Part shown: piece by piece, positions 1-44,113 of the stretch | How the letters are laid out: each line of letters starts with the position of its first letter | How positions within the stretch are numbered: the stretch's first letter is position 1 | Origin: a virus | DNA length: 44,113 bases | Virus record (IMG/VR): IMGVR_UViG_3300025174_000043 | Coordinates: 1 to 44,113 of that record | Strand: one strand, 5' to 3' | The notes under the pieces: generated by a model | What the model saw: only the letters and a program-made list of their open reading frames with translations | The model's database searches: none | Told to the model about the DNA's origin: nothing | Translations under genes and position numbers: made by a program

Positions 1-104
1 TGATCGCCTTTCGGAGCGGTCTTCGGGTCGTCTTGGCCAACGGCGGCAACGATGTTTGTGACTTCGAAGTCGCGGACCTTGAAATTTTTATTCCTATAGA
101 TCAT
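1..104 (-). CDS. Partial gene of unknown function, cut by the left edge
   Basis: Only the first 34 codons are in the window; the product starts MIYRNKNFKVRDFEV. The ATG at 104 has a strong ribosome binding site, AAAAGGAG, about seven bases upstream, which supports a real start. The residues seen (KFKVRDFEVTNIVAAVGQDDPKT-like, hydrophilic) do not identify a family. It is the next leftward gene after the peptidase-like gene, separated from it by 82 bases that contain a short hairpin. Confidence 0.6.
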   Translation of the reverse strand, partial: MIYRNKNFKVRDFEVTNIVAAVGQDDPKTAPKGD

Positions 105-118
105 GGCTGACTCCTTTT

Positions 119-144
119 GGATGCCGTCACCCTAGCCGGCATCC
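119..144 (-). other. Short inverted repeat between two leftward genes
   Basis: GGATGCCG at 119-126 and CGGCATCC at 137-144 form a perfect 8-bp stem with a 10-base loop. On the leftward transcript it follows the stop codon at 187 and lies just before the ribosome binding site of the gene starting at 104. No run of U follows, so a classical intrinsic terminator is not supported; it could stabilise or attenuate the message. Confidence 0.35.
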
Positions 145-186
145 CTTGCTAAATCGTTAACGGTCGCCGGCTCCGGCCGGGGTGGT

Positions 187-819
187 TTACACCGGCTTAA
201 TGCCGCGTCGGGTATAGCCGGCGATCTGCCGGCGCAGCTTGACCATGGCCCGATCTGCCCGGCGGCGCTTGGCCTCCCATGCCTTCAATCGGGCTAGGAG
301 CCTGTCCAGCCGCATACGGGGCCTATTCGCTGCCGGCGGCGTCGCCTTGGGCTGCCGGCGGGGGCCTAACGGATCGGCCGGCGTATAGCGGGGCGTCGCC
401 GGGGCCTTGATCCGCCATGCCCGCTGCACCCGCCACGCCGGCTTCCGGAATTCAGCAGCCGGGACCGGCTTCATATCCGTGGACCCGTCCGCGATCATCC
501 CGGCGTCCACGACAAGGTAATGGCCGGTGACATTGACTAGGAAGGTGCCGGCGTGCTGTACGTCCGCCGCGAAGCGGATCACGGTGGGTTCGGTCGTCTT
601 GAAATCTTCAACCTTGCAGCCAAGCCGCTTAAGAACTTTTCGCACTTCGCCCGTATAGGTTCCTTTGATCGGAAGTTGCCGGCCGGCGGCATTTCGATAA
701 CCACGGCGAATTCGCCGGATCATGAATTCGGCCCGGCTAGTGGGAACGCCGGTCAAGATCGAAATGGCACGCGGTCCGCAATACGGCCGCTTCGAGTCCA
801 CGATTGGTTCGAAGATCAT
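187..819 (-). CDS. C39-like (papain-fold) cysteine peptidase domain protein
   Basis: 210 residues. The N-terminal half carries a Cys in the context YCGPRAISILTG (about residue 14), which matches the CGP helix of peptidase C39/papain-like folds, and a His in the context NVTGHYLVVDAG (about residue 100), followed by an Asp, the usual order Cys...His...Asp. The C-terminal third is rich in Pro and Arg and looks disordered and basic. The gene overlaps the upstream gene by ATGA (816-819), implying translational coupling. Known C39 domains cut leader peptides or act as papain-like proteases or inactive binders; which applies here is unknown. The catalytic reading rests on motifs only. Confidence 0.6.
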   Translation of the reverse strand: MIFEPIVDSKRPYCGPRAISILTGVPTSRAEFMIRRIRRGYRNAAGRQLPIKGTYTGEVRKVLKRLGCKVEDFKTTEPTVIRFAADVQHAGTFLVNVTGHYLVVDAGMIADGSTDMKPVPAAEFRKPAWRVQRAWRIKAPATPRYTPADPLGPRRQPKATPPAANRPRMRLDRLLARLKAWEAKRRRADRAMVKLRRQIAGYTRRGIKPV

Positions 820-1010
820 TGCGCGCTCCCCGTCAATTCGCGCGGGGCGAGCGCAAAGAACACGTCCCGCCGCACGCGGATACGCTTGGGTCGGGATGGA
901 AGTCTAACGTAAACCCAATCCCTGCCGACTTCGGCCTCTACTCTGCGCAGGCCGCATTTGATTTTTGGGATTTCGTTTTCAAAGAAGATTTCAAATCGTT
1001 GAACTTGCAT
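816..1010 (-). CDS. Small conserved-looking protein of unknown function
   Basis: 64 residues from the ATG at 1010, chosen because TGGAG lies six bases upstream; an in-frame ATG at 1022 would give 68 residues with a weaker site. The protein begins MQVQRFEIFFENEIP and has a basic C-terminus (RPKRIRVRRDV). Its stop overlaps the start of the peptidase-like gene by ATGA, so the two are likely translated together. No family recognised. Confidence 0.6.
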   Translation of the reverse strand: MQVQRFEIFFENEIPKIKCGLRRVEAEVGRDWVYVRLPSRPKRIRVRRDVFFALAPRELTGSAQ

Positions 1011-1022
1011 TGCGAACTCCAT

Positions 1023-1215
1023 CGCTCGATTGACGATAGAGGCATTCTAGCATAATGACTTTTTGGATTTTCCGATTCGGATGCGAATCGATTCCAAAAA
1101 CGTCCGTCGTTATTGAACATGAACCTAAGAATCTAAAAAGCTTGACACGATAAAACCTAAACCAATTTCGTGTCCAGCGGGCACATCGTTCCAAGAAGTG
1201 CCCGCCCTGCCGATG
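1023..1215 (-). promoter_or_regulatory. 193-bp gene-free spacer with three dyads, possible leftward promoter/operator
   Basis: No convincing gene is present. It contains a 7-bp dyad CGATTCG/CGAATCG (1073-1079 and 1084-1090, 4-base loop), GACACG/CGTGTC (1144-1149 and 1169-1174) and an 8-bp stem GCGGGCAC/GTGCCCGC (1177-1184 and 1198-1205, 13-base loop) just after the stop of the upstream leftward gene. The last could be a hairpin ending that message, although no U tract follows. The AT-rich stretch TATGCTAGAAT on the minus strand could hold a -10 element for the leftmost genes; no good -35 was seen. Confidence 0.3.
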
Positions 1216-1539
1216 TTATAATTTGTGATCGGTGGGCTTTTCAGGCTCAACGGCTGCCGGCAATTTGTCGGCAGGGTTCCCATGATGGCGCAGCTTCGCT
1301 TCGAATTCAGACACGGCCGCTTTATATATCCTGTGCCGGCGTCCCCGATCCGTCACCTTTCGCGCGGTCAAGAAGTCGCGCATAGTTGTGACCATACCCA
1401 CCATCAAGACTCCCATTTGCGTTTCCGGGGGAAGATGGGCAACAGCTTCGCGGACTTTCCGCAAAGTATTATTCATCGCCACGTTGGCGATCACGGCGGC
1501 AAACTGCGGATCGATTTTGGACGGATCGAATTCAGCCAT
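1216..1539 (-). CDS. Hypothetical phage protein
   Basis: 107 residues from the ATG at 1539 (MAEFDPSKIDPQFAAV), preferred over the ATG at 1551 because GGAG lies six bases before it. Mostly helical by eye, with an amphipathic first half and a basic segment KVTDRGRRHRIYKAAV. It overlaps the stop of the preceding leftward gene by eight bases. No family recognised. Confidence 0.6.
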   Translation of the reverse strand: MAEFDPSKIDPQFAAVIANVAMNNTLRKVREAVAHLPPETQMGVLMVGMVTTMRDFLTARKVTDRGRRHRIYKAAVSEFEAKLRHHGNPADKLPAAVEPEKPTDHKL

Positions 1540-2065
1540 GGGGGACTCCATTCATGGAACGTGGACGTTTGTGGGGCAAATTGCCGGTTTCGAATCCAGC
1601 TTCGCCGTTTCGTATATTCGTCGCCGTGGAATGCACGGCTTTGTCTGATACCTTGGAATAAGGGAATTTCTTTTTGACTTTGGCTATTACGGCGCTGTAA
1701 GGCATTCCGACCGATACCACTGGCCCTTGATAGCTCGCAACCCGGCCGGGACGAATTTTCTTTCCGTCCGGGGTTTCGTAATACATGATTTCCGATAGCG
1801 CCGCAATGATGGCGTCGCGAATCGGTTGTTTGGATTTTTCCTTTTTCTTGGGAGCGACCGGAGTCGCCGTACAAGGCGCGGGGTGCCCGGGTTTTTGGAG
1901 GGTGGCCGGAATTGGCCGCGTCCGTAAGATCGCGATATCGGCGACCATGTGGCACCGTTCCGCAGATCGGTGCCGCGTTGGCAGTCCGCGTTTCTTGGCC
2001 TCTTCATTATAAAGGGCCAAAAGTTGTTTCGTTCCTAAGCTGCTATAGGGAATCGTCGTCATCAT
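1532..2065 (-). CDS. Hypothetical protein with a C-terminal small domain shared with a nearby gene
   Basis: About 177 residues. Starts at 2083, 2065 or 2062 are possible and none has a clear ribosome site; 2065 keeps the overlap with the upstream nuclease gene short. The C-terminal part (VGMPYSAVIAKVKKKFP, then SDKAVHSTATNIRNGE) resembles the whole of the 64-residue product at 2504-2698 (TNEEILAAVRKKHP, then TLATINYLRNQIRK), with the same spacing of I/V, KK, P and the final basic helix. This suggests a duplicated small helical, perhaps nucleic-acid-binding, domain. Function unknown. Confidence 0.6.
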   Translation of the reverse strand: MMTTIPYSSLGTKQLLALYNEEAKKRGLPTRHRSAERCHMVADIAILRTRPIPATLQKPGHPAPCTATPVAPKKKEKSKQPIRDAIIAALSEIMYYETPDGKKIRPGRVASYQGPVVSVGMPYSAVIAKVKKKFPYSKVSDKAVHSTATNIRNGEAGFETGNLPHKRPRSMNGVPHG

Positions 2066-2507
2066 TGGCGGCCATCGATTCATGGGTTGCGAGTTTCAAG
2101 AAATCCGCCGAAGTTGCGTCGCCGAAATTTTCAGATTGGGCCGCAAGTTCGGATTCAGTCATGCCTTGAGCGATCTTCGCGGCAAGTCGCCCGCGAACCA
2201 AATACAGACGCCGGTCCGCGCCCGATCCAACTTGCAAGAGGAAATAGCTCCGGCCGCCGGCTTTCGCCCGGGCGGTGTGCCATGCAATCTGTTTTGGACG
2301 GACCTTGAACCGAATTTTTGTTTCCGGACGGACGGGCCGCGTCGTGGTTTTTAGTTCAATCCAGAATTGCCCGCTGCCGCGCAAGTGGCCTTCCACATCG
2401 CCTTGACCTTGACCGGCGGAATTTTCGATTCGGTTCATATGCAGATTCGGGCCTAGCTCGCGCTCCGCTTTCTTTAGCCACTGCCACAAAGAAGATTCGC
2501 GGCTCAT
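2043..2507 (-). CDS. VRR-NUC / PD-(D/E)XK family nuclease
   Basis: 154 residues. The core GQGDVEGHLRG...FWIELKTT gives the Asp...Glu-X-Lys of the PD-(D/E)XK fold (about residues 35-55), and a later GGRSYFLLQVG strand fits VRR-NUC domains of phage replication modules. The C-terminus is acidic (AANDDDDSL). Such enzymes are linked to junction resolution or flap and end processing in recombination; the exact substrate cannot be read here. The start overlaps the stop of the upstream 64-residue gene by ATGA (2504-2507). It lies near SNF2-like helicase and polymerase genes, the usual phage neighbours of this family. Confidence 0.75.
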   Translation of the reverse strand: MSRESSLWQWLKKAERELGPNLHMNRIENSAGQGQGDVEGHLRGSGQFWIELKTTTRPVRPETKIRFKVRPKQIAWHTARAKAGGRSYFLLQVGSGADRRLYLVRGRLAAKIAQGMTESELAAQSENFGDATSADFLKLATHESMAANDDDDSL

Positions 2508-2698
2508 TTTCCGGCCCTCTTGCGACGCGCGACCCGATTGTTTGGTACGGTTTTATCTGTTTTGCGTATTTGATTACGCAGATAGTTGATCGTCGCCAAA
2601 GTCATTTCGGACTTGGGATGCTTTTTGCGGACCGCTGCCAAAATTTCTTCGTTAGTTAGGCCAGTTCGCAAACCGGCTTTAATCGTTTTCGTTGTCAT
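2504..2698 (-). CDS. Small helical protein, paralogue of a domain in a neighbour
   Basis: 64 residues, basic at the C-terminus (RVARRKRAGK). The central part, LTNEEILAAVRKKHPKSE followed by TLATINYLRNQIRK, resembles the C-terminal domain of the product at 1532-2065. It overlaps the nuclease gene start by ATGA, so co-translation is likely. A helix-turn-helix-like nucleic acid binder is possible, but no named family is claimed. Confidence 0.65.
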   Translation of the reverse strand: MTTKTIKAGLRTGLTNEEILAAVRKKHPKSEMTLATINYLRNQIRKTDKTVPNNRVARRKRAGK

Positions 2699-2701
2699 AG
2701 T

Positions 2702-3148
2702 TCACTGTCCACTTTGCGGAGGGAAAAAGCAGGTAAGCGTCCCGATTGGCTGGCCACGGATTACTTGATCTAAGGCGAATAAGATCGCTTCGCCATTCGG
2801 TCCGCTTTCACCCCAATGAATTATATCGTCCGGGATTTTCTCATACCGGCCGGATTTCTCATTCAGATAAAACCATTCATCGCCGTGCGTGGTTGCATTG
2901 ACTTTGAATTTTGTTTTGACCCGTTCGGATTCTTTGCAACAGAATTTGAAACCGAGTCTTTCTCGCGCCGATGGGGTTAGCTCCGCATTGTTGAACCAAT
3001 CGCGCGTCGCCTGCGGAAGCTGCGCATATTCCGGTTTCCACCGGGCATTTGCGTGTTGCCATTCGAATGGGGCCACGGCGATGAAATAGGCCAACGTCCC
3101 GATTTCCGCCGCGAATAGCAACCACCATTTTATTTTCAGTTTCCACAT
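2702..3148 (-). CDS. Membrane-anchored or exported small phage protein with a CC motif
   Basis: 148 residues. Residues about 6-27 (KWWLLFAAEIGTLAYFIAV) form one hydrophobic helix after a basic start, so the rest is probably periplasmic. The body has FCCKESERVKTKF, then GDEWFY, IPDDIIHW and a terminal GTLTCFFPP. This pattern (CC, an acidic-basic stretch, W/Y, IP, final CF-P-P) is one I associate with small secreted proteins of alphaproteobacteria and their phages. Function unknown. It begins four bases before the preceding gene ends the cluster, within the same leftward run. Confidence 0.65.
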   Translation of the reverse strand: MWKLKIKWWLLFAAEIGTLAYFIAVAPFEWQHANARWKPEYAQLPQATRDWFNNAELTPSARERLGFKFCCKESERVKTKFKVNATTHGDEWFYLNEKSGRYEKIPDDIIHWGESGPNGEAILFALDQVIRGQPIGTLTCFFPPQSGQ

Positions 3149-3152
3149 GACT

Positions 3153-3506
3153 TCAACCCTCCGAATTCAGATCGATTGGAAAGCAATGGTAGCGGCTGGC
3201 GTGCCGGTCCCATTTCAACAATTTAACCGCGCCTCCGGTTTTGAAGCTCGCGACCATGGACGCGGCAGCAATGGCCACCGGGTCGCCAATGGCCAGCAAA
3301 TAATCCCCGGGCTTAAAATCACCCATGACATTTTGAATGTGGATTACGGATTGTGCCAGCCGCTCCCGGAAGATATTGCCCGGCCCAAGAATGAAGACCA
3401 ACTTGCCGAAGTCGCGAGCGGGCGAAAGATCGTACTTTGGAACGAAGCGGCGCAACGATTGGCTAAACGTGGCCGGTTGCTGGACGACAAAAACTCTATT
3501 AGTCAT
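3153..3506 (-). CDS. Conserved phage protein of unknown function
   Basis: 117 residues. It has a pattern I have seen in small phage proteins next to helicases: ARDFGKLVFILGPGN, then a long helix, then GDYLLAIGDPVAIAAA and VKLLKWDRHASRY at the end. The stop of the upstream helicase overlaps its ATG (3503-3506, ATGA), so its expression is coupled to the helicase. It has no enzyme motif that I can name. Confidence 0.7.
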   Translation of the reverse strand: MTNRVFVVQQPATFSQSLRRFVPKYDLSPARDFGKLVFILGPGNIFRERLAQSVIHIQNVMGDFKPGDYLLAIGDPVAIAAASMVASFKTGGAVKLLKWDRHASRYHCFPIDLNSEG

Positions 3507-5023
3507 AGGCGAATCCCCGCTAAAAATTCTTTCATGCCGCGCCCGGCGATATCGTCGGCGATGTTGATTCGGTTGTCTGTGGTTTTGATGATGTAGGAAT
3601 CTGGACCGGGCGCAACAAAGTCCAAGACTTTGATATTTCTTCCGCCGATCTGTGTTGCCCGTTCCATTGACTGCACTCGAAAGCGCGCTTTGAAGGTATG
3701 CGAATAATAGATGATCGTGGATGCCACCGACATATCCAGGCCCCGGCCACCGGCTTGGGTGTGTCCGATCAGCGGCTTGATATCCCTGTTTTCACGGAAT
3801 GCGCGGAGGGAATCGGACTTCGCTTGACCGGACACGCGCCCATGATATTCGGCGACTTCGTATCCCTCAATTAGCAATCGCTTGCGAACCATATCCATGT
3901 CGGGTTGAAAAGCGCACCAAATGATAACCTTGCCGGGGGCTAGGTAAACTTCCCGGGCGAGCAAGTCGAGTCGCGGATTCTTTCCGGGGATTCGAATTAA
4001 TTTTTTGTTTTCGTCGAAAACGAATCCACTGAAAACCTGTTGCAGCTTATTGAGCCGCGCGCATTTTTCGCCAACGGAAAGCTCTTGACCCTTGATCGTG
4101 AATAGAAAACTATTCAGCAACTCCCGGTAAATCCGAAGTTGCTCTTCGGTCGCTTTAATCTTCCGCACTTCCCGTTCCAAATCGGGCATATCGTGACAGT
4201 CTTCGCGCAAGACGACGGACGTATATTTCGCCATACGCTCGCGTAAATCGTCCAGGTTCTTAAACCCAATCAGCGCCGGGTACATTCGGCCACCGACGCC
4301 GTATTGCTCTTCGTAAACCGCATAATGTGCTTTGAAGTCTTCGTATCGTGCAAACCCAAGCGCCTCTTTTTCCAGAATTTCGAATTGGCTGAAAGCCGCC
4401 AAGGGCGAGCCGGTCACAATTGTTCCGGAAAGAAGTTCGCGATAGGCGCAGCGACGGGCGAGCGCACGGGCCATCTTGGTTCGTTTCGTGCCGGGCGTAC
4501 CGAAGTCATCCGATTCGTCCACGACTAGAAAAACTTTTTTCCGGTGCCGAAGGAAAAAAGCCACGGCCTTACGCACGTCGTCCCGGGTCATGGATTCGGA
4601 GTTGACGGCCAGGACCATTAATTCGTCGGTGTGCCGCGCCTTTTTTAGTCGTTCATACCAAGCGTCCCGATCCGCGCGCCATTGCCGGCGAGCCGCAAGC
4701 GTCAATTTCTTTTCGGCTTTCTTGCTGTTGCTGGCCGAACGCCAGATTAATGGAACGTAGCGGACAGATCGCCATGCGTGTTTCGGTATTTCGACTTCCA
4801 CCCAATTCGCGTGAACACCATTTGGGGCAAAGATCAAGATGCCGTCCACCTTGCCCCGAAGATGCAAATGGCTGGCCTTGTCAATGATCGCCTTGCTTTT
4901 GCCGGTTCGCATGTGCCATGCGAGCGCGCGAGCGGGCGCGTCGCAATTGTTTTCGAATTCGACAAACTGATGGTCGAAACACGGCTTGCGAAAATCGGCA
5001 GCTAAGACGGCGGCGAGACTCAT
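3503..5023 (-). CDS. SNF2-like superfamily 2 DNA helicase/ATPase
   Basis: 506 residues from the ATG at 5023, fixed by an ATGA overlap with the upstream gene stop (5020-5023). Motif I is HMRTGKSKAIID (about residue 40), motif II is VVDESDDFG (about 170), motif III is LSGTIVTGSP (about 205), and the second RecA domain has an arginine-finger region RVQSMERATQIGG (about 460). This is the phage SNF2/DEAD-like helicase often found with family A polymerase, DUF2800, DUF2815 and VRR-NUC. It should translocate on double-stranded DNA in replication or recombination. The Q-X-X-R-X-X-R motif is slightly altered (ERATQIGG), as in other phage members. Confidence 0.88.
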   Translation of the reverse strand: MSLAAVLAADFRKPCFDHQFVEFENNCDAPARALAWHMRTGKSKAIIDKASHLHLRGKVDGILIFAPNGVHANWVEVEIPKHAWRSVRYVPLIWRSASNSKKAEKKLTLAARRQWRADRDAWYERLKKARHTDELMVLAVNSESMTRDDVRKAVAFFLRHRKKVFLVVDESDDFGTPGTKRTKMARALARRCAYRELLSGTIVTGSPLAAFSQFEILEKEALGFARYEDFKAHYAVYEEQYGVGGRMYPALIGFKNLDDLRERMAKYTSVVLREDCHDMPDLEREVRKIKATEEQLRIYRELLNSFLFTIKGQELSVGEKCARLNKLQQVFSGFVFDENKKLIRIPGKNPRLDLLAREVYLAPGKVIIWCAFQPDMDMVRKRLLIEGYEVAEYHGRVSGQAKSDSLRAFRENRDIKPLIGHTQAGGRGLDMSVASTIIYYSHTFKARFRVQSMERATQIGGRNIKVLDFVAPGPDSYIIKTTDNRINIADDIAGRGMKEFLAGIRL

Positions 5024-5766
5024 GCTTGCAGCCTTTGCCATGCGAAGCCGTTGGCCATTTCCGCCGTCGTCCATTGGTTCGCGGCCAATGTTGCGGCCCA
5101 CTCTCTGCGGTCCTTGCCATAGCTTGGGGATTCGATTTTTGAAATAGGCCCGCTGGCCATGCGGGACGCGGCGCAAACGCCCGTCACAAAGACCGGGTAG
5201 CCCATGCACAAGGCTTCCACGGCGGCATTCGAATGGTGCGTGACCAAAGCCCACGCATCGCGCAAAGCGTCACGCAACGGTACATCGCGTTCGCATCCGA
5301 CCCGATGGCGGACTTTAATAGGCCGATCTGTATGCTGGCGTAGCTCTTCCATGATGTGGGCACACCATAGTTTTTCGTCAAATCCCTGCCGGGCGGAATA
5401 GACCGGATCGGGCGGACAAAGCAGGATATGCCGGCCGCCGGTTTTCCACGGCTCAATTCGAATGCCCATCTTGAGCAAGCGCGGATAGTCCGCCCATCCG
5501 TATCCGGAATGCTGAAAAGCGTTTTTCGTTATCCTGAAATATTTTCGGCGGTGAAAATAGGCGTGGTCACAATAGTACCATGCGCGGCCTTCGGAGCGCG
5601 CTTGTTTCATAAGCTGCCAAAGCGCCGGGTTACCAAAGAGCATGATTGGCCCGGGCCGCAAGACGCCATCCGTGATAAGCGCGCCCCCGCACCCCTTCGC
5701 GAATGCCGGACAAATCCGCCGTGCGCTGGTAGTTGTCGCTTGATAGATGTTTGGAATTTCCGACAT
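5020..5766 (-). CDS. Capsule-synthesis-type glycosyltransferase-like protein
   Basis: 248 residues from the ATG at 5766, with AGGAAA at good spacing and three bases after the polymerase stop. The C-terminal half has DAWALVTHHSNAAVEALCMG followed by YPVFVTG and CAASRMA. This order (SN-A-EAL-G-PV-V) is typical of GT-B capsule polysaccharide/KDO-transferase proteins, where it binds the nucleotide sugar. The N-terminal half has GNPALWQLMKQA and YYCDHAYFHRRKYFRI. Its place between the DNA polymerase and a helicase, in one operon, suggests a job tied to DNA (for example glycosylation of modified bases) as well as the more usual surface glycan. Substrate unknown. Confidence 0.6.
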   Translation of the reverse strand: MSEIPNIYQATTTSARRICPAFAKGCGGALITDGVLRPGPIMLFGNPALWQLMKQARSEGRAWYYCDHAYFHRRKYFRITKNAFQHSGYGWADYPRLLKMGIRIEPWKTGGRHILLCPPDPVYSARQGFDEKLWCAHIMEELRQHTDRPIKVRHRVGCERDVPLRDALRDAWALVTHHSNAAVEALCMGYPVFVTGVCAASRMASGPISKIESPSYGKDRREWAATLAANQWTTAEMANGFAWQRLQA

Positions 5767-5768
5767 AG

Positions 5769-8027
5769 CTATTTCCTGTAGCGTTTGTAACGTTTCGGTT
5801 CCGCGTCGATTGGACACCCGGCGAAAGCTGGCGGCAGTTCAATCATCATTTTGCGGAAATCGGTTTCAGCCCCGCAACCTTCGTCCACTTCGGAAATGAT
5901 TTCGTCGTGAACCGATAGCAAAAGATCATAATCAAAATGATCGTCAATAGTGATCTTGGCCAATGCCATGATATCGCGCGCCGTCGCTTGCGTGATATTT
6001 TCCGTCAGCTTTCCGCCGTATGTACCCTGCCGCACCCACCGTTTCGTCTTTTGATCGCGCCCCATAAACCGCAGGCCGGGCCGGCTTTCGCCCCACGAAG
6101 TCTTTTGGAATTTAATTTCAGGGTCGCAATAGTTGAGGCAACGCCCGGACGGCAGTCGGCATTTCAGGAAGCGGCCCTTGACGAACCAAGTCACCTTGCC
6201 GCATTTGACCGGGCGATTGGTACGAACGGCCTTGATCGCGGCAGCCTCTTGATCCTTCCACATTTGCGGGACTTCGGGATACCGCGACCGATACGCGCCA
6301 ACGGTGTAGAGGCATAGCGCGAGTTCGTGCATGATCTTGTCGGGATTCTCGCGTTCGTCCAGCAAGCGACGGCGTTGCACTTTGGCTTCGCGGGACGCCG
6401 CGTTGAATTTGTTTGCGTCCTTATAGTGGGCACGGTTCGGATCAAGTTTGCGCCGAACTTTCTTTTCGAATTCCGCAAAACGCCGCGCGCCCATCATCTT
6501 GATAACTTCGGCGCGAGTCAGATATATTTTATAATCCCGCAAGGTCAAAAGGAATTTAATGTAACCCATGCCATAACCAAGGCCCAAGACCGCGACCTTG
6601 CCGAAGTCGCGTTCGGTTGCGCCGGTCGTGGTGATTACCTTGGCCGTTTTCTTAGTGATCTTCCGGCCGAAGATACCGGATGCCATATCGCAATAAATGT
6701 CGCCGTCGCCGACGTTGAAGACCTGCAACGCCTTTTCCGCGCCGGCCAGCCATAGGACGTTGCGAGCTTCAATGGATGAATAGTCGGCGGTCATCAGATC
6801 GCGGCCCTTGGGCGCGATGATCGCGCCGCGTAGGCAAGACACAATCAGATTCATAACATCGCCGTAAATCAGTTCGCACCATGCCAGATCGCGCGTCTTT
6901 ACGTCGGCGCAAGCGGTGTCCATGGAAATGCCTTTCGGTAATTTTCCTTTCGGCAAGTTATGGATTTGAATTCCGCGTCCAGCAAAGCGGCCGGTTCGTT
7001 CCGCACCGCAGTAAACCAATAGCTCGCGAGCGCGGCCCTCTTCGTCCACGCATTGCAGCATCCGCTTATATTTGTTCGGCGATGTTCGGTTGACTTCCCG
7101 CATGATTTCGATAACGCGCCGGGCACGCTTCGAAAGCGGTTCGGTGTATCGTTCCAAGTACCATTCAATGGTCTTGGCCTTCGTATCGGGCAGGAAAAGA
7201 TTTTCGTTTTCCTCTAGCCATTCCTTGCAAAGCGCGCGTTGCGAACCTTTTGGAATGCCGGTTATTTGTTCAAGCTCGCCGTTGAGTTTGGCGCGAGCTT
7301 GCTTCACAAGGTCCAGGGCGGCGTGACAAAGATCGATATCGATCAGCACGCCGCGCCGATTCATCGCTTGCGTGATCTGCCAAACGCGATATTCGGTCGG
7401 GGATAGGTCCGGAATGGTGTCCGACAACCGGACTTCGGAGCGCGTGTCCGTCTTATTATATTCCCAATAATCGTGAAGGCCCTCAACGTCTTCGTGAAAC
7501 ACAATGGCGTCTGCGCCGTAAAGTTCTTTCTCAAATTTGCTTAGGCGCTTTGGCTTGGAAAACTTGCGGATCAAAGCCTTGCCGCGCGCATCTTTTTGGA
7601 TCGGTAAATTGAGCGCCGCGCCGGCTTCGCCCAAGCCACGCGGCAGCGAATGCGCGGCGGCCTTAGCGGCGGAATCCATCCATTGATCGGCGGCGACCTT
7701 CGGCCATTTCAATTTTCGGACGGCCACGTTTTCCCAAATACACTCTTCGAAAAAACAATTATGCGCTTCCACCTTGCCGCCGGCTTTGATCCATTGGAAG
7801 AGGGGATAGAGCGCGTGGATCGGCGACGCCGTGATACCGATATCCGGATGGCCACAATGCCAAGCCATGACCCGGCGGGCGTCCATGCCGGGCAGGTGAT
7901 AGGACAAGCAAAGAATTTCGGTACTTGGGTCTAGCGAATATAAATATGCGCCGATCTTTTCCAGATCGGCCTTAGAGCGCGTTTCAAAATCGATAGTCGC
8001 GCGGGGAATGCGCGTCGGTACTGTCAT
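5769..8027 (-). CDS. polA-like: Family A DNA polymerase with 3'-5' exonuclease domain
   Basis: 752 residues from the ATG at 8027 (MTVPTRIPRATIDFETRS). Exonuclease motifs are present: ExoI TIDFETRS (residue ~12), ExoII AHNCFFEECIW (~90) and ExoIII YNKTDTRSE (~195), so proofreading is likely. Polymerase motif A is TADYSSIEARN (~410), motif B is around DFGKVAVLGLGYGMG (~470) with an insert before it, and motif C is SVHDEI (~700). Motif A has SSIEAR where E. coli Pol I has SQIELR, common in phage enzymes. No 5'-3' exonuclease domain is present. This is the phage replicative polymerase. Confidence 0.93.
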   Translation of the reverse strand: MTVPTRIPRATIDFETRSKADLEKIGAYLYSLDPSTEILCLSYHLPGMDARRVMAWHCGHPDIGITASPIHALYPLFQWIKAGGKVEAHNCFFEECIWENVAVRKLKWPKVAADQWMDSAAKAAAHSLPRGLGEAGAALNLPIQKDARGKALIRKFSKPKRLSKFEKELYGADAIVFHEDVEGLHDYWEYNKTDTRSEVRLSDTIPDLSPTEYRVWQITQAMNRRGVLIDIDLCHAALDLVKQARAKLNGELEQITGIPKGSQRALCKEWLEENENLFLPDTKAKTIEWYLERYTEPLSKRARRVIEIMREVNRTSPNKYKRMLQCVDEEGRARELLVYCGAERTGRFAGRGIQIHNLPKGKLPKGISMDTACADVKTRDLAWCELIYGDVMNLIVSCLRGAIIAPKGRDLMTADYSSIEARNVLWLAGAEKALQVFNVGDGDIYCDMASGIFGRKITKKTAKVITTTGATERDFGKVAVLGLGYGMGYIKFLLTLRDYKIYLTRAEVIKMMGARRFAEFEKKVRRKLDPNRAHYKDANKFNAASREAKVQRRRLLDERENPDKIMHELALCLYTVGAYRSRYPEVPQMWKDQEAAAIKAVRTNRPVKCGKVTWFVKGRFLKCRLPSGRCLNYCDPEIKFQKTSWGESRPGLRFMGRDQKTKRWVRQGTYGGKLTENITQATARDIMALAKITIDDHFDYDLLLSVHDEIISEVDEGCGAETDFRKMMIELPPAFAGCPIDAEPKRYKRYRK

Positions 8028-8035
8028 CAGGTAAA

Positions 8036-8260
8036 CTAGGCCGGCGTGGCGTCTTGCTCCGGCTTGGCCTTTTGTTCGCATTTGACTTGGAAAGCAACGC
8101 CGCCGGGAAACTGCGGATCAAGATTGGCCTTGATCGCCGGCAACACTTGTTCAAGGCGAGCGTAACAAGCTGCCTCATCGGGGAAGCCTTGTTCGGATTC
8201 CAAAAGGACAATTGGCATTCCGGTGGCCATGGAAAGTACAAGAACGATGGCAAACCACAT
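8036..8260 (-). CDS. Small exported or membrane-anchored protein
   Basis: 74 residues. It starts MWFAIVLVLSMATGMPIVLL, a hydrophobic helix that looks like a signal peptide or anchor, then an acidic helix EAACYARLEQVLPAI and a charged tail ending KPEQDATPA. The ribosome site is strong (CTAGGAGG). It has two Cys. It lies between the ssDNA-binding protein and the polymerase, right after a structured gap. Function unknown. Confidence 0.65.
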   Translation of the reverse strand: MWFAIVLVLSMATGMPIVLLESEQGFPDEAACYARLEQVLPAIKANLDPQFPGGVAFQVKCEQKAKPEQDATPA

Positions 8261-8283
8261 GGGCAGCCTCCTAGAAGTTATCC

Positions 8284-8363
8284 GGCCGGCGGCGAGGCTT
8301 TGACGCGATCACGCGCCCTTCCCGCTCTTGCGACCCGGGCTATTGGATGCCGAGCCGCCGGCC
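8284..8363 (-). ncRNA. Candidate three-way-junction RNA in an intercistronic gap
   Basis: Leftward transcript, between the SSB stop (8372) and the ribosome site of the next gene. P1 is a perfect 10-bp stem, GGCCGGCGGC (8284-8293) with GCCGCCGGCC (8354-8363). It encloses P2, CCCG (8339-8336) with CGGG (8324-8321), capped by UC-GCAA-GA, a GNRA tetraloop. It also encloses P3, GGCGCG (8317-8312) with CGCGUC (8307-8302) and loop UGAU. P3 contains a G-U wobble that pairs only on the minus-strand RNA. No U tract follows, so it is not an intrinsic terminator. This was folded by eye only; it might be a leader or processing element. Confidence 0.4.
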
Positions 8364-8371
8364 GAATTTCG

Positions 8372-9022
8372 TCAGTCGAAATCGTCGCCCGCGTTGTCGG
8401 CGTCGCCGGACTCTTCGTCCATCCATGCGGCGTCAACCTCTTCGTCAAAGTCGTCTTCGGCGTTGGTGCGGTTGTCGAGACGCGGACCGTCCTTGATTTT
8501 CTGGACGTTGGCCAAAAGGAACGCCACGCCCTTACCCTTGTTCTTGAAAGGATAGATCAGGACGGTGGCGCGGCAGTAGCAGCCGGGATAGATTTCGTCG
8601 GCGTTGCCTTCCGCTTCCGAAATCGTGGACTTGCTCTTATCCACGACACCGGGCCGCATCTTGGACGACAAGGACGCAAAGAAGACGCCCGCGCCGTAGC
8701 CTTCGGTTCCTTCGCGCTCTTCGCCGTCGCGCAAGCCGGTCTTGACGTTGGCCGGGGCCTTGATGGCGATCTTGCCATTTTCGACCACAAAAAACTTCTT
8801 GCTGAATTCGTGGGACGAAGCGCGATTCAGTTCGTTGAGCATCTTTTTCCAGGCCACCTTGTCCGAATCCGAAAATTTCTTCGGATCGAAAATCGCCTGA
8901 CAACTGAATTTCGGTTTGGAATTCGGGTCGTCCGCGATCTTTTGCGCTTCGAAAAGATGCGGGTAGGAAATCCGGAAAACAGGAGTCGTCAGTTTTTCGG
9001 ACTTGAATGTGGAACGTGCCAT
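8372..9022 (-). CDS. DUF2815 family phage single-stranded DNA-binding protein
   Basis: 216 residues from the ATG at 9022 (MARSTFKSEKLTTPVFRISYPHLFE). The pattern TPVFRISYPHLF, then KFSCQAIFDP, YAGAGVFF-like strands and EIYPGCYCRATVLIYPF matches the DUF2815/T7 gp2.5-like OB-fold SSB group that accompanies DUF2800 and phage polymerases. The C-terminal 28 residues are strongly acidic (EDDFDEEVDAAW ... DDFD), like the acidic tails of SSBs that recruit polymerase and helicase. It is expected to coat single strands during replication and annealing. Confidence 0.87.
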   Translation of the reverse strand: MARSTFKSEKLTTPVFRISYPHLFEAQKIADDPNSKPKFSCQAIFDPKKFSDSDKVAWKKMLNELNRASSHEFSKKFFVVENGKIAIKAPANVKTGLRDGEEREGTEGYGAGVFFASLSSKMRPGVVDKSKSTISEAEGNADEIYPGCYCRATVLIYPFKNKGKGVAFLLANVQKIKDGPRLDNRTNAEDDFDEEVDAAWMDEESGDADNAGDDFD

Positions 9023-9108
9023 GTGCGTTACTCCGATCTGGCGTTGAAACGTTCGTGCGTTATATGAAGGTAGCGGGGCAATGATGCCGATTTTCGGCAC
9101 CCTTGCAA

Positions 9109-9345
9109 TTAGCATTTGGACCGGACTTCGTTCCAAATATAGCGGGCATTGATGGCGACGAATGTAGCTTGCAGCGTGAATACGCCCCATGGCATTTTCG
9201 TTTGGAGCGCACACCACCAAATGAGCGCAGCCGCGCCGAAGAGCGACCAAAGCGCGCCTTGCAATCGGCGGTTACCGAAGATCGCGTAACCGATTACGAT
9301 GCCGACGAAGCCGGCCCATTGGATCACGTCTGCAAGCTCTATCAT
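9109..9345 (-). CDS. Small membrane protein with two to three helices
   Basis: 78 residues from the ATG at 9345, which overlaps the stop of the upstream methyltransferase by ATGA (9342-9345). Hydrophobic segments are at about residues 6-25 (VIQWAGFVGIVIGYAIFG) and 30-50 (GALWSLFGAAALIWWCAL), with a third weak one near residue 60. It resembles small inner-membrane proteins of the CBU_0592 type. A holin role cannot be excluded, but no lysis genes adjoin it. The 86 bases downstream, up to the SSB start, hold no gene. Confidence 0.65.
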   Translation of the reverse strand: MIELADVIQWAGFVGIVIGYAIFGNRRLQGALWSLFGAAALIWWCALQTKMPWGVFTLQATFVAINARYIWNEVRSKC

Positions 9346-9956
9346 TTTTCCCATGCCTCTAGCGGTTGCGGCGTCGTCCAGATCAATTTAGTTTCATAAT
9401 TCCCGCGCCGACGTGTCTTGCGATCTGGCCAAACAATCCAGCAATGATTATAGAACTGTGCCGGTATCGGCTTTTTGCCGGCGAAGAAATAGATTCGTTC
9501 GGGGATGACGATTACCAATTCCGGCCGGAGCCGGCGGAAGAGCTTCGCGGCGCGGCGGTCGCCGGTCAAGAACTTGAGTTCAACCAAAACGGCAACCCGG
9601 CCGTCCGCCAATTTCAGCGCATGATTCGCGAAGGCATCGGCCATGCCATTGCCGTAGGGCGGGTTTGTCACGATATCGCCCGGCCATATTGCGGTCCGGG
9701 CTAGGAAGTCGTGGCCATTCTTTAGATCGAAGCCGGTCACCTTCAATCCCGTGGACGCCCGCAACGCGTGGACCATGCGGCCCGATCCGCAAGCGGGTTC
9801 TAAGATCGGGCCTTTGAATTTGATCGCTTCCGTGACCTGAAAAGTATTTCGCGGCGGTGTTTCGTAATTGTCCAGCTTGCGCCGCTTGCCTTTAGGCCGC
9901 GCACCTTTTTTCTTTTTATTCCATACCATGGAAGCGTAACCGTTGCTGCCGCCCAT
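9342..9956 (-). CDS. SAM-dependent methyltransferase with an NPPY motif
   Basis: 204 residues. After a basic N-terminus (KKKKGARPKGKRRK) come DNYETPP, the SAM-binding motif I ILEPACGSGRM (~residue 52) and motif IV DIVTNPPYGNGM (~96). NPPY is the catalytic motif of amino-group methyltransferases acting on adenine-N6 or cytosine-N4 (and of some protein/RNA enzymes). No target-recognition domain or partner endonuclease is present, so it would be an orphan phage methyltransferase, perhaps for restriction evasion. A single-base TGATG overlap joins it to the upstream gene. Confidence 0.75.
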   Translation of the reverse strand: MGGSNGYASMVWNKKKKGARPKGKRRKLDNYETPPRNTFQVTEAIKFKGPILEPACGSGRMVHALRASTGLKVTGFDLKNGHDFLARTAIWPGDIVTNPPYGNGMADAFANHALKLADGRVAVLVELKFLTGDRRAAKLFRRLRPELVIVIPERIYFFAGKKPIPAQFYNHCWIVWPDRKTRRRGNYETKLIWTTPQPLEAWEK

Positions 9957-10207
9957 CAGTACACGTCCAGCAATGCGCGAGCGGCCATCGCGCCGACTTG
10001 CACCATTTCGCGGCGTTGGTGTTCGTGGTCGTTAGCGACCATCGCGGCGGCGAATTCAATATTGAACTCTTCGTACACCACGCCGAACGCTTCGTGCGAA
10101 GAGTGCATGGGCGGATGCTTGGCAACCGCGCGTACAAGTTCGGCCCGAATATCGGCCATGACCCGATCAATCGCGGCCCCAAGTGGTTCTTTGGCGGGAT
10201 TCGTCAT
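9956..10207 (-). CDS. Small MazG-like helical phage protein
   Basis: 83 residues from the ATG at 10207 (MTNPAKEPLGAAIDRV). The layout AELVRAVAKHPPMHSSHEAF, then YEEFNIEF and EMVQVGAMAARALLD, is a common small phage protein that I associate with MazG-like helical proteins, though the metal-binding EExxE set is incomplete (VYEEFNIEF). If active it would hydrolyse a nucleoside triphosphate; it may equally be structural. It ends with a TGATG junction to the methyltransferase. Confidence 0.55.
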   Translation of the reverse strand: MTNPAKEPLGAAIDRVMADIRAELVRAVAKHPPMHSSHEAFGVVYEEFNIEFAAAMVANDHEHQRREMVQVGAMAARALLDVY

Positions 10208-10218
10208 GCTGGATTTCC

Positions 10219-10506
10219 TTATTTGTCGTCCGGTGTGATTTGCGCGCCGTAGCCTTCGCGAGCCGGGGCACCGTGCGTTTCCATACACGCCACGCCCAAC
10301 GTCGTGACCTTGCGGATTTGATCCAACGCGGCGTCGGCGTCCGACATTGTGGACGCAAGCTCTTCCGCCCGGCGCATATGATAGCGCATGAATGTGAGAA
10401 ACGCGGCGACTGGATTCTTTTTGTCTTCGTCCGGCCCCCACTTATCCGTTTGGTACGCACGTTCGCCATTGATGACGCCGAAGACTTGATTGCGAGTCGC
10501 TTTCAT
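10219..10506 (-). CDS. Conserved phage protein with an ERAYQ-KWG signature
   Basis: 95 residues. Signature GVINGERAYQTDKWG near the N-terminus, then a long helical part with FLTFMRYHMRRAEELA and a conserved end IRKVTTLGVACMETHG. I recognise the pattern from many phage genomes, where it is unassigned. It is probably an all-helical protein in nucleotide metabolism, like its MazG-like neighbour, but this is inference. Its ATG overlaps the stop of the upstream exported protein by ATGA. Confidence 0.7.
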   Translation of the reverse strand: MKATRNQVFGVINGERAYQTDKWGPDEDKKNPVAAFLTFMRYHMRRAEELASTMSDADAALDQIRKVTTLGVACMETHGAPAREGYGAQITPDDK

Positions 10507-10775
10507 GATTCGGTTTCCTTTTCCTCTTTGCCCGGCTCTTCTTTCGCCGGCTCTTCTTTTTGATCTTCGTCGAAAAGTTCTTTCACTTTGTCCGGGGTTT
10601 CGGTTACGCAGAAATCACCGTTGGAAGTTGCGACGCGCGTCTTTGCCCGGCCGTCGCAATACCCTTCGGGGCCGGTGATCGCCACGACGCCTTCGGACGC
10701 CAGCCAAAGCGGCTTGCCATTCGGAGTCGTGAGCGCCATCAAGAGCGCGAAGAGTGGGACAAGGTGGCGGGTCAT
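10503..10775 (-). CDS. Small secreted protein with a charged tail
   Basis: 90 residues. A signal-peptide-like start (MTRHLVPLFALLMALTTP) is followed by a small domain with two Cys (GYCDGRAKTRV ... NGDFCVTET) and a highly charged tail of K/E/P (QKEEPAKEEPGKEEKE). Probably periplasmic with a disulfide. It is joined by ATGA overlaps on both sides (10503-10506 and 10772-10775). Function unknown. Confidence 0.65.
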   Translation of the reverse strand: MTRHLVPLFALLMALTTPNGKPLWLASEGVVAITGPEGYCDGRAKTRVATSNGDFCVTETPDKVKELFDEDQKEEPAKEEPGKEEKETES

Positions 10776-11047
10776 CCGAAGTTCACTCCGGTTAGGCCGT
10801 ACCGTTTGCGGACTTGTTCAAGCGACAAAGCTTTACCGCGTGTTTTCATATGGCGCAGAATGTCGCCGGCAAGCATATCTTCCAAACGCATCCGGGTTTG
10901 TCGCATGATCTTTTCCGGTCCAAGTGCAGCTTTCGAATCACCGGGCGAGAGTTCAACCTTGGCGGATACGAAAAAATCCACCGACTGATAGTCGCCAAGA
11001 TTGACCTTGACCGTTTGCGATACCACGACTTCCTTTATCTCAGACAT
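10772..11047 (-). CDS. Hypothetical phage protein
   Basis: 91 residues from the ATG at 11047 (MSEIKEVVVSQTVKVNLGDY), which overlaps the end of the glycosyltransferase gene by eight bases. Beta-rich first half (VKVNLGDYQSVDFFVSAKVEL), helical second half. The layout (strand, GDYQSVD, strand, helix) is like small phage nucleic-acid-binding or regulatory proteins, but no family is claimed. Confidence 0.6.
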   Translation of the reverse strand: MSEIKEVVVSQTVKVNLGDYQSVDFFVSAKVELSPGDSKAALGPEKIMRQTRMRLEDMLAGDILRHMKTRGKALSLEQVRKRYGLTGVNFG

Positions 11048-11828
11048 GGCCAATCCCCAATTCGGTTTTGAACCTTTGTCCAAAAACCATTGTCGGTTTG
11101 ATCTGCGCCCAAGCATCGCGGCAGTGAGGGCAGGGCGTCCACTTTCCGCAAGCCGGCGGCACCACGATATTGTTATGCGTCGGATAGCCGGTTACGTTCG
11201 GATCGGTCGCCCCACCGAAAAGAACGGTGGCATTCACGCCAAGCGCGGCAGCCGCGTGGTGCAACCCACCTTCCGGCAGGAAGCAATAGAAAGCAAATTT
11301 CAAGATCGCGGATGCGTGCCGGAACGTCGGGGTTTCAAGCCGGTAAACGTCGGCAAGCCATGCCGTGCCCCGTGGTCCAAGCTGCACCGGCCGATAACCG
11401 GCGGCGCGGATCACGTTCGCAAGCTCTTGCCAATTGGCGCGGCCCCATTGCTTGTTCGGATTTGATTGGGACGGAATATTCGGTTCCACGATCATGAAAG
11501 GCGGCAACCCCTTCACGGCCATGGTTGCGTATTTCATTTCGGCGTCGGTGTGAACGATAGTGCCAATATGATCGCGAGCGCGCCAGCCGGTCCACCGCTG
11601 CCCAAGCGCGCGGGTGAATGGATATCTGATGTACGGGCGAGCCTGCGGACCATTGGTGATCTTGGCAAAGTCGCCTTGTTCGCCGGCTTTGGCAATCCAG
11701 ATCAACCCGGCCCACAGATCGGACCACCGGGGCCGTCCGTCACGGCCGCAAATTTGCACCTTGCGGCCGTGCTTTTCGTATTCAACGCGGGCGTGCCCGC
11801 TGGCCATGATTTCATCGCCGAACGACAT
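11040..11828 (-). CDS. GT9-like glycosyltransferase (ADP-heptosyltransferase fold)
   Basis: 262 residues. The C-terminal half holds the GT9 core: FLPEGGLHHAAAALGV (sugar-nucleotide loop), VLFGGATDPNVTGY, then CGKWTPCPHC, the Cys-rich end often seen in phage-borne members. The N-terminal half is short (SFGDEIMASGHARVEYEKHG, GD-I), as expected for a compact GT-B protein of roughly 260 rather than 350 residues. It sits five bases downstream of the FkbM methyltransferase, suggesting they modify the same molecule, such as host surface glycan or hypermodified phage DNA. The acceptor cannot be read from sequence. Confidence 0.75.
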   Translation of the reverse strand: MSFGDEIMASGHARVEYEKHGRKVQICGRDGRPRWSDLWAGLIWIAKAGEQGDFAKITNGPQARPYIRYPFTRALGQRWTGWRARDHIGTIVHTDAEMKYATMAVKGLPPFMIVEPNIPSQSNPNKQWGRANWQELANVIRAAGYRPVQLGPRGTAWLADVYRLETPTFRHASAILKFAFYCFLPEGGLHHAAAALGVNATVLFGGATDPNVTGYPTHNNIVVPPACGKWTPCPHCRDAWAQIKPTMVFGQRFKTELGIGHV

Positions 11829-11832
11829 GCCG

Positions 11833-12510
11833 TCACCACGTCATGATATAATCGCCTTGGATGGCCGCACGCTGGCGCATACCAAGGGTTTTTAGGAATT
11901 CCACGGCGGCCGTCGTGCTGATGCGATAGCGGACCGGGCCGCCGGTTTCCGGTTTTTGTTCAACGATGATGACCGGCCGGCAGCGTTTCAAGGTTTCGAC
12001 TGCGCCTTGTAGCACGAAGAGTTCGTACCCTTCGCAATCGATTTTCATGAAATTGGCTTCCTTGATACCGAACGAATCGAGTGTGAGCATTGGAACCTTG
12101 ATGCCGCTGCCATCCCATTCGATTCCGGTGTCGCCGCTTGAACCGACCGTGCGAGTCCGAATATGCGCTTCCCCGCATTCCGGTCCAAGAGCGACCGGGC
12201 TAAGCGCGACTTGGCCGGTGGCGATTTCCGCCTGCATGTTCTTGGCGAAACAATCTTGATGTTCCGGCATCGGTTCGAATGCCAGTACGCGCGTGAAGTC
12301 CTTGGCCATTTGCCACGACCACAGTCCGACATGCGCGCCGATATCGATTGCCGTAAATTTCTTTTCACCGACGAAGGAAAGCGCCGTGCGATACTTGCGG
12401 CCTTGATAAAGCAACCGCCCGTCGCGCTTATCGTTCACCCGAATCATCCAATCCGGCAAATGCTTTTCACCGTTTGGCATGAACCATCCGATTCGCTTGT
12501 CGAAATTCAT
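11833..12510 (-). CDS. FkbM family methyltransferase
   Basis: 225 residues. SAM-binding motif I FTAIDIGAHVGLWSW (~residue 53), acidic end of strand 2 AFEPMPEH (~78), and the FkbM signature LDSFGIKEANFMKIDCEGYE (~145-165), followed by LQGAVETLKRCRP. FkbM enzymes methylate hydroxyls, mostly on sugars and polyketides. With the GT9 gene directly downstream it suggests production of an O-methylated sugar, perhaps on the host surface to block superinfection or on phage DNA. A ribosome site GGAAAC precedes the ATG at 12510. Confidence 0.85.
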   Translation of the reverse strand: MNFDKRIGWFMPNGEKHLPDWMIRVNDKRDGRLLYQGRKYRTALSFVGEKKFTAIDIGAHVGLWSWQMAKDFTRVLAFEPMPEHQDCFAKNMQAEIATGQVALSPVALGPECGEAHIRTRTVGSSGDTGIEWDGSGIKVPMLTLDSFGIKEANFMKIDCEGYELFVLQGAVETLKRCRPVIIVEQKPETGGPVRYRISTTAAVEFLKTLGMRQRAAIQGDYIMTW

Positions 12511-12523
12511 GGCACGTTTCCTT

Positions 12524-13897
12524 TTATCCGAAGTTGAATTCGTCGTCTTCGATATCGTCGGCGAAATCGTCGCCGGCCGTCGCTTCCACCGCTGGACGCG
12601 GATCGTCCACCGGCGCGATGGTCAAGCCGGCATCGGGCTTGACCAAAAATTCCTTAGCAAATTTTTTCCGCTTCGCCTTCGTCGGAATAAGTTTTTCAAT
12701 CTGCGGGCCGCTGCGCAGCTTGCGCGGCGAGTAGAGCAACGTCGCATCTTTGATATAGCCGCCTTTCACAAGCGCGTCGGCAATCTCTTTTTCTGTTAGC
12801 TCCGGGTTGAGCTTGCGAATGGATCGGCGAGCGACAAGCTTTTGGCCCTTCACTTCATAGCCGGCTTCCATGGCGCGTTGCGCATAAATGTTCGCGGCCT
12901 TAATCAGCGCCTCTAGCATCGGTGCCCATGACAGGATGCGCGCGACATGGACAAGATCGGAATTCGCGGCTTGCCGGCCTTCGGCCTTGACAGGCAAATG
13001 GATTTCCAATTCTTGCGGTTCATCGGCGAAGTCGATTTTGGCTTGCTCTTCCGCTGCAAGGCGGCGAGCCGGACAGATCGCTTGCGCTTCGCAAAAGGTG
13101 CAATGCTCGCCAGCCGAAAGCCACTTCGCCGCCCACTTGTCACGGCCTTTGGTGCCGGCTTTCTCGAATGCCGCTTCCGCTTCCTCGCATCGCTCGATTG
13201 CCGCGCGATATTCTTTTTGAAAATCCAGCAAGTCGCGCTTTGTCAATTCGACGTAGCGGATTGCGCCCTCTTCGTGATCGGCACGCGGTTGACATATCAA
13301 GGCGCGGTAAATCTTGAACGCAAATTTCTTTTCAATCGCCTTGCCAAGCAAATAGGCCAACGTCTGCGGATTGTCCTTATGCTCAACGGTTAGATATCCG
13401 TTCTTGTAGTCGTCCACTTCCAAGACGCCGGCTTTCAGCGCGGCCAGGGTTACGTCCGCCGTGCCCGATGTGTCGTCCCGATCCGGTAGCGGATTGGTAC
13501 GGGTTTCCAACTCCAAATCTTTTTCATCAAGGCCAAGCTCTTCCAAACGTTCCCGGACGTAATCCGTCATGATCGTGGCATTGTGGATCATCGATTCGTC
13601 CACAATAAAAAACGTGCGACCGGGACCGGGAGTTTTGGCGTTCGGCTTAAGAATCGTCGTTCCCTCTTCGCCGTCCGGCTTTTCCAAAAGCTCAACGATT
13701 CGGTCTTCGTAAAATGCCGGCTCCGATCCTTCGCTTAAACAACGTTCAATGATTGCGTGGGTCGCCGTACCAAGCTGCGCCGCTTCGCCTGCGCTGGCGC
13801 GTTGCTCTTCCGGCAAGGTACTGCAAAACGCAAGCGTGCCCGGACAACCGATGAATTGCTTAGCCCTAGATGGCGAACGCTTGGTATGGAAAGCCAT
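12524..13897 (-). CDS. DUF2800 Cas4-like PD-(D/E)XK exonuclease
   Basis: 457 residues. The N-terminal region SPSRAKQFIGCPGTLAF and GTATHAIIE (~residues 8-50) is the RecB/Cas4-type helix set. The active-site Asp and E-X-K are in SGTADVTL and VLEVDDYKNG (~145-170). A Cys cluster CTFCEAQAICPA (~270), together with the early Cys, may bind an Fe-S cluster as in AddB/Cas4 nucleases. It is the partner of DUF2815 SSB in phage replication modules and probably resects ends for recombination. The C-terminus is acidic (GDDFADDIEDDEF), similar to the SSB tail, which could mean both bind the same partner. Confidence 0.87.
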   Translation of the reverse strand: MAFHTKRSPSRAKQFIGCPGTLAFCSTLPEEQRASAGEAAQLGTATHAIIERCLSEGSEPAFYEDRIVELLEKPDGEEGTTILKPNAKTPGPGRTFFIVDESMIHNATIMTDYVRERLEELGLDEKDLELETRTNPLPDRDDTSGTADVTLAALKAGVLEVDDYKNGYLTVEHKDNPQTLAYLLGKAIEKKFAFKIYRALICQPRADHEEGAIRYVELTKRDLLDFQKEYRAAIERCEEAEAAFEKAGTKGRDKWAAKWLSAGEHCTFCEAQAICPARRLAAEEQAKIDFADEPQELEIHLPVKAEGRQAANSDLVHVARILSWAPMLEALIKAANIYAQRAMEAGYEVKGQKLVARRSIRKLNPELTEKEIADALVKGGYIKDATLLYSPRKLRSGPQIEKLIPTKAKRKKFAKEFLVKPDAGLTIAPVDDPRPAVEATAGDDFADDIEDDEFNFG

Positions 13898-13922
13898 GAC
13901 ACCTGTCTTTCGAAAATCGCCG

Positions 13923-14059
13923 TGTTAGAAATCGTCGGATATAAGCTCGCGCTAGTCGCCGATTTCTAACAAGGCAAGAACTGGCGCGGCGGTTTAGACC
14001 GTAAGTATCCGCCGCGTCTTAGTCCGGTCCCGTGCTATCCAAACGGCCCACGGAACCGG
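13923..14059 (-). ncRNA. Candidate structured leader RNA with three stems
   Basis: A 175-bp gene-free gap upstream of the DUF2800 gene on the leftward transcript. Stem 1: CCGGTTCCGTG (14059-14049) with CACGGGACCGG (14034-14024), 11 bp including one G-U wobble that exists only on the minus-strand RNA. Stem 2: CGCGGCGG/CCGCCGCG (14016-14009 and 13992-13985), 8 bp with a 16-base loop. Stem 3: 12-bp perfect TGTTAGAAATCG/CGATTTCTAACA (13971-13960 and 13934-13923), with an inner AGC-GCGA-GCU tetraloop hairpin. No U tract follows. It may be a leader, regulatory element or processing site of the nuclease mRNA. Confidence 0.45.
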
Positions 14060-14072
14060 GTACATTCGAAAC

Positions 14073-14465
14073 TTACTTCTTGGAAAGTTTCTTGGCCGCG
14101 TCGATAACGGCTTGAAACTTTTCGTCCTTGAGCTTGGACAGGCCGGCGACACCGCCGAACTTTTTCAGCAAGGCCATCGCCTTGTCTTGTCCGTGCTTCT
14201 TGGACACGACGGACAACGCCGCCCGCACGTCTTCGCGCGTCGGTTCGTCGGCAGCGTCGGCGTCGGTATCGCCGGTATCGCCGTCGCCGTCCGTATCGCC
14301 GTCGCCGGTATCGGTGTCGAAATTGTCGGCGTCGGCGTCGTTATCGGTGTCGTCTTCGGCGGCAGCGGCAGGCTTCTTGCCGCTAAGCGCGCCCTTGATC
14401 TTCGCGGCGACGGCGTTGGCGATCTTGTCAACGTCATCGTCTTCCAACTTTATCTGCGCTTTCAT
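14073..14465 (-). CDS. Phage protein with an Asp-rich linker
   Basis: 130 residues. N-terminal helix MKAQIKLEDDDVDKIANAV; a low-complexity middle (about residues 37-75) made of Asp with Thr, Gly and Ala; C-terminal domain REDVRAALSVVSKKHG then KAMALLKKFGGV and LSKLKDEKFQAVIDAAKKL. The C-terminal pattern recurs in small phage proteins of replication modules, with unknown function; the acidic linker may mimic DNA or bind SSB-like proteins. A GGAG ribosome site precedes the start. Confidence 0.72.
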   Translation of the reverse strand: MKAQIKLEDDDVDKIANAVAAKIKGALSGKKPAAAAEDDTDNDADADNFDTDTGDGDTDGDGDTGDTDADAADEPTREDVRAALSVVSKKHGQDKAMALLKKFGGVAGLSKLKDEKFQAVIDAAKKLSKK

Positions 14466-14555
14466 CTTGGAGTCTCCAAAGCTTCCCCGTCTTGCTCTAA
14501 CTGTCCTAGGGCGCGCTTAGCACCTGCCCGGTCGTGCGAGGTTTGCGACCGGAAT

Positions 14556-14810
14556 TCATGAAACGGTTTCGGGTTTTCGGGTAGCTGTCGAATAAACTTC
14601 GGAAGCGTTTTCAAAGCCCCGGAGCATGTGACACATGATGCGACCGAAGGCAAATGGATCGGACCGATTGCGCTCCGCATACGCGCGAGCGGCGCGGCGA
14701 AGTTCCGTATATTGTGAGTCGGTGAAAACCGGCGGACGCCAGATTGGGAAAGAATAATCGTCGGCGCGTGATTCGTTCGTGGGGCGGCGCTTGCCGCTTA
14801 CGGAAGTCAT
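14556..14810 (-). CDS. Hypothetical phage protein
   Basis: 84 residues from the ATG at 14810 (MTSVSGKRRPTNESRADDYS). Pattern FTDSQYTELRRAARAYAERN and DPFAFGRIMCHMLRGFE, likely helical. A promoter-like pair and a terminator lie just upstream, so it may start a new leftward transcript. The 90 bases after it, before the Asp-rich gene, contain a 7-bp dyad CCGGTCG/CGACCGG at 14528-14552 and no convincing gene. Confidence 0.6.
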   Translation of the reverse strand: MTSVSGKRRPTNESRADDYSFPIWRPPVFTDSQYTELRRAARAYAERNRSDPFAFGRIMCHMLRGFENASEVYSTATRKPETVS

Positions 14811-14842
14811 TTTGAATTTCGGTCCCCAAATTCGATTTTCGG

Positions 14843-14872
14843 ACCGTACCGGACTTGAACCGAAAGTGTCAA
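14843..14872 (-). promoter_or_regulatory. Candidate leftward promoter
   Basis: On the minus strand a perfect TTGACA (14872-14867) is followed after 18 bases by TACGGT (14848-14843), a poor -10. It lies just downstream of the DUF932 terminator and 33 bases before the ATG at 14810, where a fresh promoter would be expected. A CGGTCC/GGACCG dyad (14820-14825 and 14841-14846) overlaps its downstream end and could be an operator. Confidence 0.35.
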
Positions 14873-14889
14873 ATAGCAAATTGTAGGAA

Positions 14890-14917
14890 TAAAAAGAGGG
14901 CCGGCTTTCGCCGGCCC
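14890..14917 (-). terminator. Rho-independent terminator after DUF932
   Basis: On the leftward transcript GGGCCGGC (14917-14910), a GAAA tetraloop and GCCGGCCC (14905-14898) form a perfect 8-bp GC-rich stem, followed by UCUUUUUAUU. The tetraloop and U tract make this a strong intrinsic terminator. It lies 35 bases past the stop at 14953 and closes the DUF932 unit. Confidence 0.9.
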
Positions 14918-14952
14918 TTAACAATGCAGGGAGGATTCTTGCTGTAGCCTAT

Positions 14953-16044
14953 TTACGCAGCCTTGGCAAGTTCCTGCCAATCATGGCGCGGAAGCTCGAT
15001 AATCTTCGCGCCGATCCGTTCCAATTCGGTGGCGCGGTCATAATCTTCCACGTCTTGCGCCATGCGAGTAACGGCATTGTAGAGGCCAAAGCGGGACAGG
15101 TCGCCGCCTTCGATCAGGTGGCGAAGGATGGCCGTACCTTCGGTTTCGGTCATGTCCAGCTTGCGAGCGGCGAGGCTGATAGTCTGCACCGGGTCGCCTT
15201 CGATTTTCTGGCCTTGCGTTTCAGAAATCTTTTCGCAAAGCGAATCGAATTTGGCCTTGTCGAAAGCGGCCTTCACAACGTCACGGACCTGCGCCCATGT
15301 GGCCGCGTCCGTGAGCTTGCGGGTATTGTCCGAAAGCAGGGTATAGATTTCCTCTTCGGCCAACTGATGCTTCGCGCCGACGTGGTAGCGACGCACGGAC
15401 CGTTCGCCGAAGGTGGCGAGGTTCGAACAAAAACCATCGTACACGCCGCCAAGGACGGAAAGCGCGCCCATGCCGACTTCGCTATTGCTGATGGTGATCG
15501 CCGGGGAAAGGCAACGAACGATCTTGTGTTGCCCGTCGCCGAACTTGCCGCCGATGGCTTCCAATTCGCGCGCCACCGACTTGTCCACGCATTTCAGATA
15601 GAAGCGGCGTTCGGTAATCTGTGACGACATGACTTCCAATTCCAGGTCACGGATCACGGGTAAGACGGCCGTGGCAAGCTCTTCATTTTCCAGCGGCCGG
15701 TAGCGGTCGGACAGGAAGGCGCGGGCCGTGCCGTCCAGGGTGCGGACCATGCGCTTTTCGTCCGGCGCAGCCGCAAGCCAATTGTTGACGTTGGTGGCGA
15801 GCAAGGCCGGCGCAGCCGTCAGCATCCGATCATAATACTTTTTCGGAATGTCGGTGTATTCGGCGACTTGCTGATGGGCGATAGTGTTGAGCTTCGCCCT
15901 TTGGCCACCGAACATCAAGGCGACGCCGGGTTGCGTATCTTGCGTCATTTCGAGCGCGCCGGTCTTCACAATGAAGTCCTTTTTGGCGTTCGCGCGTCGG
16001 GTGATTTCCGCCGCTAGTTCGTTCAAATTCAAACCTTGCTTCAT
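14953..16044 (-). CDS. DUF932 phage/plasmid-like protein
   Basis: 363 residues from the ATG at 16044 (MKQGLNLNELAAEITRRAN), with AAAGGA at good spacing. The pattern follows DUF932: AHQQVAEYTDIPKKYYDRML, then RTLDGTARAFLSDRYRPLEN, then a TERRFYLK strand, ISNSEVGMGALSV and RRYHVG. The family occurs in phages, plasmids and integrative elements, often next to replication genes; its biochemical role is unsettled. It is a single-gene unit, ended by a strong terminator and facing a divergent gene across a 252-bp region, so it is probably regulated separately and well expressed. Confidence 0.88.
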   Translation of the reverse strand: MKQGLNLNELAAEITRRANAKKDFIVKTGALEMTQDTQPGVALMFGGQRAKLNTIAHQQVAEYTDIPKKYYDRMLTAAPALLATNVNNWLAAAPDEKRMVRTLDGTARAFLSDRYRPLENEELATAVLPVIRDLELEVMSSQITERRFYLKCVDKSVARELEAIGGKFGDGQHKIVRCLSPAITISNSEVGMGALSVLGGVYDGFCSNLATFGERSVRRYHVGAKHQLAEEEIYTLLSDNTRKLTDAATWAQVRDVVKAAFDKAKFDSLCEKISETQGQKIEGDPVQTISLAARKLDMTETEGTAILRHLIEGGDLSRFGLYNAVTRMAQDVEDYDRATELERIGAKIIELPRHDWQELAKAA

Positions 16045-16158
16045 GGGGTATCCTTTCAGGTGTGTGCCGCCGGAATGGCGGACGTGACCCAAATTCCATA
16101 GCAGATTAAAAGAAATTTTGAAAGCCCCGAAAAACCCTTTCAAATCAGTGGTTAACTT

Positions 16159-16188
16159 TTGATTTATGTCATGGACCCGACATAATAT
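16159..16188 (+). promoter_or_regulatory. Promoter-like site overlapping a perfect dyad
   Basis: TTGATT (16159-16164) and TAATAT (16183-16188) with an 18-base spacer form a rightward promoter-like pair. The spacer and -10 are covered by TTATGTC-N8-GACATAA (16164-16170 and 16179-16185), a perfect 7-bp inverted repeat. A protein bound there would block the promoter, so it looks like an operator controlling the rightward 159-residue gene, DUF932, or both. Confidence 0.4.
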
Positions 16189-16218
16189 TGATATTAAAGG
16201 ATATTATCGAACCAAAAC

Positions 16219-16246
16219 TTGTTTTATGCGTTGAACGTGTTATATT
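16219..16246 (+). promoter_or_regulatory. Second rightward promoter-like site
   Basis: TTGTTT (16219-16224), a 16-base spacer and TATATT (16241-16246), placed 51 bases before the ATG at 16297. It is a better position for that gene than the upstream pair. The ribosome site AAGGA follows about 40 bases later. Confidence 0.4.
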
Positions 16247-16296
16247 ACCGCTAGGGGCATCCCGCCCCAAGCGAAAGGACGAAAAGGACCACGACT

Positions 16297-16776
16297 ATGA
16301 ATGCACCACAAAGACAGGTACGGGTTTTCAACGCGGCCATGGCTTTCAAGGGCATGGCCCGAAACCCCGACGCGATCTTGGCCGGTGCCGATGCAATCAC
16401 CGACACCGAATTGGAGGCCATCGAATCCGGACTCCATAAGATCGCCGGCAAATTGATCGGCGAGCCGGTGCCCGGCGCGCATGATATTGGTACGGCGATT
16501 CAAGCATGGGTCAAGCCGCCGCTAGGCAAAGCGCCGACGCCGAATGCAACCGCCGGCCCGGCGCGGATACGGGCGGATCGTCCGATATTCTCTTGGACAA
16601 AAAGCGCGGACGACGGCAAGACGATTTACAGCGCAGCCCATAATGGCCGGCAGCTTCGAATCGAGCGGACCAAAGCGGCGTCCTATGAAGGCTTCCTGGA
16701 CAACGCCCATATTATGCACGGCAAGTTCCGCAAGAACGTTCGCGAGCGTCTGGAAAAGGAAGCGACCAAACGCTAA
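16297..16776 (+). CDS. Isolated rightward gene of unknown function
   Basis: 159 residues, the only rightward gene in the left arm. N-terminal helices (MNAPQRQVRVFNAAMAFKGM), then a Pro/Ala-rich middle, then a C-terminal part with beta-strands and a basic end (KFRKNVRERLEKEATKR). No helix-turn-helix or known family is evident. It has its own promoter-like sites, an AAGGA ribosome site and a strong terminator 24 bases after its stop. Such lone divergent genes are often regulators, immunity factors or early anti-host genes, but nothing in the protein shows which. Confidence 0.65.
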   Translation: MNAPQRQVRVFNAAMAFKGMARNPDAILAGADAITDTELEAIESGLHKIAGKLIGEPVPGAHDIGTAIQAWVKPPLGKAPTPNATAGPARIRADRPIFSWTKSADDGKTIYSAAHNGRQLRIERTKAASYEGFLDNAHIMHGKFRKNVRERLEKEATKR

Positions 16777-16800
16777 GTCCACCGATCATCTTCGGAGGGG

Positions 16801-16829
16801 AAAAACCCGGGCGGGAGGCCCGGGTTTTT
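16801..16829. terminator. Bidirectional intrinsic terminator
   Basis: AAAAACCCGGGC (16801-16812), a 5-base loop and GCCCGGGTTTTT (16818-16829) make a 12-bp perfect stem with A and T runs on both sides. It serves the rightward gene ending at 16776 and the leftward gene ending at 16833, which converge here. Confidence 0.92.
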
Positions 16830-16832
16830 CTT

Positions 16833-17660
16833 TTATATTCGGGTGATCGCAAGCGTGTTGAAGTTGATGGAATAACGGATCAAAACATTATTCGATCCGT
16901 CGTCTTGCCGGGTCGCAACGGACGGTCGCCAATTATTCGGATTGAATGTCGGTGTCAAAGGAAATGAAAAGAATGTCGCGCCCGCGCGTGTATCGATATT
17001 GGAACGCCAATCGTATGTTCCTTGGGCATGACCTTCCACCAAAGGCGGCGGGTCGCCGGTTTCGAATTCGATCAATGCAGCCAAGACCAAAGGATTGTTG
17101 ATTTGTTTTTTGATCGCGGCCAGATTGAATACCAGTAACGCCGCATCTTCGTCCGTGAAAATATCATATGGCGGGCCGGTGAACGAACTGGAATCGATCA
17201 AGCTGGCCGAAAACGTGTCCCACCCATTCGCCAAGTACCATGCTTCCGCCGCGCCGATATCGCCCCCACCCGACGCCCCGCCATCGGAAGACCAGAATGT
17301 ACCTTCCACACTAGATGTAACAATGATGGTGCCGGAGCCGGAGCCGGAATCCGGAGGGTGGTTGAAAGTAACTTCATAATGATAGGTGTAAGTATTCGTC
17401 GTGATCCCGGGATGGCTGGACGACGTGGAAGTATGATACGGCGGGAAGATCGGGTGGCGCGCGTATTTAGAGGAAGTTTCCGCCCCGGCAATCGGAAACG
17501 AAACACTGATCTGCGGCAGGTTGACCGAAAAGTTTCTTAAGTTATGAGTCTCCCCGACCCACCATGCGCGGAAACGCAATGCGGCTGCCGGGAACCCCCA
17601 ATTAAAGCCGATAATATTTTGCAGCGGATCAAGACGGATCGGGGGCTGCGGTTCGGTCAT
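16833..17660 (-). CDS. Hypothetical beta-rich, Ser/Gly/Thr-rich protein
   Basis: 275 residues. Rich in Ser, Thr, Gly, Asn and aromatic residues, with few charges, like virion surface proteins; for example GAETSSKYARHPIFPPY, SGSGSGTIIVTSSVEGTFWS and TFNPNNWRPSVATRQDDGSN. It resembles a structural or receptor-binding product, yet lies in the leftward early arm at the end of an operon. It has no signal peptide. No family is recognised. Its ATG overlaps the stop of the upstream DUF5664 gene by ATGA (17657-17660). Confidence 0.7.
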   Translation of the reverse strand: MTEPQPPIRLDPLQNIIGFNWGFPAAALRFRAWWVGETHNLRNFSVNLPQISVSFPIAGAETSSKYARHPIFPPYHTSTSSSHPGITTNTYTYHYEVTFNHPPDSGSGSGTIIVTSSVEGTFWSSDGGASGGGDIGAAEAWYLANGWDTFSASLIDSSSFTGPPYDIFTDEDAALLVFNLAAIKKQINNPLVLAALIEFETGDPPPLVEGHAQGTYDWRSNIDTRAGATFFSFPLTPTFNPNNWRPSVATRQDDGSNNVLIRYSINFNTLAITRI

Positions 17661-18100
17661 TTCTTGCGCTTCCGGCGCTTCCGCGTCTTTTCAAGCGCGG
17701 CATCCAACGCAACATTCTGCGCCGGGGTGCCAAGTTCGCGAATTTGCTTGATGGCTTCCGCGTCGCCGTTCGCGGCGTCAATTTCGATTTGCCGCAGGGC
17801 GAGCGCACGCCAGCATAGTTTGACCGAATGCGGTACGTTGTCGTTATCCAGCAAGCCCCGATCCGTCACATGCCGCAGGATACAATCGGCATGGTCCACG
17901 CTCTTTTCCTTGGCCCAATGGATCGGTTCGCCGGGGTTGTGTTGATCGTTGCCGATCCGCGAAAGCCATGCCACATCGGCGAGCGCACCGGGGAAGTAAT
18001 CCAGCAAGCCGCGTGCCATCGGAATGCCTTTGCGTTCCTTGGCGTCGGTGGGGAAGTGCGAAGCGACCGGACGGCCGGGTTTTGAGGGCTTACGTGCCAT
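17657..18100 (-). CDS. DUF5664 family protein (dATP/dGTP diphosphohydrolase-like N-domain)
   Basis: 147 residues from the ATG at 18100 (MARKPSKPGRPVASHFPTD), preferred over 18118 because GGGAG lies six bases before it. The core MARGLLDYFPGALADVAWLSRIGNDQHNPG, HWAKEKSVDHADCILRHVTD, DNDNVPHSVKLCWRALALRQIE matches the DUF5664 layout (L-P-A, RH, H...A.R.A). Families of this type include phage enzymes that remove dATP or dGTP from the pool; the usual KYG motif is replaced by NDQHN here. It lies beside a deoxyribosyltransferase, so a role in nucleotide pool change is likely. Confidence 0.72.
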   Translation of the reverse strand: MARKPSKPGRPVASHFPTDAKERKGIPMARGLLDYFPGALADVAWLSRIGNDQHNPGEPIHWAKEKSVDHADCILRHVTDRGLLDNDNVPHSVKLCWRALALRQIEIDAANGDAEAIKQIRELGTPAQNVALDAALEKTRKRRKRKK

Positions 18101-18281
18101 GGGACTCTCCCGTTGCATGATCCGCGTCGCATTGAACGCAGAATTCTCTCAGGTCTTTGCCGTGTCGGCAGACGTTGGCGGATTGCCGGATAGGCCGTTC
18201 GCAAAATTCCGGCGGATCACATTGCAACCCACCGCACGGAAGGCCGGTCGCCGGACATTTCGGCAGTTCCCGTTCAAACAT
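18090..18281 (-). CDS. Small Cys-rich protein, probably metal binding
   Basis: 63 residues with eight Cys (CPATGLPCGGLQCDPPEFC then CRHG and FCVQCDAD) and one or more His; CxxC and spaced Cys suggest one or two zinc sites. It overlaps the start of the DUF5664 gene by 11 bases, and its own start (18281) overlaps the stop of the deoxyribosyltransferase gene (18274). Function unknown. Confidence 0.62.
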   Translation of the reverse strand: MFERELPKCPATGLPCGGLQCDPPEFCERPIRQSANVCRHGKDLREFCVQCDADHATGESHGT

Positions 18282-18918
18282 TCTTGCCCCCGGTATAGCC
18301 GGCCAGGACGCCTACGCAAGTATCAATTGCGGCGTCCAAGGCTTCTTTGATCGTGGGGAATGGATGACCTTCGCCAGCGCACATTTTCCAGCCGCGCGCC
18401 GAGTCGACTACCGGATGCGAAATAATTTTTGGATCGTCGGTGACCTGAATCACCATGCGTCCGGCTTCGTCCGCCCATGCGACTTCTTGCAGCGTGCCGT
18501 ATGATTGCGTCCGGTCATTGGCCGGCAGCGGCAGCATCGCCAACGTTATGGCACAACGCCGCACGTCGAATTTGTTCTTGGCGGAAATCGCACGCGGCAC
18601 GCCGAAACGTTGATCGGCATATTGGGGCGAGTATTTGTCGCCGTGTAGTGGTTCGCACCGGAGCGGCGAAACACCGACGATATTATGCGGCCGGAGTTTT
18701 TCCGCCGCGTATTTGCGCCAATCGTTCGCTTCGTGGAAACCGCAATCGACGATGGGACCGGCGAGATAGACGAATTCAGGCGGAAAAACCAAACTCGACT
18801 CTTCGTGTAGAGCTTGTTCAAGTTCCTGCCAAGCTTGTCTTCGCGCCGGAATTTCTTTCGGTGGGGTGGGATATAATTGCAGCAACCCAAGTGCGGCACG
18901 TTGAAGGCGCGTTTGCAT
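18274..18918 (-). CDS. Nucleoside 2-deoxyribosyltransferase-like protein
   Basis: 214 residues. Core VYLAGPIVDCGFHEANDWRK (substrate-entry loop YLAGP...W, ~residue 48), GVSPLRCEPL, a run ending DVRRCAITLAMLP (~130), then YGTLQEVAWADEAGRMVIQVTD, containing the GT-x-E-x-A-A helix of the family. Enzymes of this family swap or remove bases on deoxynucleosides. In phages they often lie beside pathways that change the dNTP pool or make modified bases. Neighbours are the DUF5664 gene and a small Cys-rich gene. Confidence 0.8.
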   Translation of the reverse strand: MQTRLQRAALGLLQLYPTPPKEIPARRQAWQELEQALHEESSLVFPPEFVYLAGPIVDCGFHEANDWRKYAAEKLRPHNIVGVSPLRCEPLHGDKYSPQYADQRFGVPRAISAKNKFDVRRCAITLAMLPLPANDRTQSYGTLQEVAWADEAGRMVIQVTDDPKIISHPVVDSARGWKMCAGEGHPFPTIKEALDAAIDTCVGVLAGYTGGKNV

Positions 18919-18930
18919 TGGGAAATCCTT

Positions 18931-19335
18931 TCAGCGCGGATACGGCAGATCGCCGTTTTCTTTGATCTTGGAATCTTCATAAGGCCGCGCAATCTCTTTA
19001 TAGAGCTTGCGGAAAATCGTTTTCATCATGACCTTGGCGAAGCCGAATTGGCGGGGACAACGGTCGTCCAGTTCGGACACCGAACATTCCACCGCGCCGG
19101 CCAGATCGTTGATCCGTTGATAGCGCAATTCTTTCTGCGCCAAATAGGCGCGCATGATCGTTTCGACGATATCGCCGAACCCCGCGCCGGGATGCTCGAT
19201 TACGGTCATGGTCAAGGCGTAATTAAGCTCGCCGCAATTTTCGGGAGCTAGAATGGTGGGGCCTACTTGCCCTGGAAAACCGGACTTGCGCCAAGTGTCC
19301 ACGTCGGCGCGGCGAGCGCGGCTAATGTACGGCAT
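18931..19335 (-). CDS. Conserved phage protein (MPYI... GELNYALT type)
   Basis: 134 residues. The pattern MPYISRARRADV, then PENCGELNYALTMTVIEH, a helix, YQRINDLAGAVECSVSE, KLYKEIARPYEDSKIKENGDLPYPR at the end is one I know from many phages, where it is unassigned (DUF6899-like). It is probably helical. A 37-residue gene overlaps its start by 14 bases. Confidence 0.75.
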   Translation of the reverse strand: MPYISRARRADVDTWRKSGFPGQVGPTILAPENCGELNYALTMTVIEHPGAGFGDIVETIMRAYLAQKELRYQRINDLAGAVECSVSELDDRCPRQFGFAKVMMKTIFRKLYKEIARPYEDSKIKENGDLPYPR

Positions 19336-19435
19336 CGCTAGGAACCTCTTTCGGTGGGATGGGAGGAATCACGACGGGCGGGCGTGGCATTGGCACGCGC
19401 GGGGGCCGGGGATTTTTGATCGGCGGCATTGTCAT
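19322..19435 (-). CDS. 37-residue Pro-rich micro-protein
   Basis: An ATG at 19435 opens 37 codons with 14 prolines (MTMPPIKNPRPPRVP ... IPPIPPKEVPSDAVH) and a TAG at 19324. Proline-rich peptides like this are known in small phage genes, but no ribosome site is clear, so it could be chance. It overlaps the next gene start by 14 bases. Confidence 0.4.
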   Translation of the reverse strand: MTMPPIKNPRPPRVPMPRPPVVIPPIPPKEVPSDAVH

Positions 19436-19480
19436 GGAAATTTTGTTTAAGCCAACGTCCGCCGCAAGGCAATTAGCAAA

Positions 19481-19666
19481 TCACCTTGTCAAGTCCCGCG
19501 TCCAAGATTTCCAAACAATTTCCCCACCGACCCAAAGCACAAGACCTTCGGGCCAACGCGCGACGCGGACCACTCCGAATCGCGGCGTTTCGGTTTTCAA
19601 TAACGTTTCGAGTTCGGGCGTGTCTTGTGCCGGAATTTCATTCGGTGGATCGTATGCGCCGGCCAT
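19481..19666 (-). CDS. Small hypothetical protein
   Basis: 61 residues from the ATG at 19666 (MAGAYDPPNEIPAQDTPELETLLKTE), preferred over longer forms because the upstream membrane gene stops at 19669. It has an acidic N-terminal half and a beta-rich end with RWPEGLVLWVGGEIVWKS. Function unknown. Confidence 0.55.
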   Translation of the reverse strand: MAGAYDPPNEIPAQDTPELETLLKTETPRFGVVRVARWPEGLVLWVGGEIVWKSWTRDLTR

Positions 19667-19668
19667 GG

Positions 19669-19857
19669 CTATCGCTCCCGGAAAACAAAAAGCACGGGAT
19701 AGACTGGCCAAATCGCCGCCGCAATGATCGCCACAGGGACGACAAGGCATTTCGGCTCCAAACGATATTGACGCCAGCCACCGGCCCCGCTTACGTCGTG
19801 ATTGACGAAGATAGCGCCGACGATGAACCACAAAAGGACGAACAGCAACATGGTCAT
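19669..19857 (-). CDS. Small two-helix membrane protein
   Basis: 62 residues from the ATG at 19857, which overlaps the stop of an upstream 31-residue gene by ATGA. Two hydrophobic segments: residues 2-18 (MLLFVLLWFIVGAIFV) and 39-58 (VVPVAIIAAAIWPVYPVLFV), joined by a short loop. It could act in superinfection exclusion or lysis, but no evidence favours either. Confidence 0.6.
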   Translation of the reverse strand: MTMLLFVLLWFIVGAIFVNHDVSGAGGWRQYRLEPKCLVVPVAIIAAAIWPVYPVLFVFRER

Positions 19858-19949
19858 GGTATGCCCCCATTGATGCCAGCGAACACGGCGAAGGCTGCCG
19901 CCGTGAGACAGAATGCGACGAAAAGAATTTTGCCTAGTGATTGTTGCAT
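19854..19949 (-). CDS. 31-residue single-pass membrane micro-protein
   Basis: ATG at 19949, TGA at 19856-19854. The peptide MQQSLGKILFVAFCLTAAAF continues with VFAGINGGIP; residues 8-25 form one hydrophobic helix. Its stop overlaps the next gene start (ATGA), the same coupling seen in many genes here, which favours it being real. It overlaps the upstream Cys-rich gene by 16 bases. It lies below usual gene-length cut-offs. Confidence 0.5.
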   Translation of the reverse strand: MQQSLGKILFVAFCLTAAAFAVFAGINGGIP

Positions 19950-20245
19950 GATCCGTTTTCCAAGCATTTGCCTTCATAGGCGCAGCCGGCGGGATTTTTG
20001 CATTGACTTTCCAATTGGTTCGGTTCATCGCGGCAACAGCGCCAACGGGCAATGCGGTGGATATCGGCGGATCGGTGTAGGACTAGCAGCCCTTCGTCGT
20101 TTGGCGCGGCGAAGCCACAGGCCACAGCGTCGGCAGCCGCTTCGCGGATATCCCCAAAGGCTGGACGATGTGGCTTGCCGTCAATGTGAAGCTGAAAGAG
20201 TTCGTGTTGCAGATTCCGACCACTATGGTTCGGCGTACTTGTCAT
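19934..20245 (-). CDS. Protein with a Cys-rich tail
   Basis: 103 residues from the ATG at 20245 (MTSTPNHSGRNLQHELFQLH), with AAGGGG seven bases upstream; a TTG start at 20308 would add 21 residues. The middle is helical (GDIREAAADAVACGFAAPND), and the C-terminal third has seven Cys (WRCCRDEPNQLESQCKNPAG then YEGKCLENGSCNNH), suggesting a metal site or disulfides. Function unknown. Confidence 0.6.
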   Translation of the reverse strand: MTSTPNHSGRNLQHELFQLHIDGKPHRPAFGDIREAAADAVACGFAAPNDEGLLVLHRSADIHRIARWRCCRDEPNQLESQCKNPAGCAYEGKCLENGSCNNH

Positions 20246-20342
20246 GCTAGGCCCCTTGGGTTTGATTATCCTTGGACCGGAAGCTACCGAAACTTGTTTC
20301 TTTGCCAAGTACGTAGTTCCCCGTAATCCACAGGATAGTTAC

Positions 20343-20582
20343 CTAGCGGACCGGCGTCCAGGGCGTCGGCGACATGGCGCGAGCTTGCTTGTAGGTGTCG
20401 GCGTACTGCCAATGGCGCGAGCGGTTGAGCCGCGACACGCGCGGCGTTTCCGTGCGGCGAATCCTATGCCCCGGCAGAGATTCGGCTTGCGCTCGAATGA
20501 ATGCGATAGGGTCGATTGCTGCAAACGAAGCGGCGGCAGCGAATGCAGCGGCGGCCACCCCGCCAAGAAAACCACGACGCAT
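20343..20582 (-). CDS. Small protein with a Tat-like signal
   Basis: 79 residues after a perfect AGGAGG ribosome site. The start MRRGFLGGVAAAAFAAAASF has the twin arginine plus F-L pattern of Tat signals followed by a hydrophobic alanine-rich stretch, then a basic body (PGHRIRRTETPRVSRLNRSR). Probably exported by Tat or anchored in the membrane. It is one of two such genes within 1 kb. Confidence 0.6.
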   Translation of the reverse strand: MRRGFLGGVAAAAFAAAASFAAIDPIAFIRAQAESLPGHRIRRTETPRVSRLNRSRHWQYADTYKQARAMSPTPWTPVR

Positions 20583-20698
20583 GATTCAGCCTCCTATGCG
20601 ATAGGGAAGCACGGGGCAATTGCCGCTGTAGCGTGTCCGCCACGATATCCGGTCGCCATCGCTTCCGGCCACGGCCGCCTTGCTTGTCCGCGTTCCCC

Positions 20699-20743
20699 TC
20701 CCCGAATGAGCGATAGTCAATCGGCCTATCGCTCATTCGGGGA
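20699..20743. repeat. 18-bp perfect inverted repeat
   Basis: TCCCCGAATGAGCGATAG (20699-20716) and its exact reverse complement (20726-20743) are separated by nine bases. It is the longest perfect dyad seen in the window and lies in the gene-poor 20,583-20,843 gap, which holds no convincing gene. No U run adjoins it on either strand. It might be a protein-binding site, a stem in RNA, or a replication-linked hairpin. Confidence 0.85.
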
Positions 20744-20843
20744 AGGTGCGGACCCATTCTAACCGGCAGCGTCGGATCGTCGAATGGGTCCACTTGCTTG
20801 CGCCGTACTGCCCTGCTTTTGGCCGGCGGCGTCCGCAAACGAA

Positions 20844-21032
20844 TTAGTCGGCGTACTTTTCCACCAAACGGTCGCGCGTGCCGGCCGTCAGCTTCGTGAT
20901 CGAAATACGCACGCTGCCGGAAGGCAGGTGAAACCGCTTTTCGGCTTCGCGGGCGATTCGATTGGTGGCGGTTTTCAACGCCTTGACGGACCGCATATAA
21001 TAGCCGCCGTCCTTCGGTTCTTTCTTGGCCAT
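20844..21032 (-). CDS. Small basic protein
   Basis: 62 residues, basic (MAKKEPKDGGYYMRSVKALK, then RIAREAEKRFHLP), probably DNA or RNA binding by charge alone. The ribosome site TTGGAG lies at good spacing. No family recognised. The 63-bp gap upstream (to 21,096) is AT-rich. Confidence 0.6.
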   Translation of the reverse strand: MAKKEPKDGGYYMRSVKALKTATNRIAREAEKRFHLPSGSVRISITKLTAGTRDRLVEKYAD

Positions 21033-21095
21033 GATCGTTGCTCCAAATTGGGTTTTAGATTGACCGTAAATCTATTTCATATTTCCGAAGAGTTT

Positions 21096-21362
21096 TCAAT
21101 TATCATTTGTAGTTTTCAACGGGGTAAGATACGCGGCGAACGTCAATTCTAGCTTTTTGCTAGTCAAGAAACGGGCTTCCAAGAAATCGGTTTCGTGCTG
21201 CAATTGGGCCAAAAGATGTGCAGCACGAACCGAAGACCACCCGGCGGGCTTCGCCAACGTCGGCGTCCATAGCCCCTGATAGGGAATTGGCGTCAATACC
21301 GTGGCAACCGCCGCAGACGACGTAAAAAGAAAACTTCGGCGAGTTACACCATTCGATATCAT
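21096..21362 (-). CDS. Small protein with a twin-arginine signal
   Basis: 88 residues from the ATG at 21362, set by an ATGA overlap with the upstream gene (21359-21362). The N-terminus VTRRSFLFTSSAAVATVL is a close match to the Tat consensus ([ST]-R-R-x-F-L) with a hydrophobic core and a Pro-rich exit (TPIPYQG). The mature part is about 55 residues with a helix-forming stretch (SVRAAHLLAQLQHETDFL). It is probably exported or membrane-anchored in a folded state. Confidence 0.68.
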   Translation of the reverse strand: MISNGVTRRSFLFTSSAAVATVLTPIPYQGLWTPTLAKPAGWSSVRAAHLLAQLQHETDFLEARFLTSKKLELTFAAYLTPLKTTNDN

Positions 21363-21628
21363 TTTCGAATCCCCATCAGATCGTGGACCGATACGTGATA
21401 GGGGCACGGTCCCGGCTCCGGTGAATGATCTTCAAAACGATACTCAACCACGGTGAATCCTTCCGGTGCGTACCGCTGCAAGAATTTTTGCGTTTGCGGC
21501 CAGGGCGTCGGTGGCCGGAAATTCCGATCTTTGATGGTATCCCGGCGCAGCGCGTCGGTTATATCCTTCCATACGCCTTCGTCCGAAAGCGCGCCATCCT
21601 GCACAATTCGGATTTCAAATTTGGTCAT
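21359..21628 (-). CDS. Hypothetical phage protein
   Basis: 89 residues. MTKFEIRIVQDGALSDEGVW opens with a beta strand; the rest is mixed, with PWPQTQKFLQRYAPEGF and EYRFEDHSPEPG. ATGA overlaps on both sides (21359-21362 and 21625-21628) tie it to its neighbours. No family recognised. Confidence 0.65.
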   Translation of the reverse strand: MTKFEIRIVQDGALSDEGVWKDITDALRRDTIKDRNFRPPTPWPQTQKFLQRYAPEGFTVVEYRFEDHSPEPGPCPYHVSVHDLMGIRK

Positions 21629-21879
21629 CCAAAATCCTCTTCACGTTCGCGCCGTTTCGACTGCGGCGGTTTATCAACCTTCATTTTCAAGGCGGCGATT
21701 ATCGCGGCGACCGGATCGGGGCCATTGGCATGGACACTTTCGCCTACCGATCCACGCACCGACGCCGCCCACCGCTCGCGTTCCTTGGCGCTGTATTGTG
21801 GGATGACCGAAAGGTGGGTTAAATCGCCTTTCAAGCTCCGGGCGAGTATCAGCCGGGATAGTTCATCAGCCTTCGCCAT
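21625..21879 (-). CDS. Hypothetical phage protein
   Basis: 84 residues from the ATG at 21879 (MAKADELSRLILARSLKGDL). An ATG at 21897 also has a ribosome site and would add six residues. Helical, with a charged end (DKPPQSKRREREEDFG). It overlaps the Cys-rich gene upstream by 14 bases. Function unknown. Confidence 0.6.
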   Translation of the reverse strand: MAKADELSRLILARSLKGDLTHLSVIPQYSAKERERWAASVRGSVGESVHANGPDPVAAIIAALKMKVDKPPQSKRREREEDFG

Positions 21880-22348
21880 GGCAATACTCCCACCCATCCG
21901 CGCTCCCGCCTAGCTGCCATGGGGCGAACGTTCGCCGCCTTTGGTGTGGGGCACCGAAAAGCTGCCAAAGCCATGGCGTGTCTTCCCACGGGCCAAATCG
22001 GGCTTCGTCCACCGCTCCGGGTTTATAGAAGCGCAGTCCAAGGCCCGGACCGGCGTCAATCCAAAGGTTGCCTTGCGAATCCCGAAAATAATTTCGTCCT
22101 TCGGCTTCCGCAGGAACTAACCCATAGGCCACTTTCATGAAATGAAGCTTGCGAGCTTGCCAGCCGGCAAGGAAGCCATCAATGGAAGCCTGCCGGTTCA
22201 TAGGCATCGTATAATGTTTTGTTTGCCAGTCTTCCCATGCGCGATACGCGGCCCCGTGGCATGGGTCCATGGCGCATCCCGGTTGCTGACACCGAGCATG
22301 GGCATGGATATCGTCAACGCCGCACATTGAACATTTGCTATGGGGCAT
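21866..22348 (-). CDS. Hypothetical protein with an N-terminal Cys/His cluster
   Basis: 160 residues. The first 35 residues contain seven Cys and several His (CSMCGVDDIHAHARCQQPGC, then DPCHG), a zinc-binding pattern. Next comes AYRAWEDWQTKHYTMPMNRQ followed by IDGFLAGWQARK, a helix pair I know from small phage proteins, and then a Gly/aromatic-rich part. Function unknown. Confidence 0.65.
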   Translation of the reverse strand: MPHSKCSMCGVDDIHAHARCQQPGCAMDPCHGAAYRAWEDWQTKHYTMPMNRQASIDGFLAGWQARKLHFMKVAYGLVPAEAEGRNYFRDSQGNLWIDAGPGLGLRFYKPGAVDEARFGPWEDTPWLWQLFGAPHQRRRTFAPWQLGGSADGWEYCHGEG

Positions 22349-22351
22349 GGT

Positions 22352-22492
22352 TCACCTTTTCTTGCAGGGTGCGTTGCGGAAATAACAGTGGGCGCAGGAT
22401 TTGAGATTCGGACAGCGAACGCACGCCGCGAACGGGGCAATGATGCACCCGGCCAGCCCGACCCACAGCAGGATAATCAAAAAGGCTTTCAT
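22352..22492 (-). CDS. 46-residue Cys-rich putative lipoprotein
   Basis: ATG at 22492 behind a strong AGGGAG site; stop TGA at 22354-22352. The start MKAFLIILLWVGLAGC is a signal peptide ending in a lipobox (L-A-G-C). The short mature part has CVRC and CAHC pairs and a further Cys, then CKKR, suggesting a zinc-ribbon-like or disulfide-rich lipopeptide. It is below usual gene-length cut-offs. It might act in the envelope, for example in superinfection exclusion; the sequence does not say. Confidence 0.6.
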   Translation of the reverse strand: MKAFLIILLWVGLAGCIIAPFAACVRCPNLKSCAHCYFRNAPCKKR

Positions 22493-22501
22493 GATCGCTC
22501 C

Positions 22502-23434
22502 CTATAGATTTTCCACAATATCAAACCACCAATCTGAAACCTTTTGAAGTTGTTCGCGCTCGCGCTTTTCACGGGTCTTGGCCTTATCCCATTTGCGGCG
22601 GTCAATCAACGGGTCCAAGGCGTCGCGGATCAATTGTTCGATCACTTCCGGCGACAAGGCGTCCAGTTCCCACGATTGATCGCCGAACTCGGCAACATAT
22701 TCGGGCGCGCGGGTGTCACCCATCTTCGCCGGGTTCGGCGGTGGATTGTATCGCTCGATTTGATCGTAATTGAGCGCGAGCCGGCGAAGCTCAACTTTCA
22801 TTCCCGTGAGCAACGCAAACTTGGCACGGTTTTCCCGCGACATATCCAGGCCGCTTGGGTCGTGATCGCCAAGGTGGAAGACGATGGGTATTTGTCCATC
22901 GTTGTTAGCTTGCAAAAATCGTTTTGAAGCTTCATATTGTGCCGATTGGGATACGTAGCCCCGGCAGGCAAAGAAGCGCACGCGATAAGCGTTACAGACG
23001 TTTTCGATCACACCGGCCAAAGCATCTTTTTCAATCCAAACTTCCGGCCGGTATTTCTGGCCTTCCCACCTATCAGTCCGGTATTGATTGGCTACGGCTT
23101 CAATGATATCGGCCGGCGAATTCCAGTGGTTCAATCCATCCAACGAACGCAACCGATCTTCCATCATGCTCCAATCGATCAGGCCAGCAAGCCGCGCCTC
23201 CGATACGATGTTGCCGAGTCGCTTATAGCTTTGCATGGTGTTCGCGTAATGATCTTCCTGCGCCGCTCCCGGCAACGATACCACGATCTTGCGCGAGACA
23301 AATTGATAATGAAGCTGGCGCAGCGTCATCGTGAATCCCTTGGTGTGCATTTCCCCAAGGATTTCGTTTGCCGCGTCAATGACGATCTTGGACGATCTGG
23401 AAAACCGTTTTTCAATGAAGGCTTCACAGGCCAT
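22502..23434 (-). CDS. Topo VI-A-like TOPRIM protein (possible Topo mini-A)
   Basis: 310 residues with an AAGGAA site. The first 110 residues are winged-helix-like, with FTMTLRQLHYQFVSRKIV, where Topo VI A/Spo11 proteins carry the catalytic Tyr (here Tyr 43 in LHYQF). A TOPRIM domain follows: EVWIEKDALAGVIENV (Glu, ~residue 130) and IVFHLGDHDPSGLDMS (DxDxSG, ~185). This domain order matches Topo VI-A relatives, including the short phage and plasmid members lacking a B subunit. No B-subunit-like gene is in the window. It could cut or nick DNA, or be a relic used in replication or repair. Confidence 0.75.
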   Translation of the reverse strand: MACEAFIEKRFSRSSKIVIDAANEILGEMHTKGFTMTLRQLHYQFVSRKIVVSLPGAAQEDHYANTMQSYKRLGNIVSEARLAGLIDWSMMEDRLRSLDGLNHWNSPADIIEAVANQYRTDRWEGQKYRPEVWIEKDALAGVIENVCNAYRVRFFACRGYVSQSAQYEASKRFLQANNDGQIPIVFHLGDHDPSGLDMSRENRAKFALLTGMKVELRRLALNYDQIERYNPPPNPAKMGDTRAPEYVAEFGDQSWELDALSPEVIEQLIRDALDPLIDRRKWDKAKTREKREREQLQKVSDWWFDIVENL

Positions 23435-23467
23435 AATACGATTCCTTTTTCCGCTTCACGCAAGTAA

Positions 23468-23659
23468 TCATTTCCCACTATCTTTATGAAGGCTGCCGCA
23501 TTTTCCACAGACGGCGACTCGCTTCCCACGAAAATGGGTCCACGTGGGCAATCGAAATGCACAAGTGCAAGACGTGGGCCACGTCGGACCGGAATACTCG
23601 GGCACGGCATTGCATTCATTATTGGAAAGAGATTTGATTTCCCATGAATCGTTCGTCAT
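23468..23659 (-). CDS. Small Cys-containing protein
   Basis: 63 residues from the ATG at 23659 (MTNDSWEIKSLSNNECNAVP), joined to the upstream gene by an ATGA overlap (23656-23659). Cys residues are spaced as SCTCAF and AVCGKCGS (two CxC/CxxC pairs) and may bind zinc as a ribbon. Function unknown. Confidence 0.6.
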   Translation of the reverse strand: MTNDSWEIKSLSNNECNAVPEYSGPTWPTSCTCAFRLPTWTHFRGKRVAVCGKCGSLHKDSGK

Positions 23660-23892
23660 TGGGTCGCTGCCTTTAACGTGATCTGATTCGCCACGGACGG
23701 CTCTATTGCAAGAGGCCCATCCGCTCGCGTCACTGTGAGTTCGTATCGATTGTTGCAGCAAAGCCGGAATTGCTCGCCGCCGTGAACTTTCACAATCAGA
23801 ATTTCACCGACGCGAAGATTGCGCGCCCGAACTGGCGTGACTTTGCCGGACTGCATGTTGAGAAAACCAACTAATTTCTTTTTCGGGCGCAT
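23656..23892 (-). CDS. Small beta-rich basic protein
   Basis: 78 residues behind a strong AGGAGG site. N-terminal basic part MRPKKKLVGFLNMQSGK, then strands LRVGEILIVKVHGGEQF and RYELTVTRADGPL. Probably a small beta fold, perhaps a nucleic-acid-binding or regulatory protein. No family is claimed. Confidence 0.6.
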   Translation of the reverse strand: MRPKKKLVGFLNMQSGKVTPVRARNLRVGEILIVKVHGGEQFRLCCNNRYELTVTRADGPLAIEPSVANQITLKAATQ

Positions 23893-24059
23893 AAGTTTGG
23901 CCTCCTATTTCCATAGGTGAATCCCAAACGGGCAAGATTTGCAATGAACACTTTGCCACGAATCGTCGTGGCGGAAATATTTATCATTGCCCAAAGAAAA
24001 ATAACCAAGCCAATAGGCCAACGCACTAATATTTTTAGACGCCCAAAACTGCCTTTCAT
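23871..24059 (-). CDS. Small membrane protein
   Basis: 62 residues, starting three bases past the primase stop. Residues 14-34 (WPIGLVIFLWAMINISATTI) form one hydrophobic helix after a basic start, so it is probably a single-pass membrane protein. It overlaps the next gene by 22 bases and covers that gene's ribosome site, and its own ribosome site is weak, so it could be spurious. Confidence 0.5.
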   Translation of the reverse strand: MKGSFGRLKILVRWPIGLVIFLWAMINISATTIRGKVFIANLARLGFTYGNRRPNLCARKRN

Positions 24060-24062
24060 AAC

Positions 24063-26528
24063 CTATCGCTCCCACTCTTCTTTCTTCGCCCCTAGGCTAC
24101 CCCAATTAATTTTGCCATGCAAACGATTTTCAAAGCTTACGCGGCAATCGCGAAGCGGAGGCAGGGTTAAGACGCGGGCGCGGCCTTCAGATTTGGCGAT
24201 CACGTCGGCGCGGTCGTCCGGGATTGTCCGGATAAGTTCGGTTTGCGCGCCGGGGAAGAGTTCGGAAAACTCTTTAACTATAAAGAACGCCGATCCACGT
24301 TCCGGCCGCTGATAGCGGTAATCCATGTTCTTGCAATACATATCGAAAGCAGTTCGGTAATCCTGCCGGAAAAACCACACTTCCTCTTTCTCCCAATCGC
24401 CGGAAAATGGGAAAGGCAAGGCCCCTTCCAAGAGCGCGTCGAAAAAGAAGTGTTGCAGCGGCGACATGGATTGCAACTTTTGTTCGGTCAACGCATCGGT
24501 GTTCGGCATATTGCGCGCCGGGTGCCACCCCTCCGGCAACTTCCATTTAAGCAGATCGTGCAGCAAGCGGGCGTACCCGGAATCGCCGGCCATGCGCAAT
24601 TGATCGTACAGCTTGTTCCACTTGTCCACCTGCCGTTGCCATTTGGTGTTCGCTTCCAAGACAAAATAGCGCCGCGCGTCCATGGACGCCGGAATCACCC
24701 ACTCGGCATTCGAGGCCATCAGGATATGAATATAGTTTGGGGCGGTGACGGCATCGCGCCCCTTGCCTTCGATTGTCAACATGCGTTCGGTGATTAGAGC
24801 TTTCATCTTCGACTCGGCCACTTTGTCATAAGGCTTCACGGCTTCGTCGGCGAAAAGAAAAATCAGGTCTTGCATATGCGAGTTGAAGCGGCCCACTAAA
24901 AGGTCCGGCGAGTGAATCGCCATGCCGTGTTGCCCGGCAATGCGAACTAAAGAGTTACCCCACGTTCCCTTGCCGACGCCTTCCGTCCCCTTGAACACCA
25001 CCGCCGTTTCGGCCGGGCGATCTGGATAGCGGAACATGAACGCAGCCCAATTCATTACGTAGTCATAATAGGCTTGCTTGCCGCCGCATAGGACTTCGAA
25101 AATCATTTCTTGCAGATAGGACCAATCGCCGGTCCGATCCGGTTCCATGGCCCATCCGCGATAGAGATTCAGACAACCTTCGTGTTCGTTGCCGGTCGGA
25201 TCGAAGATGACTTGATCGAATGTGCGGCGTCCGTTCCAATCGATCCACGCCTTGCCGAGCGGAGTTTGCTTGCCGGTGTGATCCGACATGACGCGGCGTG
25301 TTGCGTACATGCGTTCGAAATCGCTGGACTGAATGCGCAGCCATGTGTCGCGCTTTAGAGCCTTGTCATGGATGCACTTTAGAATACGGAATTTAGAGCC
25401 GTCCATGCCGGCCGAATATTCCACGTTCAACTCTTGCAGCCATGTTAGCTGTTGCTCTTTGTCGGGACCATCTTCGGGCGGATCAAAATCAAATTCGGTT
25501 TGATCGTCGGATTCGAATTCGTCGGCGGCCTTGCTCTTTGTCTTCTTGGCTTTTTTCTTTTTCACGTCGGCTTCGAAATCGTCGCTGCCCAATTCCACCC
25601 CGTCGTCAAAATCGGACATGGCGTCTTCGGCGCTGGCAACGATCAGATTGGATTGCCCGGCTTCCGCCAATGCGGCGTTGAGAGTCTTATATGTATAGCC
25701 GTCGCCGCGTTCGGCGTGCAAGCTATCCCATCGGCGTCCGATTATTTCCGCGTCGCTCGCGTACTTCGGATCGGAAATCGACCATTCGATAAATTCGGAT
25801 CGGCCGTCGCCTCCCGTTGCATGATGCGCAGCCATCATCAAGGCCAGCCATGAGTCGTGATCCTGATAGTCTTCCGGGTCCAGCGCGTCCAGGGCGATGG
25901 CCAATTGCTCTTGGCTGTATTGTCCGCCACCGACTGAAAGCGCGCGTTGCGGACGTTGAATTAATTTTAGAAGCTCTTCCGGCCAAGGTGGCGCTTCGTC
26001 AAGCGGCGGATTCGTCGGGTCGAATGAATAAAGTTTGCCCGTATCCGGATGCACCGACCCGGCCGCCACGACCTGCCGGCCCTTGCTCTTGAATTCGACT
26101 CCTGGATAACCCTTGAGCGTATCGACCACCAAGAGCTTCGCCGGTTTTGTCCCGTAGTAGTGCGAGCCGCCGGAGCCGGTGATTACGCGCGGATATTTTT
26201 TCAGATCAAGTCCAAGCTCAAGGACTAGATCGGCGAGTCCCTTGTCCCCACCGTTTCGCGGATCAACGTCCATGACCATATCGGTGGGACGCAGCCGAAC
26301 GCCCATGTTGCGTTGATCGGAAATGCAGCGATCAACCACTTGGCCCGGTCGCTGATTATATTGCTTGGTGGTCCAGTTCTTATCTAGGGGGCGCTTGCCG
26401 ACGCGGACCTGCTTAGTCGCACCCGTCTTCTTATCGCGAATCTCACGTACTGCGTCCGGCCTGTAGAGGGGTATAGTAGGATAGTTGGAATAGAGACGGA
26501 ATTGCTTTGGATCGATTCGGTTACGCAT
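24063..26528 (-). CDS. Primase-polymerase/helicase (PrimPol plus SF3-like ATPase)
   Basis: 821 residues from the ATG at 26528, with CAGGGG at good spacing; an in-frame ATG at 26639 lacks a ribosome site. The N-terminal half has a PrimPol active-site pattern MVMDVDPRNGG (~residue 80) and GSGGSHYY (~115), then GVEFKSKGRQVVAAGS. An acidic-basic linker (~residues 300-360) joins the DUF5906/VapE-type ATPase: Walker A FKGTEGVGKGTW (~500), Walker B LIFLFADEAV (~545) and a following ILMASN motif. It should lay primers and unwind DNA. It is the first leftward gene from the control region. Confidence 0.9.
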   Translation of the reverse strand: MRNRIDPKQFRLYSNYPTIPLYRPDAVREIRDKKTGATKQVRVGKRPLDKNWTTKQYNQRPGQVVDRCISDQRNMGVRLRPTDMVMDVDPRNGGDKGLADLVLELGLDLKKYPRVITGSGGSHYYGTKPAKLLVVDTLKGYPGVEFKSKGRQVVAAGSVHPDTGKLYSFDPTNPPLDEAPPWPEELLKLIQRPQRALSVGGGQYSQEQLAIALDALDPEDYQDHDSWLALMMAAHHATGGDGRSEFIEWSISDPKYASDAEIIGRRWDSLHAERGDGYTYKTLNAALAEAGQSNLIVASAEDAMSDFDDGVELGSDDFEADVKKKKAKKTKSKAADEFESDDQTEFDFDPPEDGPDKEQQLTWLQELNVEYSAGMDGSKFRILKCIHDKALKRDTWLRIQSSDFERMYATRRVMSDHTGKQTPLGKAWIDWNGRRTFDQVIFDPTGNEHEGCLNLYRGWAMEPDRTGDWSYLQEMIFEVLCGGKQAYYDYVMNWAAFMFRYPDRPAETAVVFKGTEGVGKGTWGNSLVRIAGQHGMAIHSPDLLVGRFNSHMQDLIFLFADEAVKPYDKVAESKMKALITERMLTIEGKGRDAVTAPNYIHILMASNAEWVIPASMDARRYFVLEANTKWQRQVDKWNKLYDQLRMAGDSGYARLLHDLLKWKLPEGWHPARNMPNTDALTEQKLQSMSPLQHFFFDALLEGALPFPFSGDWEKEEVWFFRQDYRTAFDMYCKNMDYRYQRPERGSAFFIVKEFSELFPGAQTELIRTIPDDRADVIAKSEGRARVLTLPPLRDCRVSFENRLHGKINWGSLGAKKEEWER

Positions 26529-26609
26529 TCTGCACCCCTGCAAGTCCGACTTTTCGTCGGCATGGGCACGCTCTTTAGACCCAAAACGTCCCAAGGTCAA
26601 CGGAACGAT

Positions 26610-26888
26610 GTGGGTCACCAAGAAAGCCTTGCGCCGCAATATCTAAATAGATTTTTCACCCCGATTCACCGTCCCATATTTATTTCTGAGTCATCGCGCG
26701 CTAGAAACTAGGGTTGTATAGTAATGTACGTTATTATCGTATATACCTGGATTCCATAGGGGGAGTTGGCGAGGGTGTCGAGTGTGGGTCACCAAGGACA
26801 GGTAGGGGGTAGTTGTTCAATGAACATCAATATATTTTTGATTTTGCGAGCGACGAAAAGCGTGGGTCATCCTTGGGCCGCGACCCAC
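26610..26888. repeat. Repeated GTGGGTC words (iteron-like)
   Basis: GTGGGTCACCAAG occurs exactly at 26,610-26,622 and 26,784-26,796. A near copy, GTGGGTCATCC, is at 26,862-26,872, and the reverse complement GACCCAC is at 26,882-26,888. A 13-bp exact repeat 174 bp apart in a non-coding area next to the primase gene fits DNA-binding sites of a replication initiator, or could be a remnant of duplication. Confidence 0.6.
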
Positions 26889-26898
26889 CGATTTCGAA

Positions 26899-27081
26899 TT
26901 TCCAACGTTGGAAAAGCCCCGGGGGTGGATTAGGTTCTTTCCAGCCAAAAACACAACGTGGGCAAAATCGGAGTGTGTACTATCTGACTGATTGACTCGC
27001 TTTTCCAACGTTGGAAATTCAACTTTGATTTTCCAACGTTGAAAATTCTTAATTGCCACTTCGAATTTCCAACGTTACAAA
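26899..27081. repeat. Four copies of a 16-bp palindrome
   Basis: TTTCCAACGTTGGAAA is perfect at 26,899-26,914 and 27,002-27,017. A one-mismatch copy (TTTCCAACGTTGAAAA) is at 27,030-27,045 and a half-site copy (TTTCCAACGTTACAAA) at 27,066-27,081. Centres are 103, 28 and 36 bp apart. The last copy is six bases before the ATG of the RHH gene. They are likely binding sites for the RHH proteins encoded immediately downstream, acting as operators and/or terminase binding sites. Confidence 0.85.
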
Positions 27082-27087
27082 TTCAAC

Positions 27088-27273
27088 ATGGCGGACGAAT
27101 TCGAGGCCAAACGCGGGCGACCGGCGAGCGGGCAAAACCCGTCCGTGACCATGCGGTTTTTGCGCGCGACGATGGCGCGGATTGATGCCTACGCGGCCGA
27201 ACGTTTCATCAGCCGCGTTGAGGCGATTCGGGAATTGGTGGAAAAAGGACTCGGCAATGGCGACGGGGAATAA
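27088..27273 (+). CDS. Ribbon-helix-helix DNA-binding protein
   Basis: 61 residues. After KRGRPASGQNP comes the RHH core SVTMRFLRATMARIDAYAAE followed by RFISRVEAIRELVEKGL: one strand and two helices as in CopG/Arc/MetJ proteins. It has no obvious ribosome site and its ATG follows a palindrome directly, suggesting it represses its own start or is expressed from a short leader. It overlaps the small terminase start by 17 bases. Confidence 0.75.
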   Translation: MADEFEAKRGRPASGQNPSVTMRFLRATMARIDAYAAERFISRVEAIRELVEKGLGNGDGE

Positions 27274-27730
27274 AAGAGGGCGACCGGCGACCGGGCAGAG
27301 GCCCCACCTTTCGGTCCGCGTCGAAACCAAGACGATGGACCGAATGGCTGCGGCGGCCGATCTGGAATTCTGCACCGTATCCGAAATCGCTGGTACGAAG
27401 CTGGACGAAGTTTTTGGCAGCGATGGTCCGCCCGCACAACCAAGAACTAAGATCGTGGAAGCCCGCGAAAAAGAAAAAGAAATCGATATCCAAATTAAAG
27501 AGCTTCGCTATGCCGAAGAGCTAAAACAAATTTTGACAGTGGATGCGGTGATTGACCTTGTGTCCAAGGACTATGCAGTGGTGCGCTCGCGCATGGATGC
27601 AATCCCTGAATCCGTTGTGGGCCTGACTCCCGACCAAAAAGAGGAAGTCAAGGCGATGATTGCGGATGCATTCGCGGACTTGGCCGGCACTAAAAAGGAA
27701 ACTTGGGATGACATGGCAGCCGAATCCTAG
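27257..27730 (+). CDS. terS: Small terminase subunit (TerS) with an RHH-like N-domain
   Basis: 157 residues from the ATG at 27257 (MATGNKRGRPATGQ). The N-terminal 55 residues (KRGRPATGQRPHLSVRVETK, then DRMAAAADLEFCTVSEIAGT) repeat the design of the RHH protein just upstream. The C-terminal part (LRYAEELKQILTVDAVIDLV, then RMDAIPESVVGLTPDQKEEV) matches Nu1-type small terminases: a charged helix, an LT-V motif and R-x-D-x-IP. It overlaps the large subunit start by 23 bases. It should recognise the packaging site, perhaps the palindromes upstream. Confidence 0.8.
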   Translation: MATGNKRGRPATGQRPHLSVRVETKTMDRMAAAADLEFCTVSEIAGTKLDEVFGSDGPPAQPRTKIVEAREKEKEIDIQIKELRYAEELKQILTVDAVIDLVSKDYAVVRSRMDAIPESVVGLTPDQKEEVKAMIADAFADLAGTKKETWDDMAAES

Positions 27731-29816
27731 TGCGTTCGAATTGTTTCAGGTCAAGCTTGCGGCTTTGAAGACGCGAATCTTTTATCCCAAGCCGACGATG
27801 AACCTTCCGGATTGGGCAGATACACACCGGAAGTTGACCACGGCAACTTCGGCCGTGGGCGGGGCGTGGCGGACGGCCCGGTTTGAAGTGGCGCGCGGTC
27901 CGATGATGGCGGTTACCGAACGCGGCGTGGAAACGATTACGTGCATGGTTGCCACGCAAACGCTCAAGACCGAACTTCTTTTGAATACGATTGGTTATCA
28001 TGCTCATATGAAACCCGGTCCCATGCTTTTGGTGGAACCGAAAGAAGACGTGGTGACTCAGTTTTCCAAAGAGCGGCTTGCGCCGATGGCCCGCGCAACG
28101 CCAGTTCTCAAGATGCTGACTAGCGACCGGGCGCGCGGCGGAAAAGATACGTTGGCCTACAAAGAATTCCCCGGCGGGTTTTTGGCGTTGGCTTATGCCG
28201 GCTCGCCCACCGAACTCGCCATGCGGGCGATTTCGGTCACGTTGCTGGACGAAATAGACAAGTACGAAACCACGAAGGAAGGCGACCCGGTGTTGCTCGC
28301 CGAAGAGCGCACGGCAACATTCAAAGGCAATCGTCTAAAGATTCGGTGTTGCTCGCCGACGTGGGAAGCCGACGCCGGCACCGAACGGGCGTCACGGATT
28401 GCAAAATCTTATTTGGAGTCGGATCAACGCCGGCCATTTGTCGAATGTCCACACTGCGGTCATTGGCAGACGCTAGATTTTTTCCGCAACGTGCATTGGC
28501 AAAAAGGTGACGATGGCGAACACTTCCCAATGACGGCTGCGCTCTATTGTGAGCAATGCGGAATCGAACCGACCACGCGGCAGCCGATAGAGGAAAAGCA
28601 ATGGACTGAATCGCATCGGCTCCGCATGGTCACCACCAAATACGGAATTCGGTGGTTTCAGACTCGGCCGTTCGTTTGTTGCAAGGTGGCGCAGGAACCT
28701 TTGCGGACACGCAATTGGGATTGGGACGAAGAGGCCCAATGCGGTTACGCGCTATGTTCCGAATGTGGGAAACGCGCGGTGTCCAATCGGCACGCCGGCT
28801 TTCAGGCGTCCAAACTCTATAATCCGAAAACGACGGTTATGGAATTGGCGGAAAACTGGATTAATTCCAAAACCGATCCGGAGGCAAAACAAGTTTTCTA
28901 TAATACACAACTTGGGATTCCCTATGCATTGCAGGCCATGCGCAAGATTGAGACGCATAGTCTGACGGAAAGGAAAGAGAAATTTGAATTTGAAGCTCCG
29001 GACGGGGTAGTGGTTGTTACGGTCGGGGTGGACGTACAATCAGGTGGAACGGCGAACGAAGGGCGACTCGAACTTGAGGCGACCGGGTGGGGCCTTGGGT
29101 TTGAATCGTGGTCGCTCGATTACCGGGTTTTTGCGGGCGACGTAGCACGCCCCGAACTTTGGGCCGAACTTGATCGGTATCTTTTGGAAAAAATATTTAA
29201 GGACCGCTTTGGGCGCGCGTTCCGAATTGAAGCGGCGTGCGTTGATTCCGGCGGTCATAGCACGGAAGCGGTTTACAAATTTTGCGCGCCCCGGATGAAA
29301 AGAAATGTTTGGGCCATTAAAGGCCGGTCCGAACGTGACGGAAAATGGGAAGTCGTTTGGCCTCCAAAGACGCGATATGATCCTAAGCGGACGCGCCCGG
29401 GGTTCAAGCCGGTTTTGCTTGGTGTCAATTCGGCGAAGGAAGCCATTCGTGAATTCTTGCTTGTCGATACGCCGGGTCCGGGGTTCGCCCACTTCCCACA
29501 TGATCGTCCCGAAATCTATTTTGAACAATTGACGGCGGAACGATTGGTATTCGAGCATAAGGCCGGGCGCAGTATCAAACGATGGGTCATGCAACGCGGG
29601 CGCGCGAACGAAGCGTTGGACGCCCGGGTTTACAGTTATGGCGCTTTGCGTGGGTTGATTGAAGAGCGGAAATTTAATTTTGAGGCGCGGGCGAATATGC
29701 TTGCAGTGATTCAACCCGAACAAAGTAAGCCGGGTGGATTGTTGCCCGCGAAGCCGGTTCCACAAACCCCGCCAAATGGCCGGTTCCGCGTGGGCAAGTC
29801 TAGTTGGGTCGGTTGA
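27708..29816 (+). CDS. terL: Large terminase subunit, GpA family
   Basis: 702 residues from the ATG at 27708, with AAAAGGAAA upstream. The Terminase_GpA order is clear: TCMVATQTLKTELLLN (ATPase P-loop), LLVEPKEDVVTQFSKERLAP, Walker B VTLLDEIDKYE (~residue 180), Zn-binding CPHCG and CEQCG (~250-285), TVGVDVQSG and CVDSGGHSTEAVY (nuclease aspartates, ~440-520), and a final Asp in NEALDARVYSYGAL. The P-loop reads T-L-K-T where most relatives have a Gly-Lys-Thr. It packages DNA into the prohead and cuts it. Confidence 0.93.
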   Translation: MTWQPNPSAFELFQVKLAALKTRIFYPKPTMNLPDWADTHRKLTTATSAVGGAWRTARFEVARGPMMAVTERGVETITCMVATQTLKTELLLNTIGYHAHMKPGPMLLVEPKEDVVTQFSKERLAPMARATPVLKMLTSDRARGGKDTLAYKEFPGGFLALAYAGSPTELAMRAISVTLLDEIDKYETTKEGDPVLLAEERTATFKGNRLKIRCCSPTWEADAGTERASRIAKSYLESDQRRPFVECPHCGHWQTLDFFRNVHWQKGDDGEHFPMTAALYCEQCGIEPTTRQPIEEKQWTESHRLRMVTTKYGIRWFQTRPFVCCKVAQEPLRTRNWDWDEEAQCGYALCSECGKRAVSNRHAGFQASKLYNPKTTVMELAENWINSKTDPEAKQVFYNTQLGIPYALQAMRKIETHSLTERKEKFEFEAPDGVVVVTVGVDVQSGGTANEGRLELEATGWGLGFESWSLDYRVFAGDVARPELWAELDRYLLEKIFKDRFGRAFRIEAACVDSGGHSTEAVYKFCAPRMKRNVWAIKGRSERDGKWEVVWPPKTRYDPKRTRPGFKPVLLGVNSAKEAIREFLLVDTPGPGFAHFPHDRPEIYFEQLTAERLVFEHKAGRSIKRWVMQRGRANEALDARVYSYGALRGLIEERKFNFEARANMLAVIQPEQSKPGGLLPAKPVPQTPPNGRFRVGKSSWVG

Positions 29817-29878
29817 TTCCTTAATCGCCTGTAGGCTTCGCCGGGGTTATATTAACCTTTCGGCCGAAGGATTGCCCC

Positions 29879-30106
29879 ATGGCGTTGACCGCTTTGCAAA
29901 TTCAAGCGCGAATCGATGCGCTTCAAAAAGCCCGTGATACCGGCGTCCAGCGTATTCGTCACGGCGAGACGATTACGGAATGGCGAACGTTGGCCGAAGT
30001 GAATCAGATCATTGCGGATTTGAAAGCGCAGCTTGCCGGCGTCCAGGAAACCCCGCGTGCCCGAGTAAATTACATTCAGCAAGATTCGCGCGGCTATGGG
30101 GATTAA
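29879..30106 (+). CDS. gpW-like head-tail joining protein
   Basis: 75 residues. Two-helix layout with a beta hairpin between (ALQKARDTGVQRIRHGETIT, then EWRTLAEVNQIIADLKAQLA) and a C-terminal arginine/aromatic tail (RARVNYIQQDSRGYGD), like gpW of lambda. It lies between TerL and the portal, the place of gpW in lambda. It should help stabilise packaged DNA and join head to tail. Confidence 0.85.
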   Translation: MALTALQIQARIDALQKARDTGVQRIRHGETITEWRTLAEVNQIIADLKAQLAGVQETPRARVNYIQQDSRGYGD

Positions 30107-30107
30107 C

Positions 30108-31685
30108 ATGGCAACAACGGCCGGACAAAAATCAAATGTTATTCAGCTTGCATTCGACGCCGGCCGGTCCGGTCGCCGGCTGAAAGCGATTCCGACAACG
30201 GCGCTTGCAATCAATTCTCAAATTCGATCCTACGGAAAAAATGCGGTGGCGCGCTCGCGCTATCTTGCGACGAACAATCCGTATGCAGCGCAGGCGAAGG
30301 AAGAGTTTGTGGCGGCGTTCGCCGGCAATGGCATCAAGCCGTCTTCCCTTGTTTCCGATCCGGAGTTGAAGGATGAAATTCAAAACTTGTTTTTGGATTG
30401 GACGGACGAATCGGATGCTGATGGCTTGACCGATTTTTATGGCCAGCAAGCAATCATCGGCGGCGAAATGTTTGAAGCGGGCGAAATCTTTATTCGCATT
30501 CGTGAGCGTTACCTTTCGGACGGACTTTCGGTGCCTATGCAACTTCAATTGATTCCCGCTGAAATGTGCCCCACCGATTTCAATCAGATTTTGGGGAATG
30601 GCCGGCGGATCGAATGCGGAATCCAGTTTAATGCCATCGGCAAGCGTGAAGGGTATTGGTTTTACCGGAATCACCCCGGCGAAATTCTGAATGCCGTTCT
30701 TATAAACAATTCAGAAAAAGTTTTCGTTCCGGCCGATCAGGTCTTGCATCTTTACAAGCCGATCCGTGCCGGACAAATTCGCGGCATTCCGCATACGCTC
30801 GCCGGCATTATCACGCTGGCCATGCTTGATCTGTATGACGACGCCGAATTGGAACGGAAGCGTGTTGCGGCGTTGTTCGCGGCGTTCATCAGGCGGAAGC
30901 CCGGCGAGGAAGCCGACGCCGGTCCATTTGCCGGAGCGCCGACGACTCCGGTTACGCCGACTTCGAATCAAGTCAACGCCGTTATGGAACCGGGTGCGAC
31001 GATTGAATTGGAAGATGGACAAGACGTGACGTTTTCCACACCGGCAGACGTTGGTGGAAATTTTGAAGCGTTCGAATACCGAACGTTGCTTCGTGCGATG
31101 GCTGGATTTGGTGTGCCCTATTCTCAGGGCACGGGCGACCTGAAACAAACTTCGTATGGGTCGCAACGCGGCGGCATGATTACGTTTCGTCGGCGTGTCG
31201 AAATGATGCAAAATGCAGTTATGATTTTTCAGTTTTGTCGTCCGATCTGGCGAAAGTGGATGGACACCGCGATTTTGGCCGGTGCGCTTCCGTCGCTGGA
31301 CGTGACGGCTTACGTACAGAATCCCCGACCCTTTCGCCGCACAAAATGGATTACTCCGAAATGGGATTGGATCGATCCACTGAAAGACGTTATGGCCGAA
31401 AAGCTTTTGGTGGATTGTGGATTCAAGGCGCGGGACGATGTGATTGAAGGCATGGGCGAAGAGCCGGCGGACGTTGACGCGCGTATCCGCGCGTCGCAAG
31501 AACGCGCAAGCGAAATGGGGCTTGTTTTCATTCAGCTTCCGAACGGAGTCGTTATTTCCCCGGATGGCGAAACCTTAATTGCCCCTGCGCAGAATCCGAA
31601 CAATAATGGAAACCAATCGCGGGCGGCCCCAAATGGCAAGGCCCGGGGTCGGAATAAAGTCCGGCGCTATATTTGGGATTGCTGA
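30108..31685 (+). CDS. Portal protein, lambda gpB family
   Basis: 525 residues from the ATG at 30108, one base past the gpW stop; an ATG at 30096 is possible but its ribosome site is weaker. Lambda-family portal pattern: RSRYLATNNPYAAQAKEEFV, GEMFEAGEIFIRIR, QLQLIPAEMCP, GIQFNAIGKREGYWFY, VPADQVLHLYKPIRAGQIRG, LRAMAGFGVPYSQGTGDLKQ, SYGSQRGGMITFRRRVE. It forms the DNA entry ring. Confidence 0.93.
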   Translation: MATTAGQKSNVIQLAFDAGRSGRRLKAIPTTALAINSQIRSYGKNAVARSRYLATNNPYAAQAKEEFVAAFAGNGIKPSSLVSDPELKDEIQNLFLDWTDESDADGLTDFYGQQAIIGGEMFEAGEIFIRIRERYLSDGLSVPMQLQLIPAEMCPTDFNQILGNGRRIECGIQFNAIGKREGYWFYRNHPGEILNAVLINNSEKVFVPADQVLHLYKPIRAGQIRGIPHTLAGIITLAMLDLYDDAELERKRVAALFAAFIRRKPGEEADAGPFAGAPTTPVTPTSNQVNAVMEPGATIELEDGQDVTFSTPADVGGNFEAFEYRTLLRAMAGFGVPYSQGTGDLKQTSYGSQRGGMITFRRRVEMMQNAVMIFQFCRPIWRKWMDTAILAGALPSLDVTAYVQNPRPFRRTKWITPKWDWIDPLKDVMAEKLLVDCGFKARDDVIEGMGEEPADVDARIRASQERASEMGLVFIQLPNGVVISPDGETLIAPAQNPNNNGNQSRAAPNGKARGRNKVRRYIWDC

Positions 31686-31687
31686 CG

Positions 31688-32734
31688 ATGCCGAAGACAA
31701 AAAAGCCGTCATGGTTTGGGATGCGGAACGCCGAAAACGGCGCGGCTGATATTTCGATTATCGGCGATATTGGCGGTTTCGGAATCGGTTTTGGAGAATT
31801 CAAGCGCAGTCTGGACGCACTCGGCACGCCGAAGGTTTTGAAGATTTCGGTGAATTCGGATGGTGGTGACGTTTACACCGGATTCGCGATTTACAATTCA
31901 CTGATGCGGCATCCCGCGCGCAAGATCGTCACGGTTGAAGGGCTGGCCGCGTCCATGGGCAGCGTTGTGGCGATGGCCGGCGACGAACGGATTATGCCGC
32001 GCAATGCCACGATGATGATTCACAATCCGGTCGGGTCCATCAGTGGCGAGTCGCCGCAAATTATCAAGTTTGGCGAGTCGGTCGCAAAAATGCGAATGAA
32101 CATTGCAACGGCTTACGCCGATGCTACACTGATGCCGGTGGACGAACTTTTGCGTATGATGGACGCGCAAACGTGGATTGGCGCGGACGATGCGCTGAAA
32201 ATGGGTTTTGCCACGAAGATCGAAAAGCCGATGAATATTGCGGCTTATTTTGATGTTTCGCGGTATCGCAACGCGCCGAAGAGTTATGGCGCAAGGTCAC
32301 GTAAAGGAGTCAATGCCATGACGAAGCGCCCCGCCGCTGCCACCGACGATTTCGAAGCCGAAGAGCTTTCGACCGATCAGGTCCGTGCGCAGGTTCGCGA
32401 CGAAATGAAAACCCAAAATGCCAAGATCACGGCGCTTTGCAAGCTCGCCGGGCTGCCGGAATGCGCGCCCGAGTTCATCGCCAAGGATATGGCGGAAGCC
32501 GACGTGCTGGCCGAACTGGACGCCCTCAAGGCCGAAAAGAACGGTAGCAAAAAGAAACACGACATGACCACGGCGCGCGGTCGCGCGGCGGCCAAGGTGG
32601 ACGCGCAACATGCCAAGCCGTCCGACGAAATCAATGCCCGGAATACCGGCGTTGTCGGTGGGGGCGAATCCAAGACCATTCTCGATCCGCTTGCAATTTA
32701 TGCGAAGTGGAATCGCAAATCGGTTGCCGCGTAA
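31688..32734 (+). CDS. ClpP-type prohead maturation protease (gpC-like)
   Basis: 348 residues from the ATG at 31688, two bases after the portal stop. The N-terminal ~200 residues carry the ClpP/S49 fold: ISVNSDGGDVYTGFAIYNSL, catalytic Ser in EGLAASMGSVVAMAG (~residue 98), His in MMIHNPVGS (~123). The C-terminal ~138 residues are charged and Lys/Ala-rich, as in scaffolds. A nested start in frame (32318) makes this part separately, as in the C/Nu3 pair. Confidence 0.9.
   Translation: MPKTKKPSWFGMRNAENGAADISIIGDIGGFGIGFGEFKRSLDALGTPKVLKISVNSDGGDVYTGFAIYNSLMRHPARKIVTVEGLAASMGSVVAMAGDERIMPRNATMMIHNPVGSISGESPQIIKFGESVAKMRMNIATAYADATLMPVDELLRMMDAQTWIGADDALKMGFATKIEKPMNIAAYFDVSRYRNAPKSYGARSRKGVNAMTKRPAAATDDFEAEELSTDQVRAQVRDEMKTQNAKITALCKLAGLPECAPEFIAKDMAEADVLAELDALKAEKNGSKKKHDMTTARGRAAAKVDAQHAKPSDEINARNTGVVGGGESKTILDPLAIYAKWNRKSVAA
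32318..32734 (+). CDS. Nested in-frame scaffold protein (Nu3-like)
   Basis: An ATG at 32318, in frame with the protease gene, follows AAAGGAG (32,303-32,309) by eight bases, a strong internal ribosome site. It would make 138 residues: MTKRPAAATDDFEAEELSTD, then helices with DEMKTQNAKITALCKLAGL and a tail of charged residues. This equals the gpC/gpNu3 arrangement of lambda. It should be an internal scaffold for capsid assembly. It shares its stop with the protease. Expression from this start is inferred. Confidence 0.75.
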   Translation: MTKRPAAATDDFEAEELSTDQVRAQVRDEMKTQNAKITALCKLAGLPECAPEFIAKDMAEADVLAELDALKAEKNGSKKKHDMTTARGRAAAKVDAQHAKPSDEINARNTGVVGGGESKTILDPLAIYAKWNRKSVAA

Positions 32735-32777
32735 GGCGGCCCGCCGGAAACCCGATCTGTAACGAAGGATCACGATC

Positions 32778-33158
32778 ATGACCACCCCCCGCAAGACCGA
32801 AGGGCAACATAAAGGCGAATTTCTCGCCACGCAAAATGCGGACTCCTTGTCATTCGACAAGGGTACGCTTGCTTCCGGCTATTCCGTCGTGGACGGGCAG
32901 CCGCTTGTTTTCAGTGGCGAGAATGTCGTGCCGGCAACCGGCGCGGTCGCCACGGACGGTTCGTTGGACGAAGATTTCGCCGGCCTTGCCTTCGGCGACT
33001 ACAACTCCGAAGACGGCGCGGTGCCGATTGTGTATCTTGCCCGTGTCGCCGAAGTCGTGGCCTCTTTGCTGCACTATCCGACCGTGAGTGAAGATCAGGC
33101 CGGCACCAATGCCGCGTTGGACGCGGCGCTTGCGGCCAAGTTCATCATCAAACGGTAA
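32778..33158 (+). CDS. Head decoration protein, gpD-like
   Basis: 126 residues. MTTPRKTEGQHKGEFLATQN, GTLASGYSVVDGQPLVF, FAGLAFGDYNSEDGA, VPIVYLARVAEVVASLL and a C-terminal AALAAKFIIKR follow the layout of phage decoration proteins (HDPD, lambda D). It lies between protease and capsid genes, the lambda position. It binds the outside of the expanded capsid. Confidence 0.88.
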   Translation: MTTPRKTEGQHKGEFLATQNADSLSFDKGTLASGYSVVDGQPLVFSGENVVPATGAVATDGSLDEDFAGLAFGDYNSEDGAVPIVYLARVAEVVASLLHYPTVSEDQAGTNAALDAALAAKFIIKR

Positions 33159-33218
33159 TACGGCGCGTCGCCGATCAGACAGGCAAAAGGCAAAACGGAA
33201 TTCGAATAGGAGCGTACA

Positions 33219-34292
33219 ATGGACAATTTGATGGATATCTTCGGGGACGACGCCTTTAGCCTGATTTCCATGGTGGCAGCCGTCAACGATATCGACAACG
33301 TGCCGGGTCGCGCGGGTGAACTGTGCTTCCAGGGCGTCGGCGAGGGCGTGCCGGTGTCAACGATCACTATCGAACAGAAAGCCACGGCGCTTTCGGTCAT
33401 TCCGGTTTCGCAACGTGGTGGCCCCGCTCCGCAAGAGACACAGGATAAGGGCAAGCTCTTCCCGCTGTTGATTCCGCATATCAAGGAAGAGGAAACCATT
33501 GGCGCAAGCCAAGTGCAGGGCGTCCGTCAATTCGGATCGTCCAACGTGCTGACGGGCGTCCAAACGGTCATCAGTCAGCAAATGGGCAAGATCGTGTCCA
33601 AGATGGACTTGACCTTGGAACATCATCGCTTGGGCGCGCTCAAGGGCGTGATCCGCGATGCCGATGGTTCGGCGCTGATGGACCTGTACGAAAAGTTCGG
33701 TGTGGACCGGCCGGCGGATTTCGATTTCAAGCTGACGGACTATTCGTCCGATGCGGCTTTCGAAGACGCGGTTCGCGTTAGTTGCATGAACGTGTCGCGC
33801 TATATGAAGCGTAACGCCAAGATGACCATTCCCGCGTCGGCGCGGATTTGGGGTTTCTGCGGCGACAATTTCATGGACAAGCTTATCGAGAATCCGTCCG
33901 TGAAAGCGACGGCCAATGGGTGGCAACGCGCCGAACAGTTGCTTGGCGACAACTACGCCAACGGTGTCTTTTACTTCGCCGGCATCTATTTTGAGAACTA
34001 CGCCGGCACCGACGATATCACTGGCGAAGAGGCGAGCGACGGCGATATGATCGGCAAGGTGGGCATCGCGTCCGACGAATGCCGGTTGTTCCTGACTGGC
34101 GTCCCGGGCTTGTATGCCGAATATTTCGCGCCCGGCGATTTCATGGATACGGTCAACACCATCGGCCTGCCGCGTTACGCCCGGCTTGCCGTTGACAACG
34201 AATTCAATCGTTGGGTCAAGTTGCATGTCCAGCAGAATCCGCTGCCCTTGTGTCTGCGCCCGCGTACCTTGGTTCGCGCGCTGGCCGGCTAA
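33219..34292 (+). CDS. Major capsid protein, gpE family
   Basis: 357 residues. MDNLMDIFGDDAFSLISMVA and later VPGRAGELCFQGVGEGVPVS, QEEETIGASQVQGVRQFGS-like part, then DFKLTDYSSDAAFEDAVRV and RIWGFCGDNFMDKLIENPSV, AEYFAPGDFMDTVNTIG, RLAVDNEFNRWVKLHVQ. This is the Phage_cap_E pattern of lambda gpE. It forms the capsid shell. A hairpin follows its stop. Confidence 0.92.
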   Translation: MDNLMDIFGDDAFSLISMVAAVNDIDNVPGRAGELCFQGVGEGVPVSTITIEQKATALSVIPVSQRGGPAPQETQDKGKLFPLLIPHIKEEETIGASQVQGVRQFGSSNVLTGVQTVISQQMGKIVSKMDLTLEHHRLGALKGVIRDADGSALMDLYEKFGVDRPADFDFKLTDYSSDAAFEDAVRVSCMNVSRYMKRNAKMTIPASARIWGFCGDNFMDKLIENPSVKATANGWQRAEQLLGDNYANGVFYFAGIYFENYAGTDDITGEEASDGDMIGKVGIASDECRLFLTGVPGLYAEYFAPGDFMDTVNTIGLPRYARLAVDNEFNRWVKLHVQQNPLPLCLRPRTLVRALAG

Positions 34293-34322
34293 GGCTCCGG
34301 CGAACTCGGGGACTAAATCCGG

Positions 34323-34351
34323 AAGGCCGCGCAATCGCAATGCGCGGCCTT
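34323..34351 (+). terminator. Hairpin after the major capsid gene
   Basis: AAGGCCGCGCA (34,323-34,333), a seven-base loop and TGCGCGGCCTT (34,341-34,351) form an 11-bp perfect stem 31 bases after the capsid stop. Only a short T run follows (TTTC, overlapping the stem end), so it may be a partial terminator or a mRNA-stabilising hairpin that separates highly expressed head genes from the next ones. Confidence 0.55.
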
Positions 34352-34370
34352 TCGCATAGGACAGGCAATC

Positions 34371-35054
34371 ATGATTACGACCCTTTCACCACGTCCACTT
34401 CCATTGAAAGGCCGTTGGCGGATTGAACCGCTATGGTGTGGTGAAACTGTTTTCATTGTTGCGGGTGGTCCTAGTTTGCGTGGGGTGAATCTCGATTGTC
34501 TAAAAGGCCGCAAAGTGATTGCGGTCAATTCCAGTTACGAGAAAGTCCCGTTTGCTGATTTGTTATTTTTCGGCGATGCCCGATGGTGGACGGATCACGC
34601 CGACAAACTTAAAAAGTTTTCTGGCCGGATTGTGACTTGTTCGGGTGCGGTTTCGAGCGATAAGCTTTTGAAGCTTCGTCGCGTTGTGCCGGGTAATGGG
34701 TCGCCCGGCTTTGCCGAAGATCGCGACGCGACGGCTTCGCAACGAACAAGTTTGCAAGGCGCTATGAATATTGCGTCCCATCTTGGCGCGCGACGGGAAG
34801 TCCTACTTGGTGCAGACATGGGTCGGGCGTCCGATGGCGCATCGCATCATCATTCTAAACATCGGTGGCCCGTGCGGCAGGGTAATGTGACATGGAATGA
34901 GCAAATGTCGCATTTGAAATTGATTGTTGAACCTTTGGCAAAACGGAAGGTGGAAGTTATCAACACAAGTTTGGTTAGTCGAATTCCATGGTGGCCAAAA
35001 ATGTCTTTGACTGATTTTCTCGCAAAAGAAAAAATCGAACAAGAGGAGTCATGA
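34371..35054 (+). CDS. DUF115/MptE-like Rossmann protein (glycosyltransferase-like)
   Basis: 227 residues. N-terminal strand and nucleotide loop TVFIVAGGPSLRGVNLDCLK (~residue 28), then RKVIAVNSSYEKVPFADLLF, FGDARWWTDHADKLKKF, and GNGSPGFAEDRDATASQRTSL and HLGARREVLLGADMG. GGPSL at this place is typical of phage DUF115/6-hydroxymethylpterin pyrophosphokinase-like proteins, sometimes labelled sialyltransferase-like. Some relatives modify flagellin or sugars. It lies right after the capsid gene and overlaps the SPFH gene by ATGA, so the two probably act together. Substrate unknown. Confidence 0.65.
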   Translation: MITTLSPRPLPLKGRWRIEPLWCGETVFIVAGGPSLRGVNLDCLKGRKVIAVNSSYEKVPFADLLFFGDARWWTDHADKLKKFSGRIVTCSGAVSSDKLLKLRRVVPGNGSPGFAEDRDATASQRTSLQGAMNIASHLGARREVLLGADMGRASDGASHHHSKHRWPVRQGNVTWNEQMSHLKLIVEPLAKRKVEVINTSLVSRIPWWPKMSLTDFLAKEKIEQEES

Positions 35055-35608
35055 CCATGGGCGAAACATTCGTTACAGTTGTTTTCAACAATCTTATGGC
35101 TTTGATGCCGTTTGTGATCGTGCGTTCGTATCAACGCGGCGTTCGCTGGCGCTTTGGGCGTCATGCAATTTCTTTGGAACCTGGAATCCATTTGAAAATT
35201 TGGGTCTATCACCAAATTGAAGTTTCGGACGTGACGGACGAATTCATTGAACTTCCGATTCAATCCGTTGTGACCAAAGACGAAAAACTTGTTTGCTTTT
35301 CCGCGAACGTCGGGTATCGAATCGAAGATATCGTGAAGCATTGGGAGAATGTGCAAGACTTTGTGGAATCGACGCACGGGGCGGCCATGACGCATCTTGC
35401 GGCAAAAGTTCGGGAGAAGACTCTTTCCGAATTAGTGTCGGATTTGAAGTCATTGGAAAAATCCTTGGAAAACACCCTTACAACCCGATTCAAGGCGTGG
35501 GGAACGAAGGTAATCTGCGTTGGCTTTACCAATTTTGCGGAAGTACCGACGCAAATTCGGTTGTTCGTCGGGGAAACAAAGCTGATGCCGCATAGTGCGA
35601 CGCATTAG
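35051..35608 (+). CDS. SPFH/Band 7 (stomatin-like) membrane protein
   Basis: 185 residues from the ATG at 35051, in an ATGA overlap (35,051-35,054); an ATG at 35057 is also possible. A hydrophobic helix lies at residues ~7-24 (FVTVVFNNLMALMPFVIV), followed by the SPFH domain: SYQRGVRWRFGRHAISLEPG, QSVVTKDEKLVCFSANVGY, RIEDIVKHWENVQDFV, AKVREKTLSELVSDLKSL, RFKAWGTKVICVGFTNF. The order V-T-D-x-x-x-V and Y-R-I-x-D is typical of stomatins and prohibitins. These form membrane-bound oligomers in bacteria. An SPFH protein within a lambda-type head-tail operon is unusual. Confidence 0.85.
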   Translation: MTMGETFVTVVFNNLMALMPFVIVRSYQRGVRWRFGRHAISLEPGIHLKIWVYHQIEVSDVTDEFIELPIQSVVTKDEKLVCFSANVGYRIEDIVKHWENVQDFVESTHGAAMTHLAAKVREKTLSELVSDLKSLEKSLENTLTTRFKAWGTKVICVGFTNFAEVPTQIRLFVGETKLMPHSATH

Positions 35609-35670
35609 AGAGTCTTAATTGCCCGGACCGCAGATCGGTCTAAGATGGGAATAACTGATGGAGTCGGGTC

Positions 35671-35943
35671 ATGGCTAAAGCAAAAGTGCAGGATTTGCAG
35701 TGGGAGTTGATGCGCTCAATGGCCCCCGCGACCCGGGTTCGGGCCGTATCCGGCGAGGGTGATATCATCGCCCCGAATGGCGCAACGCTGTACGTCGGAA
35801 CGAAAGGGAGCGTTGAATTCCGACCTTACAAAGGCTCCGAATTCGTGACCGTTCCGAACTTGGAAGGGTTCGTGCCGATTCGCGCATACGCGGTACGGCT
35901 TGGCAGCGATACGTCGGCGACCGATATCTTTTTCGTATGGTGA
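35671..35943 (+). CDS. Small beta-rich structural protein
   Basis: 90 residues: MAKAKVQDLQWELMRSMAPA, then beta strands with GEGDIIAPNGATLYVGTKGS and VRLGSDTSATDIFFVW. Pattern of small phage connector/neck or spike-base proteins. It lies in the head-tail region. A close family was not identified. Confidence 0.6.
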   Translation: MAKAKVQDLQWELMRSMAPATRVRAVSGEGDIIAPNGATLYVGTKGSVEFRPYKGSEFVTVPNLEGFVPIRAYAVRLGSDTSATDIFFVW

Positions 35944-35947
35944 TCTA

Positions 35948-36703
35948 ATGCGAGGGCGCGGACGTTCGCGGCGACGGACCGATTTAGCGGCGATTCGGTT
36001 TGCAGCCGAGCCGGCGTCCGACTTCCCGTCGTCCATGCCGTCTTCGGAGCCGGCGTCCGACTTCCCGTCGTCCATGCCGTCTTCGGAGCCGGCGTCCGAC
36101 TTCCCGTCGTCCATGCCGTCTTCGGAGCCGGCTCCGTTGGTTCCGGCGATCTGGAATTCCGCCGACAAGTCGGCGTCGATTACATTGACCAATGGCGATC
36201 TAACGGCGGATTCCGGAGCCTATGGGTTCACCGGAGTCCGGGCGAACCTTAGCAAGACGGCGGGAAAATTCTATTGTGAGTTTTCCGCCAACGCCATGGA
36301 CGATAATGACTCCGGCATCGGTGTGGTACTGGCGAGCGCGAGCCTAGGCGGACTGCGCAAAGGCGGCGCGGGTCCAATCGTTTATACAACGGTCATCTAT
36401 AGCAACTTCGGTGGCCCCGGATCGGTGTTGACGAACATCGTGGGCAACACTCTTTGCATGGCCGTGGACTTGGACGCGCGGAAGGCATGGTTCCGCACGA
36501 ATAACGGAAATTGGAACGGTAGTCCGTCCGACGATCCGGCGACCGGCGCGGGTGGAATCGATTATTCGAGTTACATATCTGCCGGCGCAGCGATGATGCC
36601 GGGCATGGCGGCGAGTACCCCGAATATTGGGACAACGGCGAACTTCGGGGCGAGCGCCTACAGCTATACCCCGCCATCCGGATACGGGAATTGGGAAGAG
36701 TGA
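35948..36703 (+). CDS. SPRY/B30.2-like virion protein with a Pro/Ser repeat linker
   Basis: 251 residues from the ATG at 35948. A basic N-terminus (MRGRGRSRRRTDLAAIRFAA) is followed by three perfect copies of EPASDFPSSMPSS (residues ~21-59), then a beta domain: IWNSADKSASITLTNGDLTA, GVRANLSKTAGKFYCEFSAN, GIGVVLASASLGG, MAVDLDARKAWFRTNNGNW, NFGASAYSYTPPSGYGNWEE. This is the SPRY pattern (G-V-R...K-T-G-K-F-Y-x-E-F; D-L-D...K-W-F-x-N-N-x-W; N-F-G...P-x-G-Y), common in phage particle surface proteins. The 39-bp repeat may expand or shrink. Confidence 0.75.
   Translation: MRGRGRSRRRTDLAAIRFAAEPASDFPSSMPSSEPASDFPSSMPSSEPASDFPSSMPSSEPAPLVPAIWNSADKSASITLTNGDLTADSGAYGFTGVRANLSKTAGKFYCEFSANAMDDNDSGIGVVLASASLGGLRKGGAGPIVYTTVIYSNFGGPGSVLTNIVGNTLCMAVDLDARKAWFRTNNGNWNGSPSDDPATGAGGIDYSSYISAGAAMMPGMAASTPNIGTTANFGASAYSYTPPSGYGNWEE
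36008..36124 (+). repeat. Three perfect 39-bp tandem repeats
   Basis: The 39-bp unit starting GAGCCGGCGTCCGACTTCCC occurs three times without a change (36,008-36,046, 36,047-36,085, 36,086-36,124), with seven bases of a fourth. It encodes EPASDFPSSMPSS in frame, so copy number change adds 13 residues. Perfect identity shows recent duplication or homogenisation. Confidence 0.95.
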
Positions 36704-36704
36704 C

Positions 36705-37061
36705 ATGGGAATTGATTTTCAATCTCTATTATACGAACCAATTTACACTTTGCAGGGTGTGACCGTATTACTCACACTTGGTAATGGTGCCGAATATGAT
36801 TCGCTTACGGCGTTGGACAAAACGACTGGAGTCGAAGTTGGCGACCATGCGGAAGTTCCGACCATTCAACCGGCCGCCGCGTTTCGAATCAAAGAGCTAA
36901 TCGACCGGGGGTTAATCTTGGAAGATTTGCTTGGGGCAACGTTGGAAATGAACGAATGGCTTTGGACGGTTCGGAATTACAAGCTTAAGCCGAGTCCCAA
37001 TGGCCAGGACGACGGGGAAGTTTTCTTGATCTTGGATGAACGGCGAAAGGTGACGCCATGA
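36705..37061 (+). CDS. Head-tail connector, FII-like
   Basis: 118 residues from the ATG at 36705. MGIDFQSLLYEPIYTLQGVT, TGVEVGDHAEVPTIQPAAAF, RIKELIDRGLILEDLLGATL, and WLWTVRNYKLKPSPNGQDDG follow a connector pattern I know from alphaproteobacterial phages (gpFII-like, GV...TI-PAA-x-R, KPSPxGxxxGE). It lies just before a tail fibre gene cluster. It should join head and tail. Confidence 0.72.
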   Translation: MGIDFQSLLYEPIYTLQGVTVLLTLGNGAEYDSLTALDKTTGVEVGDHAEVPTIQPAAAFRIKELIDRGLILEDLLGATLEMNEWLWTVRNYKLKPSPNGQDDGEVFLILDERRKVTP

Positions 37062-37408
37062 CTCCCGGTGTTTATGATTTCGATCTTGTTCGCGGAACGA
37101 CTTCGCCTTTCGTCTTTCAATTGAAGACGACGGATGACGCAGGCGTTGAAACGAACATGCCTTATGAAGATGTTCGGTTGACCCTGTACGCTAACGGGGA
37201 ATTTTTGTTTCGGAAATCGCTCGCCGACGATACGCTTGAATCTGATTCGGATAACGCCGAAATCATGTGGACGCCGACTGTTGAGGAGTCGCGTTTAATT
37301 CCGCAAGGCCGCAATACCCGTTACGAAGTTGAAGTTCGGTATGCCGGCGGGCAAGAGGTTTATCTTGTCGGCGTGATTACCGGACTCGGAGGGCTGAATG
37401 ATGACTGA
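37058..37408 (+). CDS. Small beta-rich protein before the tail fibre
   Basis: 116 residues, joined by ATGA overlap (37,058-37,061). MTPGVYDFDLVRGTTSPFVF then a beta-sandwich-like pattern (YEDVRLTLYANGEFLFRKSL ... RYEVEVRYAGGQEVYLVG). It resembles the N-terminal parts of phage baseplate or receptor-binding assemblies (BppU-like), perhaps a fibre adaptor. Assignment is tentative. Confidence 0.6.
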   Translation: MTPGVYDFDLVRGTTSPFVFQLKTTDDAGVETNMPYEDVRLTLYANGEFLFRKSLADDTLESDSDNAEIMWTPTVEESRLIPQGRNTRYEVEVRYAGGQEVYLVGVITGLGGLNDD

Positions 37409-39302
37409 CGTTGTAGTAAAGGTCATCAAACGAATTGTGAATCCCATTCCGCCAAAACCGACCGGCGTAGTGAAGGTAATTGCACGCGGTCCGCGTGGGC
37501 CAAAAGGTGAAGACGGGGCAACGTTAGTCGGCGAGGGCGCGCATATTTACCAAGGGTCCGGCGTGCCCGATTCCGCTCTTGGGGCGGATAATGAATGGTA
37601 CATTGATAGCGATACCGCTGATATGTATCAAAAACAAGACGGGACATGGGAATATATTTTGACGATCTTAGGCCCGCAAGGTCCAGCGGGTCCGGCAGGC
37701 GAAGACGGGCAATTGCTTGTCGGTGAGGGCGCAAATATTCTTACCGGCGATGGGGTGCCAAGTGATTCTATTGGCACGGATGCCGATCTTTATCTTGATA
37801 ATGTCGGGGATGACATTTACAAAAAAGTTTCGGGCCATTGGGAATTCCAAACGAATATCAGAGGATCGGCAGGCCCCGAAGGAATTCAAGGGCTGCAAGG
37901 TAATCCCGGATCGAATGGGACGAATGGATGGACGCCGGTTTTTGCCGTTGTCGTGGACGGCTCGCGTAATGTGTTGCAAGTTGTCGATTGGACAGGCGGC
38001 AGCGGTACGAAACCGGCGACCGGAAAATATGTCGGGGCAACAGGTCTTGTTATTCTGATTGCCGATGCGGTCAATATTCGCGGTGCGCAAGGCGCGGCGG
38101 GCGCAGCGGGTGCGGACGGCGCGGATGGGGCGGACGGCCCGGCCGGAGCGGACGGGGCCGATGGTGTCGGCAATGCTTGGCGTTCCGGATCGGGAGCGCC
38201 TTCGGATTCGCTTGGCATCAATGGCGATCTATATTTGGACACCGTGACGGACGACGTTTATCAGAAAGCCGCCGGCACCTACGGCATCGTTGCGAATATT
38301 AAAGGTGCGGCCGGCGCGGATGGTGCGGACGGCGCGGACGGTGCCGATGGCATCGGCAATGCGTGGCGTTCCGGATCGGGAGCGCCTTCGGATTCGCTTG
38401 GCATTAACGGCGATCTATATTTGGACACGGCGACGGACGACGTTTATCAGAAAGCCGCCGGCATCTATAGCGTCATTACGAATATTCACGGGACTGCCGG
38501 CGCGGATGGTGCGGACGGCGCAGACGGTGCCGATGGCATCGGCAATGCTTGGCGTTCCGGATCGGGAGCGCCTTCGGATTCGGTCGGTATCGACGGCGAT
38601 CTATATTTGGACACCGTGACGGACGACGTTTATCAGAAAGCCGCCGGCACCTACAGCGTCATTACGAACATCAAAGGCAATACAGGCGCAGACGGTGCAG
38701 ACGGCGCGGACGGGGCCGATGGCGTCGGCAATGCTTGGCGGTCCGGGTCGGGAGCGCCTTCCGATTCGCTTGGGATCAACGGCGATCTATATTTGGACAC
38801 CGTGACGGACGACGTTTATCAGAAAGCCGCCGGCACCTACAGCATCGTTGCGAACATCAAAGGTTCGAATGGTGCAGCGGGTGCAGACGGCGCGGACGGC
38901 GCGGATGGTGCCCCCGGTTCGGCCGGGACGACTCAAATCGTTGTCGAAATTGATGGGAACGGAAACGTAATCACCACAGGTTTGAAAGGATTTTTGCCTC
39001 TTAAGTTTGCGGGTACGATCACATCGGCAACGCTTGTGGCAGATCGCGCGGGGGCCATCGTTGTCGATATATGGAAATGCACTTATGCGCAATTCGACGC
39101 GGGCGCGACCCATCCCGTCACGGGTGATAAGATCACGTCCAGCACACCGCCGACAATTACGGCGTCAAATACCAAAGCTCAAGATACAACGCTTGCTAGT
39201 TGGACCACGACTTTCGCGGATGGTGATCTGTATGGGTTCAATGTGAATAGCTGTACTACGATTCAAAAGGCGTGGCTTATTCTTGCGATTACCCGGAGTT
39301 GA
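37401..39302 (+). CDS. Collagen-like tail fibre with repeated modules
   Basis: 633 residues from the ATG at 37401 (an ATG at 37398 adds one). N-terminal ~30 residues, then Gly-X-Y runs (GPRGPKGEDGA, GPQGPAGPAGEDG). The central part has four near-identical 62-residue modules: GNAWRSGSGAPSDSLGINGD, LYLDTVTDDVYQKAAGTY, IKG and a GADGADGADGAD collagen run; two older copies lie upstream. The last ~120 residues are beta-rich (TQIVVEIDGNGNVITTGLKG), likely the receptor-facing tip. It is a trimeric fibre; the frequent NAD/GAD motif is typical of phage collagen-like proteins. Confidence 0.88.
   Translation: MTDVVVKVIKRIVNPIPPKPTGVVKVIARGPRGPKGEDGATLVGEGAHIYQGSGVPDSALGADNEWYIDSDTADMYQKQDGTWEYILTILGPQGPAGPAGEDGQLLVGEGANILTGDGVPSDSIGTDADLYLDNVGDDIYKKVSGHWEFQTNIRGSAGPEGIQGLQGNPGSNGTNGWTPVFAVVVDGSRNVLQVVDWTGGSGTKPATGKYVGATGLVILIADAVNIRGAQGAAGAAGADGADGADGPAGADGADGVGNAWRSGSGAPSDSLGINGDLYLDTVTDDVYQKAAGTYGIVANIKGAAGADGADGADGADGIGNAWRSGSGAPSDSLGINGDLYLDTATDDVYQKAAGIYSVITNIHGTAGADGADGADGADGIGNAWRSGSGAPSDSVGIDGDLYLDTVTDDVYQKAAGTYSVITNIKGNTGADGADGADGADGVGNAWRSGSGAPSDSLGINGDLYLDTVTDDVYQKAAGTYSIVANIKGSNGAAGADGADGADGAPGSAGTTQIVVEIDGNGNVITTGLKGFLPLKFAGTITSATLVADRAGAIVVDIWKCTYAQFDAGATHPVTGDKITSSTPPTITASNTKAQDTTLASWTTTFADGDLYGFNVNSCTTIQKAWLILAITRS
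38169..38912 (+). repeat. Four 186-bp near-identical repeats in the fibre gene
   Basis: Units start with GGCAATGC at 38,169, 38,355, 38,541 and 38,727, each 186 bp (62 codons). Differences are few and mostly silent. The repeat invites recombination, so copy number may vary, changing fibre length. The two diverged copies upstream (37,500-37,860) show an older expansion. Confidence 0.92.
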
Positions 39303-39305
39303 TCG

Positions 39306-39962
39306 GTGGCAGTTGCATTTCAAAATGTGAATGGTACAAATTCGTCGGGCACGACCGGCACGACGGCTATGCCAACGGGCATTACAGCGGGTGATCTTTT
39401 GATTTCGGAATTTTTTCTTCCGCTCGATAAAACTCTTTCGATCAGCGGAACCGGATGGGAAATTATAAATCAAATTAATAGTGCCGGCGGGAATTATACG
39501 TATGGCATTGCGCGCAAAATTGCGACGGCAAGTAACCCGTCGCCAACGTGGTCTTGGGATGGGACCAATACTCAATTCGCGGCGAATTGCTGGCGCTTCA
39601 ATGGCGTGTATGGGAATGCGCCGATTGGTGCAGCGCGGATTGCTTTAGATGGGTCCGGATCAAGTACGGCGGCAGGTTGCGCGGCAGTCAAAGCTACATC
39701 AGCCGCCGCTTATATGGCTTCCTTTTGTTCCGTGAGTACAAATCAAATAGTGCCGACTCCGACAAACTATACAAGTCGGAATGAATTTCATTCAAGTAAT
39801 CCGGTTGTGTCATCGCAACGCATGTCGTCCAGGGCACTTACGAATGGGGGCGATGATTCCGGTAGTAGCGTCGTCACAATCACAGCCGCGAAATGGGGTG
39901 CAAGCTTAATTGAAATTCGTTCGCAAGCGCCGGATAAATGCCGAATTCGAATGGTGTGGTAG
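39306..39962 (+). CDS. Beta-rich tail-associated protein
   Basis: 218 residues from a GTG start at 39306, three bases after the fibre stop. MAVAFQNVNGTNSSGTTGTT, GDLLISEFFLPLDKTL, WSWDGTNTQFAANCWRFNGV and AAAYMASFCSVSTNQIVP, then TAAKWGASLIEIRS. A jelly-roll-like pattern common in phage proteins after fibres (MAVAF...GDLLI). It probably caps or decorates the tail. No closer family. Confidence 0.7.
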   Translation: MAVAFQNVNGTNSSGTTGTTAMPTGITAGDLLISEFFLPLDKTLSISGTGWEIINQINSAGGNYTYGIARKIATASNPSPTWSWDGTNTQFAANCWRFNGVYGNAPIGAARIALDGSGSSTAAGCAAVKATSAAAYMASFCSVSTNQIVPTPTNYTSRNEFHSSNPVVSSQRMSSRALTNGGDDSGSSVVTITAAKWGASLIEIRSQAPDKCRIRMVW

Positions 39963-39968
39963 GGGATC

Positions 39969-40451
39969 ATGACCGACAAACGCGACCTTATCTTGGAACG
40001 GCTTGCCGCTTTGTTGCAAGAGTGCGTGGACGATTCTAAGAGTTTTTTCAGGAATACGGATACGGTTCCAGAAAAACGTCGCCCGGCGATTTTGATGGTG
40101 GATGCGGACGAAGAGCTTGACCCACGATTTGCGAATCCGCCGGGGAACCGGCTGCCGAATGCGGCGCAGATCATGGCGGCGAAACCGCAAACATTCCTAT
40201 ATCTGGACGGAAAACCGGATTTTGTGGATGGCCAATCCACCGACGAAAATGGCGTCGGAAAGAAGCTGAATGCCTTTAGAATCAAGGTACTTCGGAAGGT
40301 CTTGAACGATCAAACCTTAATTGATCTATGCGTACCCGGCGGCATAAAATACGATGGATTCATGACGGGTCTAGCGTCGGGTCGTTCACTAGAGGGCGAG
40401 GCGCAGTTACATTTGACCTTCGCATACGCGCTCTTCCCGTCGAAACTCTAA
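39969..40451 (+). CDS. Tail terminator-like protein
   Basis: 160 residues. MTDKRDLILERLAALLQECV, then AILMVDADEELDPRFANPPG, FLYLDGKPDFVDG, and KLNAFRIKVLRKVLNDQTLI. N-terminal helix plus a later sheet as in minor tail protein U (terminator). It lies just before the tail tube gene, the usual place. Confidence 0.68.
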   Translation: MTDKRDLILERLAALLQECVDDSKSFFRNTDTVPEKRRPAILMVDADEELDPRFANPPGNRLPNAAQIMAAKPQTFLYLDGKPDFVDGQSTDENGVGKKLNAFRIKVLRKVLNDQTLIDLCVPGGIKYDGFMTGLASGRSLEGEAQLHLTFAYALFPSKL

Positions 40452-40466
40452 CCGGAGGCTATCCAA

Positions 40467-40994
40467 ATGCCCACCGCCCCGAACATTGAAAACTATTATA
40501 TCGGCAAAGGCAAAGTGTCGTTCAAGAAGACGGGCGAGTCCGAATATCGCGACCTTGGCAACGTCACGACTTTCGAGCTTACGCCGAATCTGACGACGCT
40601 CCCACATTTTTCGTCACGCGAAGGCGTTAAGACGAAAGACCGAACCGTTGTGACGGAAAAATCGTTGACCGTCCGGCTTGTCACCGATGAATGGGACGTG
40701 GAAAATCTGCGGCTCGCGCTCTTGGGCGGCGAAACGGAAGTGGATTCCAACGGCCGCACCACGTTTGAAATTTTCAAATCCAACGCGGTGTCCGGTGCGC
40801 TTCGCTTCGAAGGTACGAACGAAGTGGGTCCGCGTTACCAATACGATCTGAATAAAGTGGACTTCGTTCCGCAAAATGCGGTCAATCCACTGTCCGAAGA
40901 GTGGGGCACTTTGGAATTGCAGGGCGAGGCGGCGAAAGACGCCGGATCGTTCGGCACCGTTACGCTCTTGGGCGAGGAAGCTTCGTCCACGTAA
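40467..40994 (+). CDS. Tail tube protein
   Basis: 175 residues. MPTAPNIENYYIGKGKVSFK, DLGNVTTFELTPNLTTLPHF, SSREGVKTKDRTVVTEKSLT, VRLVTDEWDVENLRLALLGG, then FEIFKSNAVSGALRFEGTNE. This is the tube fold of phage major tail proteins (GN-T-E-L; K-T-x-D; T-x-x-E). It polymerises around the tape measure. It ends 39 bases before the chaperone gene. Confidence 0.85.
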   Translation: MPTAPNIENYYIGKGKVSFKKTGESEYRDLGNVTTFELTPNLTTLPHFSSREGVKTKDRTVVTEKSLTVRLVTDEWDVENLRLALLGGETEVDSNGRTTFEIFKSNAVSGALRFEGTNEVGPRYQYDLNKVDFVPQNAVNPLSEEWGTLELQGEAAKDAGSFGTVTLLGEEASST

Positions 40995-41032
40995 CCGCTT
41001 CGCTGCAACACCATATGACAGGAAGGTACAAG

Positions 41033-41446
41033 ATGGTTGCTTTGACAGATATCGCCCCGTCCACGCGGACAGTTCCCGTGGACGGGAAAGACGTTTCGGT
41101 GTTCGGTGTATCGGCGCAGGGCATCGCGTCTCTTCTAGGTGAATTCCCGCAACTCCAAAAAATATTCGTCGGCGAGCAAGCGCAGCTAACGCCGATGGGA
41201 CTTGTGCAGGCGGTGCCGGAGGCGGTGGCTTCCATTATCGCGGCGGGATGCGGACAACCCGGTGATAAAGAGGCGATCAAGGTTGCGGCACGGCTTGCGC
41301 TGCAAGCGCAGCTTGATTTGCTGAATGTCATTATTGATCTGACGATGCCGGCGGGTATCGGCCCTTTCGTGGACGCTCTAAACGCGGTGTTCGTCAAACT
41401 CGGGCTAGGCGACCTTACCAAGGTGCCGGGTACGAAATCGGCGTAG
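41033..41446 (+). CDS. Tail assembly chaperone, gpG-like
   Basis: 137 residues from the ATG at 41033. MVALTDIAPSTRTVPVDGKD, VFGVSAQGIASLLGEFPQLQ, IAAGCGQPGDKEAIKVAARL, LNVIIDLTMPAGIGPFVDAL. Acidic and helical, the usual tail assembly chaperone. It is followed in the -1 frame by an open stretch coding for the T domain, so a frameshift product GT is likely, as in lambda. Confidence 0.75.
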   Translation: MVALTDIAPSTRTVPVDGKDVSVFGVSAQGIASLLGEFPQLQKIFVGEQAQLTPMGLVQAVPEAVASIIAAGCGQPGDKEAIKVAARLALQAQLDLLNVIIDLTMPAGIGPFVDALNAVFVKLGLGDLTKVPGTKSA

Positions 41447-41457
41447 CCATTGAAGCC

Positions 41458-41646
41458 TTGATTGCCGAAGGGCATCGGCCGTCAGACGTTTGGAGCTACA
41501 CACCGCGCCAGATCAAGGCGTTCCAATTCCTTGCCGTCCTTCGGCAGCGGAAGCGGGACGCCAAACAATTGACTCTTCAAACGCTCGCCGCGCGTGGCAA
41601 TATGCGGGAGTTGGATAAAGAGTTTAAGAGGTTGACGCGGGAATGA
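41458..41646 (+). CDS. Frameshift T domain of the tail assembly chaperone (gpGT)
   Basis: The -1 frame relative to gpG reads GYEIGVAIEALIAEGHRPSD, VWSYTPRQIKAFQFLAVL, then LQTLAARGNMRELDKEFKRL. GYEIGVA-x-EAL-x-A-E-G-H is a typical start of the T part in such phages, and it covers the gpG stop, so T has no proper start of its own (only a TTG at 41458). A -1 frameshift near the end of gpG is therefore expected. No canonical X-XXY-YYZ heptamer lies close to the gpG stop; one (C-CCT-TTC) is 80 bases earlier. It overlaps the next gene by ATGA. Confidence 0.72.
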   Translation: MIAEGHRPSDVWSYTPRQIKAFQFLAVLRQRKRDAKQLTLQTLAARGNMRELDKEFKRLTRE

Positions 41647-42317
41647 GCAAAACCCTAACCATCATCCTGGACGATATTTCCGTCTATATGGAACGGGCGA
41701 TCAATGACATGATCGATCCGGTGGCGAAGGCCGCGACGAAAGCCGTCTATACGGCGGGGCGGAATACCCAAGCGCGCGGACGACATGCCATTGGAGCGTC
41801 CGGGCTTACAACGAAATGGGAAAATGCGTTGCGATTGCGGGTCTATCCGGTCGGAAAGGACTCGGTGAATCCGGCGGCGTTCATTTATCATAAAATCCCT
41901 TTTGCGGGTGTTTTTGAAACCGGCGCGACGATCCACGGGAATCCGCTTTTGTGGCTGCCTTTGGCCACGACGCCGAAGACTGGAATCGGAAAAGGCCATA
42001 CAACTCCAAAACTTTTGCAATCAAAAGGCATTCACCTTTTCACCATCAATCGGTCGGGGAAGCCGCCGTTGCTTGCTGCCGATATTCCGGCTTTCAATCC
42101 GCACGCTCGCCGCAAAGAGCGTATGTCTTTGTATAAGGTTCGGGCTGCCTTACTTGGCAAGAAGTCCGCTCAAGGGAAGGCCGTTCGCGCGGTGCCCCTT
42201 TTCATTGGCAAGCCTAGTATCACGATTCCAAAGAAGTTTGATATTGCGGCCATTACTGCGTCGGAGCGCGACCGGCTTGGGCAATATTACGTTGTGAACT
42301 TGAATGCGTTAGGATAG
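41643..42317 (+). CDS. DUF6441 phage protein
   Basis: 224 residues. MSKTLTIILDDISVYMERAI, then AATKAVYTAGRNTQARGRHA, ASGLTTKWENALRLRVYPV, PAAFIYHKIPFAGVFETGAT, LLWLPLATTPKTG and KSAQGKAVRAVPLFIGKPSI. The pattern fits DUF6441, which lies between the chaperones and tape measure in many phages; role in tail assembly unknown. ATGA joins it to the T stretch. Confidence 0.75.
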   Translation: MSKTLTIILDDISVYMERAINDMIDPVAKAATKAVYTAGRNTQARGRHAIGASGLTTKWENALRLRVYPVGKDSVNPAAFIYHKIPFAGVFETGATIHGNPLLWLPLATTPKTGIGKGHTTPKLLQSKGIHLFTINRSGKPPLLAADIPAFNPHARRKERMSLYKVRAALLGKKSAQGKAVRAVPLFIGKPSITIPKKFDIAAITASERDRLGQYYVVNLNALG

Positions 42318-42321
42318 CGCC

Positions 42322-44113
42322 ATGGCCAGCAACAAAACCATAACGCAACGTATTGCCTTCGAAGGCGGCGCGGAAATGAAAGTGCAGCTTTCCAATATTG
42401 GGGAAGCTGGCGCAGTTGCATTCAAAAGGTTGAAAGATGCGGGCGACGCGGCGTCGGGTTTTGGCGCGCGGCTTATTCCTGTTTTGGATTCTATCAAACA
42501 AAAATTGAAAGACGTTGGCGACGCCGCCGGTCATGCGAAGGAAAAAATTTCTAATATGGCGGAATCGGTTCGGAACGTAGCGAATCGAATTGCTCTTATC
42601 GCGACGGCCGCGATTGCCGGGGCAACAGGGTTTGCAATGCTGGTATTAGGTGCCGGTAATGCCGCCGACGAAGTTGGCAAGGCAGCCGATGCGGCCGGCA
42701 TGGGCACAACCAAATTTCAAAATTTGCGCGATGCTCTATCGATTCTTGGGGCTGAAAGCGGCGGGGTGGGACGGCTTATTGACAAAATGAACCGGACCCT
42801 TGGCGAGTCTCAAAAACAAGCTTTGGAGACGGCTAACAAGCAAAGGAATTTGACCGAACAATTCAATCAAGGGAAGATGACCGGCGAAGAGTATCTAAAA
42901 AAGCAGCAAGAGATTAACCGGGAAGCGCGCGAGCAAGTGAACGTTTTCAACCGCCTTGGCGTATCTGCCGCCACGGCGATGGACGATCCGCACGAAGCTC
43001 TTTTGCAATTTGCCGATGCGTTGAAAGTTTTGCCGGAAGGGATTGAAAAATCTTCCTTGCGTGCGGAGATTTTTGGAAAAACGAATAGGCAATTGGCCCA
43101 AGCGTTGAACGAAGGTCGCGATGGGTTGCTTAAATACGAAGCGGAAATGCAACGGATTGCGCCGGCCTTTACAACGCTGGAAATTGCCGTTGGGCAAAAA
43201 CTGCACGACGCCTTTGAAAAGCTTACGTTGGCGGCGACTCGTGCCAAGGATCATTTCTTACTTCTATTCGGGCCGGGTCTGACTCAGATCATTGATGCGT
43301 TCACGGAAATGATTGTTGATAATCGGGACAAGCTGATGGCGTTCGGGCAAGAAATGCTCAACACCATGCAGCCGATTCTAAAAGATTTTGTGGCGTTGCT
43401 GCAAAATAAAGAAATTGATCCGGCGGGTTTTATTGCGAAGATTCGGGACGCCGTGGTTAAACTCGGCACCGATGTTAAAGCAGCTTTGGGCATCGTGGTT
43501 GCCGCGTGGAACGGCTTCGTTGCTATTCTGGATACGGTAGCGCGCGGCATCAATGCAATCTTTGGTACGAATATTTCCGGGCAAGCTCTTGCGATTGTCG
43601 CGGTGATCGGTGTCTTAAGTGGCGCATTCGCGGCCGTGGCCGCGACGATTTCGGCGGTGATTGCAATCGTCGGTGTCTTGGACGCGGTTTTGGTGGCTGC
43701 GTTTGGGACCGGCGGCGCGCTGATGATCGGCTTGGCGGCGCTTGGGTTCGCCATTGGGTTTATCTTAGGCCAAGTCTTGCCGGAGGCGGCGCAGAAAGCC
43801 GTCGCCGTAATGTCGGAAGCTATTTCCGGCACCGTCCAGAATTTTCAGGAAGTCTTCGCGTTCCTTGGCCGGGCGGCGCAAGCGGCATGGGACGGCATTG
43901 TTTTGGCGGCCGAAACCGCGTGGAACGCAATCACTGAGTCGGTTACTAGCTTGGCCGGCGGACTAGCGGCAATTTTCGGTGCAGTTTGGGGCGCGATTAC
44001 GGAAGGTTTCCGATCCGCCGTGGATGCGGTCAAAGGATTTTTCGAAGACCTTGGCAACACGGCACGCGGAATTTTTGAGGGAATTAGCGGGTTTATCCAA
44101 TCGATTATTTCCG
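42322..44113 (+). CDS. Tape measure protein, N-terminal part (cut by the right edge)
   Basis: 597 codons in the window, no stop; ATG at 42322, four bases after DUF6441. It begins MASNKTITQRIAFEGGAEMK with helices such as VQLSNIGEAGAVAFKRL. A hydrophobic stretch lies at ~residues 88-112 (RIALIATAAIAGATGFAMLV), and a longer one at ~420-480 (ALAIVAVIGVLSGAFAAVAA and following). DKMNRTLGESQ and QEINREAREQVNVFNR form a coiled-coil-like part. WDGIVLAAETAWNAITESV and WGAITEGFRSAVDAVKGFF repeats are typical of tape measures. It sets tail length and helps DNA enter the host. Confidence 0.92.
   Translation, partial: MASNKTITQRIAFEGGAEMKVQLSNIGEAGAVAFKRLKDAGDAASGFGARLIPVLDSIKQKLKDVGDAAGHAKEKISNMAESVRNVANRIALIATAAIAGATGFAMLVLGAGNAADEVGKAADAAGMGTTKFQNLRDALSILGAESGGVGRLIDKMNRTLGESQKQALETANKQRNLTEQFNQGKMTGEEYLKKQQEINREAREQVNVFNRLGVSAATAMDDPHEALLQFADALKVLPEGIEKSSLRAEIFGKTNRQLAQALNEGRDGLLKYEAEMQRIAPAFTTLEIAVGQKLHDAFEKLTLAATRAKDHFLLLFGPGLTQIIDAFTEMIVDNRDKLMAFGQEMLNTMQPILKDFVALLQNKEIDPAGFIAKIRDAVVKLGTDVKAALGIVVAAWNGFVAILDTVARGINAIFGTNISGQALAIVAVIGVLSGAFAAVAATISAVIAIVGVLDAVLVAAFGTGGALMIGLAALGFAIGFILGQVLPEAAQKAVAVMSEAISGTVQNFQEVFAFLGRAAQAAWDGIVLAAETAWNAITESVTSLAGGLAAIFGAVWGAITEGFRSAVDAVKGFFEDLGNTARGIFEGISGFIQSIIS

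Follow-up and report, generated by a model that had tools for sequence, protein, structure and literature searches.

A Topo VI-A-like Mini-A protein encoded in the early gene set of a phage genome fragment

The window analysed here, a stretch of 44,113 bases that makes up an entire IMG/VR record, encodes a 310-residue protein that almost certainly belongs to the Mini-A family. With moderate confidence we read this protein as a Spo11-like enzyme that cleaves DNA independently of a B subunit in the phage recombination/replication module, and it probably acts by tyrosine chemistry of the Topo VI-A/Spo11 type. Spo11 makes the chromosome cuts with which meiosis begins. Mini-A is of interest as an uncharacterised family that has no ATPase subunit in the examined records and has kept every catalytic residue; with its clear active site, such a small phage protein offers an easy test case for the Topo VI-A core as a self-sufficient, controlled cutter. 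What is new is one more sequence in an already named, uncharacterised family; as a sequence it is ordinary.

Gene content of the window

The record is a fragment, as its 3' end at 44113 falls within a tape-measure-like ORF and a terminal repeat is absent. No tyrosine integrase was found in the 44,113-base record. Terminase, portal and major head genes lie on its plus strand, which indicates that Mini-A is carried by a mobile element, and the early gene set lies on the minus strand. The plus strand across 22502-23434 is interrupted by stops, the Mini-A ORF is on the minus strand, and a ribosome-binding-like AAGGA stands upstream of its ATG. The early genes are as follows.

24063..26639, minus strand: PrimPol/helicase, head of the early operon (Prim-Pol 2.4e-15, PriCT_2 6e-16, DUF5906 1.5e-18)
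22502..23434, minus strand: Mini-A gene, 310 aa, ATG start at 23434, stop included (PHROG 6247, tblastn, AlphaFold model)
12524..13897, minus strand: DUF2800/PD-(D/E)XK exonuclease (PF10926 2.9e-43; phrog_69 5.6e-72)
8372..9250, minus strand: Gp2.5-like ssDNA-binding/annealing protein (phrog_112 1.9e-41)
5769..8081, minus strand: family A DNA polymerase, PolA (phrog_17 6.8e-86; PF00476 1.8e-13)
3503..5254, minus strand: SNF2-type helicase (phrog_62 2.5e-81; Helicase_C 5.3e-11)

The original prediction had placed the gene in a replication operon with a PrimPol/helicase and a family A polymerase, and both were recovered (24063-26639 and 5769-8081). Inside the same operon, between the exonuclease and the annealing protein (11040-12510), are a glycosyltransferase family 9-like gene and an FkbM methyltransferase-like gene, a pair that may serve DNA or surface modification. 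The plus-strand late genes begin with a small ribbon-helix-helix repressor-like gene (27088-27273), which points away from the early operon.

Relatives of the window protein

The PHROG 6247 profile, annotated 'DNA topoisomerase', matches residues 4-306 of the protein at an E-value of 1.2e-102. Pseudomonas phage NP1 is the example of Mini-A given in one review (PMC7614492), and by tblastn the window protein is 40.7% identical to NP1 Mini-A over residues 4-301 of 310 (about 96%; E 6e-66); the two share one alignment and one tree. The assignment to the Topo mini-A family is upheld by sequence, profile and structure. That the family is known and little characterised also proved accurate, as it is already named, is described as close to Topo VIII (PMC8185306), and has no characterised member in two 2021 reviews (PMC8185306, PMC8084294); we found no Mini-A biochemistry in these reviews.

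Relatives were found by tblastn in 76 phage records (including NP1) and 57 plasmid records, with carriers that include Rhizobium, Pseudanabaena, Listeria and Salmonella Chi-like phages. With the alignment as query, viral contigs and contigs of bacterial and archaeal genomes yielded further relatives, bringing the members in the scanned collections to hundreds; the single window sequence retrieved no related loci, and single-sequence searches of Pfam, NCBIfam and PDB sequences gave no match for it. The tree places the window protein among relatives from viral contigs and alphaproteobacterial genomes, a position of modest support, and its nearest relatives by path are from Rhizobiales.

The window protein resembles NP1-type Mini-A in its full-length homology, size, motifs, lack of a B subunit and place as an early phage gene. 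It differs from other Mini-A proteins in an additional loop of about 12 residues that follows the winged-helix core (near residues 49-63) and for which only three of 150 homologues (L072, L083, L090) have a counterpart, and in having His at position 42 in place of the usual Tyr (His in 2 of 150).

Several relatives are unusual in their own right. In Roseobacter phage RDJL Phi 1 (L012:3001-3884) the Mini-A frame is broken, so that the match is split in two and just the C-terminal part lies in the annotated gene, whereas the related RDJL Phi 2 gives a single unbroken match. Actinobacterial plasmids (L017:1947-2873, L018:1962-2867 and others) carry a divergent group of about 22-31% identity, with T-T-Q-A-E-A replacing S-W-E-L-D-A, which may connect Mini-A with DUF2399/JetD-like proteins. 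A Mini-A gene on a contig binned as Methanimicrococcus (L176:6001-6891) groups with Bacillota relatives, and the genome in that bin has no match to Topo VI-A, although all 60 further genomes sampled from its class have one; binning error, incompleteness or transfer could each account for this. Long open frames antisense to Mini-A recur at 21 loci (for example L044:7740-8684, minus strand), probably as an effect of codon usage. About 3 kb from one Mini-A gene, a match to phrog_1211, '2-aminooxy adenylosuccinate synthetase' (L023:11279-12280; 1.1e-64), hints at a modified-adenine genome.

Candidate active-site residues

The three motifs quoted in the original prediction are all present: LHYQF (Y43), WIEKDAL (E135) and LGDHDPSG (D190, D192), and their conservation goes well beyond chance. 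The residues that we consider part of a putative active site are the following.

23318..23320, minus strand: Arg39, counterpart of Top6A R102 (hhalign; 77/77)
23306..23308, minus strand: Tyr43, candidate catalytic tyrosine, counterpart of Top6A Y106 (hhalign; winged-helix alignment with 1d3y; 77/77)
23030..23032, minus strand: Glu135, TOPRIM acid, counterpart of Top6A E202 (hhalign; invariant)
22865..22867, minus strand: Asp190, TOPRIM DxD, counterpart of Top6A D254 (hhalign; invariant, homologues partly selected on the motif)
22859..22861, minus strand: Asp192, TOPRIM DxD, counterpart of Top6A D256 (hhalign; invariant, homologues partly selected on the motif)
22667..22669, minus strand: Glu256, possible counterpart of Top6A clasp residue E342 (invariant in 150/150; motif likeness)

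When the tyrosine and the TOPRIM acids were checked for conservation, R39, Y43, E135, D190 and D192 were each found in 150 of 150 homologues, as were K136 and E256; the relatives were retrieved with the motifs GD[HY]DPS and TxRQxxYYQ, so that part of this invariance is built in, namely that of the DxD motif and possibly that of R-x-x-x-Y in the viral set. For the 77 homologues on contigs of bacterial and archaeal genomes, selection was on GDHDPSG alone, and within that set R39, Y43, E135 and E256 are present in all 77. All of R39, Y43, E135, D190 and D192 are also kept in 19 members chosen by BLAST, down to 24% identity.

In an unconstrained hhalign comparison with 20 archaeal Topo VI-A sequences, R39, Y43, E135, D190 and D192 were all placed on catalytic positions, corresponding to R102, Y106, E202, D254 and D256 of Methanosarcina mazei Top6A (numbering from PMC13040014); the profile-profile score itself is weak (probability 2%, E 0.02). 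In Top6A, E342 forms an electrostatic clasp with R102. The likeness of E256 to E342 is confined to a local motif (E-x-D-A-L vs E-Q-Q-A-F), and the pairing was not recovered by hhalign. In PDB searches, Topo VI-A 1d3y came second with family profile A1 (E 1.4, with the DxD motifs aligned) and was absent with profile A2, and sequence profiles alone are therefore no proof of the link to Topo VI-A.

Predicted structure

The AlphaFold model of the 310-residue protein is of high confidence (pLDDT 93.7, pTM 0.87) and has two domains.

23150..23401, minus strand: N-terminal winged-helix (5Y-CAP-like) domain, residues 12-95 (folded alone; best PDB match 1d3y)
22607..23074, minus strand: TOPRIM domain, residues 121-276 (VIA-align to Topo VI-A 1d3y)

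Against the PDB, Foldseek gave a sole match below 1e-3, to M. mazei Topo VI-A (9o7o_A, E 8.6e-4, probability 1.00); against viral models there was one match below 1e-3, to a 152-residue protein. With VIA-align the TOPRIM half is closest to Topo VI-A 1d3y (Z 11.5, rmsd 2.9, 142 residues), followed by MksG and JetD (both 10.8), Spo11 (9.1) and primases (6.7-8.0). On the TOPRIM fold, as modelled, Topo VI-A and JetD are tied (11.5 vs 10.8). The winged helix was folded in isolation (pLDDT 84), and its best PDB match was again Topo VI-A 1d3y (Z 8.0, rmsd 2.2, 69 residues), with the next at Z 6.3; Foldseek also put Topo VI-A on top for this isolated domain, with a best E-value of 2.4 and none that was significant. 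The Z 8.0 alignment starts by pairing model residue 12 with 1d3y chain residue 72, an offset of 60; if it has no gaps, Y43 would fall on residue 103, the catalytic tyrosine of Methanocaldococcus jannaschii Topo VI-A. Topo VI-A therefore ranked first for both the TOPRIM domain (Z 11.5) and the winged helix (Z 8.0) in the structural comparison with Topo VI-A and Spo11, and sequence, profile and structure all agree with the predicted order of domains, a winged helix with its tyrosine followed by TOPRIM as in Topo VI-A.

Two other TOPRIM readings were rejected. A primase was set aside on its Z scores for the TOPRIM half (6.7-8.0 vs 11.5 for Topo VI-A). An OLD nuclease was set aside on the make-up of the protein, whose 310 residues consist of winged helix and TOPRIM, and on Pfam, which found no ATPase domain; OLD chains were absent from the structure list, an absence that by itself excludes nothing.

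The original prediction had also counted a tyrosine facing away from the TOPRIM site as grounds against the assignment. This argument is misplaced, because the tyrosine of Topo VI and of Spo11 cooperates with the partner subunit's TOPRIM site, from which it lies about 10 A off at rest (PMC13040014, PMC11922746); a tyrosine turned from its own TOPRIM would not count against the assignment.

B subunit and gene order in other carriers

The claim that the gene has no accompanying B subunit stood for this fragment record, in which HATPase_c and HATPase_c_3 had no match. Likewise, no GHKL ATPase was detected in the records of 45 relatives, 14 of them whole phage records, in a search that matched all control genomes. 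The GHKL B subunit or domain of the Topoisomerase VI/VIII holoenzyme was accordingly found neither in the fragment record nor in those of the 45 relatives.

Recombination genes accompany Mini-A in several carriers. An Ensifer prophage (L104) has, in order, a RecE-like exonuclease, a RecT-like annealing protein, a small HTH/excisionase-like gene and Mini-A, with a sliding clamp slightly further on. In Paenibacillus prophages Mini-A is followed by a phrog_69 exonuclease, a Gp2.5-like protein and PolA, and in Listeria phage LWP01 by a phrog_69 exonuclease, a Gp2.5-like protein and a gene annotated as DNA polymerase. The window keeps this order of Mini-A, exonuclease, Gp2.5-like protein and DNA polymerase, as in the Listeria and Paenibacillus prophages, with other genes interposed and a distance of about 8.6 kb between exonuclease and Mini-A. 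In NP1 a Sak4-like protein and then a Cas4 exonuclease lie directly downstream of Mini-A. Such company is not universal, as Mini-A adjoins terminase in Phobos and ThyX in SPN19. The DUF2800 exonuclease occurs in 527 phage records, vs 76 for Mini-A, and so the exonuclease module does not need Mini-A. Taken together, the recombination exonucleases and annealing proteins nearby favour a role in recombination over topological relief.

Discussion

If Mini-A works as its fold suggests, two copies would join via their TOPRIM domains around a DNA channel and so create two hybrid active sites, in each of which Y43 of one subunit would attack the backbone while the TOPRIM acids of the other hold Mg2+. 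The products would be staggered breaks with protein bonded to the 5' ends, and cutting might be gated by DNA bending and dimerization instead of ATP. There is a recent precedent in mouse SPO11, whose dimers need no partner to cut DNA (PMC11922746). Breaks of this kind could then be opened by the phage exonuclease and paired by the annealing protein, leading to recombination-dependent replication. That the making of breaks for recombination is the main role of Mini-A is a tentative view, which we hold a little short of even confidence. The wider proposal is more doubtful still: Mini-A may be a phage counterpart of Spo11 whose partner-free, programmed double-strand breaks pass to exonuclease and annealing protein and so drive replication by recombination, a Spo11-style initiation outside eukaryotes under control of an R-E clasp as in topoisomerase VI.

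The alternative that survives best, although we judge it unlikely, is a true minimal type IIB topoisomerase that cuts, passes or swivels, and reseals DNA without ATP, relieving supercoiling or unlinking phage DNA as it replicates, possibly helped by a host factor. Mini-A has the same cleavage core as Topo VI-A and sits within a replication operon; the Microscilla marina Topo VIII needs no ATP to relax DNA (PMC7614492), and SPO11 is able to reseal nicks (PMC11922746). Strand passage by Topo VI, however, needs the GHKL B subunit, the gene for which was found neither here nor in the records of the 45 relatives.

We think it improbable that Mini-A is a hydrolytic endonuclease of the JetD/MksG type, or another TOPRIM endonuclease, that nicks or cuts DNA such as that of the host or of competing elements and in which Y43 is structural. 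The tied TOPRIM scores (10.8 for JetD and MksG), a weak DUF2399 similarity in 5 of 19 family members (best 1.6e-4) and a JetD_C match in one of 150 (0.03) would fit such an enzyme. Against these stand the winged helix, which in isolation ranks Topo VI-A first, TP6A_N matches in 8 of 150 members (best 0.0013), and the tyrosine itself: the equivalent winged helix of MksG lacks a candidate tyrosine (PMC10123090), whereas Y43 and R39 are present in 77 of 77 Mini-A proteins of the genome-contig set, which was selected without regard to that motif.

A replication initiator or nicking protein, more Rep-like than topoisomerase-like, that primes replication through a cut at the phage origin is less probable again. 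It would suit an early operon with PrimPol and PolA and the presence of Mini-A on small plasmids of 8.8 and 15 kb, but enzymes with the Topo VI-A fold cleave the two strands of a bent duplex, and the analysis identified neither an origin nor a specific site. Loss of catalysis, leaving a DNA-binding or regulatory protein as the annotation 'DNA binding protein' in some phage records might suggest, is very improbable given that all catalytic positions are invariant across 150 divergent sequences.

Comparison with known systems

Among known enzymes, the Wadjet nuclease JetD/MksG has an equally similar TOPRIM domain (Z 10.8). It is MksG, the JetD relative, that lacks the winged-helix tyrosine (PMC10123090), which sets it apart from Mini-A, where Y43 is invariant; JetD works with SMC proteins, and none was noted among the window genes scanned. 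Topo VIII is a type IIB relative that is likewise found on mobile elements, and it has A and B parts, whereas the window protein has the A part only. With Topo VI-A the window protein shares the winged helix plus TOPRIM, the five catalytic positions and the best structural match of both halves; it differs in being about 60 residues shorter, with 10-20% identity on the structure alignment, no B subunit and a weak profile score. Spo11 is meiotic, whereas Mini-A is a phage protein without known accessory break proteins; the two have the same fold (Z 9.1), and Spo11 gives a precedent for partner-free cutting (PMC11922746).
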